In this document: positions 1 through 64,000 of the stretch, piece after piece | Numbering within the stretch: position 1 is the first letter of the stretch | How the letters are laid out: every line of letters starts with the position of its first letter | Assembly (NCBI GenBank): GCA_903884945.1 | Contig: CAISGR010000318.1 | Location: 1 to 64,000, forward strand | DNA from: an uncultured bacterium | GTDB taxonomy: Bacteria; Pseudomonadota; Alphaproteobacteria; Sphingomonadales; Sphingomonadaceae | Reading direction: 5' to 3' | DNA length: 64,000 bases | The notes under the pieces: model-generated | The model's database searches: none | Told to the model about the DNA's origin: nothing | Seen by the model: only the letters and a program-made list of their open reading frames with translations | Position numbers and translations under genes: made by a program

Positions 1-272
1 AGATCTGGATCCGGTTCGCGCACTCCCATACGGGCCAGCAGCAAAGGCTGCTCAACAGGCCGGACAGAAGGCAGCATCCGATCTCGTGCCAATACTCGAA
101 TTTTACGCTTGCTTCCCTGGGGGCGTCCACAGAAGGGAATTTTGCCGGGGTAACAGGGAAAATCACGACGATTTCAATGAGCGGCCCCCCGGCCTGAGTC
201 GGGAAGATTCGACTGCATCGTAACGCCGTGTATCGGCGGTTGAATCGATGCCCGCTTGCCGCCCCTTTTCTC

Positions 273-2291
273 TCAGCCGCCGAACTTCACCCCGATCCAG
301 AATGTGCGTGGGGTACCGAGGTCGATGGAGCCGGCCTGGTTGCGGGTGATGATGGTTTCATCGAACAGGTTCTCGGCGCGGGCGACGACGGTGAGATGCC
401 GGCCGATCGGCAGGCGGGCGACGGTATCGAGGGTGAGGGCGTCGGGCAATATGCCGGTCTGGAGGTCGTCTTCATATTGCATGCCGACATAGCGCAGCGT
501 GGCGGACAGGCCCGGGCCCGACCGGGGCGACCAGGCGAGCGTGGCGCTGGCGCTGTGCCGCGGGCTCTGCGCGGGGACCAGGCCGTTCAATGCCGTACCC
601 GGCGCGCGGACATGGCTGTCGCTGAAGGCATAGGAGCCATCGAGCGACACCGCGCCATGGACGATCCGGGCGGTCACCTCGACGCCCTTTGCAATGATCG
701 CATCGACGTTGCGGCGCTGGCGCAGGTTGGTGCCGATCGTGACATTGGCGATCGCATGGTCGAGCCGGTTGTAGAAGCCGGTGACCCCGAGCGCGATCCC
801 CGGCGCCGGCCTGAGGTCGATCCCGCCCTCGATGCCCCGGAGCTTCTCCAGCCCGAGATTCTCATTGGCCTGGGTGGTGACCGGGAACACCGTGAAGGGG
901 CGGTACAGCTCGTTGAGCGTGGGCAGGCGGAATCCGGTATAGCCCGCCGCCCGCAGCGCGATCCCCGCGCCGGCATGGAACAGCGCGCCGACCCGGCCGG
1001 TCGCCTCGAGCCCGTCGCGATCGGCAAACGTCCGGTCGCTGTTGACCGTGCCGCTGGCCGCCACCTCGCGGAAGAAGCCGTTGGTGATGGTCCAGCGATC
1101 GCCGCGCACGCCGCCGGTCAGCACGAGCCGGCCGATCGTCCAGTCGTCCTCGACAAAGGCGCCGACCGTGCTGCTGTTGCCGCCGGCATGGCGCCGCGCG
1201 GTGACCAGCCCGGTCGCGGTGCTATAGGCATCCTCGTACAGTTCGCCGTCGGCGAACCGGGCATCGACGCCGAGCCGCAGCACATGATCGGGGCCGACCG
1301 GGGGGCGCAGCTCGATCTTGCCGCCCAGGCCGGTCGAGGGGGTGTTGCGCTGGTCGAGGGTGAGCTTGAACGCCGTCGAGCTGATCACCTTGTTGGTGAA
1401 GTTGCGCGCCTGGACATAGGCGAGCGCATCGATCGCCCAGTCGCCGCGATGGATGAGGCGGATGCTGGCGTCCTCGCCCTCGGAGGAGCTGTCGGCCCCC
1501 TTGAAGCGCAGCGTGCGATGGTCGCGAAAGACCAGGCCGCGCGCCTGGATCTCGGTCTGGGCATCGATCGGGGCGACCGCGCGGATCCCGCCCGACCAGT
1601 CCTCGAAGCGGGCGGGTGAATCGGCGATGGTGCGCTGCGCGTCGGGCGTGGTGCGATAGCCGTCGCTGCGCTCCCATTTGCCCGACAGCGAGACATAGCC
1701 GCTGCCGAGATCGGGGGTGAGGCTGGCGGTGACGTTCTGCGCATTGAAGCTGCCGTAGAAGGCGCTGCCCGAGACGAGCGGCAGATCGGCACGGGTCGCG
1801 CTGGCCAGCTCGATCGTGCCGGCGACCGCGCCGGCGCCGAACGGGCCCGATCCGCCCCCGCGGGTGATGCGCACGCCCGAGAAGCGGTCGGCGACGAGCG
1901 CGTTGAACGGGATATAGCCGAAAAAGGGATCGGCGAGCGGCACGCCGTCGAGCAGCACCAGCGCCCGGCTCGAGGCATTGCCGCCAAGCGCACGCAGCGT
2001 GACGCCCTGGGCCGAAGGGTTGGCCGAGCGGCTGTCCGACCGGCGGAACTGCTGCAGTCCCGCCACATCGGCGAGCACATCCTCCAGCCGACCCGATGCA
2101 TCGCCGGTCAGCCGGTCGCGGCCGATCTCCACCGTGCTATAGGCCGGCGTCCCCGGCGGCAGCGGCAGCCCGCTCCCCAGCACCACGATATCCTCCGACG
2201 CCCCCGGCACCGATGGCCCAGCCGCCGCCTGACCCAGCGCCGGATATGGAACGAGGGCGGCGATCAGCAGGAGGTTGCCGGGGCGGCGCAT
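273..2291 (-). CDS. TonB-dependent receptor (PQQ-ADH-linked)
   Basis: 672-aa ORF with signal peptide, plug motif (SRALVLLDGVPLADPFFG) and C-terminal beta-barrel ending in aromatic WIGVKFGG. Confidence 0.88.
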   Translation of the reverse strand: MRRPGNLLLIAALVPYPALGQAAAGPSVPGASEDIVVLGSGLPLPPGTPAYSTVEIGRDRLTGDASGRLEDVLADVAGLQQFRRSDSRSANPSAQGVTLRALGGNASSRALVLLDGVPLADPFFGYIPFNALVADRFSGVRITRGGGSGPFGAGAVAGTIELASATRADLPLVSGSAFYGSFNAQNVTASLTPDLGSGYVSLSGKWERSDGYRTTPDAQRTIADSPARFEDWSGGIRAVAPIDAQTEIQARGLVFRDHRTLRFKGADSSSEGEDASIRLIHRGDWAIDALAYVQARNFTNKVISSTAFKLTLDQRNTPSTGLGGKIELRPPVGPDHVLRLGVDARFADGELYEDAYSTATGLVTARRHAGGNSSTVGAFVEDDWTIGRLVLTGGVRGDRWTITNGFFREVAASGTVNSDRTFADRDGLEATGRVGALFHAGAGIALRAAGYTGFRLPTLNELYRPFTVFPVTTQANENLGLEKLRGIEGGIDLRPAPGIALGVTGFYNRLDHAIANVTIGTNLRQRRNVDAIIAKGVEVTARIVHGAVSLDGSYAFSDSHVRAPGTALNGLVPAQSPRHSASATLAWSPRSGPGLSATLRYVGMQYEDDLQTGILPDALTLDTVARLPIGRHLTVVARAENLFDETIITRNQAGSIDLGTPRTFWIGVKFGG

Positions 2292-2316
2292 GGTGATGGC
2301 GATATCCTTTACGGGT

Positions 2317-2346
2317 AAAAGGGGCGGCTCGCTTCCAAGCCGCCCC
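2317..2346 (-). terminator. Rho-independent terminator downstream of the porin gene
   Basis: GGGGCGGCT/AGCCGCCCC stem followed on the minus strand by TTTT. Confidence 0.65.
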
Positions 2347-2372
2347 GGACAAGAATGTTTCCTGGCGCGGCG

Positions 2373-3773
2373 CTAGAAGAAGAGGATTGCGCCGGCCGCG
2401 ACCGTATCCGAACTGGCCTCGTTCGGCCCATGGGCCTCGGCCTTGGTGCGGACATATTCGCCGACCAGCGTGATCCAGCTCGTGAGGCCGTACCGCGCCT
2501 GGCCGACCCAGCTGCTGTTCTTGTCGACGAGGGTGGGATTCACCTCGCCGCTCGCCAGGTCGAGATGGCTCTCGCCATAGCTTCCGCCGAGCGTGACCTT
2601 GCCGAAGGTCGCGGTGACCTGGCCGTAGAAGCCGTTGCTGTCGCGCTTGCGGCCGAGGGCATCGGTCGAGAGGATGAAGAGGCCGGTCGTTCCAAGGCCG
2701 GAGCCATCATAATAATAACCGAGCGCGCTGACCGGGCCATAGGTGAGTTTCGCGCCGACATCGAAGCCGCTGCCCGTATAGCTGGGAAACCCGCCCACGC
2801 CGTCATGCTTCTGGGTGATGCCCGATGCCCAGAGATGCCCGCTGATCTTGTCAGCAGTGAAATCGAACGTCACCTTGCCCTGGAAGCCGGGGGTGCCGTT
2901 CACTTCGGCATTGCCGATCGTCACCAGCGGCTGGAAGGCGCCGAAGGACGCCTGGAAGCCGCCGATCTTCGGCGTGGTATAGGTGATCTGCGGCTGGAAG
3001 TCGGTGTAGATATAGCCGATTCCGATGCGGCCCAGCGATGTGTTGGAAGGCGCGACATTGCCGCCGGTCGAACCGACCGAGAGCAGGGTGATGTCGTTGA
3101 GGATCGCGTCCGATCCGAACAGCCCGATGTCGCGGCCGATCTTGAACTCGCCGATATTGGGGCGGCCGAAGGTCAGGTAGGTCTGGCGGAAATCGATGCC
3201 CGAGGTCGCCAGCGCCTGCGGATTGCCCGCCGAGTTGGCGCCGCCCACATTGGTGACGCTGTTGATGCCGGGATACAGGCCGAAATGCGCGCCGACGTCC
3301 CAGCCGCCCTGGTTGGTCGTCACGTCGACCTTCAGGAAGCCGGGCAGCAGGCCGTTGCGCACCGACGAACTGTTCTTGCCCACGCCAGCCAGCCCGCCGG
3401 CGACCGCCGTACCCGTCGGGCTCTTGTCGCCCGATTCATGGGTATAGAAGCCGTTGATCGACCCGGAGAACTTCACCGTCACGCCGCCGACCTGCATGCC
3501 GACGCCGCTGTCGGCCATGCGGACGAGGTGCTTGTCGTCCAGCGCCTGCGCGGCCGCCTGTTGCGGCGCGGTCGGTGCGCTGGTGGCGACCGCGGCCGGC
3601 TCCGCCGCCTTGCGCGCCATCAGCTGGTTATATTCCTCGTCCGTCAGAATGCCCTTTTCCTTCAGCCGCAACAGCAGCTGGCTGGTGGTGTCGTCCTGCG
3701 CGAATGCGGGTGTCGCGGCCGTCATCAGCGCGATCGCGCAGCCGACGTGCAGCAATCTGGTCTTGCCCCTCAT
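2373..3773 (-). CDS. Outer-membrane porin
   Basis: 466-aa ORF with signal peptide, short SHOCT-like coiled N-terminus (LLLRLKEKGILTDEEYNQL) and beta-barrel ending AAGAILFF. Confidence 0.75.
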   Translation of the reverse strand: MRGKTRLLHVGCAIALMTAATPAFAQDDTTSQLLLRLKEKGILTDEEYNQLMARKAAEPAAVATSAPTAPQQAAAQALDDKHLVRMADSGVGMQVGGVTVKFSGSINGFYTHESGDKSPTGTAVAGGLAGVGKNSSSVRNGLLPGFLKVDVTTNQGGWDVGAHFGLYPGINSVTNVGGANSAGNPQALATSGIDFRQTYLTFGRPNIGEFKIGRDIGLFGSDAILNDITLLSVGSTGGNVAPSNTSLGRIGIGYIYTDFQPQITYTTPKIGGFQASFGAFQPLVTIGNAEVNGTPGFQGKVTFDFTADKISGHLWASGITQKHDGVGGFPSYTGSGFDVGAKLTYGPVSALGYYYDGSGLGTTGLFILSTDALGRKRDSNGFYGQVTATFGKVTLGGSYGESHLDLASGEVNPTLVDKNSSWVGQARYGLTSWITLVGEYVRTKAEAHGPNEASSDTVAAGAILFF

Positions 3774-3842
3774 CTTATCCTCCCTGTCGCTGGCCCGCGC
3801 GTCGCGGCGCCAATCGAGCCAAGGCTGGAGGGTGCCGGGCTT

Positions 3843-3865
3843 TCGCGAAATTGGACTATGGTCGC
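3843..3865 (-). promoter_or_regulatory. Candidate shared operator motif (copy D), upstream of porin
   Basis: Minus strand GCGACCATAGTCCAATTTCGCGA resembles copies at 4868, 6263 and 14452. Confidence 0.35.
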
Positions 3866-3872
3866 GTAGCGC

Positions 3873-4829
3873 TCAGGGCGCGATCGCGACGCCCCAGGGC
3901 GCGCGGCCTACGGGGATGGTGGCGATCACCGTGCCGTGCGCGATATCGATCACCGAGACATTGTCCGAAAGTCCATTGGCCGAAAAGGCACGACGCCCGG
4001 TTGCATCGATCGCGCTGTGCCAGACGCGGCGGCCGACCGGGACATAAGAGAGCACCTTTTGCGTCGCGACATCGACGATCGCCACATGATCGGCCCGGCC
4101 CAGCGCGACGATCGCGCGCTTCTGGTCAGGCGTGAAGCGGATGCCGACCGGCATGATCTTGTCCGGGAACACCCCGGGGATATCGAACCTGATCGTCCCC
4201 GTGACCTGGCGCGAGGCGGTGTCGATGACCTGGACCATGCCGCCGATTTCCGAGCTGACCCACAGCGCCTTGCCGTCAGCGGTGAATTCCGCATGACGCG
4301 GCCGATCCCCCACCGCGGTCTGGGCCACATCCCGCTCAGTCGCGATGTCGATCCAGTGCACGGCATTGTCGGTTTCCGAAGTCGAGACGACGGTTCTCCC
4401 ATCGGGGCTGACGGCCATGCCTTCGGGCTCCACCCCGACGGCAACCTGGAAGGCGACCGACCGTTTCATCACGTCGATGGCGGTCACCGCGGCATCGCGC
4501 TCATTCGCCGCGAACAGCATCCTGCCGTCGGGCGACAGGGCGAATTGCTCGGGATCCTCGCCCGAGGGCAGATCGGCGACAACCTTGCCTGTTGCACGAT
4601 CGATCACCTGCACCGCATTGTCGTCGCTGGCGCAGAGATAGAGGAACTTGCCGTCACGCGAGAGCATGATGCCGCGGGCGCGCTTGCCGACCGGCCAGGT
4701 CGCCGTCACCTGCAGCGTCGCGCCGTCGATGACGGAGATGCTGTTGCCCTTCTCGTTGGAGACATAGATCGTCTCGGCGCGGGCGGCACCGGGGGCGAGC
4801 AGGGCGAGGCCAAGGAGGAAGTATCGCAT
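3873..4829 (-). CDS. YncE-like beta-propeller, PQQ-dependent catabolism-associated type
   Basis: 318-aa secreted ORF with repeated YVSNE..SVIDGAT / VIDIAHGTVIATIPVGRAPWGVA blades, next to a PQQ-ADH. Confidence 0.85.
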   Translation of the reverse strand: MRYFLLGLALLAPGAARAETIYVSNEKGNSISVIDGATLQVTATWPVGKRARGIMLSRDGKFLYLCASDDNAVQVIDRATGKVVADLPSGEDPEQFALSPDGRMLFAANERDAAVTAIDVMKRSVAFQVAVGVEPEGMAVSPDGRTVVSTSETDNAVHWIDIATERDVAQTAVGDRPRHAEFTADGKALWVSSEIGGMVQVIDTASRQVTGTIRFDIPGVFPDKIMPVGIRFTPDQKRAIVALGRADHVAIVDVATQKVLSYVPVGRRVWHSAIDATGRRAFSANGLSDNVSVIDIAHGTVIATIPVGRAPWGVAIAP

Positions 4830-4867
4830 TCCAGCAGCCTAGCCCAAGACCGGGCGACGGCATGCAG

Positions 4868-4887
4868 TACCAAAGTGCAATAGGGCG
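4868..4887 (+). promoter_or_regulatory. Candidate shared operator motif (copy A) in divergent promoter
   Basis: TACCAAAGTGCAATAGGGCG between divergent genes 4829(-) and 4960(+). Confidence 0.4.
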
Positions 4888-4959
4888 ACCCCATGCGCGG
4901 CGCATAGACTTGGGGCAAGTCCGCATGATCGAGGCGGGCACCTGTCCTGGAGAGTGCGT

Positions 4960-5394
4960 ATGAAGAAGCCCCGCCTGTCGCTTGCCGTCTTCGTCACGGC
5001 AACAGCAATCGCCGTCTCGGCGATCGGCAGTAACGTCTTCGCGCACGGCAACGTGCTGCCCCAGCCGGTCGATACTTCGGCGCTGCCGGATATCGGCGAA
5101 ACCTGGCTCGAGCATAATCCGTATCGCGGCAATCCGACGGCGATCAAGATCGGGGAATCCGCGTTCGGCCAGAATTGCGCGCGTTGCCACGGCCTGGAGG
5201 CGATCTCGGGCGGCATCGCGCCCGACCTGCGCTATCTCGAGACCGGCGATACCGGCGACGAGTGGTTCATCCAGCGCTTTCATCACGGCTCGGCCCGCGA
5301 CGGCAAGGTCTATATGCCGCCGCTCGGCGAGGTGCTCGGGCAAAAGGCCGGGTGGGCGATCCGCGCCTGGCTCGAAACCAAGCACGAGGAATGA
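4960..5394 (+). CDS. pedF: c-type cytochrome, PedF (cytochrome c-550)-like
   Basis: Signal peptide; CARCH haem site; C-terminal YMPPLGEVLGQKAGWAIRAWLE; adjacent to PQQ-ADH. Confidence 0.8.
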   Translation: MKKPRLSLAVFVTATAIAVSAIGSNVFAHGNVLPQPVDTSALPDIGETWLEHNPYRGNPTAIKIGESAFGQNCARCHGLEAISGGIAPDLRYLETGDTGDEWFIQRFHHGSARDGKVYMPPLGEVLGQKAGWAIRAWLETKHEE

Positions 5395-6248
5395 GCCGCC
5401 TCCTCTCGCGCCGCGCGGTCCTTGGCGGCATCGGTGCCGCGCTCGTTCTTCCGGCGGCAGGCGCGCGGGCGATGTCGCTTGAGAAGGTTCGCGCCGCCGG
5501 CGTGCTGAAGGTCGCGGTCTATCGCGACTTCGAGCCCTGGGCCTGGTTCGAGGCGGGCACGCTGCGCGGCATCGATGTCGATCTTGGCGGCGCGATCGCC
5601 GCGAAGCTCGGCGTGAAGCCCCACTATATGGACTTCCTGGCAGGCGAGGACGTCGACGACGACCTGCGCAACATCGTCTGGAAGGGGCCGGCGACCGGGG
5701 GGCAGACGGCGGACGTGATGATGCACGTGCCCTATGACCGGAACTTTGCGCTGCGCAACGACCGCGTCGTCATCGTCGCGCCCTATTACCGCGAAGCCTT
5801 CTCGCTCGCCTGTGACCGCCGCACGACCGACTGCGAGTTGCCGCCGCCGCAATATAAGGGGCGCAAGATCGCCGTCGAGCTCGATTCGATCCCGGATTTC
5901 TACATGAGCGGATCGTTTGGCGGGGTGCTGCGCCCGGACGTGACGCATATGCCCAGCGGCATGGCCGCGCTCGACTCGGTACGCGACGGCAGGAGCGAAC
6001 TGGCGATGGCCTCCCGCGCGCAGATCGAGCATGCGGTGGCCAGGGGCGGCGACAGCCTCATCGAACGCAAGGGGCCCTTGCCGGCGCTCACCAGCCCGGG
6101 CTGGGACATTGCGCTGGCGGTGAAGGACGACAGTCGCGACCTCGGCGACCGCCTGGAGACGATGATCCCCGAGCTGGTCGCCGACGGCAGCGTCGCCGCC
6201 ATCTTCGAGCGCTACGGGGTCCTGCTGCGTCCGCCGATCGCCTCATGA
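5391..6248 (+). CDS. Quinoprotein dehydrogenase-associated periplasmic binding protein (MxaJ/XoxJ-like)
   Basis: Tat-like leader [11 protein letters not shown]3-type fold ([36 protein letters not shown]); ATGA overlap with pedF. Confidence 0.85.
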
Positions 6249-6262
6249 ATGCGGGCGGGGTC

Positions 6263-6283
6263 GTCCCAAGGTCCAATTGGCGG
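6263..6283 (+). promoter_or_regulatory. Candidate shared operator motif (copy C), upstream of PQQ-ADH
   Basis: GTCCCAAGGTCCAATTGGCGG ~100 bp upstream of ATG 6382. Confidence 0.4.
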
Positions 6284-6381
6284 ATCGTGCCAGCCTGATA
6301 CCTTGCCCTGCGATCGCGCTGCGACCTGGCAGCCGGCACGCCGACTCTGCGCCGGTGCAAGAACAACTAGGGGAGAATATC

Positions 6382-8151
6382 ATGAAGCGGTTTCTGCGGA
6401 ATGCGTCTGCTTTCGCGCTGACGGGTGCGCTGCTCGCGGCGCCATTGATGGCAGCCTCCGACAAGCCGGTAGCGGCCGTCGCCGGCGCCGGCCCTACCGA
6501 TGCGGACCTGATGGCCGACGCGACGACACCCGGCGACGTGCTGACCTATGGCATGGGCCCGCGCGGCCAGCGCTTCAGCCCGATGACCACGATCAACAGC
6601 ACCAATGTCGCGAAGCTGGTTCCCGCATTTGCTGCGTCGCTCGGCGGCGAGAAGCAGCACGGCCAGGAATCGCAGCCGCTCGTCTATGACGGGACCATCT
6701 ACGTCACTGGCTCCTATTCGCGGCTGTTCGCCTTCGACGCCCGCACCGGCGAGGAGAAATGGGAATATGACGCCCGCCTGCCCGACGCGATCGTGCCGTG
6801 TTGCGACGTCGTCAACCGCGGTGCCGCGATCTATGGCGACAAGATCATTTTCGGGACGCTCGATGCCCGCCTGGTCGCGCTCAACCGCAATACCGGCAAG
6901 GTGATCTGGAACAAGGAAATCGCCGACTACAAGGCGGGCTACAGCTTCACGGCCGCGCCGATGATCGTGCACGGCAAGGTCATCGTCGGCAATTCGGGCG
7001 GCGAGTTCGGCGTGATCGGGGAGATCCAGGCGCGCGACGTCAACACCGGCGAACTGATCTGGACCCGCCCCACCATCGAGGGCAACATGGGCACGCTCAA
7101 CGGCCAGCCCAACGGCATTACCGGAAAGACCAACGCCACTTGGCAGGGCGATCAGTACAAGACCGGCGGCGGCGCGACCTGGCTGGGGGGCACCTACGAC
7201 CCGGACACCAACCTGATCTATATGGGAACCGGCAACCCCGCGCCGTGGAACAGCCATCTTCGGCCCGGCGACAATCTCTATACGGCATCCACGCTCGGCA
7301 TCGATCCGGATACCGGCCAGATCAAATGGCATTTCCAGACCACGCCGCATGACGGATGGGACTTCGACGGCGTGAACGAGTTCATCCCGTTCGATGCGAC
7401 GATCAACGGCAAGCCGATGAAGCTCGGCGCCAAGGCTGATCGCAACGGCTATTTCTTCGTGCTCGACCGTACCAACGGCAAGTTCATCTCGGCCTCGCCC
7501 TTCGTCACCAAGACGACCTGGGCGACGGGCTTCACCAAGGCCGGCCGCCCGATCTATGTCGATGCGAACCGGCCGGGGCCGCCGACCACGGAGAAGGGCA
7601 CGTCGGTCTTCGCCGCACCGTCCTTCCTCGGCGGCAAGAACTGGATGCCGATGGCGTACAGCCAGCAGACCGGCCTGTTCTACATTCCCTCCAACGAGTG
7701 GGGGATGGATATCTGGAACGAGCCGATCGCGTACAAGAAGGGCGCAGCCTATCTCGGCGCCGGCTTCACGATCAAGCCGCTCTACGACGACCATATCGGC
7801 GTGCTGCGCGCGATGGACCCGGCGACCGGCAAGATCATGTGGGAATACAAGAACAAGGCGCCGCTGTGGGGCGGGGTGCTGACCACGGCGGGCAATCTCG
7901 TCTTCACCGGCACGCCGGAAGGCTATCTCAAGGCCTTCGACGCGAAGACCGGGCAGGAGCTGTGGAAGTTCAACACCGGCTCGGGCGTGGTCGGATCGCC
8001 GATCACCTGGGAACAGGATGGCGAGCAATATGTCGCGGTCATGTCCGGCTGGGGCGGCGCCGTGCCGCTCTGGGGCGGCGAGGTCGCGAAGGCCGTGCAG
8101 CACATCAACCAGGGCGGTTCGCTATGGGTATTCAAGCTGCCGAAGTCGTGA
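6382..8151 (+). CDS. PQQ-dependent alcohol dehydrogenase (ExaA/PedH family), predicted lanthanide-dependent
   Basis: Vicinal disulfide PCCDVVNRG; quinoprotein tryptophan-docking blades; [11 protein letters not shown] carries the DxD lanthanide-coordination motif. Confidence 0.92.
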
Positions 8152-8243
8152 CCATGACCGGATCGGGGGTGGCGTTCGCTGCCCCCGATTTCGCACCACG
8201 CCGGTTTGGGGTACGCTCCGCGCACCAGGGAGATCGGGACTAC

Positions 8244-8885
8244 GTGGAAAGAGTGCTCATCGCGGATGACCATCCCATGGTGCGGGATGGCTTGCGCACC
8301 GTCATCGCGGTCGCATTCGACCGATGCGAGTTGTTCGAGGCGTCCTCGCTCGAGGAAGCGACCTCGGTGATCGAGCGCGAGGGCGATTTCGATCTCGTCC
8401 TGCTCGATCTCAACATGCCTGGGGCGAACGGCTTTTCTGGCCTGATCGAACTGCGCGAGCGCTTTCCCTCGGTGCCGGTCGTGATCGTCTCCGCGGCGCA
8501 GGAGCGGGGCCTCGCCCGTGCCGCGCTTGCGGCGGGCGCGGCGGGCTTCGTTCCCAAGTCGCTGCGCCGCGGCGCGATCGTCGATGCGCTGAAGATGGTC
8601 CTTGCCGGTAATATCTACGCGCCCGAGATCGAGGAAAGCGAAATCGCGGCGAATGCCGAGGATACCGAGATATTGCGCCGCATCGACACGCTGACGCCGC
8701 AGCAAAAGGTCGTGCTGCGCCTCGTCGTCGCCGGCAAGCTCAACAAGCAGATCGCCTTCGACCTCGACGTTTCGATGACGACCGTGAAGGCCCATGTCTC
8801 GGCGATCCTGAGCAAGCTGCAGGTGTGCAGCCGTACCCAGGCGGTCATTCTGGTCAACAAGGTGAATTTCGGCACCGACAACTGA
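8244..8885 (+). CDS. LuxR/NarL-family response regulator (ErbR/AgmR-like)
   Basis: REC domain VLIADDHPMVRDGL..LVLLDLNMPG and C-terminal HTH LTPQQKVVLRLVVAGKLNKQIAFDLDVSMTTVKAHVSAI; probable GTG start. Confidence 0.88.
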   Translation: MERVLIADDHPMVRDGLRTVIAVAFDRCELFEASSLEEATSVIEREGDFDLVLLDLNMPGANGFSGLIELRERFPSVPVVIVSAAQERGLARAALAAGAAGFVPKSLRRGAIVDALKMVLAGNIYAPEIEESEIAANAEDTEILRRIDTLTPQQKVVLRLVVAGKLNKQIAFDLDVSMTTVKAHVSAILSKLQVCSRTQAVILVNKVNFGTDN

Positions 8886-8899
8886 TCGGGCAGAATACC

Positions 8900-11161
8900 C
8901 TATTGCGTCAACCGCGTGATCAGCGCGCGTAACTGAGCCGGCTTCACCGGCTTTTGCAGGATGTGCAGCCCGGCCCTGGCCAGCCGGTCGCGCAGTTCCG
9001 GTGTGCGGTCGGCGGTGATGACGATCGCGGGGATCGCCTTGCCGCAGGCCTGCCGCACCGCATCGATTGCGGCATCACCCGTCCTACCGTCGTCCAGGTG
9101 ATAGTCGGCGATGACGATATCGGGCGAGGCTGCGCCCGCGCTGGCTTCCGTCACGGCGCCGGCTTCGCTGACGACGCACCGCACCGCGCAGCCCCAGCCT
9201 TCGAGCAGGACGGCCATGCCCTCGAGAATCGTCGCCTCATTGTCGATGACGAGAATCCGCTGATCGTTGAGTTGGCCGCGCCGCACGAGGGGGGCGTCGC
9301 GGGTGGGCTGGGCGCGAGCCGTGCCGAGGGGAATATGGACGCCGAACCGCGATCCGCGACCAGGCGCCGAATCCAGCGTGAGCTGATGGTCGAGCATCCG
9401 GCCGGCGCGTTGGACGATCGCCAGGCCCAACCCGATGCCGCGATCGCGATTGCCGTCCCCCAGCCGGCGGAACTCCTCGAAGATCTCGGCATGATGTTCC
9501 GCTGCGATGCCGGGGCCGGTATCGACGACCTCCAGATGGAGCCGATCGTCCGCGATCCGGCACAGCACCTCGACCACGCCGACCGCCGTGTAGCGCAGGG
9601 CATTGGAGATCAGGTTCTGGAGGATGCGACGCAGCAGGCGCGGGTCGGAATGAACCCACTGGCCCGTCTCCTCGATCCGCAGGGTGAGGCCGCGCTCCCG
9701 CGCGACGGGCGCGAACTCGGCCTTCATGTTGAGCAGCAACTCGTCGAGTGCGAAATCGACGGGCTCGACGGCAATCGCGCCGGCATCGAGCCGCGAGATT
9801 TCGAGCAGCGCCTCGAGCAGATCCTCGACGGAATCGAGCGCCGAGCCGGTCTGACGCACCAACGCCCGGGTCGGCAGCGCCAGGCGGCGGTCGCCGAGCG
9901 CCGCCACGAACAGTCGCGCGGCGTTCAGCGGCTGCAGCAGATCATGGCTCGCCGCGGCCAGGAAACGCGTCTTCGAGATATTCGCCTGCTCGGCTGCCGT
10001 CTTCGCATCGCGCAGCGCCGCCTCGACCGCCAGGCGCTCGGTGATCTCCTGATGGAGCTTGGTATTGACCGCCGCGATATCGGCCGTGCGCTCGTTGACG
10101 CGGCGTTCGAGTGTCTCGTTCGTCTCCCGCAAGGCCTCGGCGGCACCGAGGCTTTCGGTGATATCGTCGAAGCTCATGACCATCCCGCCGCCCGGCATCA
10201 GGGCGCGGCGGACTTCGACCACCTTGCCGCTGCTGTGATGGCGACGGGAAAGCGTTTCGGGCATGCCGTCGGGCAGCCAGGCGAGCGGCTCGTCCGGCTC
10301 CATGGCGCCATTGAGATCGGCGCAGGCGGCGACCAGCCCGTCATGGGTGGTCACCAGCGAGATTGCGTCGCGCGGTAGGCCGATCACGGCGAGCAGCGGA
10401 TCGTTCCAGGCGATGAGCCTGCGTTCCGCGTCATAGACGCACACGCCCTGCGGAATGGTGTCGAGGGTCGCCTGCAGGATGGCGCTTCGCTCGGCCAGTT
10501 CACGGGTTCGTTCCCGCGCGTCCTCCGCCTTGACCTCGGTGATATCGGTGTAGACGCCGACGATGCCGCCCTCGCTGGTGCGCAGTTCGTTGATCTGGAT
10601 CCAGCGCCCGTCGGCGAGGGCATGGACATGGCCGCCCGTCGCCACCATCCGCTGGGCCATGCGCTCCGACACCCAACGATCGGGCGCGACCATCGCGCCG
10701 AGCGTGGTGCCGTCCTTCCGGATCATCTCGGCGATTTCGAGGAAGGTGATGCCGGGTACGATGCGGCTGGCGATCCGCGGCCAGATGCCCAGATAGGTCT
10801 GGTTGCACAACACCAGGCGATCATCGGCATCGAAGATCGCGAAGCCCTCATTGATACTCTCGATCGCATCGCGCAGCCGGCGCTGCGCCTCGTCCGCGGT
10901 CTCCTTCGCCACTCCGAGCGCCGCGTTGCTCTGGGCCAGCGCGCTGAGCGCCCGTTCGAGGTCCGCGGTCCGTTCGCGCACCTTTCCTTCGAGCGAAATC
11001 GCCGTTTCGAACAGGGAGAAGGCATTGCCCTGCAGGTCGGTCGATCGCTCGACGCGATCCATCAACGCGGCATTGATCCGTTTCAGCTTGGACACTTCCG
11101 CCTCGAGCGCCGCGATGCGCTCGGCATCGTGGTCAACGGTCGGAGCTGGGTGCGTCGCCAT
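8900..11161 (-). CDS. PAS hybrid sensor histidine kinase with C-terminal receiver (NahK/ErcS-like)
   Basis: Coiled-coil, PAS domains, FLAAASHDLLQPLNAARLF H-box, HATPase (GLGLAIVQRAGRML), receiver (ILVIDNEATILEGM..VIADYHLDDG). Confidence 0.92.
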   Translation of the reverse strand: MATHPAPTVDHDAERIAALEAEVSKLKRINAALMDRVERSTDLQGNAFSLFETAISLEGKVRERTADLERALSALAQSNAALGVAKETADEAQRRLRDAIESINEGFAIFDADDRLVLCNQTYLGIWPRIASRIVPGITFLEIAEMIRKDGTTLGAMVAPDRWVSERMAQRMVATGGHVHALADGRWIQINELRTSEGGIVGVYTDITEVKAEDARERTRELAERSAILQATLDTIPQGVCVYDAERRLIAWNDPLLAVIGLPRDAISLVTTHDGLVAACADLNGAMEPDEPLAWLPDGMPETLSRRHHSSGKVVEVRRALMPGGGMVMSFDDITESLGAAEALRETNETLERRVNERTADIAAVNTKLHQEITERLAVEAALRDAKTAAEQANISKTRFLAAASHDLLQPLNAARLFVAALGDRRLALPTRALVRQTGSALDSVEDLLEALLEISRLDAGAIAVEPVDFALDELLLNMKAEFAPVARERGLTLRIEETGQWVHSDPRLLRRILQNLISNALRYTAVGVVEVLCRIADDRLHLEVVDTGPGIAAEHHAEIFEEFRRLGDGNRDRGIGLGLAIVQRAGRMLDHQLTLDSAPGRGSRFGVHIPLGTARAQPTRDAPLVRRGQLNDQRILVIDNEATILEGMAVLLEGWGCAVRCVVSEAGAVTEASAGAASPDIVIADYHLDDGRTGDAAIDAVRQACGKAIPAIVITADRTPELRDRLARAGLHILQKPVKPAQLRALITRLTQ

Positions 11162-12330
11162 CAGCGACCGATCGCCAGGCCGCTGAACGTCTGATTGACG
11201 TGGAGCGCGTGGAACTGTTCACCATAGGTGTTGAAGCCGGTAACGCGCCGTTCGACGAACATGGCGGAAACCTTGCGGGTGAGCTGGCGCTGCTCGACTT
11301 CGACCTTGTTGAGCACGCATTCGAAGCCGACGATCCGGTCGATCCCCGCAACGGCAGCGTCCAGTTCGTCAAACAGAGTCTCGAGACCCTTCAGGATGTC
11401 GCGACCTTCACCCAATGTCAGTACCACTCCCTCGTCGATCGCGCAGTAAAAGGTGAGGCTGCCATCGGGATTCGCCGTCTGGATCGAGCGCACATAATAT
11501 TCGCCGCCCGCGCGAACCATCGGTGGGCGCGAAGCAAACACGCTCGGGCCCAGCTGGTCGACCGACACGCCCGTGAGGCGCGCATATTCGGAGGCGGCGG
11601 GCTCGGCATTGATTTCGGTCACAACGCGGCCGACCGGATCGGCGCCGGTGATGACCATTTTCACCGTGCCCGGCTGATAATGCTGCGACCGAAACACCTT
11701 CATCGGGCGCGAGGAGGAGAGGATCGCGACGAGCGCAGCATCGCGCCGAAATGCGCCGTCCTGAAAGATGAAGGTTTCCCTGAAATCGAGCCCGTCGCCC
11801 GAGGAACCGCCGATCAGCGGGATATCCCCAAGCGCATCCTGCACCGTGACCGTGAGCATCTCCTCGCGGTGCGAGAGGCCGTCGACGAGGAAGATCGCTG
11901 CGCGCGAAATGGCCGCTCCGAGCCCGCGCGAGGCTTCGGCGGCATCGGCGACGAGGCCGCGGATGACGCTTTGTGCGTTACTCGCATCGAAGGAATCGAG
12001 ATGATCGAAGCGCACCGCATTGAGCGTGAAATGGCTGGCGGGAAAGCCGATCGCGGTGATTGTTCCTTCGGCAATGCCCTGGGGCGTGATCTCGCCCGAG
12101 GAGGTGCAGCCGACGACGCACAGCCCCTCGCTGCGGCGATTGATCGCCGCCGCCAGCGCGGCCAGATCATAGCGGCTCGAACTGAACAGCAGCAGGCCGG
12201 CGAGGCTGGGCGGGTCCAGTGCAGCAAAAAGGGCCTGCGCCGCAGCATCCGGGTCGTCGACATTCGTTGAAGCCGTGCGAACGGCATCGGGATCGCGCAG
12301 GGGCGGGCGGTCGTCGATCATGAGGGGCAT
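11161..12330 (-). CDS. FIST-domain sensor protein
   Basis: FIST N/C domain pattern (VVGCTSSGEITPQGI, IPLIGGSSGDGL); 1-nt overlap with the kinase. Confidence 0.85.
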   Translation of the reverse strand: MPLMIDDRPPLRDPDAVRTASTNVDDPDAAAQALFAALDPPSLAGLLLFSSSRYDLAALAAAINRRSEGLCVVGCTSSGEITPQGIAEGTITAIGFPASHFTLNAVRFDHLDSFDASNAQSVIRGLVADAAEASRGLGAAISRAAIFLVDGLSHREEMLTVTVQDALGDIPLIGGSSGDGLDFRETFIFQDGAFRRDAALVAILSSSRPMKVFRSQHYQPGTVKMVITGADPVGRVVTEINAEPAASEYARLTGVSVDQLGPSVFASRPPMVRAGGEYYVRSIQTANPDGSLTFYCAIDEGVVLTLGEGRDILKGLETLFDELDAAVAGIDRIVGFECVLNKVEVEQRQLTRKVSAMFVERRVTGFNTYGEQFHALHVNQTFSGLAIGR

Positions 12331-12360
12331 GATGTCACGACCTTGATCCCGCGTCACGAT

Positions 12361-12747
12361 TCATCCGCCGCGGGCCGGTTCACCGGCTCCGGCGAGCTGA
12401 TCCGCCTCGGCGTCCGTGAACACCCGCGAGCGGATCACGAAGCGCAGTCCCTCCGGTCCCTCCAGGGAGAATCCCGCCCCGCGGCCCGGGACGACATCGA
12501 TCGTCACCTGGGTGTGGCGCCAATAATCGAACTGCGCGGCGCCGATCCACACCGGCACATCGTGCGCAACATGACCCAGCAGAACGTCCTGCGATCCCAC
12601 CCGGAACTCGCCGGCGGGATAGCACATCGGGGCGGAGCCATCGCAGCATCCGCCCGATTGATGAAACATGAGCGGACCATGCATCGTGGCGAGCCGGTGG
12701 ATCAGCTCGACGGCGTCATCGGTGGCGAGGATGCGAGGCGGCGTCAT
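12361..12747 (-). CDS. DUF779 family protein
   Basis: LATMHGPLMFHQSGGCCDGSAPMCYPAGEF signature; next to aldehyde dehydrogenase as in other genomes. Confidence 0.88.
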   Translation of the reverse strand: MTPPRILATDDAVELIHRLATMHGPLMFHQSGGCCDGSAPMCYPAGEFRVGSQDVLLGHVAHDVPVWIGAAQFDYWRHTQVTIDVVPGRGAGFSLEGPEGLRFVIRSRVFTDAEADQLAGAGEPARGG

Positions 12748-12771
12748 GCGTTGGCCCTTTAAACGAGACAA

Positions 12772-12795
12772 GCGGCGGGCCCGAAGACCCGCCGC
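12772..12795. repeat. Intergenic hairpin between ALDH and DUF779 genes
   Basis: GCGGCGGG-N8-CCCGCCGC; no T-run, possibly a processing/attenuation element. Confidence 0.45.
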
Positions 12796-12842
12796 GAATA
12801 TCGGGCGCCAAGGGAGACCGGGCACCCGGTGGGCGAGGTGTC

Positions 12843-14369
12843 TCAGAAAAAGCCCATCGCCTTGGGGCTGTAACTGACCAGGAGGTTCTTCGTCTGCTGA
12901 TAATGGTCAAGCATCATCCGGTGATTCTCGCGACCGATCCCCGACTGCTTGTAGCCGCCGAACGCCGCATGAGCAGGATAGAGATGATAGCAGTTGGTCC
13001 AGACGCGTCCCGCCTGGATGCCGCGACCCATGCGATAGGCGCGCGTTCCGTCACGGGTCCATACGCCGGCGCCAAGGCCGTACAGCGTATCATTGGCGAT
13101 CGCGAGCGCTTCGGCATCGTCCTTGAACGGCGTGACGGCGACGACCGGGCCGAAAATCTCTTCCTGGAAGACGCGCATCCCGTTGTGGCCGGAGATGATC
13201 GTCGGCTCGACATAATAGCCCTCGCCGAGATCGCCGCCGTGCTGCGCGCGCTTGCCGCCGGTGAGAATCTTCGCGCCTTCATCCCGCGCGATATCGAAAT
13301 AGGAAAGGATCTTCTCCAGTTGATCGTTCGAGGCCTGGGCGCCGATCATCGTGGTCGAATCCAGTGGGTTGCCCATCCTTATCGATTGCACCCGGGCGAC
13401 AGCTTTTTCCATGAACCGGTCATAGATGCTCTCGTGCACCAGCGCCCGGCTCGGGCAGGTGCAGACTTCGCCCTGGTTCAGCGCGAACATCGCGAAGCCT
13501 TCGAGCGCCTTGTCGAGAAAGTCGTCGTCGCGGTCCATCACATCGGCGAAGAAGATGTTCGGGCTCTTGCCGCCAAGTTCCAGGGTGACCGGGATCAGGT
13601 TTTCGGTCGCATATTGCATGATGAGGCGACCGGTGGTCGTCTCGCCGGTGAAGGCGATCTTCGCGATGCGCTTGTTCTGGGCGAGCGGCTTGCCCGCTTC
13701 GACGCCGAAGCCGTTGACGATGTTGAGCACCCCGGGCGGCAGCAGATCCGCGATGATCTCCGCCATTACCATGATCGACATGGGGGTTTGCTCAGCGGGC
13801 TTCAGGACGACGCAATTGCCGGCAGCCAGCGCCGGGGCAAGCTTCCAGGTAGCCATCAGGATCGGGAAGTTCCACGGAATGATCTGCCCGACGACACCGA
13901 GCGGCTCGTGGAAATGATAGGCGACGGTGTCGTGGTCGATTTCCGAGATGCTGCCTTCCTGGGCGCGGATGCACCCGGCGAAATAGCGGAAATGATCGAT
14001 TGCGAGCGGGATGTCGGCGGCGGTCGTCTCGCGGATCGGCTTGCCGTTGTCGATCGTCTCGACCAGCGCCAGCAGGCTCAGCTTCTCCTCCATGCGATCG
14101 GCGATGCGGTTGAGGATGATCGCCCGCTCCGCAGGGGAGGTGCGGCCCCAGGCGTCCTTCGCCTTGTGCGCGGCGTCGAGTGCCAGCTCGATATCCTCCG
14201 CGGTCGAGCGCGCTACCTGGCAGACCGTGCTGCCCGTAATGGGGGAGGGATTATCGAAGTAGCGGCCCTGGACCGGGGCCACCCATTCGCCGCCGATGAA
14301 ATTGTCATATTTCGAGCGAACGGCGATATCACCCTTCAGCCCTTGCAGCGCTTGCAGCAGCATCGTCAC
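12843..14369 (-). CDS. NAD-dependent aldehyde dehydrogenase (ExaC/AldB type), copy 1
   Basis: [30 protein letters not shown] catalytic Cys region; ends [13 protein letters not shown]. Confidence 0.95.
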
Positions 14370-14451
14370 TCTCCTTGTGATGCGGCCGACGCCGTGACCG
14401 GCGCCTGAACCTTCATGCCCTGATGCGCCCTTTCATCGCCCGTCCGCTATT

Positions 14452-14473
14452 GGACCAAAGGGCAATTGGCAGG
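14452..14473 (+). promoter_or_regulatory. Candidate shared operator motif (copy B) in divergent promoter
   Basis: GGACCAAAGGGCAATTGGCAGG between ALDH (-) and pseudoazurin (+). Confidence 0.4.
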
Positions 14474-14542
14474 GGGAGGGCATGTCGGACATCCTCCGAG
14501 AGCACAACCAAGCCCGACCAGACCGGGCCCCGGGAGAGAGAT

Positions 14543-14986
14543 ATGATGAAGACCGCTCTGGCAATGGCCGCTCTTGCCGCGGCTGCCGCACTGTCCGCCC
14601 CCGCCTCCGCCAAGGACATCATCATCCACATGAAGGATCAGGGCGCGGGTGGCGCCATGGTATTCGAGCCCGCCTTTGTGAAGGCGATGCCGGGCGATAC
14701 GGTCAAGTTCCTCCCGACCAGCCCGATCCACAATGCCGAGACCATAGCTGCCATGCTTCCCGACGGAGTCGCTCCCAGCAAGGGGGCGATGGGCAAGGAA
14801 TTCGACCTGAAGGTGACCAAGCCGGGGCTCTACGGCATCAAGTGCCTCCCGCATTATTCGATGGGCATGATCGCCCTGATCCAGGTCGGCAATGGGCCAT
14901 CGCCGAACCTCGCCGCTGCCCGTGCGGCAAAGCTCGCTCCCCTGGCGGCCAAACGCATGAACGCGTTGCTCGCCGGGGCGAAATGA
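14543..14986 (+). CDS. Pseudoazurin (type I blue copper protein)
   Basis: Signal peptide; Cu ligands in IHNAE and CLPHYSMGM. Confidence 0.92.
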   Translation: MMKTALAMAALAAAAALSAPASAKDIIIHMKDQGAGGAMVFEPAFVKAMPGDTVKFLPTSPIHNAETIAAMLPDGVAPSKGAMGKEFDLKVTKPGLYGIKCLPHYSMGMIALIQVGNGPSPNLAAARAAKLAPLAAKRMNALLAGAK

Positions 14987-14987
14987 C

Positions 14988-15293
14988 ATGACCACGCTGA
15001 TCGTTACCTACCCCACGCGAGAAGGCGCCCGCTTCGACACGCGCTATTATCTTGCCCGGCACATCCCCCTGGTCCGGGAGAAATGGATGCAGCATGGCCT
15101 GATCAGCGCCCGCGCGCTGCTGCCCGATCAGGAGTCGCCGGCTTATCTTGCCGTCGCGCTTCTGGAGTTCACCGACGGCACGGCGCTCGACCGGGCGCTT
15201 GCCTCGCCGGAAGCGGCTACGATATTCGGGGATGTCGCCGCCTTTACCGATATCGCCCCGGTGGCGCTGCGTTGTGCGGAATGGCGGGGTTGA
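14988..15293 (+). CDS. EthD-family small protein
   Basis: YPTREGARFDTRYYLARHIPLVREKW..; 101 aa, immediately after pseudoazurin. Confidence 0.75.
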   Translation: MTTLIVTYPTREGARFDTRYYLARHIPLVREKWMQHGLISARALLPDQESPAYLAVALLEFTDGTALDRALASPEAATIFGDVAAFTDIAPVALRCAEWRG

Positions 15294-15395
15294 TCCGCGG
15301 GCGGTCCGAAAATCGAAGCGTCGTAAGATGACGCCGCCCGTTCGATCGCGCAAACTCGCCGCGGGGATGCCAGCGACGCGCCTGGGGGAGGCAGG

Positions 15396-17855
15396 GTGAA
15401 CCGATGCTGTCTCCTCGCCGGTGTCGCTGCCTTGGCGGCCGGCACGATGGCGATTGCCGAGGAACGGGGGCCCGATATCATCGTTACCGCGCCGACACCG
15501 CTGGGCGAGGGGGATGGTACAGTGGCGCGTTCATTCCGGACGGCGACCGACGCGCAGATCGAGGCGTCCCATGGCTCGCTCCCCGATTATCTCAAGCGCC
15601 TGACGGGCGGTGTCTTCGTCAACGAGATCCAGAATAATCCGCTGCAGCCGGACATCAATTATCGCGGTTTCACGGCCTCTCCGCTGCTTGGGACACCGCA
15701 GGGCCTCTCCGTCTATTTGGACGGGGTCCGCCTCAACCAGCCGTTCGGCGACGTGGTCAGCTGGGACCTGATCCCGAAATCGGCGATCAATTCGGTCAGC
15801 CTCGTGCCGGGATCCAATCCGCTGTTCGGGCGGAACTCGCTCGGGGGTGCGCTCTCGATCCGTACGCGGGACGGCAAATCCGATCCTGGCCTCGCGCTCG
15901 ACGCGAGCCTGGGTTCCTTCCGCCGGCGCACCCTTGCGGCGCATGCGGGCGGTGCCCTGGAGGGCGGCTTCGACTGGTTCCTGAGCGGCGACTATTTCCG
16001 CGAACACGGCTGGCGGGATGATTCCCCGTCAGCGGCAGGACAGGGGTTCGGCAAGATCGGCTGGTCGAACGCGACGAGCGCGATTGCGCTGTCTGCGAGC
16101 TACGCCGATAGCGATCTCAACGGCAACGGCCTGCAGGAACAGCGGCTGCTCGCAGCGGATCGGGCGAGCGTCTATACTCGACCGGACAACACGCGGAACC
16201 GCGCGGGCCTGATCAACCTGACCGGGCGCCACGCCTTTTCGGAAGGGCTGTCCTTCTCCGGCAATGCCTTCTGGCGGCGGATCACGAGCCATACCTTCAA
16301 CGGCGACATCAACGACGATGTGCTGGGCGAGAATCCGTACCAGCCCAATGCGGCGGAACGCGCCGCGCTGACCGCGGCAGGCTTCACCGGTTTCCCTGTC
16401 GCTGGCGAGACCCAGGCGAATACGCCGTTCCCGCGATATCGCTGCATCGCCAACGCGCTGCTCAACAGCGAGCCGAACGAGAAGTGCAATGGGTTGATCA
16501 ACCGCTCGCGGACCCGTCAGGATGAATGGGGCGCGACCGGGGAGGTCACCCTTGCGGCTCCGATCGCCGGCCTGGGCAACCAGCTCGTGCTGGGGGTCAG
16601 CTATGTCGACAGCCGCTCCAGCTTCACCCAAAGTTCGCAGTTCGGCTATCTGACGCCCGATCGCGGGATCGTCAGCGTCACTGGCCCCGGCGCCTTTGCC
16701 GATGGCACGCAGGATTCGGAGAATGCCTTCGATGCACGGGTCGATCTCGATGGCCATACGACCGGATTTGGGCTCTATGGCATGGATTCGCTGCATCTGG
16801 CGCGCACGCTGACCCTCGATCTCTCCGCGCGGTTCGACCTGACGACGGTGCACAATCGCGATCATATCACGCCCGGTGGCGGCACCGGATCATTGGATGG
16901 CGACCATCGCTTCGAGCGTCTCAATCCGGCGATCGCGCTCTCATGGACTCCGACCACGGCCTTCGCGGTCGACGCAGCGGTGGCGCAGACCAGCCGAGCG
17001 CCGTCTGCGATCGAACTGGGTTGCTCGGATCCCGCGAGCCCCTGTCGCCTGCCCAACGCGCTCGCCGGCGATCCGCCGCTCCGCCAGGTCGTCGCGACAA
17101 CCGTCGAAGCGGGCGTCCACGGTGCGCGCGGTCGCTTCGCCTGGCGGCTGTCGGCCTTTCGCACCGACAGCCGCGACGATATCCTGTTCGTCGCTGGCAG
17201 TGCTTCCGGCTTCGGCTATTTCCGGAATTTCGGCCGCACGCGCCGCCAGGGCATCGATCTGGATCTGCGCGGCGCAATCGGCCCGGTTCGCCTAACCGGC
17301 CATTACACCTATCTCGACGCGACCTATCGCAGCCCGGAGGTGGTGAACGGTTCGGCCAACAGCTCCAACGATGGCCCGGCTCCCGGGTTCGAGGGCAATA
17401 TCGAGATTGCGAAGGGCGATCGTATTCCGCTCATTCCGCGGAACATCTTCAAGGCGTCGCTCGACTGGGATCCGATCCGGCAGTTGTCCTTGAGCCTGGA
17501 CATGATCGCCGTGTCGGAATCCCTTGCGCGGGGCAACGAGAACAACCGACACAGGCCGGACGGGCAATATTATCTCGGGGAGGGATTCACCCGCGGCTAT
17601 GCCGTGGTCAATGCCGGTGCCGAGGTGCGCCTGTCGCGCTCGATCACCCTCTACGCGCAGATCGATAACCTGTTCGACGCGCAGTATGCGACGGCAGCGC
17701 AACTTTCGCGCACGGGATTCGATGCAAGGGGGGCTTTCGTCGCACGCCCCTTTTCGGCGCCGGTCGTCAGCGGGGAACGGCCGCTGATATCCTCGACCTT
17801 CTATGCGCCCGGTGCGCCGCGCTCGATCGAAACCGGAGTCCGGCTGCGATTTTGA
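15396..17855 (+). CDS. TonB-dependent receptor
   Basis: 819 aa; plug NPLQPDINYRGFTASPLLGTPQGLSVYLDGVRLNQPFGD; terminal APRSIETGVRLRF. Confidence 0.93.
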   Translation: MNRCCLLAGVAALAAGTMAIAEERGPDIIVTAPTPLGEGDGTVARSFRTATDAQIEASHGSLPDYLKRLTGGVFVNEIQNNPLQPDINYRGFTASPLLGTPQGLSVYLDGVRLNQPFGDVVSWDLIPKSAINSVSLVPGSNPLFGRNSLGGALSIRTRDGKSDPGLALDASLGSFRRRTLAAHAGGALEGGFDWFLSGDYFREHGWRDDSPSAAGQGFGKIGWSNATSAIALSASYADSDLNGNGLQEQRLLAADRASVYTRPDNTRNRAGLINLTGRHAFSEGLSFSGNAFWRRITSHTFNGDINDDVLGENPYQPNAAERAALTAAGFTGFPVAGETQANTPFPRYRCIANALLNSEPNEKCNGLINRSRTRQDEWGATGEVTLAAPIAGLGNQLVLGVSYVDSRSSFTQSSQFGYLTPDRGIVSVTGPGAFADGTQDSENAFDARVDLDGHTTGFGLYGMDSLHLARTLTLDLSARFDLTTVHNRDHITPGGGTGSLDGDHRFERLNPAIALSWTPTTAFAVDAAVAQTSRAPSAIELGCSDPASPCRLPNALAGDPPLRQVVATTVEAGVHGARGRFAWRLSAFRTDSRDDILFVAGSASGFGYFRNFGRTRRQGIDLDLRGAIGPVRLTGHYTYLDATYRSPEVVNGSANSSNDGPAPGFEGNIEIAKGDRIPLIPRNIFKASLDWDPIRQLSLSLDMIAVSESLARGNENNRHRPDGQYYLGEGFTRGYAVVNAGAEVRLSRSITLYAQIDNLFDAQYATAAQLSRTGFDARGAFVARPFSAPVVSGERPLISSTFYAPGAPRSIETGVRLRF

Positions 17856-18034
17856 CGGGCCGCCCGTCGCAGGCACCGCCACGACATCCTCGGTGCGGTG
17901 ACCTATGGCGAGCGGGAGGACAGGGTCGCGCGCGTCGGGGGGGGGCGAAATGTTCAGCGACGAGGGCTAGGCTTATTGGATCGCGATCCGGGGCCTCCAC
18001 GCCTTCACGCGGCTTCATGGGGGCGTTCGGGTTG

Positions 18035-18296
18035 CAATCACGTTGCCGTTGCGGCGATCCTGGAACAAGCCGCCGAGGAACTGGCAGAAATGGCGCAATC
18101 GCTGCGGGGCGCCCTTGGTTTCGAAGCCGGAGAGCAAGCCCCGATTTCCTGGTCTGGCGGGGTGCTCACCCGCGAGCGGATCATACGCGGGGCGTTGGAA
18201 CGACACCTGGTGGAGATGGGTGGCTTCGCGCTGATCGAACCCCGCTACGCCCCCGGATATGGCGCGGCGCAATATGCCGCTCATCTCGCGACCTGA
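18035..18296 (+). pseudogene. C-terminal remnant resembling a BadF/BadG-type (N-acetylglucosamine kinase) ATPase
   Basis: Frame reads VAVAAILEQAAEELAEMAQSL...PISWSGGVLTRERIIRGALERHL...IEPRYAPGYGAAQYAAHLA; no recognisable N-terminal ATPase half upstream. Confidence 0.45.
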
Positions 18297-18341
18297 CACA
18301 GCGGCGCACCCGCTGGGCGGTGCCGTAGGCGCCTGACCCAA

Positions 18342-18890
18342 TTATCGCGCCTGCGCCGGATAGAGCAGCCGGAGCGAGGAGGGGGCGTGGCACTTGCGGA
18401 TCGCGACATTGGCATAGCGGGCGCGCTCCACCGTGAGGGCTGCCGTGGCCAGCGCCAACTGTCGCTCGCGTGCTACCTCGTCCCCTGTGAACGGCTTGGT
18501 TCCGGATGGTGCGCTGCCTTGGCCGAGCACGAACACCACGAAGTTCATCATGTCCGCGAGCTCGTCATTGTCCTTGATCCGGCTGTGGGCCACGTTGGGA
18601 AGGCGCAACAGATAGGCGCGCGATTGCGGCGTGCACATGAACCAGCCGACCCGCCCCCGCAGTTCGGGAAGCTGGGCCGGTGCGGTGCTGCCGTCGACCC
18701 CGTGGCATCCGGCGCAATACTCGAGATAGTCGGATCGCGCGAGCTCCGGATCCACCATCAATCGAACGGCTCCAGACTGGGTGGGCGTGGCCCGGAGCTC
18801 GCCACGCCAGGCGGCAAGGATGGCCACGGCCAATAACGCCAGAGTCATGGCAAGCCTGCGGGGCGGGGCCAGTATGGCGCGACCGTTCAT
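18342..18890 (-). CDS. Mono-haem c-type cytochrome associated with the amine dehydrogenase
   Basis: N-terminal hydrophobic segment; single CAGCHG motif; follows the light-chain gene. Confidence 0.8.
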   Translation of the reverse strand: MNGRAILAPPRRLAMTLALLAVAILAAWRGELRATPTQSGAVRLMVDPELARSDYLEYCAGCHGVDGSTAPAQLPELRGRVGWFMCTPQSRAYLLRLPNVAHSRIKDNDELADMMNFVVFVLGQGSAPSGTKPFTGDEVARERQLALATAALTVERARYANVAIRKCHAPSSLRLLYPAQAR

Positions 18891-18930
18891 GTCTGTTCCG
18901 CCGCTCCCGTCCGTCGTCCCCCGCCGCCGC

Positions 18931-19473
18931 TCAGGCCGTGCCGACCAGCACCGCGGTCGAGCAGTGATATTCCATACTGCTGGTGCCGAAACACCAGATC
19001 ACGTCATTGTTGAGCTGCGGCACGTAAAGTTGCGTCTCCCTGTCGGTATTGTTGCAATCGCACTTGGCGCAATAAGCCTTTCCGCAGCAATCGCGGTACG
19101 CGATGAGATAGGCCTTGCCGTCGTCCGGGTTGATGCAGGTGCCAACCCAGGAAACGGGCGAGGGCTCCGCGCCCGCCGGGCAGGTGTGCACACCGCCACC
19201 GCAGCAGGTGCACAGCGATCCGTCGATCGCGCAGTAGCGCCAGTAATTGCACTTGGCATCGTCCGTCGTCTGCGCGGCACGGGCGAAAGCGGTCTTTGCT
19301 TCGGGCGAACGATCGGGCTTGGCCGCCTCGGCGCGGCTTACCGGCAGAAGCGGGAATACAGGTGCTGCGACCAGCGCCAGCCCCAGCCTGGCGAGGACAC
19401 TGCGGCGGGATGTGCTCCCGGCAAAGCGGCGGAGCATCGTCTCCCCGATGGCGTCAGCATCGAACTTCTTCAT
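18931..19473 (-). CDS. aauA: Amine dehydrogenase small (light) chain, TTQ-containing (AauA/MauA family)
   Basis: Tat-like SRRSVL leader; Cys-rich CNYWRYCAIDGSLCTCCGG..SPVSWVGTC..YRDCCGK..NDVIWCFG..YHC; both TTQ tryptophans present. Confidence 0.95.
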   Translation of the reverse strand: MKKFDADAIGETMLRRFAGSTSRRSVLARLGLALVAAPVFPLLPVSRAEAAKPDRSPEAKTAFARAAQTTDDAKCNYWRYCAIDGSLCTCCGGGVHTCPAGAEPSPVSWVGTCINPDDGKAYLIAYRDCCGKAYCAKCDCNNTDRETQLYVPQLNNDVIWCFGTSSMEYHCSTAVLVGTA

Positions 19474-19525
19474 GAACGTGTCCCCTGTGATGCGGTGAGG
19501 CGCGCGCCGCCTGGTTCGAGGCCGG

Positions 19526-20128
19526 TCAGGCCACCTTGGCGGTAAGGTCGCGAATATAGTCCTGCACGGATCGGACCCCCATTTCGTGCGCGACGACCAG
19601 GCTTTCGAGATGCTCGCGGCTGTTCACCAGCCCCTTGGAGAGGATGACCCCATTCTCGTCGAGCAGCACGGCATAGGGCAGCTTGCCCACGGCGAACGCC
19701 TGGCCGACATCCGGTCCATTGATGAACTGATAGCCGCCAAGGCCATGACGCGCGATCATGTCGCGCTGCACCTGGGGTTCATCGTCGCCAACGAAGATCA
19801 GCATTACGCGTTCGTCATGGGCGAAGGACCTGGCCATCGGGATCAAGGCCTTGCAAAGCGGGCAGGTCGCCGAAACGAACATCAGCAACCTGAGCGGCAC
19901 GCCGGGCAGCGCGCCGCCGATCATTGCCTTCGTGCCATCAAGCGAGACGGCGGGGATGGCTGGAGCCCCGCTGCCGACCGAAGGTCCGCCAGCGGTGGTC
20001 AGTGCCCCGGCAGGCGCGACGCGCATGTGGAGAACGCCCACCTGCCGGGCCAGGGCGAGCAGCGCGACCCCGAGCGAAAGGATGATGATCCAGGAGATAA
20101 TCTGCGAAGCGAGAAGAATCGTGAGCAT
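19526..20128 (-). CDS. mauD: MauD/AauD-type thioredoxin-like amine dehydrogenase accessory protein
   Basis: N-terminal TM anchor, CPLC redox motif (SATCPLCKALIP); between light chain and mauE. Confidence 0.9.
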   Translation of the reverse strand: MLTILLASQIISWIIILSLGVALLALARQVGVLHMRVAPAGALTTAGGPSVGSGAPAIPAVSLDGTKAMIGGALPGVPLRLLMFVSATCPLCKALIPMARSFAHDERVMLIFVGDDEPQVQRDMIARHGLGGYQFINGPDVGQAFAVGKLPYAVLLDENGVILSKGLVNSREHLESLVVAHEMGVRSVQDYIRDLTAKVA

Positions 20129-20134
20129 CGGACC

Positions 20135-20695
20135 TTAACTCTGCTTGGCCGTGAGCGGAGACGCAGCAAGCGCCCCGATGGCGTTGAACAGGAGGATGAT
20201 CAGGAAGAGGCCCGCGCCGCCGGCGATGGCGGTGGCACGTTCGAGCCCGTTCGGCGCGGTGGCAGGCAACAGGGCGGGCAGGGCGATCGCCGACAAGACC
20301 AGATTGCGCCACACCAGCGGCCAGCTCAGCATTTGCCGGAGGTGCGATTGGCCGCACCCGCAGTCGATATGGCCGCGTCCGCGCCGGAGATTGAACACCA
20401 TCGCGGCTGCAAAGGCCCACAGCAACAGGATTGCCGGCAGCGCCGCGAAGCGCTGGCCTCCTGCGAGGAGCGCAACCCCGAGCGCGAGTTCCAAGGCCGG
20501 GAGCGCGCGTGCTACGGGCGCTACCAGCGGTTCGGGCAAGAGCCGGTAATTGGCGACGATGCCGGGCATCAGCCTGAGATGCCGCCATTTCGATGCGCCG
20601 GCCTGGACGAATACCAGCCCGACGCAGATCGCACCGGCGAGGCCGGCCACGTGCAGCGCCGACGAGGTGATGCCCGCGCCCGGCCCGGAGATCAT
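20135..20695 (-). CDS. mauE: MauE-type membrane protein (DoxX-like)
   Basis: 186-aa four-TM protein (VQAGASKWRHL..CGCGQSHL); between mauB and mauD. Confidence 0.88.
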   Translation of the reverse strand: MISGPGAGITSSALHVAGLAGAICVGLVFVQAGASKWRHLRLMPGIVANYRLLPEPLVAPVARALPALELALGVALLAGGQRFAALPAILLLWAFAAAMVFNLRRGRGHIDCGCGQSHLRQMLSWPLVWRNLVLSAIALPALLPATAPNGLERATAIAGGAGLFLIILLFNAIGALAASPLTAKQS

Positions 20696-21864
20696 GACGG
20701 GTCAGCAGCCACGATGACGCCGCCGCCGGCCTTCTCGAGCTTGAACTTCTCCGCCCACGTCGTCGCATCGAGGATGCGGACGGTACCGCTTTCTCCCGCC
20801 ACGATCACCTTGGGCGCGGCTTCCTGCGTCACCTCGATGGTCGAGGCCGGTTCATCGAGAGCGACCCGCTTGACGATTTTCCTGGTGGTCAGGTCGAGGT
20901 CCCAGACTTCGCTGCCCGCGGCCTTGTGCGACCAATATTCGCCCATGTGCATCAGCACATAGAGATGATTGGACGCCCGATGGAGGGCCAGCGGTTGTCC
21001 GCCGCCCGGATACCAGTTGAGCTCGAGCGGCTTGGTCTCGCCCGGCCGAATGCCGACCAGCGCCTGGATCGAGAAGGGGGCGGAAACCGTCGGCGAAGCA
21101 CCCATCTTGGCGGTGTAGACGAGGCCGGTATAGGTCACGAAGACCGCTTCGTGCTTCACCTTGTCATAGGCGAAATTGTCGAAGATCGGATCCTCGGTCG
21201 CCGAGAAGAAGGGCGCGGAGCGGGTTATCGCCGGCTTCGGGCCGCCGGTCGACACAGTCGCCAACGATCCGTCCGAGCAGAGCGCCGAAAAACCGATGCC
21301 GGGATTGGGAATCAGGCTGGCGCACCCGGGGAGTTCGATGGTGCGGACGAACTTGCGCTTCACCAGATCGATCATGTTGACCGACGACGCCGGGCTCAGA
21401 TTGTAGACAAAGGCGGTCTTGCCGTCGTCGCTGAGCACGAAGTTCTGCTTGCGGCCACCGATGAGAATGCGGCCGGGCATGGGGATCTCGGTCTGCAGCT
21501 TCAGGCCGGCTGAATCGTAGACAGTGACCATATCCTGCCGAACGCCGCGCCAGCCCTTGGTCCAGAGCGTCTCGGACACATAATAGAACCTGCCTGCGGG
21601 ATCGACTGCCATGTCCGAGAGGAGCGAGGTCTCCACCATGCCGACCATCTTGCCGTCGGCCGTATCGTAGATCGCAGTACCGGGCATGACGAAACCGCGG
21701 GTGACATAGATCCAGCTAGGCTTGGGCGGTGTGAGCGTACGGACGTCGGATTGTTCGGGCTCGTTACCGGCGACGGATTCGGCTCTGCCCAGCGTTGCTG
21801 CCGACAGCAGCGCGAACGCGAACGCGGACGTGGCGGAAAGCTTTCCGATGGCGGCGAACTTCAT
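20692..21864 (-). CDS. aauB: Amine dehydrogenase large (heavy) chain, beta-propeller
   Basis: PPKPSWIYVTRGFVMPGTAIYDTADGKMVGMV..; secreted; overlaps mauE by 4 nt. Confidence 0.93.
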   Translation of the reverse strand: MKFAAIGKLSATSAFAFALLSAATLGRAESVAGNEPEQSDVRTLTPPKPSWIYVTRGFVMPGTAIYDTADGKMVGMVETSLLSDMAVDPAGRFYYVSETLWTKGWRGVRQDMVTVYDSAGLKLQTEIPMPGRILIGGRKQNFVLSDDGKTAFVYNLSPASSVNMIDLVKRKFVRTIELPGCASLIPNPGIGFSALCSDGSLATVSTGGPKPAITRSAPFFSATEDPIFDNFAYDKVKHEAVFVTYTGLVYTAKMGASPTVSAPFSIQALVGIRPGETKPLELNWYPGGGQPLALHRASNHLYVLMHMGEYWSHKAAGSEVWDLDLTTRKIVKRVALDEPASTIEVTQEAAPKVIVAGESGTVRILDATTWAEKFKLEKAGGGVIVAADPS

Positions 21865-21971
21865 CTTGCCTGGCCCCTTTGCCTGCGATGGACGATCGGA
21901 TGCCTTGCGGCAGGTTCCCCCTCCGACGACCATCAGTCACTGCGACCAACAAATTGGACGGACGTCAAGTT

Positions 21972-23177
21972 TTAGTCAAGCGCTATACGCACCGCGGGGC
22001 TGGCATTGCCATCGAGATGGGGAACGGCTTCGCCCAGACCGGGGGACGCACCGGCCAGAATGGCCAGTATGACCGCTCCCAGGCCCGCCGACAGCGCCAA
22101 GATCACACCGGCAAGCAGCCCGGCAGAGCCGAGCAGGGCCATCATTCCCGTGCCCAGAAGGGGGCCCGCGATCAGGCCGAGGCTGTGCGTGCACGCGACG
22201 AAGGTGCGAAAGCGCGAATCGGCGCTGGTGGCGACGGCTCTGCCCGAACAGCGGATGATGATCGCGGTGGAGCCGATGTTCAGAAGAATGATCGAGACGA
22301 CGAAGGCCATATCGTCTCCCGGCGCGATCAGCACGATTGGCGACGCGAGCGCCAGGCCGGCCAGTATTGCGGTGACCGGCAGCGGCAGCAACGACTTCTC
22401 GCGCATCACCGCGAACGCCGTCAGTGCGCCCGCGATCGAGCCGACCGCCACGGCATGGCCGATCGTGCGGTCCTCGATCCCCGCCGACGTCGCGAGACCC
22501 GCCGAAAAACTCCAGACCAGCATGGTGGAGCAGATGAACCAGAAAGTCGCGGCCGCGAGCGCCCAGCCGGCAACCGGCACGGTTGTGCTGGAACCGTCCC
22601 GGATGCTGGTTGGGCCGTGCGCGCCCTCCGTGCACCTGGACATAAGCGCCAGCGCACCGAGCGCAGCGGCAGGCACGAGCGCCAGGGTCCCGAGCGCGGT
22701 TTCCGCGCCGAGGGCCAGTTCCAGTTCGGGCAGGACGAGCGACACCAGCGTCGACAGCAGGAGCTGGATCAGGAACACCGCGCCAAACGCCTTGTTGGGC
22801 CGGCGCGCCGCATAGCTGGCCATGGTATAGGCATAGACCATGCCCATCATGAAGCCGTAGCAGCAGCGGATCGGCAGGATCGCGACGATATCGTCAACGA
22901 GCGGGGTAGCCAGACTGCATCCCAGGGCGCCGGCCGCCGCGGCGACAACCGCCCGGTGCGGAAGCAGTGCACCGAGCCGCCAAACCGCGAGTGAGCCCAG
23001 CGCCGCGCCCGCCTGCGTTCCACCTACGATGATCCCGTGCGCGGCAGACGGCACGTCCCCCGCCTGAGACAGCAAGGTAAGAAAGACGGGATCGATGCCC
23101 GGCTGAAGGCATCCTAAAGCGGCGGCGAGTGGTGCCGCAGCGCTTGCATAGTTTCGTTGTGATTCGACCCGTCCCAT
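21972..23177 (-). CDS. MFS-type transporter
   Basis: ~400-aa hydrophobic protein with 12-TM-like pattern (GIIVGGTQAGAALGSLAVWRLGALLPHR). Confidence 0.75.
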   Translation of the reverse strand: MGRVESQRNYASAAAPLAAALGCLQPGIDPVFLTLLSQAGDVPSAAHGIIVGGTQAGAALGSLAVWRLGALLPHRAVVAAAAGALGCSLATPLVDDIVAILPIRCCYGFMMGMVYAYTMASYAARRPNKAFGAVFLIQLLLSTLVSLVLPELELALGAETALGTLALVPAAALGALALMSRCTEGAHGPTSIRDGSSTTVPVAGWALAAATFWFICSTMLVWSFSAGLATSAGIEDRTIGHAVAVGSIAGALTAFAVMREKSLLPLPVTAILAGLALASPIVLIAPGDDMAFVVSIILLNIGSTAIIIRCSGRAVATSADSRFRTFVACTHSLGLIAGPLLGTGMMALLGSAGLLAGVILALSAGLGAVILAILAGASPGLGEAVPHLDGNASPAVRIALD

Positions 23178-23270
23178 GGCGCACCCCCCGGGCGTTGCGC
23201 CCAGCACGCAACGCAGCCGATCAGTGCAGTCCCCCCGGACGGTGCGACCGCCCCCCGGTCGATCGCTTCC

Positions 23271-23927
23271 CTATCGCAGGCCGGCAATCTGAGCCGGCGT
23301 GATCGTCTTGGCAAGGTCCAACAGCGCGTGCGCCGCGATGTTGATGAAAGCGGGCATTTCGGCTGCCCATGGCTTCCGATAGCCGAGGAAAGGGGTCGCG
23401 CCTTCCATTGAAGCGCTGATGTAGAGCGCCACAGTGTGGACATCGTCCGGCGTGAGCGACGGATTCAGCACGGCGACATATTCGCCGATATAATCATGCA
23501 CCTTTTGGTAAAAGGCGCGGACGCGATCCGCGACGAAGTCGTTCTGGTTGGCCAGCGCCCAAAGCTCGGTAAAGAGTCGCGTGGTGCGCTTGCCGGCAAT
23601 ATCCTCCAGGCAGATGACGATCAGCTGCCTCAGGCGCTCCTCGGGGCTGAGACTCGGCTGGCGGACCCGGTTTTCGAGGACCTTGTCATAGCTTTCCAGC
23701 AACTCGTCGAGCAGGATCTGGATCAGCATTTCCTTGCGTGGGAAGTGATAGCTGACATTCCCCACCTTCATCCCGCACTCGGCGGCGATGCGGCGGATGG
23801 TGAACGCGCTCGCGCCTTCGTCGATCAAGACGGTGTGAGCAGCCTTCAGGATCGCATCGACCGTCTCTGTCCCGCGGATGTACGTTCCTGGGCGGGTGGC
23901 CGCCATCGTATCAGCATCGCCTCTCAT
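23271..23927 (-). CDS. TetR-family transcriptional regulator
   Basis: N-terminal HTH ILKAAHTVLIDEGASAFTIRRIAAECGMKVGNVSYHFPRKEMLIQ. Confidence 0.93.
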   Translation of the reverse strand: MRGDADTMAATRPGTYIRGTETVDAILKAAHTVLIDEGASAFTIRRIAAECGMKVGNVSYHFPRKEMLIQILLDELLESYDKVLENRVRQPSLSPEERLRQLIVICLEDIAGKRTTRLFTELWALANQNDFVADRVRAFYQKVHDYIGEYVAVLNPSLTPDDVHTVALYISASMEGATPFLGYRKPWAAEMPAFINIAAHALLDLAKTITPAQIAGLR

Positions 23928-24159
23928 GGCCGTGCGCCTAACATTCCTCGTTAACCCTAGCCAGCCCCTCAACGGGTGGAGGACACGCCGGTTGCCTTCG
24001 CGATGCCGCTCAAATCGGGCTTGACGAATACTTGAAGGCTGTCCAATATTATAGTGAATATATTAAAACACTAATATCAAACAAGAAGTGGGCGCGGCCA
24101 CCTCCGGTGGTGTCGTTGTCGTGGCGGTTCGGTCGGCAAGGAAGGGGTGAGCGCACACC

Positions 24160-24630
24160 ATGAAAATCGCATCGGTCATGACGCAATTCCTCGCGATCGC
24201 ATGCCTTGCGGTCTCTCCGTCGGCGCGGGCGTCCGGTTCGCAGACCTTCGGCGCGCAATGTTCGATGTGCCATCAGCCCAGCGGTGCCGGCTTGCCTGGC
24301 TCCTTCCCGCGACTGGCGGGGCGCACGCCGGTGATGGCGGGTTCGCCCGAGGGGCGCCGCTACCTTGCGATGGTCCTGCTGTATGGGCTCTACGGCCCGA
24401 TCAGCGTCGACGGAAAGCAGATCAGCGGGTTGATGCCGACGATGGGATCGCTCTCCGATCAGGCCATTGCCGAAGTGCTCAATCATACGCTGACGCTGGC
24501 GAGGCCGGCACACAAGGTCGCGCCTTTTACTGCCGCGGAGATCGCGGCCGTTCGCGCGGAACCCCGCAAGGGTGGCAGTGACGTCGCGGCGGAGCGCGCA
24601 CGACTGGCGGGGCGCGGGCTCATCCCTTAA
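24160..24630 (+). CDS. c-type cytochrome, likely electron acceptor of the IorAB-like enzyme
   Basis: Signal peptide, [22 protein letters not shown]; upstream of iorA-like gene. Confidence 0.85.
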
Positions 24631-24679
24631 GACCAACGCGGCGGACAGGTTCGAACTATACAGGCAGGGAAGAGGCAGG

Positions 24680-25156
24680 ATGGCGATCTCGCTGACGATC
24701 AACCGCAGGAAGCGCGTGGTCGATGTAGAACCGGACAAGCCGTTGCTCTGGGTGTTGCGCGAGGATCTCGATCTTCCCGGTACCAAGTTCGGTTGCGGCG
24801 CGGGCCTGTGCGGCGCCTGCACGGTGATCCTGGACGGCGATGCGGTGCGGTCCTGCCAGACGCCGGTCGGCGATGCGGTGGGCAAGCAGGTCATCACGAT
24901 CGAGCACGTCGCCACCCTTCCCGTCGGGAAGAAGGTGGTCGATGCCTGGGTCGATCTCGACGTGCCGCAATGCGGCTATTGCCAGGCGGGCCAGATCATG
25001 TCCGCCACCGCGTTGCTGACGCACACGCCCAAGCCAGCGCCTGACGACATCGCCGCAGGAATGAGCGGCAATATCTGCCGATGTGCAACCTATCTGCGAA
25101 TCCAGAAGGCGATCCGCAAGGCCGCCGGCCTCGACAGCGTGGAGGAGGCGGCATGA
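24680..25156 (+). CDS. [2Fe-2S] subunit of molybdenum hydroxylase (isoquinoline 1-oxidoreductase alpha type)
   Basis: [11 protein letters not shown] and [22 protein letters not shown] clusters. Confidence 0.93.
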
Positions 25157-27345
25157 GCGACACAGGTGCGATAACCCGCCGCTCGTTCCTCGCGGTATCG
25201 CTCGCCGGCGGCACGGTGCTGACCTTCAAGGCCGATCTCGTCCTTGCGCAGACCGGCGCCGGGGCCGCCGCGCCAGTCATGCTCAATGCCTTCATCCGTA
25301 TCGGCGCTGACAACCAGGTGACGATCGGTGCCAAGAATCCGGAGATCGGCCAGGGGGTGAAGGTCATGCTGCCCATGCTGATCGCCGAGGAACTCGACGT
25401 CGCATGGAGCCAGGTCCAGATTCAGCAGACCGATGCCAATGACAAGCTCTATGGCGTGCAGGTCGCGGGAGGCAGCACCGCCACCCCGACGAACTGGCTG
25501 CCCATGCGGCAGGCCGGTGCGGCGGCGCGCCAGATGCTGCTGACCGCAGCGGCCAGGCTCTGGGGCGTCGATGTCGCGACCCTGACCACTGCTGCCGGCA
25601 CGGTCTTTCACAAGGCAAGCGGGCGCAGCCTGCCCTACGCCGCCCTGGCGAAGGAGGCCGCAACTGTCCCGGCGCCCGATCTGGCCAAGGTGCCGCTGAA
25701 GTCGCCCGACGCATTTACCATCATCGGGAAGTCCGTACGCGGCGTCGACACGCCGCGCATCGTGAAGGGCGAGCCGCTCTACGGCATCGATACCAGACTC
25801 CCCGGCATGCTCCACGCGGCGCTGCTCAAATGCCCGATCGCCGGCGGCGCGCTAGCCAGCTTCGATGATACTGCGGCGCGAAAGACGCCAGGCGTGATCG
25901 CTGTCGTGCCTGTGAACAGTGGCCTTGTGCCGCAGGGCAGGAACGACGCGCTCGCGATCGTCGCGACGAGTTGGTGGACGGCGCAGAAGGCGCGCGAGAC
26001 GCTGGTGGCCAAATGGGACGCCATCACGCAGGCCGGCTTCTCGACCGAAGGTTATGCGAAACAAGCTGCCGCACTGCTCGGCGGGGTGCCGCAAGCCGAT
26101 CTGCACAAGGAAGGCGATGTCGACAAGGCCCTGGCGGGTGCGGCCAAGACCGTCACGGCCGACTATTCCTACCCGTTCCTCGCCCATGCGACGCTCGAGC
26201 CGCAGAACTGCACGGCGCTCTGGACTGCCGACGGCAAGCTGGAAATCTGGGCTCCGACCCAGAATCCCGGTTCGGGCCGCAAGGAAGTTGCCGCAATGCT
26301 CGGCATTGCCCCCGACGCGATGACAATCCATCTGACGCGCATCGGTGGCGGTTTCGGCCGGCGGCTGATGAACGACTATATGGTGCTCGCCGCGCAAGTG
26401 GCGAAGGGGGTGCCGGGCCGGCCGGTCAAGCTGCTGTTCGATCGCACCGACGATCTGCGCAACGACTATTACCGGCCGGCCGGCTGGCACCGTTTCACCG
26501 CAGGGCTCGATGCCAGCGGCGCGATCGTCGCCTTCAAGGATCACTTCGTGACGTTCGGCGCGGACGGCAAGCCGATCCGCGCCGCCGAGATGAGCGCCTA
26601 TGAATTCCCCGGACCGGTCGTACCCGATATGCAGTATGGCATGTCGTTCCTTGCGACCAATCTGGCCACCGGCTGGTTGCGGGCGCCGACGTCGAACGCG
26701 ATGGCCTTCGTGTTCCAGGGGTTCCTCGACGAGGTCGCGGAAGCCGCGGGCCTGGACTTGCCCGAACTAATGCGGCGCACCCTCGGCGCGCCACGCGAGC
26801 TGCCGGCGGAAAAGGGGCGCCCGGCATTCCACACCGGACGGGCTCGCGGCGTGATCGATGCGGTGTGCAAGGTCGCGGGCTGGACCGGGAAGCCGTCGAC
26901 CACCCCAGGCAAGGGGCGCGGCTTTGGCTTCTATTTCAGCCATCGCGGCTATTTCGCCGAAGTGGTCGACATCACCATACGCGACGGCGCGACCGTCATC
27001 GTCGACAAGATCTGGGTTGCAGGCGATATCGGCAGCCAGGTGATAAACCCGATCAATGCCGAGCATCAGGTGCAAGGTGCGGCGATCGACGGCATTGCCC
27101 AGGCGCTCGTGTGGCAGCCGATCGTGCAGGAGGGGGGGGCGGTCACCCAGGAGAATTTCCACGATTTTCCACTGCTGCGGATCGATGCGGTGCCGCGCGA
27201 CGTGGCGATCACCTGGGTGAAGACCGACTACCCGCCGACGGGTCTTGGCGAGCCAGCCCTGCCACCCGTGATTCCCGCAATCGGCAATGCCGTTCGTGCC
27301 GTGACCGGCAAGCGCCTGCGGAGCCTGCCTTTCCAGCTCGGCTGA
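25153..27345 (+). CDS. Molybdopterin-binding large subunit of aldehyde/isoquinoline oxidoreductase (IorB-like)
   Basis: Tat leader [46 protein letters not shown] active-site region; ATGA overlap. Confidence 0.93.
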
Positions 27346-27397
27346 TCGGGATTTTGGTGGATTTGCTCTGTGTAAACCGGTGCGTGTTGGCAATAAA

Positions 27398-27414
27398 ATT
27401 CAGTATATTCAGTA
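27398..27414 (+). repeat. Tandem 8-mer direct repeat in qhpA promoter region
   Basis: ATTCAGTA-t-ATTCAGTA (9-bp period) upstream of the qhp operon. Confidence 0.5.
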
Positions 27415-27515
27415 AGATACTATGATTCTGGGGGCGACGGGAAAATCTCTTGTCGCAATGCAGCAAAGTCTATTGACCAATCCTTGACGGTTGTCCAAAC
27501 TTCCCTTCATGGACA

Positions 27516-27532
27516 GCGTTCGAATCGAACGC
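27516..27532. repeat. Perfect inverted repeat upstream of the likely qhpA ATG
   Basis: GCGTTCGA-A-TCGAACGC. Confidence 0.55.
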
Positions 27533-27562
27533 GGTCCGGTCCAAAAGGGGGTTTTGGCGCGC

Positions 27563-29380
27563 ATGGCTTTCCCGGATACCGACCATCCTGCACCGGACAT
27601 GATGCCGAGCGGGGCTGACGCCCCGGTACGTTCGCGCAGGCGGTTGGTCCGCCTGGGCTCGCTCCTTGCGACGGCCTGCTTTGCGACGGCGGTGGCGGCG
27701 CAGGTGAGCAGCACGGGCGATCAGGCGGAGACCGAGGAGGGCATCCCGGTCACCGACAGCATGACAACCGAGAAATGCGGCGCCTGTCATGCGCCGGACG
27801 CCAAGGGCAATCTCTCGCGTATCTCGTGGGTGCGGACCACGCCGGAAGGCTGGTCCCAGGCGATCAAGCGCATGGTGAAGCTGAACGGGCTGCAGATAAC
27901 GCCGGAGGAATCCCGGCATATCGTGCGGTATCTGTCCAACCAGCATGGCCTCGCCCCGGAAGAGGCCAAGCCAGTGATGTATCTTCCCGAGCATCGCATT
28001 CTCGACGAAACCAATATCCCCAGTGAATCGGTGCGCGGCGGCTGTGCCGCGTGCCACGCATTCGCCCAGCCCCTGTCGTGGCGACGGTCGGCGAAGGAAT
28101 GGAAGCTGCTGCAGGACTTCCATGTCGCACTCTATTCGCAGGCGGATGTGCAATATCGCCGTCCGGCGGTCGACGAGCCCGGCCCGGTGCTCGGACAGCC
28201 CACGCCGATCGTCCAGAAGCCCGGGGCGGTGCCTGTCACGCAGGGGCAAATCGCCCTGGAATATATCCGCAAGACCGCGCCGCTCCGCACCACCGAATGG
28301 ACTCAGTGGATGTCGCGGATGCAGACGCCCAGGCTATCCGGGAAATGGCTGGTCAACGCCTTCGTGCCCGGCAAGGGGCGCTATTTCGGTACGATGACGA
28401 TCACGCCGGGCAGCGACGGGGATGCCTTCAAGACTGGCATCGCGCTGCGATCCGTAGCGGATGGCTCGACCATCACGCGTGACGGTGCCGGCATCGTCTA
28501 TGCGGGGTATAGCTGGCGTGGCCGTTCGGCATCCGCCGCTGCGCCTGCCTCGCCGGCTTCGCTCGACAACCCGACACGCGAGACGATGTGGTTCTCACCC
28601 GATCGGAAGAGTGCCCAGGGGCGCTGGTTCTGGGGCGAGTATCAGGAGTTCGGCTGGGATGTGAAGCTGGTTCGCGCCGATGGCAGCCCGACGATCGCCG
28701 GGGTCGCGCCCTATGCGGTCAAGGCAGGCAGCAAGGGCGTGCAGATCCATATCTATGGCGACAGCCTGCCGGCATCAGCGGCGACGAAGGATGTGGATTT
28801 CGGTGCCGGGCTGGCCGTGACCAGGATCGTCTCCGCCAGCCCGACCGAGATCGTCGTCTCGGTCGACGCAGCGGCCGACGCGGTCGCCGGCATCCATGAC
28901 GTCACGGTCGGCACCGCGGTCCTCGGTGGCGCGCTGCCGGTATATCGCAAGGTCGACTATCTCAAGGTCACGCCCGAGACCGCGATCTCGCGCCTCGGCG
29001 GTGGCAAGCACCCCAAGGGCTATGGGCAATTCGACGCCTGGGGCTTCGACAATGGCCCGGACGGCAAGCCTTACACAGCCGACGACGTCAATATCGGCCC
29101 CATCGACGCTGACTGGAGCATCCAGGAGTTCCAGACCACCTGGTATGACGACGACACGAAATATGTCGGCAGCCTCAGCAAGACCGCGCTGTTCACGCCC
29201 GGCCTGGATGGTCCGAACCCGGATCGCAGCAACAACCGCAACAATTACGGCGATGTGTGGGTCGTCGCCACGGCCAAGACGGAGAAGGACGGCCAGGGCA
29301 AGCCCCTCACCGCCAAGTCTTATCTCGTCGTGACCGTGCCCGCCTACAAGCGCTGGGACCAGCCGGAGGTATCGCAATGA
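27563..29380 (+). CDS. qhpA: Quinohaemoprotein amine dehydrogenase alpha subunit (di-haem)
   Basis: Two haem c sites CGACH and CAACH; multi-domain layout; start uncertain (ORF can extend to TTG 27491). Confidence 0.95.
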   Translation: MAFPDTDHPAPDMMPSGADAPVRSRRRLVRLGSLLATACFATAVAAQVSSTGDQAETEEGIPVTDSMTTEKCGACHAPDAKGNLSRISWVRTTPEGWSQAIKRMVKLNGLQITPEESRHIVRYLSNQHGLAPEEAKPVMYLPEHRILDETNIPSESVRGGCAACHAFAQPLSWRRSAKEWKLLQDFHVALYSQADVQYRRPAVDEPGPVLGQPTPIVQKPGAVPVTQGQIALEYIRKTAPLRTTEWTQWMSRMQTPRLSGKWLVNAFVPGKGRYFGTMTITPGSDGDAFKTGIALRSVADGSTITRDGAGIVYAGYSWRGRSASAAAPASPASLDNPTRETMWFSPDRKSAQGRWFWGEYQEFGWDVKLVRADGSPTIAGVAPYAVKAGSKGVQIHIYGDSLPASAATKDVDFGAGLAVTRIVSASPTEIVVSVDAAADAVAGIHDVTVGTAVLGGALPVYRKVDYLKVTPETAISRLGGGKHPKGYGQFDAWGFDNGPDGKPYTADDVNIGPIDADWSIQEFQTTWYDDDTKYVGSLSKTALFTPGLDGPNPDRSNNRNNYGDVWVVATAKTEKDGQGKPLTAKSYLVVTVPAYKRWDQPEVSQ

Positions 29381-30828
29381 CGACCATGTTGGCTCATCGC
29401 TATCGGCGCGGCGAACTGCACCAGTTCCGCGCCGCCGATAACGAGTTCATCTATCTTGTTTCCGCCGGGGCGATCTTCGCGCTCGACGAAGGGACGCGCT
29501 CGGTACTCGACCTGCTCGGCGAGGACGAGATGGATCACGACGATCTGATCGCAGCGCTGATCGCCGTGGGCAACGATCCGGCCGATGCGGGCAGCCTGGT
29601 GCGCGAACTGCGGATGGTGCGGGCGATCCATTCCGATCAGGTCGTCCCGGCGCCGGCCCCCGCGGCTCCGCCGGCGGATTATCCGCTCCAGGCGCTGGTG
29701 CTCAACGTCACCAACCAGTGCAACCTGGCCTGCACCTATTGCTACGAATTCGGCGCCGACAAGATCGCGACGCCGCAGGGCAAGCCCAAATACATGACGC
29801 TGGAAACGGCGCGGGCTTCAGTCGACTTCCTGCTCGAAAGCTCGGGCAACCGCGAGGCGGTGCATATCACCTTTTTCGGCGGCGAGACGCTGATGAACTT
29901 CAAGCTGCTGCGCGAGGTCGTCGGCTATGCCAACAACCAGGCGGCCGCGGTGGGGCGCAGGATCACCTTCAGCCTCACGACCAACGCAACGCTGCTGACC
30001 GACGAGATCATCGATTTCCTCTCCGATAACGCGATCGGGGTCACCGTTTCCATGGACGGGCCGCCGGAGCTGCAGGACAAGCGTCGGGTCTACAAGAATG
30101 GCAAGGGCAGCTATGCCGTGATCGAGCCGCGGTTGCGCGCGCTGATCGCCCGCCATCGCACCCGAGCGATCACTGCCCGCGTGACGCTGACCGATGGCGT
30201 CACCGACGTCATCCGCATCTATCGCCATCTCAAGGACGATCTTGGCTTCCACGAAGTCGGCTTCGCCCCGGTAACCGCCTCCGATATCCAGGACTATTCG
30301 CTCGACGATGACGCGATGGCCGGAGTGCTGGGCGATTTCCACGCGCTTGCCGAGGAATGGCTCGACCATGCGTTGCGCGGCGAGATGCACGGTTTCACCA
30401 ATGTCAGCGAGACGATCGGCGAACTGATCCAGGGAACGAACAAATCCCATCCGTGCGGCGCCGGGCTCGGGCTGCTTGGCGTCAGTCCCTCCGGCGACCT
30501 TTCGCCCTGCCACCGTTTCACCGACGCGGACACGCACACGCTCGGAAACCTCGCCACCGGGCTCGATTCGGCGAAGCGCGAGGATTTCCTCACGCGCGGG
30601 CATGTCGGTGCCAAATATGAGTGCCAGTCATGCTGGGCACGGCCGCTCTGCGCCGGCGGCTGCCACCACGAGGCCTTTGTCCGCTACGGCGAGACCGGCC
30701 ACGCCAACCTGCATTATTGCGACTGGATCCGCGATTGGACCGATACCTGCCTCAAGATCTACGGCGCAGTCGCGGCGCGCAATCCAGGGTTTCTTGAACA
30801 TTTCGCTCAACGGAAGGGCTTGTCATGA
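29377..30828 (+). CDS. qhpD: Radical SAM/SPASM QhpC-maturase (thioether cross-link formation)
   Basis: CNLACTYC radical SAM motif; SPASM Cys cluster (CGAGLGLLGVSPSGDLSPC..CQSCWARPLCAGGC); ATGA overlap. Confidence 0.96.
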   Translation: MTTMLAHRYRRGELHQFRAADNEFIYLVSAGAIFALDEGTRSVLDLLGEDEMDHDDLIAALIAVGNDPADAGSLVRELRMVRAIHSDQVVPAPAPAAPPADYPLQALVLNVTNQCNLACTYCYEFGADKIATPQGKPKYMTLETARASVDFLLESSGNREAVHITFFGGETLMNFKLLREVVGYANNQAAAVGRRITFSLTTNATLLTDEIIDFLSDNAIGVTVSMDGPPELQDKRRVYKNGKGSYAVIEPRLRALIARHRTRAITARVTLTDGVTDVIRIYRHLKDDLGFHEVGFAPVTASDIQDYSLDDDAMAGVLGDFHALAEEWLDHALRGEMHGFTNVSETIGELIQGTNKSHPCGAGLGLLGVSPSGDLSPCHRFTDADTHTLGNLATGLDSAKREDFLTRGHVGAKYECQSCWARPLCAGGCHHEAFVRYGETGHANLHYCDWIRDWTDTCLKIYGAVAARNPGFLEHFAQRKGLS

Positions 30829-31154
30829 AGCATCTCAAGCCGATCAACATCAAGGCGCAGAAGATCGGGCAAAGCGTCGACTCGCTGGAGGAAGATGTCG
30901 TCGCGCTGCAACAACAGCCCCGGCCGCATGTCCCGATGGGCTGCACGCTGTCCTTCTCTCCGGGCTGGGAAGTCGATGCCGGTGGCGGCACGGCCGGCCT
31001 GTGCCAGCCGGTGGAGCGCGACATCTACGACTGTTACGTCACCTGCTTCTGGCCGGTGCAGGTGCCGGACCATGTCAACTATTCTCCCGACTGGGCGAGC
31101 AATTGCGCCGCCGCCACCAAGGATTGGCGCAATCTCGACCTCGTCTTTCCGTGA
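30825..31154 (+). CDS. qhpC: Quinohaemoprotein amine dehydrogenase gamma subunit precursor (CTQ-bearing)
   Basis: 109 aa; all cross-link residues conserved at constant offset +33 from Pseudomonas putida mature numbering (C40-E49, C60-D66, C74-D82; CTQ C70-W76). Confidence 0.97.
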   Translation: MKHLKPINIKAQKIGQSVDSLEEDVVALQQQPRPHVPMGCTLSFSPGWEVDAGGGTAGLCQPVERDIYDCYVTCFWPVQVPDHVNYSPDWASNCAAATKDWRNLDLVFP

Positions 31155-31213
31155 GACAGGATTTCCCCGGCATCCATGGCGGCCCGACCGTCTTTTCCAG
31201 GAAGAGAAGCAGC

Positions 31214-32350
31214 ATGACGAAGCTTCGCCCTTCAGGCGGCAGTGGTGGCCTGAAATTTCCGGTCGTGAAGACGCTCGTGTCGACACTAATCGGCGCGACG
31301 CTCGGGCTCGCGGCTCCGGCCCGGGCCGATACCCTGCTCCTCGGCACCTATCCGGACAAGATGTTCACCGTCGACGAGGCAAGCGGCGCGATCAAGGAGC
31401 GTATCCAGCTCGCGGCGGGCCTGCCCACCTCGATGCGTCTCTCCAATGACGGCAAGCGAATCTATGTCACGACGATCACGACCAGCGGGATGGTCGTGCT
31501 GGACAGCGCGACGCGCAAGATTCTCAACCAGTTCAGTCTCAATACGCCGACGACGCGCTACCGCTTCAACGGTGGCGTGCCGGACCCGACGGGGCGCTAT
31601 TTCTACACGCAGCTCATTCGTTTCGACAAGGAAGCTGACCGCTACAAGGTGAGCAAGCCGATGTACGCCGTCATCGACCTGCAGCTCAAAAAGGTCACGC
31701 GCACGGCGGAGGTCGACGCGGAGGACGACACCCTTGGCGGATACCGCTCGACCTTCATGATGTCGCCCGACGGCAAGACGCTCTACCTGTTTCGCGACAA
31801 GGTGCTGGTGCTCGATGCCGCGACGCTCAAGGTGGTGGAGCGGCTCGACCTCGCCAAGCCCGAAACCACCGGCATGGAGAATGTGAGCTTCGCGGGCGGT
31901 GTCGAGGGGCTGCAGAATCCCAACGAATATGTCTCGCTGTTCAACGCCGCCGACCCGTATATCCACAACAAGATATTTGGCCTCGGCCGCTTCGACCTGA
32001 CCCACCGCAAGTTCGATTTCACGCCGATCGGCCCGGTGCCCACTGCGATGTCCGGGCTCGAGATCACGCCGGACGGGAAGAATGGCTACGCCGTCGTCAC
32101 CAACGGCACGCTCGGCAACAAGCGCTGCGAAATCTGGCACTTCGAGATGGCGTCGACGAAGCTGCTCGACAAGGCGGAATTCCATTGCCGCTCGCGTTTC
32201 ACCTTCGGCATGTCCGGCAATGGCGAGAAGCTCTACATCTATGGCGCCAGCTATGACATCGAGGTCTATGACGCCAAAACGCTGAAGCTTGATCGAACCT
32301 GGGATCTGGGCGCCGACGCGACGATGGCCGGCATGCTCATTTTGAAGTGA
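31214..32350 (+). CDS. qhpB: Quinohaemoprotein amine dehydrogenase beta subunit (beta-propeller)
   Basis: Secreted propeller ADTLLLGTYPDKMFTVDEASGAIKERIQL; located between qhpC and qhpG. Confidence 0.93.
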   Translation: MTKLRPSGGSGGLKFPVVKTLVSTLIGATLGLAAPARADTLLLGTYPDKMFTVDEASGAIKERIQLAAGLPTSMRLSNDGKRIYVTTITTSGMVVLDSATRKILNQFSLNTPTTRYRFNGGVPDPTGRYFYTQLIRFDKEADRYKVSKPMYAVIDLQLKKVTRTAEVDAEDDTLGGYRSTFMMSPDGKTLYLFRDKVLVLDAATLKVVERLDLAKPETTGMENVSFAGGVEGLQNPNEYVSLFNAADPYIHNKIFGLGRFDLTHRKFDFTPIGPVPTAMSGLEITPDGKNGYAVVTNGTLGNKRCEIWHFEMASTKLLDKAEFHCRSRFTFGMSGNGEKLYIYGASYDIEVYDAKTLKLDRTWDLGADATMAGMLILK

Positions 32351-33360
32351 GCGCCGCGCCGGCCAGGGTGCTGATACGCGGCGGCGGGGTATCGGCCGCG
32401 ACTGCCGCACGGCTGTTGTCCGGTGAAGGCGTTCCCCTGACCGGCGCGGGGGACCTCGTCCGCTCTCCCGCGCCGGTCATCATGCTCAGCGATCCGGCGC
32501 TCGCTCTGTTGCGCGATATCTTCGGACGCGCCGATCTTTTTGCCGGAAGGCCGCGGATCGAGCGGCGCATCGTTGCCTGGGGCGGCGGGGAGCCCGTTGC
32601 TCCTCCGCACGGGGCGATCATCGTTACCGGTAGCGACATCGCGGCAGAACTGGGTACGCACCGGTTGCCACCTGACGACGGCAAAGCGTCTTTCACGATC
32701 AACGGCGCGCCGCCCTTTCCGGATGGTGCTTTACGCCGCTTCGGCGCGCGGGAAGCGGTCGCGGCAACGGTCGAACTCATGCCCGAAGCCGATGGACACG
32801 CATGCTATATCGAGGCGACTGCGAGGGGCTGGCTGTTCCTGATCCCGCAGGGCGTCGGCACGGCCTGGCTGCTCGGTGTCGGTGGCACGCCGGACGCGTT
32901 GCTCGGGCCGAGCCGGCTGGTGGCGGCGCAGGTCCGGAAGCTTGGTCCGGTCGTGGCCAGGTTCGAGACGGCGCCGCGCATGATCGAGTGCCTGGCCGGC
33001 GACGACTGGATCGCTTGTGGCACCTCTGCGATCGCCTTCGATCCGATCTGCGGCGATGGTACGGCGCAGGCTGCCCGGGAGGCGATCCTCGCCGCCGCCG
33101 TGCTCGTCGCCATTCGCGATGGCGGAGATCGGAAGGCGCTGCTCGACCATTACCAGTCAATGCTGATCGCGGCGATGCGCCGCCATCTCCAGGTCAGTCT
33201 GCCCTTCTACCGCAGCGGCGGCATTTCGCCCTGGTGGCGCGCGCAAGCTGATGCGCTTGCCCAAGGCCACGCCTGGTGCACCGCGCGTCTTGCAACCATG
33301 CCGGAGCCGCGCTTCCTGTTGCGCGGCACTCGGCTCGTTCCTAGGGAAGAGGCGGCTTGA
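32347..33360 (+). CDS. qhpG: FAD-dependent monooxygenase for QhpC tryptophan hydroxylation
   Basis: N-terminal Rossmann ARVLIRGGGVSAATAARLLSGEG; GTG start overlapping qhpB stop; operon position. Confidence 0.88.
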   Translation: MSAAPARVLIRGGGVSAATAARLLSGEGVPLTGAGDLVRSPAPVIMLSDPALALLRDIFGRADLFAGRPRIERRIVAWGGGEPVAPPHGAIIVTGSDIAAELGTHRLPPDDGKASFTINGAPPFPDGALRRFGAREAVAATVELMPEADGHACYIEATARGWLFLIPQGVGTAWLLGVGGTPDALLGPSRLVAAQVRKLGPVVARFETAPRMIECLAGDDWIACGTSAIAFDPICGDGTAQAAREAILAAAVLVAIRDGGDRKALLDHYQSMLIAAMRRHLQVSLPFYRSGGISPWWRAQADALAQGHAWCTARLATMPEPRFLLRGTRLVPREEAA

Positions 33361-35081
33361 TCGCCTCCCTTCCGATGCCGCCTGCGCCGCCGGTGGCCGA
33401 ATGGCGGACCTATCGGCGGCTGGCCCCCTATGTGCGTCCGTACCTGCGGTCGTTGCTGGTCGTTCTGGTCGTCAGCCTGCTTTCGACGGCGTTCGGCCTT
33501 GCCCAGCCCTATCTCTCCAAGCTGATGATCGACGATGCCTTGCTGCAACGGAACATGACTGCACTTGTGGCCGTGTCGGGCGCCATGATTGCAGTGACCC
33601 TTGGCGGCTTCGTGCTCAACATCTTTGCCAGCTATCGGTATGTCGCGCTCTCGGCAGCGATGCTGTACGATATGCGGGTCGCGCTGCTCCGCCACCTTCA
33701 GTCGCTCAGCCCGCGCTTCTATGGCGGGTTCCGGCTTGGCGACCTGATGTCTCGTATCAACAGCGACGTCAGCGATGTGCAGCGCGCCGCCGGGGACACG
33801 TTGCTCTCGGTGCTCAGCAACGTGCTGTTCCTGATCGGCTGCGTGGGCATGATGTTGTGGCTCAACTGGCGCTTGTTTCTTGTCGGCACGCTATTGGTGC
33901 CCGCCGCCGTGGCGGTGTTCCTCCACCTCCAGCGCAGGGTCACCGGGCTGACGCGTGACATGCGCGAGCGCGGGGCAGATCTCGGCAGCCTGTTGCTCGA
34001 TACCGTGATGGGCATGCGCGTGGTTGCCGCACTCGGTGCGGAGGAACATGAGGTCGCGCGGTTCGAGAGCCGCAACAACGCCTTTGTCCGCGCGATGCTG
34101 CGGATGCAGGTGGCGTCGTTCCTTGCCGGCGCCCTGCCGGGCACGTTGCTGACTGCCTCGACCTCGGCCGTCACCCTCTATGGCGGCTGGGAGATCATCC
34201 AGGGCCAGATGTCGATCGGTTCGCTGGTTGCGTTCATGGCCTATCACATGCGCGTGTTCGGGCCGATCCAGGCCCTGCTCGGCCTCTCGTCCGGGCTTGC
34301 CTCGACCCGCGTCTCGCTCGCGCGGATCTTCGAATTGTTCGATACGCCGGCCGATGTCGCCGATCCCGAACGGCCGCACCCGCTCGGGCCGGTGCGGTCG
34401 GGCATTCGCTTCGAGAATGTCTCGTTCCGTCATGATCGCGAGGCAGTGCTTGTGGGAATGGACCTCGAGATTCCGGCTGGCTGCTTCTGCGCGATCCTCG
34501 GCGAAAGCGGTGCCGGGAAGTCGACCATGGCGGACTTGATGGTTCGCTTCCTCGACCCGCAACAGGGGTGTATCCTGGTCGACGGGCAGGATCTACGCGA
34601 TGTACGACTTGAGGAGCTGCGCCGTGAGGTCCTGCTGGTCGATCAGTCGCCCTATTTGTTCAACGACACGATCGCGGCCAATATCGCCTTCGCCATGGCC
34701 GGTGCGTCACGCCTGCGGATCGAGGCGTCGGCGGTGGCGGCTGGCCTCGGGGCACTGCTAGAGCGCCTGCCCAAGGGGCTCGACACCCCCGTCGGCGAGC
34801 GCGGCCTCGCTCTTTCCGCGGGGGAGCGCCAGCGCATCGCGCTGGCACGCGCGCTGCTGCGGAATCCGAGCGTCCTGATTCTGGACGAGCCAACCGCTGC
34901 GCTCGACGCAATGACGGAGCAACGCGTCGCCGAAGGACTGCGCCAGGCACTGCCCTTGGCGACAATCATCGTCATCACCCACAAGCCGGCGCTGGCCCGC
35001 CAGGCTGACCTGGTGGTGAGGGTGGAGCAGGGCAGGGCGCAGGTTTCGCCGATGCGTGCAGTCGGGCATGCGCTGGCCTGA
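33357..35081 (+). CDS. qhpF: ABC transporter (fused TM-ATPase) for QHNDH maturation
   Basis: Six-TM domain plus Walker A GESGAGKS, signature LSAGERQR, Walker B VLILDEP. Confidence 0.93.
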   Translation: MIASLPMPPAPPVAEWRTYRRLAPYVRPYLRSLLVVLVVSLLSTAFGLAQPYLSKLMIDDALLQRNMTALVAVSGAMIAVTLGGFVLNIFASYRYVALSAAMLYDMRVALLRHLQSLSPRFYGGFRLGDLMSRINSDVSDVQRAAGDTLLSVLSNVLFLIGCVGMMLWLNWRLFLVGTLLVPAAVAVFLHLQRRVTGLTRDMRERGADLGSLLLDTVMGMRVVAALGAEEHEVARFESRNNAFVRAMLRMQVASFLAGALPGTLLTASTSAVTLYGGWEIIQGQMSIGSLVAFMAYHMRVFGPIQALLGLSSGLASTRVSLARIFELFDTPADVADPERPHPLGPVRSGIRFENVSFRHDREAVLVGMDLEIPAGCFCAILGESGAGKSTMADLMVRFLDPQQGCILVDGQDLRDVRLEELRREVLLVDQSPYLFNDTIAANIAFAMAGASRLRIEASAVAAGLGALLERLPKGLDTPVGERGLALSAGERQRIALARALLRNPSVLILDEPTAALDAMTEQRVAEGLRQALPLATIIVITHKPALARQADLVVRVEQGRAQVSPMRAVGHALA

Positions 35082-35784
35082 GTCCGGCACCGGTGCCGGG
35101 GTGCGCGTCGCCGTGATCGACAGCGGCGTGCAGCCGCAACATTCGCATATTGGTGCCGACAGGATTCTTCCCGGCGCGGCGATCTTTGCGGACGGCACCG
35201 TGCGGCTCGGTGAGGACGTCACGCTCGACCGGCTTGGCCATGGCACTGCCGTCACGGCTGCGATCCAGGAAAAGGCGTCCGATGCCGAGATTCTGCCGAT
35301 CCGCGTTTTCCACGAAGCGCTGAAGACAAGCGCTCGCGCGCTCGCCGTTGCGATCGGCTACAGCCTGGACCTGGGCGCGGATGTCATCAATCTCAGCCTT
35401 GGCACGGCCAATTCCGCCCATTGCGCGCTCTTCGCCGATCTGGTCGCCCGGGCGAAGGAGCAGGGGGTGCTCATCGTCGCTGCACGCGAGGCCGACGGTC
35501 GGCCCTGTTGGCCCGGCGCGCTGGATGGTGTGCTCGGAGTCGGGCTGGACTGGGATGTGCCGCGCGACATCTGGCGCGTTGAGGGAGGGGTATTCTACGC
35601 CTCCGGCTATCCCCGCCCGATCCCCGGTGTGGCGCAGCGCCACAACCTCTACGGCATCAGCTTTGCGACCGCCCAGGCGAGCGGCTTCGCCGCGCGCACC
35701 GTCGGCAGGCTACGGGCGGAGGGCGGGGACGAGAGGGATCTGCTTTCCGCATTGCTGCAGCCCCCCACCGCCTTTCCTGCCTGA
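35068..35784 (+). CDS. qhpE: Subtilisin-like serine protease, QhpC leader peptidase
   Basis: Catalytic motifs VAVIDSGVQ, GHGTAV, GISFATAQASG; last gene of operon. Confidence 0.92.
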   Translation: MRWPESGTGAGVRVAVIDSGVQPQHSHIGADRILPGAAIFADGTVRLGEDVTLDRLGHGTAVTAAIQEKASDAEILPIRVFHEALKTSARALAVAIGYSLDLGADVINLSLGTANSAHCALFADLVARAKEQGVLIVAAREADGRPCWPGALDGVLGVGLDWDVPRDIWRVEGGVFYASGYPRPIPGVAQRHNLYGISFATAQASGFAARTVGRLRAEGGDERDLLSALLQPPTAFPA

Positions 35785-35817
35785 CGCCAGCCGCCAAGCA
35801 GGGTATGCCGGCTGGCG
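35785..35817 (+). terminator. Stem-loop directly after qhpE stop
   Basis: CGCCAGCCG-N15-CGGCTGGCG; no U-tract. Confidence 0.45.
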
Positions 35818-35828
35818 CCGGCGCTCAC

Positions 35829-35862
35829 AAAAAACACCCCCCGTGGCTTGAGCCACGGAGGG
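35829..35862 (-). terminator. Rho-independent terminator for the minus-strand TonB receptor gene
   Basis: CCGTGGCTTGAGCCACGG hairpin, with A6 on the plus strand giving a T-run on the minus strand. Confidence 0.75.
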
Positions 35863-35900
35863 TCGAAGGTCTCCTCAGGAAGGATCGTCGTTAGACGGCG

Positions 35901-38372
35901 CTAGTAGCGCCGGCTGAACTTCAGCCCGAAATATTGCGGTTTGATCGAAAAAGTCCGCGAGGAGCTTGCGCAATATTCGATCGAGCAGAAGGTGTTCTTG
36001 CTCAGCTCGCCCCGTCGATCGAAAATGTTCTGAATGAAGAACGTTGCCGTCCAGTCATCCTTTTTCACGCCGGCCGAAAAGTCGAAGCTGACAAAGCCCG
36101 CCGTGTTGCCCAGCAGCGAGTTCTTGTACACGTCCAGATCGGACGTGCTGTTCGTCTGGGCGTACATCGTGCCCTGGGCGAAGGATTTGAAGCTGCCCAT
36201 CGGCATTTCATACCGCGCCGAGAACTGGCCCTTGAACCGGGGCTGGCGTGGCAGGCGGGTGCCCTTCGCCGCCGCGATTTGTGCCGGCAGCGGGCAGCTC
36301 GCCAACTGCGCGACCCGCAAGACTGGATCGAGCTTGCAGAAGTCCTCCGAAAGCGCCGCGTCGTTATAGGCGCCGGATCCTGAGAGGGTGAGACCGCCCA
36401 GCTTCCAGTCGAAGTCCATCTCCGTGCCATAGACCCGCGCCTTGCCGGCGTTCAGCGTGACGCCCGCGCCCTGGAACCCGAACGGCACGACACCATATTG
36501 CACGCCGTCCCACACTTCGTAATAGAAGGCGCCGTTGAGACGGAAATTATTGCCCCATGTCGTCTTGAACCCGACCTCATAGTTGGTCAGCGTATCCGCC
36601 TGGTACGGATTGTTCGGCGCGATGCGATTGCCGCCCCCCGGGCGGAAGCCGGTGGAATAGGTTGCATAAACCATCTTGGAGGAGTCGATCTCCCAGGCGG
36701 CGCTGACCTTGTGGGTTTCACCACTGCCCTTGAACTTGATGTCCGTGTTGACACAACTGAAGCGCTGGTCGGGGAAGGGGATCGTGCAGGTCTTGGCCCG
36801 GCTGGCGGTGGCGACGCCGGAGAAGCCATAGACGGTGTTGTTGGCCTTGAAATAGCGAATGCCGCCCGTGATCTTGAGGCCGTTCAGGGGCTCGAAGGAG
36901 CCTTCGGCAAAGGCGGCGTAATCCTTGAACTTGGTATCGGTTTCGACAAGATAGAAGGCGTCGCGCTTGATCGCGGGATTGAAGCTGAAGCCCGGCAGCA
37001 TGGTCACCCCGTCCGAGGCGAGATGCGGCCCGACGCCCGATTTGACCAGATCGATCTGGCTCAGGCCCGGGATATAATAGTCACTGTCGCTCGACGATTT
37101 CTGGAACTGGTAGAACCCGCCGATCGTGAGGTCGAACGGCCAGCTCTTCGGCACCGAGACACGGACTTCCTGGGTGAACTTGGTCTGGCTGATCCGGCCG
37201 AGATATTGCTGCGTCGGATTGATCAGCGAGCCATTCTTGTCGTAGAATTTGAGATAGTTCTCATAGCCCGGCCCGAGCTTGTCATAGGTTACCGAATAAT
37301 AGGTATAGTCGTTGGCGTTCAGGATCTTGCGCTTGAAATAGCCGGTCGAGGAAACGACATCGAAGTCGGCGATCTTGCCCTGAATGGTCAGCGCCGCCTG
37401 TGCCCATTTGTCGATATTGTAGGTCTTGCTGAAGTCGTGGACCGTAAGGTCGCCCAGGCGCGGGTCATAGTTGAACCCACCTTCAGCGTTCAGATACTGG
37501 GCCGTGATCGACGGCAGGATCGTCCAGTTATCGTCCAGCTTGATCGTCATGTTCAGCCGGCCCCCATAATCGGAAACCGGATTGTAATTGTCGCGCGCGA
37601 CGTTGGTGCTGTCGATCGTGTAGTTGGTGGTGGGATCGTTGTCGCCCAGTGCGAAGGTGTATTTGGCCGGCTTGTTGTCGATATAGCCGCCTTCATGGTC
37701 GTAATAGCCCATCAGGCGGATCGCGACGTCCTGGCTGATCGGCACGTTGATGAACCCTTCGATCATCGCGCCGGGATCGCCCTTGCCGTATTTGTCGACC
37801 GTGAGGTCGTAACCGGCCTTGAATCCCGAAGTGTCGGCCTTGTTCGTGATGATGCGCAGCGTACCGGCCAGCGAGCTCGCGCCGAACAGCGTGCCCTGCG
37901 GGCCCGAAAGCGCTTCGACGCGCTCGATGTCGTAGATGTGGAGGTCGGGCATGCGGCCGGCGGTAGAAATCGGCACGTCGTCAAGATACGTGCCGGTGGT
38001 CGGCAAACTGCCGCCGCCAACCGAAATGCCGCGGAAATAGACATTGCTGCGGCCTGGCCCGAGTGTCGAGAAACTGACCGAGGGCAGCATGTTGACATAG
38101 TCGGTGAAGCCGGTGACCTGGTGATCCTCCAGCTTCGCCGGGCTCAGCGCCTGGATGCTGATCGGAACCTTCTGGATGCTCTCGGACTTGCGCGTCGCCG
38201 TGACGACGATGTCCTTCAGCCCGTCCCCTTCATTGTCCTCAGCCGCCGAGGTGGCCGGTTTGGCGGCGTCCTCGGCCCAGGCCGTCGCCGGCATGACAAA
38301 TGTCGAGAGAAATGTTGACGCGCCAAGGATACCGAAAATGCGCTTCGAGCGCGACCTGCGTGCAGCTTTCAT
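35901..38372 (-). CDS. TonB-dependent receptor
   Basis: 823 aa; DGLKDIVVTATRKSESIQKVPISIQALS TonB box/plug; C-terminal YFGLKFSRRY. Confidence 0.95.
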   Translation of the reverse strand: MKAARRSRSKRIFGILGASTFLSTFVMPATAWAEDAAKPATSAAEDNEGDGLKDIVVTATRKSESIQKVPISIQALSPAKLEDHQVTGFTDYVNMLPSVSFSTLGPGRSNVYFRGISVGGGSLPTTGTYLDDVPISTAGRMPDLHIYDIERVEALSGPQGTLFGASSLAGTLRIITNKADTSGFKAGYDLTVDKYGKGDPGAMIEGFINVPISQDVAIRLMGYYDHEGGYIDNKPAKYTFALGDNDPTTNYTIDSTNVARDNYNPVSDYGGRLNMTIKLDDNWTILPSITAQYLNAEGGFNYDPRLGDLTVHDFSKTYNIDKWAQAALTIQGKIADFDVVSSTGYFKRKILNANDYTYYSVTYDKLGPGYENYLKFYDKNGSLINPTQQYLGRISQTKFTQEVRVSVPKSWPFDLTIGGFYQFQKSSSDSDYYIPGLSQIDLVKSGVGPHLASDGVTMLPGFSFNPAIKRDAFYLVETDTKFKDYAAFAEGSFEPLNGLKITGGIRYFKANNTVYGFSGVATASRAKTCTIPFPDQRFSCVNTDIKFKGSGETHKVSAAWEIDSSKMVYATYSTGFRPGGGNRIAPNNPYQADTLTNYEVGFKTTWGNNFRLNGAFYYEVWDGVQYGVVPFGFQGAGVTLNAGKARVYGTEMDFDWKLGGLTLSGSGAYNDAALSEDFCKLDPVLRVAQLASCPLPAQIAAAKGTRLPRQPRFKGQFSARYEMPMGSFKSFAQGTMYAQTNSTSDLDVYKNSLLGNTAGFVSFDFSAGVKKDDWTATFFIQNIFDRRGELSKNTFCSIEYCASSSRTFSIKPQYFGLKFSRRY

Positions 38373-38756
38373 GTGTAGACCCCCGTTTTTGCCCGAACCT
38401 CCTTTCCTCTCCCGAACACTGGCGGCCCGCTTTCAGGTCTCGCCCTCACCCGCATCACACCGATCGACCACGGCCCGTTGTGCAACTGCGAACTGCATTC
38501 GACCGCAGATGCACACGGAGTCTCAAACCGCGAAGCATGCGCCTCCCGGTTCTTCGTCACCCTGTGCCGAAGAAGGTATGGTTGCCGTAACTCTCGGACT
38601 TTCGCGTACAACTCAGATTTAGTACGCACGTCCAGAATTGGATACTGCCAGCGAATCGGCTGCTGTCAATAAAATTGTGCCAAATCGGCGGGACCTGCAC
38701 GGGCTCGACAATGACGCATTCGTGACGCAGATTTGGTGCGCCGCAACAAAGGGATT

Positions 38757-40823
38757 ATGGCCATGGCCGGGAAGCTCGACGCAAGTGGCACAGCTGCCAT
38801 GGGCACGCTCGATACCGCGTTGGCCCATGCCGCCGGATTGCTCCGCACACAGCCGCATCTGGCGCTGCGCCAGGCCCGCGAGATTCTCCGCGCGGTACCG
38901 GGCCACCCTCAGGCAGTGCTCATCGAAGGGCAGGCCCAGCGACTGGCCGGGGATCTGCCCGGCGCCCGCATCACCCTGTCTCGACTCGCTGCAGCCCAGC
39001 CGCGTTCCGCCGCCACTGCCTATGAACTGGGATTGACGGCCGCCGCGCTCGGGGAGGTGAACGTCGCCACGTCGAGCTTTCGTCGCGCGATCGCGCTGAA
39101 ACCCGATCTCTCCGCAGCGTGGCTCAGCCTCGCCGCGACGCTGCGCGAAGCGGGGCGCGAGCAGGAAGCATCGCAGGCGGACCTTAGCGCCATCCGCGCT
39201 TCGACCAGGGATCCGCTGCTGCTGGAGGCGGCGGTGGCAATGGGGGAGGGCCGCTTCGAGGCGGCCGAACCCCTGCTGCGCGATCGCCTGCGCACCGACC
39301 CGAACGACGTCGCGGCGATTCGCATGTTGGGCGAACTGGCCTGGCGCATCGGCCGGATCGACGATGCGCTCGCGCTGCTTCGGCTGGCGGTGGAGCGGGC
39401 GCCGGGATTCGAGGCCGCGCGCGAATTGCTGCTGCGCATCCTGGCGCAGGGCAGCGATGTGACCGAAGCGCTGGTTCACGCCGACCGACTGGTGGCGGAC
39501 GATCCCGGCAATCCTGCCCATGCGATGCTCAAGGCGTCGCTGCTGGTCCGGGTCGGCGACCAGGAAGGCGCGCGCGCGATCTACGCGACGCTGGCGCGGC
39601 ACGATTCCAGTCGGTTGCGCGTCTGGCTCAATCTCGGACATGTCGAGAAGACCATGGGCAACCAGGCGGAAGCGATCGCGGCCTATCGCCGGGCTATCGC
39701 CATCAATCCGGCGATCGGCGAGGCGTGGTGGAGCCTGGCCAATCTCAAGACGGTCGAACTCGGTGATGGCGACATCGCAGCGATGCTGGCGGCGCTCGAC
39801 GAGGTGTCCGACAATGAAGACGCGGTTCACCTGCACTTCGCGCTCGGCAAGGCCTATGAGGATGCCGGCAATGCCGCTGAATCCTTCGCGCATTATGATC
39901 GGGCAAATCGCCTTCGCCGCGGGGAACTCGACTATGATCCCCGACGGATCACCGCGGCCTCCCTCGAACATGCGGGGTTGTTCTCCGCGCCATTCCTGGC
40001 CGCGCGGGCGGGGCAGGGTTGACCCGCCCGCGACCCGGTATTCATCGTCGGGCTGCCCCGCGCCGGCTCGACCCTGGTGGAGCAGATCCTTGCCAGCCAC
40101 AGCATGATCGAGGGCACGATGGAATTGCCCGACATGATGATGATCGCCCAGCGTCTCGAATCGCGGGTCGAGGAGGGAGAGTTCGCCGGTCTCGGTGCTG
40201 CGATCGCCACCCTGTCGTCCACCGACCTCGCACGGCTCGGCGAGGAATATCTCGACCGCACCCGGGTCCATCGCAAAACCGGCAAGCCCCGATTCATCGA
40301 CAAGATGCCGAACAACTGGCAGCATGTCGGCCTGATCCGCCTCATCCTGCCCAACGCGGTGATCATCGACGCACGGCGCCACCCGATGGCGTGCTGCTTC
40401 TCGGGCTGGAAGCAGCATTTCGCGCGCGGGCAGGTGTTTTCGTACGATCTGGCCGAAATCGGCACCTATTACGGGGACTATGTCGCGCAGATGGCGGCCT
40501 TCGACCGCGCGGCGCCCGGTGCCGTCCACCGGGTCATCTACGAGCGCATGGTCGCGGACACCCCCGGCGAAGTACGCCGGCTGCTCGACCATGTCGGGGT
40601 GCCGTTCGAGGAAGCGTGTCTCGAATTCTGGCGTACGCGCCGCGCAGTGCGCACCGCCAGTTCCGAACAGGTGCGGCAGCCGATCTTCACCGATGCGGTC
40701 GAGCACTGGAGAATGTTCACGCCGTGGCTTGGCCCGCTTGAAACTGCGCTTGGCCCGCTCGCGACATCCTATCCGGCGGTGCCCGAGGACCTTGGGCGAG
40801 ACAAACCGGCGGAAGTCGGCTGA
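38757..40823 (+). pseudogene. TPR-repeat sulfotransferase interrupted by an in-frame TGA (40020-40022)
   Basis: TPR ORF (frame of 38733) and sulfotransferase ORF ([24 protein letters not shown] PAPS-binding motif) share one frame, separated only by one TGA. Confidence 0.75.
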
Positions 40824-40824
40824 A

Positions 40825-40855
40825 CGCCACGGGCGGGAGGATCCCGCCCGTGGCG
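40825..40855. terminator. Convergent intergenic hairpin (13-bp stem)
   Basis: CGCCACGGGCGGG-AGGAT-CCCGCCCGTGGCG between sulfotransferase and adhP; no T-run. Confidence 0.5.
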
Positions 40856-40874
40856 TGTCACCGCTTCGTGCGAT

Positions 40875-41954
40875 TCAGCCCACGGGTGCGAGAGCCGCAA
40901 TATTCGCCTGCGCGGGCGCGGAATTCTCATCCTCGAAATCAAGGACGATCCGCCCCTCGATTTCGCCCCGGTGCATGCGCCCGAACACATCGTTGATGTT
41001 TTCCAGCCGGTCCGTCGTCACCGTCGCACGGACCTTGCCATGGGCCGCGAAGTCGAGCGATTCCTGAAGATCGAGCCGCGTGCCGACGATCGATCCCCGC
41101 ACGGTGATGCCGTTCAGCACTGTATCGAAGATCGACAGAGGAAAGTCACCCGGTGGCAGCCCGTTGAGCGAGACGGTACCGCCCCGCGCGACCATGCCGA
41201 TCGCCTGTTGGAACGCCTTGGGCGATACGGCGGTGACAAGCACGCCCTGCGCGCCACCGATCTCCTTCTGGATGAAGGCGGCGGGATCGGCATGAAGCGC
41301 GTTGACGGTGAGGGCGGCGCCGAGTTCTTCGGCCAGCCTCAATTTCGCATCGTCGATGTCGACTGCAACGACATTCAGGCCCATCGCCTTGGCATATTGC
41401 ACCGCCATATGGCCCAGCCCGCCGATACCCGAAATCGCCACCCAGTCGCCGGGCTTGGTATCGGTGACCTTCAGGCCCTTATAGACCGTCACGCCGGCGC
41501 ACAGGATCGGCGAGATCTCGGCAAAGCTGATATTGGCCGGCAGGTGCCCGACATAGTTGGGATCTGCAATCACATATTCAGCGAAGCTGCCATTGACCGA
41601 ATAGCCGGTATTCTGCTGCTCGAGACACAGCGTCTCCCAGCCACCCAGGCAATGCGTGCAGTGCCCACACGCGGTATAAAGCCAGGGCACGCCGACCCGG
41701 TCGCCTTCCTTCACATGGGTCACGCCGGCACCAACCGCGACGACATGGCCCACGCCCTCATGTCCCGGGATGAAGGGCGGGTTGGGCTTGACCGGCCAGT
41801 CGCCCTCGGCGGCGTGGAGATCGGTGTGGCACACGCCGCAGGCGGCGATCTTGACGAGGATCTGGCCGGGGCCGGGCATCGGTACCGCAACCTCCTCGAT
41901 GACGAGCGGCTGACCGAATGCGCGGACGACGGCTGCCTTCATGGTCTTCTGCAT
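40875..41954 (-). CDS. adhP: Zinc-dependent alcohol dehydrogenase (AdhP type)
   Basis: [45 protein letters not shown]. Confidence 0.93.
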
Positions 41955-41979
41955 GGAATGTCTCCGTTGGTCGAAGGGA

Positions 41980-43500
41980 TCAGAACAGGCCGAGCGCTGC
42001 GTCGTCGTAGCTGACGAGCAGGTTCTTGGTTTGCTGGTAATGGTCGAGCATCATCTTGTGATTTTCGCGCCCGAAGCCGGACTCCTTGTAGCCGCCAAAG
42101 GCCGCGTGTGCCGGATAGGCATGGTAGCAATTGGTCCAGACGCGGCCCGCCTGGATCGCGCGACCGAGCCGATAGGCGTCCGATCCGTTGCGGGTCCATA
42201 CGCCGCTGCCCAGGCCGTATACCGTGTCGTTGGCGATCTCGATCGCATCGTCGATCGTCTTGAACTTCGTCACCGACAGCACCGGCCCGAAGATCTCTTC
42301 CTGGAAGATGCGCATGCTGTTGTCGCCCACGAATACGGTGGGCTTGACGAAAAAGCCTTTGTCCAGCTCGCCGCCGGGCAGGGCGCGCTCGCCGCCGGTC
42401 AGGCACTTGGCACCTTCCTGCTTGCCGATCTCGATATAGCCCAGGATCTTGTGAAGCTGGTCCTCGGACGCCTGCGGCCCCATCTGAGTCTCGGGATCGA
42501 GCGGGTCGCCGACGCGGATGGCGGCGACCCGGGCGACCGCCCGCTCGACGAATTCGTCGAAGATCGATTCCTGCACCAGTGCGCGCGACGGGCAGGTGCA
42601 GACTTCGCCCTTGTTGAAAGCGAACAGCGCGAAGCCCTCGATCGCCTTGTTCAGGAAGGCATCATCTTCCCGCATGACATCGGCCATGAAGATGTTGGGG
42701 GATTTGCCACCCAGCTCCATCGTTTGCGGGATCAGATGCTCGGCGGCATATTGCATGATCTGCCGGCCCGTAGTCGTCTCGCCCGTGAAGGAGACCTTGG
42801 CGACGCGCGGATTGGCGGCGATCGCACGCCCCACCAGCGCGCCCGGACCGGTGACGATGTTGACGACGCCGGGTGGCAGGATGTCGGCGGTCAGTTCGGC
42901 GAACAGCAGCAGCGACAGTGGCGTTTGCGAGGCCGGCTTGATCACCGTGCAATTGCCTGCGGCGATGGCAGGGGCGATCTTCCACGCCGCCATCAGCAGC
43001 GGGAAGTTCCAGGGAATGATCTGGCCAACGACGCCAAGCGGTTCCTTGAAGTGATAGGCGATCGTCTTCTCGTCGATCGTGGAGATGGCGCCTTCCTCGG
43101 CGCGGATGCAGCCGGCGAAATAGCGAAAGTGATCGATCACGAGCGGAATGTCGGCGCCACGAGTCTCCCGGATCGGCTTGCCGTTGTCCATCGTCTCGGC
43201 CAGCGCGAGCAGTTCGAGATTTTCCTCGAGCCGGTCGGCGACCCGGTTGAGAATTTTCGCGCGCTCCATTGGCGAGAGGCGCGCCCATCCATCCTTCGCC
43301 TTGTGGGCGGCGTCGAAGGCGGTTTCGACATCCTCGGCGGTGGATTTCGCAATCTCCGCCAAAGGGCGGCCGTTGATCGGGCTGTGATCCGTGAAATATT
43401 CGCCATGGAGCGGTGCGACCCAGCGACCGCCGATGAAATTGCCGTAACGCGAGGGGGCGTGGCCCTTGGCCCGTACTGTGTCGATCGCTTGCTGGAACAT
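41980..43500 (-). CDS. NAD-dependent aldehyde dehydrogenase (ExaC/AldB type), copy 2
   Basis: Close paralog of 12843..14369; [29 protein letters not shown]. Confidence 0.95.
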
Positions 43501-43783
43501 GGGGTACTCCTGCTGTCGGCGTCCGTGACCTTCCGGGGGGGAGGGGAGGTCGTGGCCGAGGGCCGGGGAATTGCGCGTTCGGACCGCGACTCTGTATGCG
43601 GATTGTTACGTAGGAACGGAGCGCAAGCCCGCACAATAGTGCGGATATCCACTCCGCGGTACGACACGGTCGGGCGGCACGCCGCGAATCATGGCGTTCG
43701 CGGTCGCAAGCCAATAGAGCAGCGCGAGCAGGGCGTGGGCCGCGTCGTTCGCGATGCCGGCCTTGCGGAGGGGCGCGGAAGGA

Positions 43784-44203
43784 ATGTCTGAACCGATTTG
43801 CGAGGCGCGTGCCGATGACGCGGCGGCGGTCATCGAGCTATGGGAGGCCTGTGGCCTGACGCGGCCGTGGAATGATCCGCGACGCGATTTCGCGCTCGCA
43901 CTGGACGGCGCCACCTCGACCGTCCTGATCCTCCGTCAGGGGGATATCCTGGCTGGCTCGGTCATGGTCGGATTCGACGGCCATCGTGGCTGGATCTATT
44001 ATCTCGCGGTCGCGCCGGCGCGCCGTCTTCATGGGCATGGCCGTGAATTGATGGCAGCCGCCGAAGCATGGCTGCGCGGGCGGGGCGCGCCGAAGATGCA
44101 ACTCATGGTCCGGGACGGCAATGCGGCTGCGCTTGGCTTCTATGCGGCGCTTGGGCTGGAGCGGCAGGACGTGGTGACGCTTGGGAAGTTTCTGAAGGAT
44201 TAG
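43784..44203 (+). CDS. GNAT family acetyltransferase (YpeA-like)
   Basis: YLAVAPARRLHGHGRELMAAAEAWLRGRGAPKMQLMVRDGNAAALGFYAALG. Confidence 0.88.
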   Translation: MSEPICEARADDAAAVIELWEACGLTRPWNDPRRDFALALDGATSTVLILRQGDILAGSVMVGFDGHRGWIYYLAVAPARRLHGHGRELMAAAEAWLRGRGAPKMQLMVRDGNAAALGFYAALGLERQDVVTLGKFLKD

Positions 44204-44206
44204 AGG

Positions 44207-44557
44207 ATGGCGACGACGCTTTACGGCATCAAGAATTGCGACACGATGAAGAAGGCGCGCACCTGGCTGGAAGCGCACGGGATTCCCTATGTCTTTCATG
44301 ATTATAAGGCCGCCGGAATCGACGCGGAAACCCTCGCGCGCTGGGCGGCCATTGTCGGCTGGGAGGTTCTGCTGAACCGGTCCGGTACCACCTTTCGGGC
44401 GCTTGCCGATGCCGACAAGGCCGACATCGATCAGGGTAAGGCGATCAGGCTGATGATGGCCAATCCGTCGATGATCAAGCGGCCCGTGCTGGAGCAGGGC
44501 GGCAAATTGCTGGTGGGTTTCAAGCCCGATGCCTATCTTGCGGCAGGACTTGGATAA
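44207..44557 (+). CDS. ArsC/Spx family protein (YffB-like)
   Basis: LYGIKNCDTMKKARTWLEAHGIPYVFHDYK. Confidence 0.9.
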   Translation: MATTLYGIKNCDTMKKARTWLEAHGIPYVFHDYKAAGIDAETLARWAAIVGWEVLLNRSGTTFRALADADKADIDQGKAIRLMMANPSMIKRPVLEQGGKLLVGFKPDAYLAAGLG

Positions 44558-44571
44558 TCGAGGAACCCATC

Positions 44572-44853
44572 ATGCCGACCGCCCGCTGGAATGGAGCTGT
44601 CATCGCTGAATCCGATGATACCGTCGTCGTCGAGGGCAATCACTATTTCCCCCCGGAGAGTGTCAACCAGGCCTTCTTCGAGGCAAGCGATTCCCATACC
44701 ATCTGTCCCTGGAAGGGCGAGGCACGGTACAAGTCGATCGTTGTGGACAGAAAGCGGAACCCGGACGCGGCATGGTATTATCCCGATCCGCTGCCTGCGG
44801 CGGCACAGATCAAGGGCCGCTTCGCCTTCTGGAAGGGCGTTACGGTCGAATAG
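44572..44853 (+). CDS. DUF427 family protein
   Basis: VIAESDDTVVVEGNHYFPPESV..CPWKGEARY..DAAWYYPDP. Confidence 0.9.
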   Translation: MPTARWNGAVIAESDDTVVVEGNHYFPPESVNQAFFEASDSHTICPWKGEARYKSIVVDRKRNPDAAWYYPDPLPAAAQIKGRFAFWKGVTVE

Positions 44854-44933
44854 GACCGATCCTGTCCTGATTATTGCCTTTCCCAAGGAAAAATAGCAAT
44901 TTCCTCCCCCTCACCAGATGGAGGGGAGACATC

Positions 44934-45371
44934 ATGACAGAGGACGGCGAAACGCCACCCGCATGGTATTATGTTGTCAGCGGCCTGCTTGCCCTGTGGA
45001 GCGCGATTGGCTGCTATTTCTGCTACATGCAGTTCATCCACGGCGCCGATGCCATGGGCGAGGCGACCGATTACGATCGTTCGCTCTACGCAAGTCTGCC
45101 GGACTGGTATAATTTCGTCTTTGCGCTGGCGGTGCTTGCTGGCCTGCTCGGGGCGATCGTGCTCCTGACGCGCTCGACCGGCGCGCGCCTCCTGCTGATC
45201 GTGTCGCTCGCCGCGTCTGTGATCCAGTTCGCCTATCTGTTCGCAACGACGGATATCATTGCCCGCAAGGGCGCCGTGATGGTCCTGCCGTTCCCGGCCA
45301 TCATCATTGCGATCGGCATTTTCTCGGTCTGGTTTGCCGGTCTGGCAAAGCGCAACGAATGGCTGCGCTGA
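44934..45371 (+). CDS. Hypothetical four-TM membrane protein
   Basis: Four hydrophobic segments; possible RBS gaggggag. Confidence 0.65.
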   Translation: MTEDGETPPAWYYVVSGLLALWSAIGCYFCYMQFIHGADAMGEATDYDRSLYASLPDWYNFVFALAVLAGLLGAIVLLTRSTGARLLLIVSLAASVIQFAYLFATTDIIARKGAVMVLPFPAIIIAIGIFSVWFAGLAKRNEWLR

Positions 45372-45547
45372 AGCGGTGATAGCCCCGGCGGGAGGAGGCC
45401 CTTCCGCCGGGCAGTTGTACCGTTGGATGACCGGGCAGGCCCGCGCGATGATGCGTGAACGCCCAACTCTTGCGACGCGGCACTATGGTCACGCGCGATT
45501 GGATCGACGCGTATCGCTCTTTTGCCGCTGCTTCGCATGCCGGCGCA

Positions 45548-45760
45548 TCAGTCCTTCCACTGAAACACCTCGTCGAGTGGCTTGCCAAACACCCTGGCGA
45601 TGCGGAACGCGGCTTCGAGCGAAGGCGAATATTTGCCCGCCTCGATCGCCGCGATCGTTTGCCGCGTCATGCCGATCCGCGCACCCAGATCGGCCTGGGT
45701 CATCTCTCCGGCCATGAAGCGCAGCCTACGGATCTGGTTCGCGATAGGGGTGTCAGCCAT
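45548..45760 (-). CDS. XRE-type HTH regulator
   Basis: NQIRRLRFMAGEMTQADLGARIGMTRQTIAAIEAGKYSPSLEAAFRIARVFGKPLDEVFQW. Confidence 0.92.
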   Translation of the reverse strand: MADTPIANQIRRLRFMAGEMTQADLGARIGMTRQTIAAIEAGKYSPSLEAAFRIARVFGKPLDEVFQWKD

Positions 45761-45959
45761 GCCGGCCGCGCCCGTCGTCGAAGGTGATCGAGCCATGCGG
45801 CGCGGATTCGGTGACGAGCGGTGCCGACGACGCGGCGTTGGTGATCGCCCGGCTGCGATTGCAGAACGAATTGATCATGCCGACCATGTCCAGAGGGCTT
45901 TCTCGCAGAATGGCGTTGCCTGTGCGGGAAGGGCGGATACCGATGGTGATCGGTCCATT

Positions 45960-46424
45960 TCAGCTCCCCCGGCGATAAAGCAACACCAGCGTCCCCGAGC
46001 GGACCAGTTCGGCCAGCACCAGGGACAGTAGCAGCGCGTTGCTGATGACGATCGGCACGACGCTGGACGGCTTGCCACCGAGCCAGGCGGGGGCGGTCGC
46101 CATGGTCAGGGGGGCGACCACTGTCAGCATCGCGACCAGCACGCTGAGCGTGATGAAGGCCGGGCGATAGGCCCGCAGCGCGAATTCCCGGTCGCGATCA
46201 TCCGCGGGCGCGCGCGCTTCGGCGGGTGAGGAGATCGCGAGCACGATGGCCACGACGACTTGCACGACAGTGAGCGCGACCACCGCGAAGATGAAGCTGC
46301 CAACCTCGGTGCTCGTGTCGAAACGAGGTCCTGTGAGCGCCGCCAGGAACCCCAGGAAATACCAGCCCCAGATCGCGACCGTTGCCGCGAGCGAGCCCCA
46401 CAGCATCTTTTCCCGAAACGCCAT
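45960..46424 (-). CDS. Hypothetical multi-TM membrane protein
   Basis: Hydrophobic ORF MAFREKMLWGSLAATVAIWGWYFLGF. Confidence 0.6.
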   Translation of the reverse strand: MAFREKMLWGSLAATVAIWGWYFLGFLAALTGPRFDTSTEVGSFIFAVVALTVVQVVVAIVLAISSPAEARAPADDRDREFALRAYRPAFITLSVLVAMLTVVAPLTMATAPAWLGGKPSSVVPIVISNALLLSLVLAELVRSGTLVLLYRRGS

Positions 46425-46559
46425 TCCTCCCTCCTGTGTCAACTCGATATTACGTAATGTAAATAATAGTTAACATAGAGTCAAGGTTATAGGACATTGG
46501 AAGCGTGAATGAGGCGGGGCGGCTGGCATCCCCCCGGTTGGGGCGCTATCAGCCTCGCC

Positions 46560-47420
46560 ATGTCCACGACCTTCACGATCGACACCTCGACCAGTCGCGC
46601 GAACCCGACGCCCGCGCCGATGAAACGCCTGACGATCCCGGCGCTCCGCCGGGCAAAGGGCGGCACGCCGCTCGTGATGCTTACCGCCTATACCGTTCGC
46701 ACCGCGCAGCTGCTGGATCCGCACTGCGATCTGTTGCTGGTCGGCGACAGCCTGGGTCAGGTGGTGTACGGGCTGCCGTCCACGGTTCCCGTGACGCTCG
46801 ACATGATGGCCGCGCACGGCGCGGCCGTGGTGCGGGGCAGCTATCACAGCGTCGTCGTCATCGACATGCCGTTCGGCAGCTATGAGGCTTCCCCCGAAAA
46901 GGCGTTCGAAAGTGCCGCCTGGCTGCTCAAGCAGACCGGCGCCGCTGCGGTGAAGATGGAAGGGGGCGAGGCGATGGCGCCTGCCGTCCGCTTCCTCACC
47001 GAGCGCGGCATACCAGTGATGGGGCATGTCGGGCTGACGCCACAGGCGGTGAATATTCTCGGCGGCTATGGCGCGCGTGGCCGTACCAGCGAGGAAGCCG
47101 CGAAGATCGTCGCCGATGCCGTTGCGGTGGCCGAAGCGGGGGCCTTCTCGATCGTGATCGAAGGCGTGGTCGAGCCGATCGCGATCGAGATTACGCGGAA
47201 GGTGGCTTGTCCGACGATCGGCATCGGCGCTTCAGCGCAATGCGATGGGCAGGTGCTGGTGGCCGAGGACATGCTCGGCATGTTCGAGCGGACCGCACGC
47301 TTCGTGAAGCGATTCGATGACCTCGCCGGCCGCATTTCCGCCGCGGTTGAGACCTATGCCGCCGACGTGCGGTCGCGCAGCTTTCCAGGTCCAGAACAGA
47401 CCTACGCACCCAAGGATTGA
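46560..47420 (+). CDS. panB: 3-methyl-2-oxobutanoate hydroxymethyltransferase
   Basis: [33 protein letters not shown]..; [22 protein letters not shown]. Confidence 0.95.
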
Positions 47421-47477
47421 TCTCTTCCGTTTGCCTGCGGCCATCGCTAAGGTCCGCCCCTTTCCAGCCCAGTCCCG

Positions 47478-48191
47478 ATGGAGCACCCCTTGGCCGTTAC
47501 GCCAAATACCGACGAAGCTTTCCTGCGCGAGGTGGACGAGGAGCTCCGCCGCGATCAGCTGGCGAGCATGTGGACACGCTATGGGCGCTGGCTGATCGCT
47601 GCGATTGTGGCCGGCCTGGCTGCGTTCGGTGGCGTGCTGTACTGGCAATATCACGGCGAGCAGACGGCTAGCGAGCAAGGCGAGAAGCTGCAGGTCGTGT
47701 TCGACGATATCGGCGCGCAGAACCTGGCCGAGGCGAAGAAGCCGCTGGACGAGCTCGCCGCTTCGAAGGTCGCCGGCTACCGAGCATCCGCGCTCTTCAC
47801 GCAGGGCGATCTCCTGCTGGAGAAGCAGGACCTGAAGGGCGCAGCCGCCAAATTTGCCGCCATTGCCGGCGACGCTTCGATTGGGCAGCCGCTGCGCGAT
47901 CTTGCGCTGATCCGCCAGACCAGTGCTGAATTCGATGCGCTGAAGCCGGACGTCGTGGTGAACCGCTTGCGGCCGCTGGCGGTAAAGGGAAGCCCGTGGT
48001 TCGGCAGCGCAGGCGAACTTGTCGGCGTCGCTTACCTTCGTATGAACAAGCCGGAGCTCGCAGCGTCGCTGTTCGGTCAGATCGCCAGCGACGAGACGGT
48101 GCCCGAATCCATCCGTCAACGCGCGGTTCAGATCGCGGGCACCATGGGCGTCGACGCTGTCGGCCCAGCTGAGGAAAAGAAAGCGCAATGA
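47478..48191 (+). CDS. YfgM-like TPR membrane-anchored protein
   Basis: DEELRRDQLASMWTRYGRWLIAAIVAGLAAFGGVLYW; precedes bamB. Confidence 0.85.
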   Translation: MEHPLAVTPNTDEAFLREVDEELRRDQLASMWTRYGRWLIAAIVAGLAAFGGVLYWQYHGEQTASEQGEKLQVVFDDIGAQNLAEAKKPLDELAASKVAGYRASALFTQGDLLLEKQDLKGAAAKFAAIAGDASIGQPLRDLALIRQTSAEFDALKPDVVVNRLRPLAVKGSPWFGSAGELVGVAYLRMNKPELAASLFGQIASDETVPESIRQRAVQIAGTMGVDAVGPAEEKKAQ

Positions 48192-49513
48192 TATACAAGA
48201 ATAGGGCGGCGCTGGCGCTTGCGGCGCTGTTGGCGCTGAGCGCCTGCGGCGTGTTCAAGGGCGGCAAGAAGAAGACCCCGACTCTGGGCGATCGAATTCC
48301 GATCCTTGTCTCGGAGAGTGAAGCCACGGCTGACAAGGCGCTGGCCGACGTGCAGGTATTGCTCCCGCCTCCCGAGGCGAATGAAAGCTGGGCGCAGCCG
48401 GGCGGCAATGCCTCCAAGTCGCTGGGGCAGTTGGCGCTGGGGAGTTCGATTTCGCGTATCTGGAGTGCTTCGATCAATGGCGGATCGAACCGGCAGCGCC
48501 TCGCGGCTGCGCCGGTCGTGGCTGGCGGCAAGCTCTTTGCGATGGATGTCGACGGTGCAGTGCACGCGTTCGCGGCTGACACGGGCGCGCAGGCCTGGAC
48601 GACCAATATCGCCAAAGGTGACAAGAAGACGCGGAGCGCCCGCTTCGGTGGCGGCGTGAGCTTCGATGACGGGAAGGTCTACGCGACCGACGGCCTTGGG
48701 GACGTTGCCGCGCTCGATGCGAACACCGGCACGGTCATCTGGCACGTGAAGCCGGGCGGCCCGCTGCGCGGTGCGCCGACCATTTCCAATGGCAACCTCT
48801 ATGTGCTCAGCCAGGACAACCAGTTGTTCGCGCTTTCCGAGGCCGATGGCTCTGTTGTCTGGACCCAATCCGGATCGCTTGAGACTCAGGGCGTCTTCGG
48901 CGTGGCAGCGCCTGCTGCGAGCCAGGGTACGGTCGTGGCCGGCTTCTCTTCGGGCGAGCTGAACGCCTATCGTTACGAGAATGGCCGCACGCTCTGGCAG
49001 GATGCCCTGTCGCGTTCGAGCATCTCGACCTCGGTTTCCTCGCTCGCCGACATCGATGCCGATCCGGTGATCGATCGCGGTCTGGTCTTTGCGGTCGGGC
49101 AGGGCGGCCGAACGGTCGCGCTCGAGATCGTGTCCGGGCAGCGGATCTGGGAGCAGAATTTCGCCGGCATCTCGACCCCCTGGGTCGCGGGCGAGTGGCT
49201 GTTCCTCGTAACCGATGATGCCCGGCTCGTCTGTCTTGCGCGCGCCACCGGCAAGGTCCGGTGGATTCGCCAGCTGCAGCACTACAAGAAAGAGAAGTCC
49301 CACAAGAATCCGATCACCTGGTACGGTCCGGTGCTTGCAGGAAACCGGCTGATGCTGACCAATTCGCGCGGCGAGATCGCCGCGGTTGCGGCGGATACCG
49401 GTGAAGTCGGCACGGTGATCGACGGCGGCAATTCGTACAGCCTGCCTCCGATCGTGGCGAATTCGACGCTCTATACGCTGGACCAGAAGGGCCGGATTAC
49501 AGCCTATCGTTGA
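48188..49513 (+). CDS. bamB: Outer membrane assembly lipoprotein BamB
   Basis: Lipobox LSACG; PQQ-like propeller repeats; upstream of der. Confidence 0.9.
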   Translation: MIYKNRAALALAALLALSACGVFKGGKKKTPTLGDRIPILVSESEATADKALADVQVLLPPPEANESWAQPGGNASKSLGQLALGSSISRIWSASINGGSNRQRLAAAPVVAGGKLFAMDVDGAVHAFAADTGAQAWTTNIAKGDKKTRSARFGGGVSFDDGKVYATDGLGDVAALDANTGTVIWHVKPGGPLRGAPTISNGNLYVLSQDNQLFALSEADGSVVWTQSGSLETQGVFGVAAPAASQGTVVAGFSSGELNAYRYENGRTLWQDALSRSSISTSVSSLADIDADPVIDRGLVFAVGQGGRTVALEIVSGQRIWEQNFAGISTPWVAGEWLFLVTDDARLVCLARATGKVRWIRQLQHYKKEKSHKNPITWYGPVLAGNRLMLTNSRGEIAAVAADTGEVGTVIDGGNSYSLPPIVANSTLYTLDQKGRITAYR

Positions 49514-49585
49514 GCCCCTGCGCGCGTTCGTTGCCCGATATCATGTCCGGGGTGACGAACGCGCCGTAGCAGGCTAAGGCGCGCC

Positions 49586-50947
49586 ATGCCCAAACTTCCC
49601 GTGGTCGCGATTATCGGCCGGCCCAATGTCGGCAAATCGACACTGTTCAACCGCCTTGTCGGCAAGAAGCTCGCGCTGGTCGACGATCGGCCGGGTGTCA
49701 CCCGCGATCGGCGGGAGGGCGACGCGACGCTGGTCGGCATGGAATTCCGCGTCATCGACACGGCTGGCTATGAGGATGAGGACGCTGCGTCCTTGCCCGG
49801 GCGGATGCGCGCGCAGACAGAGGCGGCCGTCGCTCAGGCCGATGTTGCCCTGTTCCTGATTGACGCCCGGGTTGGCCTGGTGCCGCTCGACGAAGAGATT
49901 GCGCGCTGGCTGCGGGGCTCGAAGACGCCGGTCATCCTGGTCGCCAACAAAGCCGAGGGCCGGGCCGGCGAGAGCGGCATCCTCGAATCGCTATCGCTCG
50001 GCTTCGGTGACCCCGTTGCGCTCTCTGCCGAGCATGGCGAGGGTATGGTCGAACTGTTCGAGGCTTTGCTGCCGCACATCGAGCCCGAGGGGGATGAGGG
50101 TGCGCCCGAAGAGGAAGACGACGAATCGGACAATCCCGACGCACCCTTGAAGCTGGCCATCATCGGTCGACCCAATGCGGGCAAGTCGACTTTGATCAAC
50201 CGGATGCTCGGTGAAGAGCGGTTGATCACTGGCCCGGAGGCGGGGATCACGCGCGATTCGATCGCGATCGACTGGACCTGGGAGGGGCGGGCGGTTCGAC
50301 TGATCGACACCGCGGGCATGCGCAAGCGCGCCAATGTGCAGGACAAGCTCGAGAAGCTTTCGGTTGCCGATGCCCTGCACGCGATCGATTTCGCCGAGGT
50401 GGTCGTCCTGTTGCTCGACGCGACGCGCGGCCTCGAGTCGCAGGATCTGCGCATCGCCGATGCGGCGCTTCAGGAAGGGCGCGCGCTGGTCGTGGCCCTG
50501 AACAAATGGGATGTGGCGGAGAATGCGTCGAGCCTCTTCAACGGCGTCCGTGCGGCGCTTGAAGAGGGCTTGAGCCAGGTCAAGGGCATGCCGCTCCTCA
50601 CCGTGTCCGCTGCGACCGGCAAGGGCATCGACACGCTGATGAAGGTCGCGTTCGAGACGCGCGAGGCCTGGTCGCGCCGTGTCGGTACCGGGGAGCTCAA
50701 TCGCTGGTTCGAGAAGGCGATAGAAGCCAACCCGCCACCCGCCCCCGGCGGCAAGCGAATCAAGCTGCGCTATCTTACGCAGGCCAAGACCAGGCCCCCC
50801 GGTTTCGTGTTGTTCGGCACGCGGGTGGACCAGCTTCCGATGAGCTATCAGCGCTATCTCATCAACGGAATCCGGCGGGATCTGGGCTTTGGCGCAGTTC
50901 CGGTCCGACTGACATTGCGCGCGCCGAAAAACCCTTTCGACCGCTGA
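49586..50947 (+). CDS. der: GTPase Der
   Basis: Tandem GTPase domains GRPNVGKSTLFNRL and GRPNAGKSTLINRM; KH-like C-terminus. Confidence 0.98.
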   Translation: MPKLPVVAIIGRPNVGKSTLFNRLVGKKLALVDDRPGVTRDRREGDATLVGMEFRVIDTAGYEDEDAASLPGRMRAQTEAAVAQADVALFLIDARVGLVPLDEEIARWLRGSKTPVILVANKAEGRAGESGILESLSLGFGDPVALSAEHGEGMVELFEALLPHIEPEGDEGAPEEEDDESDNPDAPLKLAIIGRPNAGKSTLINRMLGEERLITGPEAGITRDSIAIDWTWEGRAVRLIDTAGMRKRANVQDKLEKLSVADALHAIDFAEVVVLLLDATRGLESQDLRIADAALQEGRALVVALNKWDVAENASSLFNGVRAALEEGLSQVKGMPLLTVSAATGKGIDTLMKVAFETREAWSRRVGTGELNRWFEKAIEANPPPAPGGKRIKLRYLTQAKTRPPGFVLFGTRVDQLPMSYQRYLINGIRRDLGFGAVPVRLTLRAPKNPFDR

Positions 50948-51107
50948 TCGGTCTTTGTTGACGGTGCCCGTGAATTTCGTGGTTAGCCCGATGATTTGCT
51001 GTCGTTTTTGAGACGAACTTCACGGCTGATCGTCAACGCATCATTTACTCCCGCGCCCTATGTAGGGGCAGCATCTTCGCGATCCATGCGCCGCGGAGGA
51101 GGAGACA

Positions 51108-51521
51108 ATGGTGCCATCTCAAGATCGCGGCCTGGTTGATTGGACGGCGTTTTCGCGGGCTCGCAGCGAGCTCGGCGCCGGCTTTGTGCGCATTCTCGGC
51201 TATTTCCGGGAGGATGGCGTCAAGTCCGTCGCCGCGATCGAAGCCGCCATGCGTGCGCGGAACGCCGCTGCGTTGGTGATTCCGGCGCACACGCTGAAAG
51301 GCGAGGCCCGCCAGTTCGGTGCGGAGCCGCTTGGCGCATTGGCGGAGAAGATCGAAACGATTGCCCGCGATTGCGTGGAGAATCGCGATACGCCCGACGA
51401 AGCGCTGGAGCTCGTCGTCGAACTGGGGCCCCTGTTCGAAAATACGCTGCAGATGCTGGAGCGCGAAGCGAACCCGCTGGTGGAGCGCCGTCCCACCTTC
51501 GGGCGTCGCGTCCTCGGCTAG
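51108..51521 (+). CDS. Hpt-domain protein
   Basis: IPAHTLKGEARQFGAEPLGALAEKIE phosphotransfer motif. Confidence 0.85.
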   Translation: MVPSQDRGLVDWTAFSRARSELGAGFVRILGYFREDGVKSVAAIEAAMRARNAAALVIPAHTLKGEARQFGAEPLGALAEKIETIARDCVENRDTPDEALELVVELGPLFENTLQMLEREANPLVERRPTFGRRVLG

Positions 51522-53818
51522 CTGCGCAGCCGCTCGATCGCCTGGGCGAGGGCGACATAGAGCTTGCCCATATCCGATGACAGGAGGGTCACGCCAAGCG
51601 GCGACCCGTCACGCTGGGCGAGAATCGCGCGCAGCATCGCCTCGAAATCATGGATGTAGCGATTGACCTGCTCGCGGAACGCCGGGTCGTCGTCGTAGAG
51701 GCGGGCAATCTCGCGCGCTTCCCCGGTATCGAGCAGCCGAACCGCCCGGCGTGTGAAGACGCCGCGATCGCCCTTGAGATAGGCCGACCATGCACTGTCC
51801 GATACTTCGGCCGAGAAGGACTTGGTGATATCGATCGATGCCGAGTTGAGCGATTCGATCAACAGCGACACCCGGCGCGCAAAGGTATCCTTGTCGGCCT
51901 CTTCCCGCTCGGTGCGGGCGTCCTCGATCCGGCTTTCGACCATCGCAGTCGAATCGGCGATCGCGAGCATCTGGCGGGTGAGGCGTTCCGACGCTCGCGA
52001 CGCGGCTTCGGCGGCGGCTTCACCGGCTTCGGCCAGCGCGGAAATCTGCTGTTCGACCGCGGCGGATGAGGCGCGTCGCATCGCCGCCGCGCTTGCCGCT
52101 TCCAGCGCTATCGCTGCCTCGGGGATGACGGTGGCGAGGGTCTCTCGCGCGCGATCAGCCGCGGCACTGGCGGTATCGCGGACGCGCAGCAGGGCCTCCA
52201 CGAGGCGCGGTGCCGCTTCTTCCGCGAAGCGGTGCGTCCGGCCGATGGTTTCCTCGACCATCTCGCCCAGCGCATCCGCCTTGGTCCGCCCGCTGTTGAG
52301 CGTCTCGATGAGCTTCCCCGACAGCTTGTCGAGCGTATCGCGCTGGCCGGCGATGACATGAGCGATCGCCTCGATCGCGTCATGGGTGCTCTCGGCCGCG
52401 GTCACCAGCGCGAGCAATTCGGGCTTGGCGTTGCCGACCACGCGGCGGCTGTCGGAAATCCGGGCATCGAGGCGATTGAGCGCCTCGGGCAATGTCTCGT
52501 CGATCTCGCGCGCGGCGGCATCGAGTGCAACCATCAGCCGCTCCGTCGTGTCGATCGCTGACGTGGCCATGGCATCGCCGGTCTTCAACGCTTCCGTCAT
52601 CGCATCGGCGGAGCCGCCCAGCGCGCTGATCGAAGCCGCCAGCATCTGGGTACGGTCGACCCCCTGAAGATGAAGCGTATCAAGCCGGCCAGACACCTTG
52701 GTGATGCCGCTATCGAGTTCGGCAATGATCGCCTCGCCGGCGCTGCGCTGCTCGCCAAGGCGTGCCGCGATGCGATCGATGATCTCCTCGATCGCCGAAA
52801 TGCGCGACGCCAGCGCCTCGGCGCTGTCGCGACCGGCCCGATCGAGTGCCGCCTGGTTGGTCCCGAGCATTGCAAGCATCGCGTCGCCTTGCGCAGCGAT
52901 ACCCTTTCGCGCTTCGTCGACCGCCGAAGCGGTCCGATCGAGCAATCCGTCGACCGCGGCCGACATCTCGCCGGTGACCGCTTCGAGGCGGGCGCCCGCC
53001 GTCGCGCTGGTCGCTTCCATCCGGGTGATATGGGCGGCAAGCTTCTGCGCGGCCCCGCCAGCGACGGCGTCAGCTTCGCGCCCGCGCTCGGCGAGCGCCA
53101 CCAACTGGGCATCGAGTGCGCTGGCATGGGCGCCCGCACTGATGCCGGTCTCGTCGAGCAGCTTCGCCAGCCCTTCGGTCTCGCCATGCGCCTTGGGCAA
53201 GGTCGCCAGCAAGACGCTCAGGCTGGTCTCTGCCGCGGCGGCGGCGGCGGCGACTTTCCGGGCATGCTCGTCGGCCAGATTGGTCTGGGCCGTCAGGCCG
53301 GTGCCAACGCCGGCGAGCTTGGCGATCGCGCCGTCGCCGATCGCCATCAGCATCGTGGTCTGCTCGGCAAGCCGCGTGCGGTTCGCATCGATCGTGCGCG
53401 ACAGGGCAGCGACGGTCCGTTCAAGGCTTGCGGCCTCGGCGCGCATCGCCTCCGCCGTCCGGCCGAAACGCTTGGCTTCGGCAGTGCTCGAGCGCCGGGC
53501 AAGGACGAGGAGGATCCCGATCAGCGCGGGCGGCACGCATAGCGCGGCGATGAAGCCGGTCAGTTCGATCGGCGCGATCGCCCCCAGGCCCGGCGCAGCG
53601 AGCCACAGCATCGTGCCAATCCAGGCGAACGATAGCAGAATCGCCAGAACGGGGACGATCCAGCCGCCACGCGATCCGTCGTCACTGTCGATCGTTTCGT
53701 GCAGCTCGAGCGGATCGGTCGCCATTTGACCAGGCGCCGGCACCGCTTCAGCGGGCTCGGCGGCGCCGTTCCCGGGTCTGAGGTCGATGATGCGCGAACC
53801 CCCGTTCATTTCCGCCAT
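51518..53818 (-). CDS. Large coiled-coil protein with two N-terminal TM segments
   Basis: 766 aa; two TM helices near residues 55-110 then long Ala/Glu/Leu-rich helix; conserved-looking C-terminus. Confidence 0.75.
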   Translation of the reverse strand: MAEMNGGSRIIDLRPGNGAAEPAEAVPAPGQMATDPLELHETIDSDDGSRGGWIVPVLAILLSFAWIGTMLWLAAPGLGAIAPIELTGFIAALCVPPALIGILLVLARRSSTAEAKRFGRTAEAMRAEAASLERTVAALSRTIDANRTRLAEQTTMLMAIGDGAIAKLAGVGTGLTAQTNLADEHARKVAAAAAAAETSLSVLLATLPKAHGETEGLAKLLDETGISAGAHASALDAQLVALAERGREADAVAGGAAQKLAAHITRMEATSATAGARLEAVTGEMSAAVDGLLDRTASAVDEARKGIAAQGDAMLAMLGTNQAALDRAGRDSAEALASRISAIEEIIDRIAARLGEQRSAGEAIIAELDSGITKVSGRLDTLHLQGVDRTQMLAASISALGGSADAMTEALKTGDAMATSAIDTTERLMVALDAAAREIDETLPEALNRLDARISDSRRVVGNAKPELLALVTAAESTHDAIEAIAHVIAGQRDTLDKLSGKLIETLNSGRTKADALGEMVEETIGRTHRFAEEAAPRLVEALLRVRDTASAAADRARETLATVIPEAAIALEAASAAAMRRASSAAVEQQISALAEAGEAAAEAASRASERLTRQMLAIADSTAMVESRIEDARTEREEADKDTFARRVSLLIESLNSASIDITKSFSAEVSDSAWSAYLKGDRGVFTRRAVRLLDTGEAREIARLYDDDPAFREQVNRYIHDFEAMLRAILAQRDGSPLGVTLLSSDMGKLYVALAQAIERLRS

Positions 53819-53890
53819 TTACCATGAATTCCGTTCGCGGAAAGCGAATAGAGAAACCTTCCCTTAAGCGCTTCGCTGTAGGAATGCGAT

Positions 53891-54184
53891 ATGGCGTATG
53901 ATCCCGGTGCAATCGATGCGACGCTGGCGGCGGCAGTGGGCGACGAGCCTGCGCTGATCGCCGAGCTGCGCGAGGCTTTCCTCGATGGCGTGCGGCGCGG
54001 GCTGGACGGCCTCGAGCGCGCCCGCAATGGCGACGAATGGCGCAGCGCGGCGGCTCGGCTGAAGGGCCTGGCGGCGAGCTTCGGCGCGATCCGCCTCATG
54101 GCGATCGCAAACGAGGCGGCAGATTGCGAGCCACAGGACATGAATATGCTCAGGCGCCTGCGTCGCGCGGTGGAGCGCCTCTAG
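53891..54184 (+). CDS. Hpt-like protein lacking the phosphoacceptor His
   Basis: SAAARLKGLAASFGAIRLMAIANEAAD resembles Hpt helix but has AR where AHT is expected. Confidence 0.6.
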   Translation: MAYDPGAIDATLAAAVGDEPALIAELREAFLDGVRRGLDGLERARNGDEWRSAAARLKGLAASFGAIRLMAIANEAADCEPQDMNMLRRLRRAVERL

Positions 54185-54296
54185 GCTGGGCCGTATTGGC
54201 TCGGGAGGGCGACCCCCGATCCTGCTGATTCGTGCTTTCGTGCCCGCGATGGCCGGCACCTTTGCCATTGGCGGCTCTTCCGCCTAACAGCCCAGC

Positions 54297-55460
54297 ATGC
54301 TGGCAGGCCTGATTTTCGCGACTGAAGATGCTGACGACCGACCGGGTGTGCTGGCGGCGACCCTGCCGTTCGGCGGGCTCACGCTGATCGAGTTCCAGGC
54401 CCGGCTGCTGGTGGCGGCGGGGGCGTCGCAGATCATCCTCGTTATTGCCCGACTGACTCCGGAGCTCCTGGGCGCCATCAATCGCATCGGCCGTCGCGGG
54501 GTATCGGTCGACGCGATCCGCACGGCGGCGGAAGCGATGGAGAAGCTGCATCCGCTGGCGCGAGTCCTGGTCGTCGCCGATGGGCTGATGACCACCGGAG
54601 AGGTGATGAACCTGATGGCGTCGGAGATCGCCGATGCCTTGCTGGTCACGAACGACCAGGGCGGGAATAGTCGCTTCGAGCGCGTGGGGGCGCTGACGGC
54701 CTGGGCGGGGCTGGCGTTGCTCGATCCGAAGCGGATCGCTGAAGTGGCGGCGATGCCGAAAGATTATGATTTTCAGTCGACCCTGTTGCGTGTCGCCGCC
54801 CAGGCAGGAGCCATGCAGGTGCGGTTGCCGGCTGGCGCCGCCGGGGACGCGCACGGCATCGAGCGCGATTCCCGTCACCTCGCCGAGCGCGGCAAGGCGA
54901 TTTTGTCGGCCTTGATGCCGATGCCGGTGCCGTGGGCCGATCGCTACATCCTTGCACCGCTGGCGCGGCTTGCGCTGCCGCATCTGATCGGCCGCAGCGT
55001 GCCGACCTTCGCCGTTGCAATTGCCGCTGGAATGATCGCGCTGGGTGCCTTTGGCGCGCTCTATTTCGGCTGGGCAATCCCGGGTCTCCTCGTTGTGGTG
55101 CTCGCGATGATCGGCTTCTCGATCGGCATTACGGCTTCGGCGTTGCGCGACGAGACGGTGCAGCGCCGCATCCAGCAGGGCGCCTTGCTCGCGACGCCGG
55201 CCATTGCCGCAGTGCTGCTCGGGCGCGAGTCGGCGGCGGGGCTGGTCGCTGCGGGATCGGGCATCGTGGCGGCCGGTTTGGTCGAACGCGCCGGCGATTC
55301 CCGGATTCGCCGTCGCTGGTGGGCGAGCGCTGCAGCCTATCCCCTGCTGATGCTGCCCTTCGCGATTTTTGGACAGCCCCTGGCCGCCCTGATCGCCGCG
55401 GGATTTTATGCATCGGTCACGTTGAGCGGCGCCATTGAGGCATTTCGCGAAAAGCCTTAG
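54297..55460 (+). CDS. Membrane protein with N-terminal nucleotidyltransferase-like domain
   Basis: ATLPFGGLTLIEFQARLLVAAGASQIILV..; multiple C-terminal TM helices. Confidence 0.55.
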   Translation: MLAGLIFATEDADDRPGVLAATLPFGGLTLIEFQARLLVAAGASQIILVIARLTPELLGAINRIGRRGVSVDAIRTAAEAMEKLHPLARVLVVADGLMTTGEVMNLMASEIADALLVTNDQGGNSRFERVGALTAWAGLALLDPKRIAEVAAMPKDYDFQSTLLRVAAQAGAMQVRLPAGAAGDAHGIERDSRHLAERGKAILSALMPMPVPWADRYILAPLARLALPHLIGRSVPTFAVAIAAGMIALGAFGALYFGWAIPGLLVVVLAMIGFSIGITASALRDETVQRRIQQGALLATPAIAAVLLGRESAAGLVAAGSGIVAAGLVERAGDSRIRRRWWASAAAYPLLMLPFAIFGQPLAALIAAGFYASVTLSGAIEAFREKP

Positions 55461-55495
55461 GCTGGTCTTAACGACAAATCCCTAAGCCGAGGCGC

Positions 55496-56608
55496 ATGTC
55501 GATCAATGATGGCGACATGGATGATGGCACCCACTGGGGGGTCAGCCAGCTGCTCGCTCGCGCGGCGGCCGCAGACGTGTGCGCAGAAAACAACCTGTCT
55601 GTTGCCGTGGAAGATTTCTTCCTGCCCGAGGATTCGCGGCTCGATGAACGGCTGCGAGCGGCTCTGTCGACCGCGCTCTCCGCGCTCGTCTCGGCTGTCG
55701 AAAGCGCGGTGCGGCAGCATGCGGGGCGTCTGCTCGCGACCCGCGATGCGGCAAGTCTCGGCGGGCTGCTGGCGCGGCCGGACAAGCCGATCCTCGAGCG
55801 GCTCGTGTCGAGCGGCGTCGTCCGCGATGCCGATCTGATGCGCGAACTGGTTGGCCGTGTCCGCCAGGATGTGCTGGCGGCGGCGCTGCCCGTCGCGGCG
55901 CCGGAGGATCCGGATCGGGCATCGCTGCTGGCCAGGCTGGTCCAGAATTCGGATGGCGTGGTCGCTGCATCGGCCATGGCGCTGCTCGCGGCGGAAAGCC
56001 GGCGACACGGTGACCCCGAGGGCATGGCGGTGCGGACCGACCTGCCTGCCGAGCTGCATCACCGGCTCGTCTGGTGGGTCGCTGCCGCGCTGCGCGGCCG
56101 ATTCGCCGCTGATGCCGGGGAGATGTTGCCCGTGTTGGATCGAGCCCTTTGCGACGCCGCCCTCCGCAGTATCGCGACGCATGACGAGGGCGACAGGCTG
56201 GAGGCTGCCGCGATGCGCCTCGCGGCGGCGCTCGACTCGCGCGCCGACGAACTGGCGCCGTTGCTCGTCGAGGCCCTCGCGGATCGCCGGCTCTCCCTGT
56301 TCGTGGCGCTGATCGCGCACGCGCTTGGCCTGGCATATGACGATGCGCGCGAGATCGTGCTCGATCCGGAGGCCGCGAGGCTCTGGCTCGTGCTGCGCGC
56401 GCTCGAGGTCGATCGCGAATCGATCGCCCGGATCGGGCTGGCGCTGAGCGACGCCGACCCGCGGCGCGACCTGGACAGCTTCGCCGAAGCGCTGGACAGC
56501 ATCGTGGCGACGCCGACCGGCAGCGCTCGCGCCGCGCTCGCTCCATTGCTGCTGCATCCCGACTATCGGGCCGCCTTGCTGGCGGTGTCCCGGGGGCGGC
56601 GAGCATGA
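55496..56608 (+). CDS. DUF2336-type protein
   Basis: LGGLLARPDKPILERLVSSGVVRDADLMRELVGRVRQDVL HEAT-like repeats; overlaps kinase. Confidence 0.6.
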   Translation: MSINDGDMDDGTHWGVSQLLARAAAADVCAENNLSVAVEDFFLPEDSRLDERLRAALSTALSALVSAVESAVRQHAGRLLATRDAASLGGLLARPDKPILERLVSSGVVRDADLMRELVGRVRQDVLAAALPVAAPEDPDRASLLARLVQNSDGVVAASAMALLAAESRRHGDPEGMAVRTDLPAELHHRLVWWVAAALRGRFAADAGEMLPVLDRALCDAALRSIATHDEGDRLEAAAMRLAAALDSRADELAPLLVEALADRRLSLFVALIAHALGLAYDDAREIVLDPEAARLWLVLRALEVDRESIARIGLALSDADPRRDLDSFAEALDSIVATPTGSARAALAPLLLHPDYRAALLAVSRGRRA

Positions 56609-57987
56609 ACGTGACTGATCCGATGCTGCCACCGGTCCGCGGACGGATCGATCGCATGGGCCGTTTGCTTGAAGCGGACCAGCGATTGCAGGATTTGAAC
56701 GCCCGCGCCGGCGGGGGGGTGGGCCAACCGGTGGCCGTTCCGCAGATCGCCACGCTGGCGCGGCTGGCGCAGCGCCTGGGCATTCTGGTCTCGCGTGGGG
56801 TCGTGGCCGCCGACGGAGACGACGACGTCGAATTGTGGGTCCGCGCGGAACCCGACACGGACGGCGTGCGCCTGATGATCACTGGCTGGCGCACGCGCGC
56901 TGCGTGGCATCCGGAAGCGGCGCAGGGCGAACGCGACGGCGATTTCCTGCGTAGCTCCGGGGACTGGCTGTGGGAAACCGATTCGGCACTGCGCATCACC
57001 TTCGTGTCGATCAGCGCGGGTGCCAAATATGGCTTCGATTCCGCAGCGATGCTCGGCCAGCCGCTGACCAGGCTCTTCTCGCTTGGCGAGGATCGCGAAG
57101 GGGCCTTTCCGATTCTCGGTGGAATCGCGATGCATCAGCGCTTCGACGACCAGCGCGCGACGATTCGTGCGACCGGGCGCGCCGTGCAGCTGTCCGCGAG
57201 TCCACGAACCGACCCGAGCGGTGCCTTTGCGGGCTTTATCGGCGCCGCGCATATGATCGACGATGCGCCGGCGGCCTCGCCCGTGTTGCAGCCGCAGCCG
57301 GCGCTCGGGGACCTGACCGAGGCTTTCGCCGCACGGCTCGATCATGCCCTGCGCGCGCCGCTTGGCCGGATCATCGCCAATGCGGACAGTATCAACGCGC
57401 AGTCGGAAGGGCCGCTCCGCCAGGACTATGCGGATTATGCCGCGGATATCGCGAGCGCCGGCCGTCATCTCATGGGGTTGGTCGACGATCTCGTGGACCT
57501 GCAGGCGATCGAACGCCCGGATTTCATCGTGGGGCGGGAGCCGCTCGATCTCGCGGATGTCGCCCGCCGCGCCGCCGGCCTGCTCGCGGTGCGGGCATCC
57601 GAGGCGCAGGTACGCATCGACAAGCCGGGGGCGCAGGACTCGCTGCCCGCCACCGGTGAATTTCGCCGCGCGCTCCAGGTGCTGGTCAATCTCATCGGTA
57701 ACGCAGTGCGTTATTCGCCGGCCGAAGGCATGGTATGGATCCGCACCGAGCGCGAGAACGGCATGGCCGCGATCATCGTCGCTGACCAGGGCAAGGGTAT
57801 CGCACCGGAGGATCAGGCGCGCATCTTCGAGAAGTTCGAGCGCGTCGATCCGCGCGAGCCGGGTGGCAGCGGCCTCGGGCTGTACATCGCGCGCCGGCTG
57901 GCGCGCGCGATGGGCGGCGATGTGACCGTGGATAGCGCGCCGGGGCAGGGCGCGCGCTTCGTATTCACCCTGCCCTATCGGGCGTAA
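56605..57987 (+). CDS. PAS sensor histidine kinase
   Basis: PAS; RLDHALRAPLGRIIANADSI H-box; NLIGNAVRYSP; GSGLGLYIARRLARAMGG. Confidence 0.9.
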   Translation: MNVTDPMLPPVRGRIDRMGRLLEADQRLQDLNARAGGGVGQPVAVPQIATLARLAQRLGILVSRGVVAADGDDDVELWVRAEPDTDGVRLMITGWRTRAAWHPEAAQGERDGDFLRSSGDWLWETDSALRITFVSISAGAKYGFDSAAMLGQPLTRLFSLGEDREGAFPILGGIAMHQRFDDQRATIRATGRAVQLSASPRTDPSGAFAGFIGAAHMIDDAPAASPVLQPQPALGDLTEAFAARLDHALRAPLGRIIANADSINAQSEGPLRQDYADYAADIASAGRHLMGLVDDLVDLQAIERPDFIVGREPLDLADVARRAAGLLAVRASEAQVRIDKPGAQDSLPATGEFRRALQVLVNLIGNAVRYSPAEGMVWIRTERENGMAAIIVADQGKGIAPEDQARIFEKFERVDPREPGGSGLGLYIARRLARAMGGDVTVDSAPGQGARFVFTLPYRA

Positions 57988-58014
57988 ACGCTCGGCGACC
58001 CGCGGAAGCGGGTG

Positions 58015-58200
58015 TCAGCGCCGTCCGATCCGGATCAGTACGATCCCCGCAACCGCAAGCAATGCGCCCCAGACTGCCCAGATCCGCTGATCGAGCATGA
58101 AGCTGGAGGCCGGCCAGTGGATATAGCCGGTGCCCTGGCCGATCCACAGCAGGCCCATCAGCAGGGCCAGCACGCCGAGGATCGCGACCAGGGTACGCAT
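58015..58200 (-). CDS. Small two-TM membrane protein
   Basis: 61-aa hydrophobic ORF directly downstream of gltA (1-nt overlap). Confidence 0.55.
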   Translation of the reverse strand: MRTLVAILGVLALLMGLLWIGQGTGYIHWPASSFMLDQRIWAVWGALLAVAGIVLIRIGRR

Positions 58201-59483
58201 CAGCGTGCCGTAACCGGGGTGTAATCGCGCTGCGTCGGGCCGGTATAGAGCTGGCGAGGACGGCCGATCTTCTGCGCCGGGTCGGAGATCATCTCGTTCC
58301 ACTGCGCCACCCACCCGACGGTGCGGGCGAGCGCGAAGAGCGCGGTGAACATCGTCGTCGGGAAGCCGATCGCCGACAGGATGACGCCCGAATAGAAATC
58401 GACGTTCGGGAAGAGCTTCTTCTCGATGAAGTACGGATCGTTGAGCGCCATTTCCTCGAGGTGAAGCGCGACGTCGAACACGGGATCGTTGACACCCAGC
58501 GCGCCGAGCACTTCACGCACCGTCTGCTGCATCACCGTCGCGCGCGGATCGTAGTTCTTGTAGACGCGATGGCCGAAGCCCATCAGGCGGAACGGGTCGT
58601 TCTTGTCCTTGGCGCGCTCGATATAGTGCGGGATGCGATCGACCGTGCCGATCTCGCGCAGCATGTTGAGCGCTGCTTCATTGGCGCCGCCATGGGCCGG
58701 GCCCCACAAGCAGGCGATGCCGGCCGCGATGCAGGCGAACGGGTTCGCGCCCGAGGAACCGGCGAGGCGCACGGTCGAGGTCGAGGCGTTCTGCTCGTGA
58801 TCGGCGTGCAGGATGAAGATCCGGTCGAGCGCCTTTTCCACGATCGGGTTCACGACATAAGGCTCGGCCGGAACGCCGAAGGTCATGCGCAGGAAGTTGC
58901 CGGTGTAGGAGAGGCTGTTGTCGGGATAGAGGAAGGGCTGGCCGACGGAATATTTATAGGCCATCGCCGCGATCGTCGGCATCTTCGCGATCAGGCGGTG
59001 GCTCGCGATCATCCGCTGGTGCGGATCGGTGATGTCGGCCGAATCGTGATAGAAGGCGGAAAGCGCGCCGACCACGCCGCACATGATCGCCATCGGATGG
59101 GCGTCGCGACGGAAGCCGCGATAGAAGGTCGCCAACTGCTCATGGAGCATCGTGTGGCGGCTGATCGTATAGGTGAACTTGCTGAGTTCGTCGGCGGAGG
59201 GAAGCTCGCCGTTCAACAGCAGGTACGATACTTCCATGAAGCTCGACTGCTCGGCGAGTTGTCCGATCGGATAGCCCCGGTGCAGAAGGACACCCTCGTC
59301 GCCATCGATATAGGTCAGCGCGGATTCGCAGCTCGCGGTGGAGGTGAAACCCGGATCATAGGTGAACATGCCCGTATCGGCGTAGAGCCGCCGGATATCG
59401 ATGACGTCGGGTCCGGTACTGCCGGACATCACCGCATAATCATGCGCGGTGCCTGCCACGTCCAGCTTCGCGGTGTTGCTCAT
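58200..59483 (-). CDS. gltA: Citrate synthase
   Basis: [60 protein letters not shown]. Confidence 0.98.
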
Positions 59484-59505
59484 CGATATGTCCTTTCTCG
59501 AACCT

Positions 59506-61011
59506 TCAGGCGGCCATGCGGTCGGCGATGCGGCCTAGGCTCTCCTCGCGCCCGAGCAGCTCGAGCACGTCGAAAATCCCGGGTGATGTCTTGCGCCCGG
59601 TCAGTGCCGCACGCAACGGTTGCGCGACCTGCCCGAGCTTAACACCCGCATCCTCCGCGACCCGGCGGACCGCTTCTTCGAGAGCCTCTGCATCCCAGTT
59701 GCCGACTGCGTCAAGGGCAGCATGCAGCTGTGCGAGCAATGCGGGTGCATCACCGGAGAGCAATGATGCTGCATCGCCGTCCATTTCCAGTGGGCGCGTG
59801 CGAAACAGAAACGCCGCCCCGCTGGTGAGGTCGTTGAGATTCGCCGCTCGCGGCTTCAGCGACTCCATGCTGCGGCGAAGCATTTCCGCCTGCGATTCGC
59901 TCGGTTCGAACCCGAGTCGCGCCGTCACCAACTCGGCCAGGCGGGCATTGTCGGCGGTGCGGATATAATGGCCGTTCAGGTTCTCGAGCTTCTTCAAATC
60001 GAACCGGCTTGGTGACTTTCCGACATCGGCCAGGTCGAACCATTCCGTGGCCTGCTCGCGGCTGATGATCTCGTCGTCACCGTGCCCCCAGCCCAGGCGA
60101 AGAAGATAATTGCTCAGCGCCTCCGGCAGGATGCCGAGCTCGTCGCGATAATATTCTACGCCCACGGCGCCGTGGCGCTTGGACATCTTGCCGCCGTCGC
60201 TGCCATGGATCATCGGGATGTGCGCGTAGATCGGCTCTGGCCAACCCATTGCCCGGATGATCGGCAATTGGCGGAACGCGTTGTTAAGATGGTCGTCGCC
60301 GCGAATGACGTGCGTCACGCCCATGTCGTGATCGTCGACCACGACCGCGAGCATGTAGGTCGGCGTCCCGTCGGAGCGTAGCAGGACGAGATCGTCGATC
60401 TCTTCGTTCTGCACCGTGACAGAGCCCTGGACCCTGTCCTCGATCGTCGTCGCGCCTTCCTTGGGGGCCCTGAGCCTGACCACGAAAGGGGCGCCCTCGG
60501 GGGCCTCCGCCGGATCACGGTCGCGCCAGCGGCCGTCATAGCGCATCGGCTTGCCGGCAGCCTTCTGGCTCTCGCGCAGCGCCGTCAATTCCTCGGGCGT
60601 GGCATAGCATTTGTACGCATTGCCCTGCTCGATCATCTGATAGGCGACCTCTGCGTGTCGCTTCGCGCGCTCGAACTGGAAGACGACATCACCGTCCCAG
60701 TCCAGACCGAGCCATTTCATCGAGCTCAGGATCGCGTCGATGGCGGGCTGGGTCGAACGCGCCCGATCGGTATCCTCGATGCGCAGCAGGAACTTGCCGC
60801 CGTAGTGACGGGCAAACAGCCAGTTGAACAGCGCAGTGCGTGCGCCGCCGATATGCAGATAGCCGGTCGGCGACGGCGCGAAGCGCGTCACCACGGCGGA
60901 TGTTTCGGGCGTGCCGTTATCGGCCGCCGCGGTTTCAGACCTTGCGCCCAAACGCGCTTGCTCCCAGACTTGAAAATCGATGGCCAGTACAGCCGCCGAG
61001 GCCCCTAGCAT
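59506..61011 (-). CDS. gltX: Glutamyl-tRNA synthetase (start uncertain; GTG before VTRFAPSP is possible)
   Basis: [54 protein letters not shown]. Confidence 0.96.
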
Positions 61012-63319
61012 GCGACTGCGGCTGCTTCAAATCGCGGCCTGCGACAGGCTTCGCGTGGCCAAGGCGGCGATCGAGCGATGGCTTGAGGCGGAGCGTGATC
61101 AGCTGCCCCTCTGGGTGCCGGTGACGCTGGGGGCGGGGATCGCAGCCTGGTTCCTGTTGCCCGATCCCGCCTCGTGGTGGACAGCGCTGCTGACGCTTTC
61201 CGGCCTTGCACTCTTCGCATTCGCGATCGGGCGTGGAGGCCGTGCGGGCCGAATGGTGGCGCTAGGCGCGCTGCTGGGCGCCGCCGGAATCGCGCTGATC
61301 TGGTGGCGCGCCACCGGCGTCGCGATACGGGTGCTGGAACGACCGGTGATCGCCACGTTCGAGGCGCGCGTGGAACGGGTCGAGCCGCTGCCGGCGCGCG
61401 ATCTCGTGCGACTGCGCCTGACGCCGCTCAAGGTCGTCGCCACGCCGCCGCGGCCGCCGCGAACGCGCGGCAGCGCTGGCCCTTTCGGGCAAAGCGCGCC
61501 GGAGGCCGTTGTCCTTCCCGCTCATGTCCGGGTCAATCTCGCGGCAGTGGACGTGCCGGCCGGCCTCGCGCGCGGCGCGACGATCCGGCTCGGGGCGCGG
61601 CTGATGCCGCCACCACAACCGGCGGTGCCGGGCGCCTATGATTATGCCCGGGTCGCATGGTTCGACCGAATCGGGGCGACGGGGCGGGGCTTCGGACCGG
61701 TCAGGGTCCTCGCCTCCGGCACCGCGCCTGCCGGGGGGCTGCGCGAGCGGCTGTCGCGGCATATTCGCGAGAGCGTGCCCGGCGGCGGGGGTGCAATAGC
61801 CGCGGCACTGGCGACCGGCGACCAGGGCGCGATTCCCGCGGAGGACGCCGAGGCGATGCGGCGATCGGGGCTTGCCCATCTTCTGTCGGTGAGCGGCCTG
61901 CATATCACCGCGGTCGTGGGTGCCGTGATGTTGCTCGTCCTGCGCCTCCTCGCCTTGAGTCCGTGGCTCGCGCTTCGCTTCCGCCTGCCGCTGATCGCCG
62001 CCGGGGCAGGCGCGGTGGCGGCGATCGGCTACACCTTGCTGACCGGCGCCGAGGTGCCGACCATCCGGTCCTGCGTGGCGGCACTCCTCGTCCTGATTGC
62101 CATGGCCATCGGGCGGGAGGCGATCACCTTGCGGCTCGTCGCGGCGGGGGCGTTCATCGTGCTGCTCCTCTACCCGGAAGCACTTGCGGGCCCGAGCTTC
62201 CAGCTCTCCTTTGCGGCGGTCGCTGCGATCGTCGCGCTCCATGAGCATCCGCGGGTGAAAGCGTGGTTCGCGCCGCGCGACGAAGGGAGATGGCGCAAGC
62301 TGGGACGCGGCCTTGCCTCGTTGTTGCTGACCGGGCTGGTCGTGGAACTGTCGCTGATGCCGATCGCGCTGTTTCATTTCCACAAGGCCGGCATCTATGG
62401 CGCGGTCGCCAATATCGTCGCGATCCCGCTGACCACCTTCGTGGTGATGCCGCTGGAAGCGCTGGCGTTGCTGTTCGACCTGATCGGGCTGGGCGCGCCC
62501 TTCTGGTGGCTCGCGGGGCATGCGCTTGGCGTTCTCCTCTGGATCGCGCACGCTATCTCGACCATGCCCGGATCGGTGACGGCGCTGCCCGCGATGCCGG
62601 CTGGCGCCTATGGCCTGATGGCGTTCGGCGGTCTCTGGATCGCACTGTGGCGTACGCGCTGGCGCCGAAGCGGCGCCGTGCCCTTTGCAATCGGCGCGGG
62701 CTGGGCCCTGATGACGCCGGCGCCCGACCTGCTCGTGACGGGGGATGGCCGGCATGTCGGGCTTCGCACTGCCGGTGGTGGCCTTGCGCTGCTGCGCGAT
62801 CGCGTCGGCGACTACACTGCCGATATGCTGACCGAGAATAGCGGCGTGGATGACGAGCCGCTGCTCCTCGCCGACCAGCCCGGCGCGCGCTGCAGCCGAG
62901 ACATCTGCCTTGCCGAGCACGTGGCCGGCAGGCGAACCTGGCGCATTCTCGCCACCCGGAGCGCCTATCTCGTCCCTGCCAGCGAACTGATCGCAGCTTG
63001 TCGCACCGCCGACATCGTCGTCAGCGAACGTCGGCTTCCTGCGGCGTGCACGCCACGCTGGCTAAAGCTGGATCGCGCCCTGCTGGCCAGAACCGGCGGC
63101 GTCGCGATCACGCTCGCCACCGGCCATGTCACCAGCGTCCTGCACCCCGGCGACCGCCATCCCTGGCGTCAGACCCCGACGCCGATCAGTCGTAGCGGCG
63201 CAGCAGGCCAGCGAGCTTACCCTGTACGCGCACCTGATCGGGGGCGTAGCGCTGGGGGTCATAGGCGCGGTTCGCCGGGTCGAGCCGGATCATCGCGCCT
63301 TCCCGACGGTAATATTTGA
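60980..63319 (+). CDS. comEC: ComEC/Rec2-family DNA-uptake channel protein
   Basis: [45 protein letters not shown]; multiple TM. Confidence 0.93.
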
Positions 63320-63860
63320 GTGTCGCCTCGCTGTCGTCGATCAATGCGACAATGATCTCGCCGTCGCGGGCCGTCTCGGCGCGACGGATCAGCGCGTAAT
63401 CGCCGTCCAGGATTCCGGCGTCGACCATCGAATCGCCCGAAACCTCCAGCGCATAATGCTCGCCGCTGCCGAGCAGCGCGGCGGGCACTGCCAACATCGA
63501 ATGCCCTTCGAACGCCTCGATCGGCACGCCGGCGGCAATCCGGCCGTGCAGCGGGATCTCGATCACGTCATTGGCAGGCTCGGGCAGGTTCCGGACATTG
63601 CCGGGCGCGGGCGGGGCGGCTGGCGCCTTGCGCGCCGCCTCGGGCCGCTCGGGCATGCGCAGCACTTCGAGGGCACGGGCCCGATTGGGCAGGCGCCGAA
63701 TGAACTTGCGTTCCTCGAGTGCGCTGATCAGCCGGTGCACGCCCGACTTGGACTTGAGATCGAGCGCCTCCTTCATTTCCTCGAACGAGGGCGACACGCC
63801 GCTCGCTTCGAGTCGGTCGTTGATGAAGCAGATCAGCTCATGCTGCTTGCGGGTAAGCAT
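63186..63860 (-). CDS. lexA: SOS repressor LexA
   Basis: [51 protein letters not shown] cleavage site; [17 protein letters not shown]. Confidence 0.98.
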
Positions 63861-63876
63861 CCCAGGTCCTCCGTCG

Positions 63877-63891
63877 GAACAGACTGGGAAC
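63877..63891 (-). promoter_or_regulatory. Alphaproteobacterial SOS box (LexA autoregulation)
   Basis: GAACAGACTGGGAAC = GAAC-N7-GAAC (GTTC-N7-GTTC on coding strand), 17 bp upstream of lexA ATG. Confidence 0.85.
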
Positions 63892-63916
63892 GTTTATGCA
63901 ATGTTCCGCACTGCTG

Positions 63917-64000
63917 TCAAGCAATGGTGACGATTTCCACCGGTTCGCCGGCGGCGATCGCCGGCGCGCCGGGCGTACGGACAATCAGGCAGTTCGCCCG
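63917..64000 (-). CDS. moeA: Partial C-terminus of molybdopterin molybdotransferase MoeA
   Basis: Minus strand reads RANCLIVRTPGAPAIAAGEPVEIVTIA-stop, matching MoeA C-terminal pattern; truncated by window end. Confidence 0.65.
   Translation of the reverse strand, partial: RANCLIVRTPGAPAIAAGEPVEIVTIA

Follow-up and report, generated by a model that had tools for sequence, protein, structure and literature searches.

A MauG-less TTQ amine dehydrogenase cluster and its constantly linked monohaem cytochrome, a candidate for cofactor maturation

How TTQ is formed in aromatic-amine-type dehydrogenases has been an open question since their gene cluster was found without mauG. The same question is raised by a TTQ amine dehydrogenase cluster on the minus strand at 21933-18342 of the window (the whole stretch of 64,000 nucleotides that was analysed), which has the layout B-E-D-A followed by the gene for a monohaem cytochrome, here called U. 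The genes of the cluster and two possible electron carriers encoded in the same window are as follows:

20692..21933, minus strand: heavy chain (aauB/mauB-like), PF06433 (Me-amine-dh_H) 1.1e-45
20135..20695, minus strand: MauE-like membrane protein, PF07291 1.1e-26
19526..20128, minus strand: MauD-like thioredoxin-fold protein, TIGR02661 2.5e-50, under the equivalog cut-off
18931..19473, minus strand: light chain, PF02975 (Me-amine-dh_L) 7.6e-53
18342..18890, minus strand: U cytochrome, an exported monohaem c-type protein of 182 aa with a single CAGCH, U-family profile
24160..24630, plus strand: P1-type cytochrome with a canonical distal Met (LMPTMG), P1-profile match, between the TTQ and CTQ clusters
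14423..14986, plus strand: plastocyanin/azurin-family cupredoxin, PF00127 1.2e-13

The original prediction, made without database searches, had described a TTQ cluster with both TTQ tryptophans, MauD, MauE, a heavy chain and a single-CAGCH cytochrome, and this description held, with all five genes in place. The TTQ tryptophans lie in SWVGTC and VIWCFG and the catalytic Asp in YRDCCG of the light chain, and all three residues were invariant among 133 aligned light chains. The heavy- and light-chain families together with these residues identify the cluster as one for a TTQ amine dehydrogenase, while TTQ formation and amine oxidation themselves are inferred. The best PDB chains for the heavy chain were aromatic amine dehydrogenase (2.2e-40) and then MADH (9.4e-37), and its signal peptide probably starts at the internal Met at 21864, the coordinate of the first reading, which gives a clean signal peptide. 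The cupredoxin might serve as electron acceptor of the TTQ enzyme, a role that is only inferred, and the P1-type cytochrome is a possible electron carrier.

The locus meets the definition of an aau-like layout (B-E-D-A, then a monohaem cytochrome, with no mauG or mauF) and fails that of an MADH-type mau cluster, in which mauG and mauF are linked to mauBEDA. An MADH or AADH label taken from the best PDB match was rejected, since the heavy- and light-chain matches disagree and the light-chain tree places the window in neither clade. In that tree, which rests on only 113 columns and a midpoint root, the window light chain falls in a well-supported Sphingomonadales group outside MADH and outside the AADH clade holding Alcaligenes faecalis, so it is not an AADH proper by the test of grouping with the A. 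faecalis enzyme.

A quinohaemoprotein (CTQ) amine dehydrogenase cluster occupies 27491-35784, its start some 5.6 kb away from that of the TTQ enzyme, so that two different tryptophylquinone enzymes are encoded as neighbours. It contains QhpA, the radical SAM protein QhpD, the gamma subunit QhpC, the beta subunit, an ABC transporter and a subtilase, with a possible QhpG at 32347-33360 that has no Pfam match. In the interval between the two clusters, beside the P1-type cytochrome, a molybdenum hydroxylase-like pair (2Fe-2S and large subunit) was assigned by eye at 24572-27345.

The prediction that mauG and mauF are absent from the window cluster also held; locus comparison found no MauG, MauF or MauJ linked to it. 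It had left two options, that MauG is encoded elsewhere or that another maturase acts, and had proposed a genome search for Tyr-ligated di-haem proteins of the MauG/BthA type. The source genome is suited to such a search (6.48 Mb, 99.99% complete, 2.4% contamination). Only two CCP_MauG proteins were found in it, one CcP-like (C259) and one MbnH-like (C24), and they scored 154.4 and 160.7 bits against the MauG equivalog model TIGR03791, so no MauG above the cut-off of 443.85 bits exists genome-wide. Tyr-His ligation is a mark of MauG/BthA (PMC6405878). In our alignment the position of MauG Tyr294 holds Tyr in 4/4 true MauGs, Met in one of the two proteins and His in the other, with the His sitting beside a gap. 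The search for Tyr-ligated candidates was thus negative, and a MauG acting in trans in this genome was rejected on the scores and the missing axial tyrosine. A MauF query against the same genome also gave no match, although this query had no positive control.

It could still be argued that one of these unlinked di-haem proteins matures the TTQ enzyme in trans, and both are indeed present in the genome. This explanation is very unlikely: both score under the MauG cut-off and carry Met or His at the Tyr294 position, and the C259 protein (476 aa, with a third CxxCH near the N-terminus) has as its best match a probable cytochrome c peroxidase that carries an additional haem domain at the N-terminus. 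Moreover, 17 genomes with the same cluster layout have no such protein, as described below. The MbnH-like di-haem gene on C24 (L002:1105-2720, 367 aa) adjoins a gene for a 208-aa protein without Pfam match, a possible tryptophan-modified partner of its own.

The need for MauG was then judged across relatives. None of 26 light-chain genomes passed the MauG cut-off, and 11 of them had no match to the MauG model at all. With the broader PF03150 model, which recovered the family in Escherichia coli as a control, no CCP_MauG protein was found in 14 of 15 light-chain genomes nor in 3 of 9 further ones. Five of these 17 CCP_MauG-free genomes are one- or two-contig assemblies (G480, G009, G143, G649 and G531). 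Since such clusters occur in 17 genomes without any CCP_MauG protein, MauG is not needed by genomes of this layout. Both kinds of cluster can also coexist, as in G316, where L055 has MauF and MauG and L058 lacks MauG. In the flank of one U-type cluster (L273, G915:C45) there is a CCP_MauG-type protein with 114 bits to MauG; true linked MauGs score 240-880 bits in the same kind of test.

The option of a MauG encoded elsewhere is therefore unsupported, and a different maturase or self-assembly is left; the interpretation given in the original prediction is supported. Self-assembly would mean that TTQ arises without a dedicated maturase, by autocatalysis with O2 or a metal after folding by MauD and MauE, or through an unlinked general oxidase, with U as an accessory. 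The absence of MauG from the 17 genomes speaks for it. Autocatalytic formation is known for other quinone cofactors such as TPQ, which we also counted in its favour. Against it, it leaves unexplained that every intact MauG-less cluster contains U and that U does not occur in the absence of a light chain, and we consider it unlikely.

The single CAGCH cytochrome had been cited in the first reading only as a sign of the missing MauG, and the comparison of loci makes it the leading replacement candidate. U was present in 144/144 intact MauG-less clusters examined (113 + 11 + 20 loci). In the main set of 121 loci, 113 had U only, four had MauG only, none had both and four had neither; the clusters with MauF, MauJ and MauG were L055, L078, L085 and L087, and U occurred in none of these four. 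Of the four loci with neither, one (L142) is truncated by its contig end and three are B-A-only clusters, two of which represent one locus. All 11 loci of a second sample contained U, as did all 20 loci drawn at family level once the model had been fixed. The universality of U and its mutual exclusion with MauG are thus shown for these loci. Many of the loci come from close relatives, and the U counts are not independent events.

The linkage holds at the genome level as well. Strong U matches (E<1e-30) occurred in 12/385 genomes of the class sample, exactly the 12 with a light chain (Fisher 5e-23), and in the second, phylum-level sample in 11/399 genomes, exactly those with an intact light chain; weaker matches of the U profile elsewhere resemble ordinary cytochromes. 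The U gene lay on the light-chain strand in 124/124 cases, either directly after the light chain (30-357 bases from its domain) or after one P1 gene (363-834 bases). Among the 113 loci, U occurred with P1 in 48 and alone in 65, whereas P1 never occurred alone; by locus co-occurrence, P1 is dispensable and U is not.

Two apparent exceptions were rejected. Locus L142 seemed to lack U, but its contig ends inside the light chain, and on a plasmid of Novosphingobium RL4 what seemed to be a U gene lacking a light chain is of the P1 type, with no light chain nearby. At L186 (Ferruginivarius sediminum, near 7201-8241), a single ORF scores 221 bits to U and 168 bits to P1, an apparent fusion.

No Pfam or NCBIfam family describes U, which gives only generic, weak cytochrome matches. 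Its best solved relative is the Thermus thermophilus cytochrome c552 (1C52, profile 6e-24), which is also the nearest PDB fold to its AlphaFold model (pLDDT 95, TM 0.60/0.66). U meets the criteria of a class I, c552-like cytochrome c in its CxxCH and fold and fails that of a distal Met ligand. The profile match falls into two blocks, U 20-60 to c552 10-50 and U 65-121 to c552 73-130, and the c552 segment between them, about 20 residues including the distal ligand Met69, has no counterpart in U. Likewise, in an alignment with P1, which keeps the distal Met in 52/52 sequences, about 19 residues bearing the invariant Met of P1 are deleted in U. The loss of the Met loop is thus shown. Near-invariant residues in 121 U sequences are CxGCH, Pro, Arg, Pro, Asn, Glu, Arg and Arg, and no conserved Met, His or Lys in these sequences replaces the distal ligand. 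The sixth haem position is likely to be open; this is inferred from sequence alone, and the AlphaFold model contains no haem, so that a non-conserved residue or water might occupy it. Two further Cys columns outside the haem motif, each filled in 71/121 sequences including that of the window, suggest a clade-specific disulfide.

On the reading we prefer, the haem of U has an open site and U takes over from MauG the completion of TTQ. The window would then encode a periplasmic TTQ amine dehydrogenase of a MauG-independent kind with the layout B-E-D-A-U. By analogy with MADH, MauE and MauD would serve the export and folding of the disulfide-rich light chain. Deletion of the distal Met-bearing loop would leave the sixth haem position of U open, and reaction with H2O2 or O2 would give a ferryl species that forms TTQ by oxidising the light-chain precursor, the task that di-haem MauG performs in methylamine dehydrogenase. 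The peroxide chemistry and the maturase function are inferred, without biochemistry, and we put the probability of this reading at roughly 0.55. A single haem is, to our knowledge, without precedent as catalyst of the six-electron Trp-Trp cross-link. Also counting against a maturase are a few clusters that consist of heavy and light chain alone (B-A), without MauE, MauD, MauG or U, namely L052/L149 (the same locus, from Bacterium HR40) and L165; Bacterium HR40 has a full cluster elsewhere besides its B-A-only one.

A further objection is that a dedicated redox partner or an extra subunit should also co-occur constantly. U could be a dedicated electron acceptor or docking partner, the counterpart of amicyanin, with TTQ made by something else. 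The light-chain gene of MauG clusters is often followed by that for amicyanin, so U might replace amicyanin and not MauG; it sits in the place that amicyanin has after mauA in Paracoccus and Methylobacterium. In addition, periplasmic dehydrogenases often have a monohaem cytochrome as partner, and the overall fold of U is that of an electron carrier, c552. Against this explanation, U lacks the Met ligand that holds such carriers six-coordinate, and it is retained even where a Met-bearing P1 is nearby (48 loci). In the MauG clusters L055 and L085, mauA is not followed by amicyanin and U is missing too, so the absence of amicyanin does not by itself bring U. Characterised AADH passes its electrons to azurin (PDB 2h3x/2h47/2iaa), and this was also counted against a redox role. 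The redox-partner explanation nevertheless remains possible beside the preferred reading of U as maturase.

Most TTQ clusters sampled are of the MauG-less kind. In the light-chain tree the four MauG clusters group together in one clade (100/100), nested in a half in which all other intact clusters have U. This suggests that MauG may have replaced U once, a possibility that the few columns and the midpoint root leave tentative. On a bolder reading, most TTQ amine dehydrogenases would have their TTQ completed by a c552-type monohaem cytochrome that lost its distal Met, and di-haem MauG would have replaced it later, once, and in the methylamine branch only; we lean slightly against taking the case that far. 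What can be said is that the MauG route, the only route to have been studied, is restricted to one small branch, that the easy answer of a MauG elsewhere has been removed, and that a single candidate gene, clearly marked by its structure, has been named. Should U prove to be the maturase, a single open-site haem can do a job for which a bis-Fe(IV) di-haem system was believed necessary.

Among known systems, the aau (aromatic amine dehydrogenase) cluster of A. faecalis is the closest in layout. It was reportedly described without mauF, mauG, mauL, mauM or mauN and with a monohaem cytochrome, orf-2 (Chistoserdov 2001), so that, as reported, it shares with the window B-E-D-A followed by a small monohaem cytochrome and the lack of these five genes, whereas the window light chain lies outside its AADH clade. 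The novelty implied by the title of the original prediction was therefore overstated; the mauG-less cluster itself is not new, and what is new here is the generality of such clusters and their constant linkage to U. Recombinant aauBEDA with orf-2 is reported to give active AADH in Paracoccus (Hothi 2005). However, this host has MauG, and the result therefore cannot decide whether MauG is needed. The mau clusters of Paracoccus and Methylobacterium share with the window homologous heavy and light chains, MauE, MauD and the TTQ residues; they carry MauF, MauJ and MauG (often with amicyanin, MauM and MauN) and no U, whereas the window has U and none of these three. Cytochrome c552 of T. thermophilus is the best match of U in both sequence and fold, from which U differs in lacking the Met69-bearing segment. 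The di-haem family of MauG, BthA and MbnH consists, like U, of periplasmic c-type haem proteins, and MauG oxidises protein tryptophans as is proposed for U, but U has a single haem, another fold and no recognisable sequence relation to them. QhpG represents a known MauG-free route to a tryptophylquinone (PMC7876137). This QhpG/QhpD route to CTQ differs in its agents, a flavoprotein of the cytoplasm (QhpG) and a radical SAM enzyme (QhpD), and in its CTQ subunit, a different protein; it is likewise a way to a tryptophylquinone without MauG, and its qhp cluster lies in the same window.
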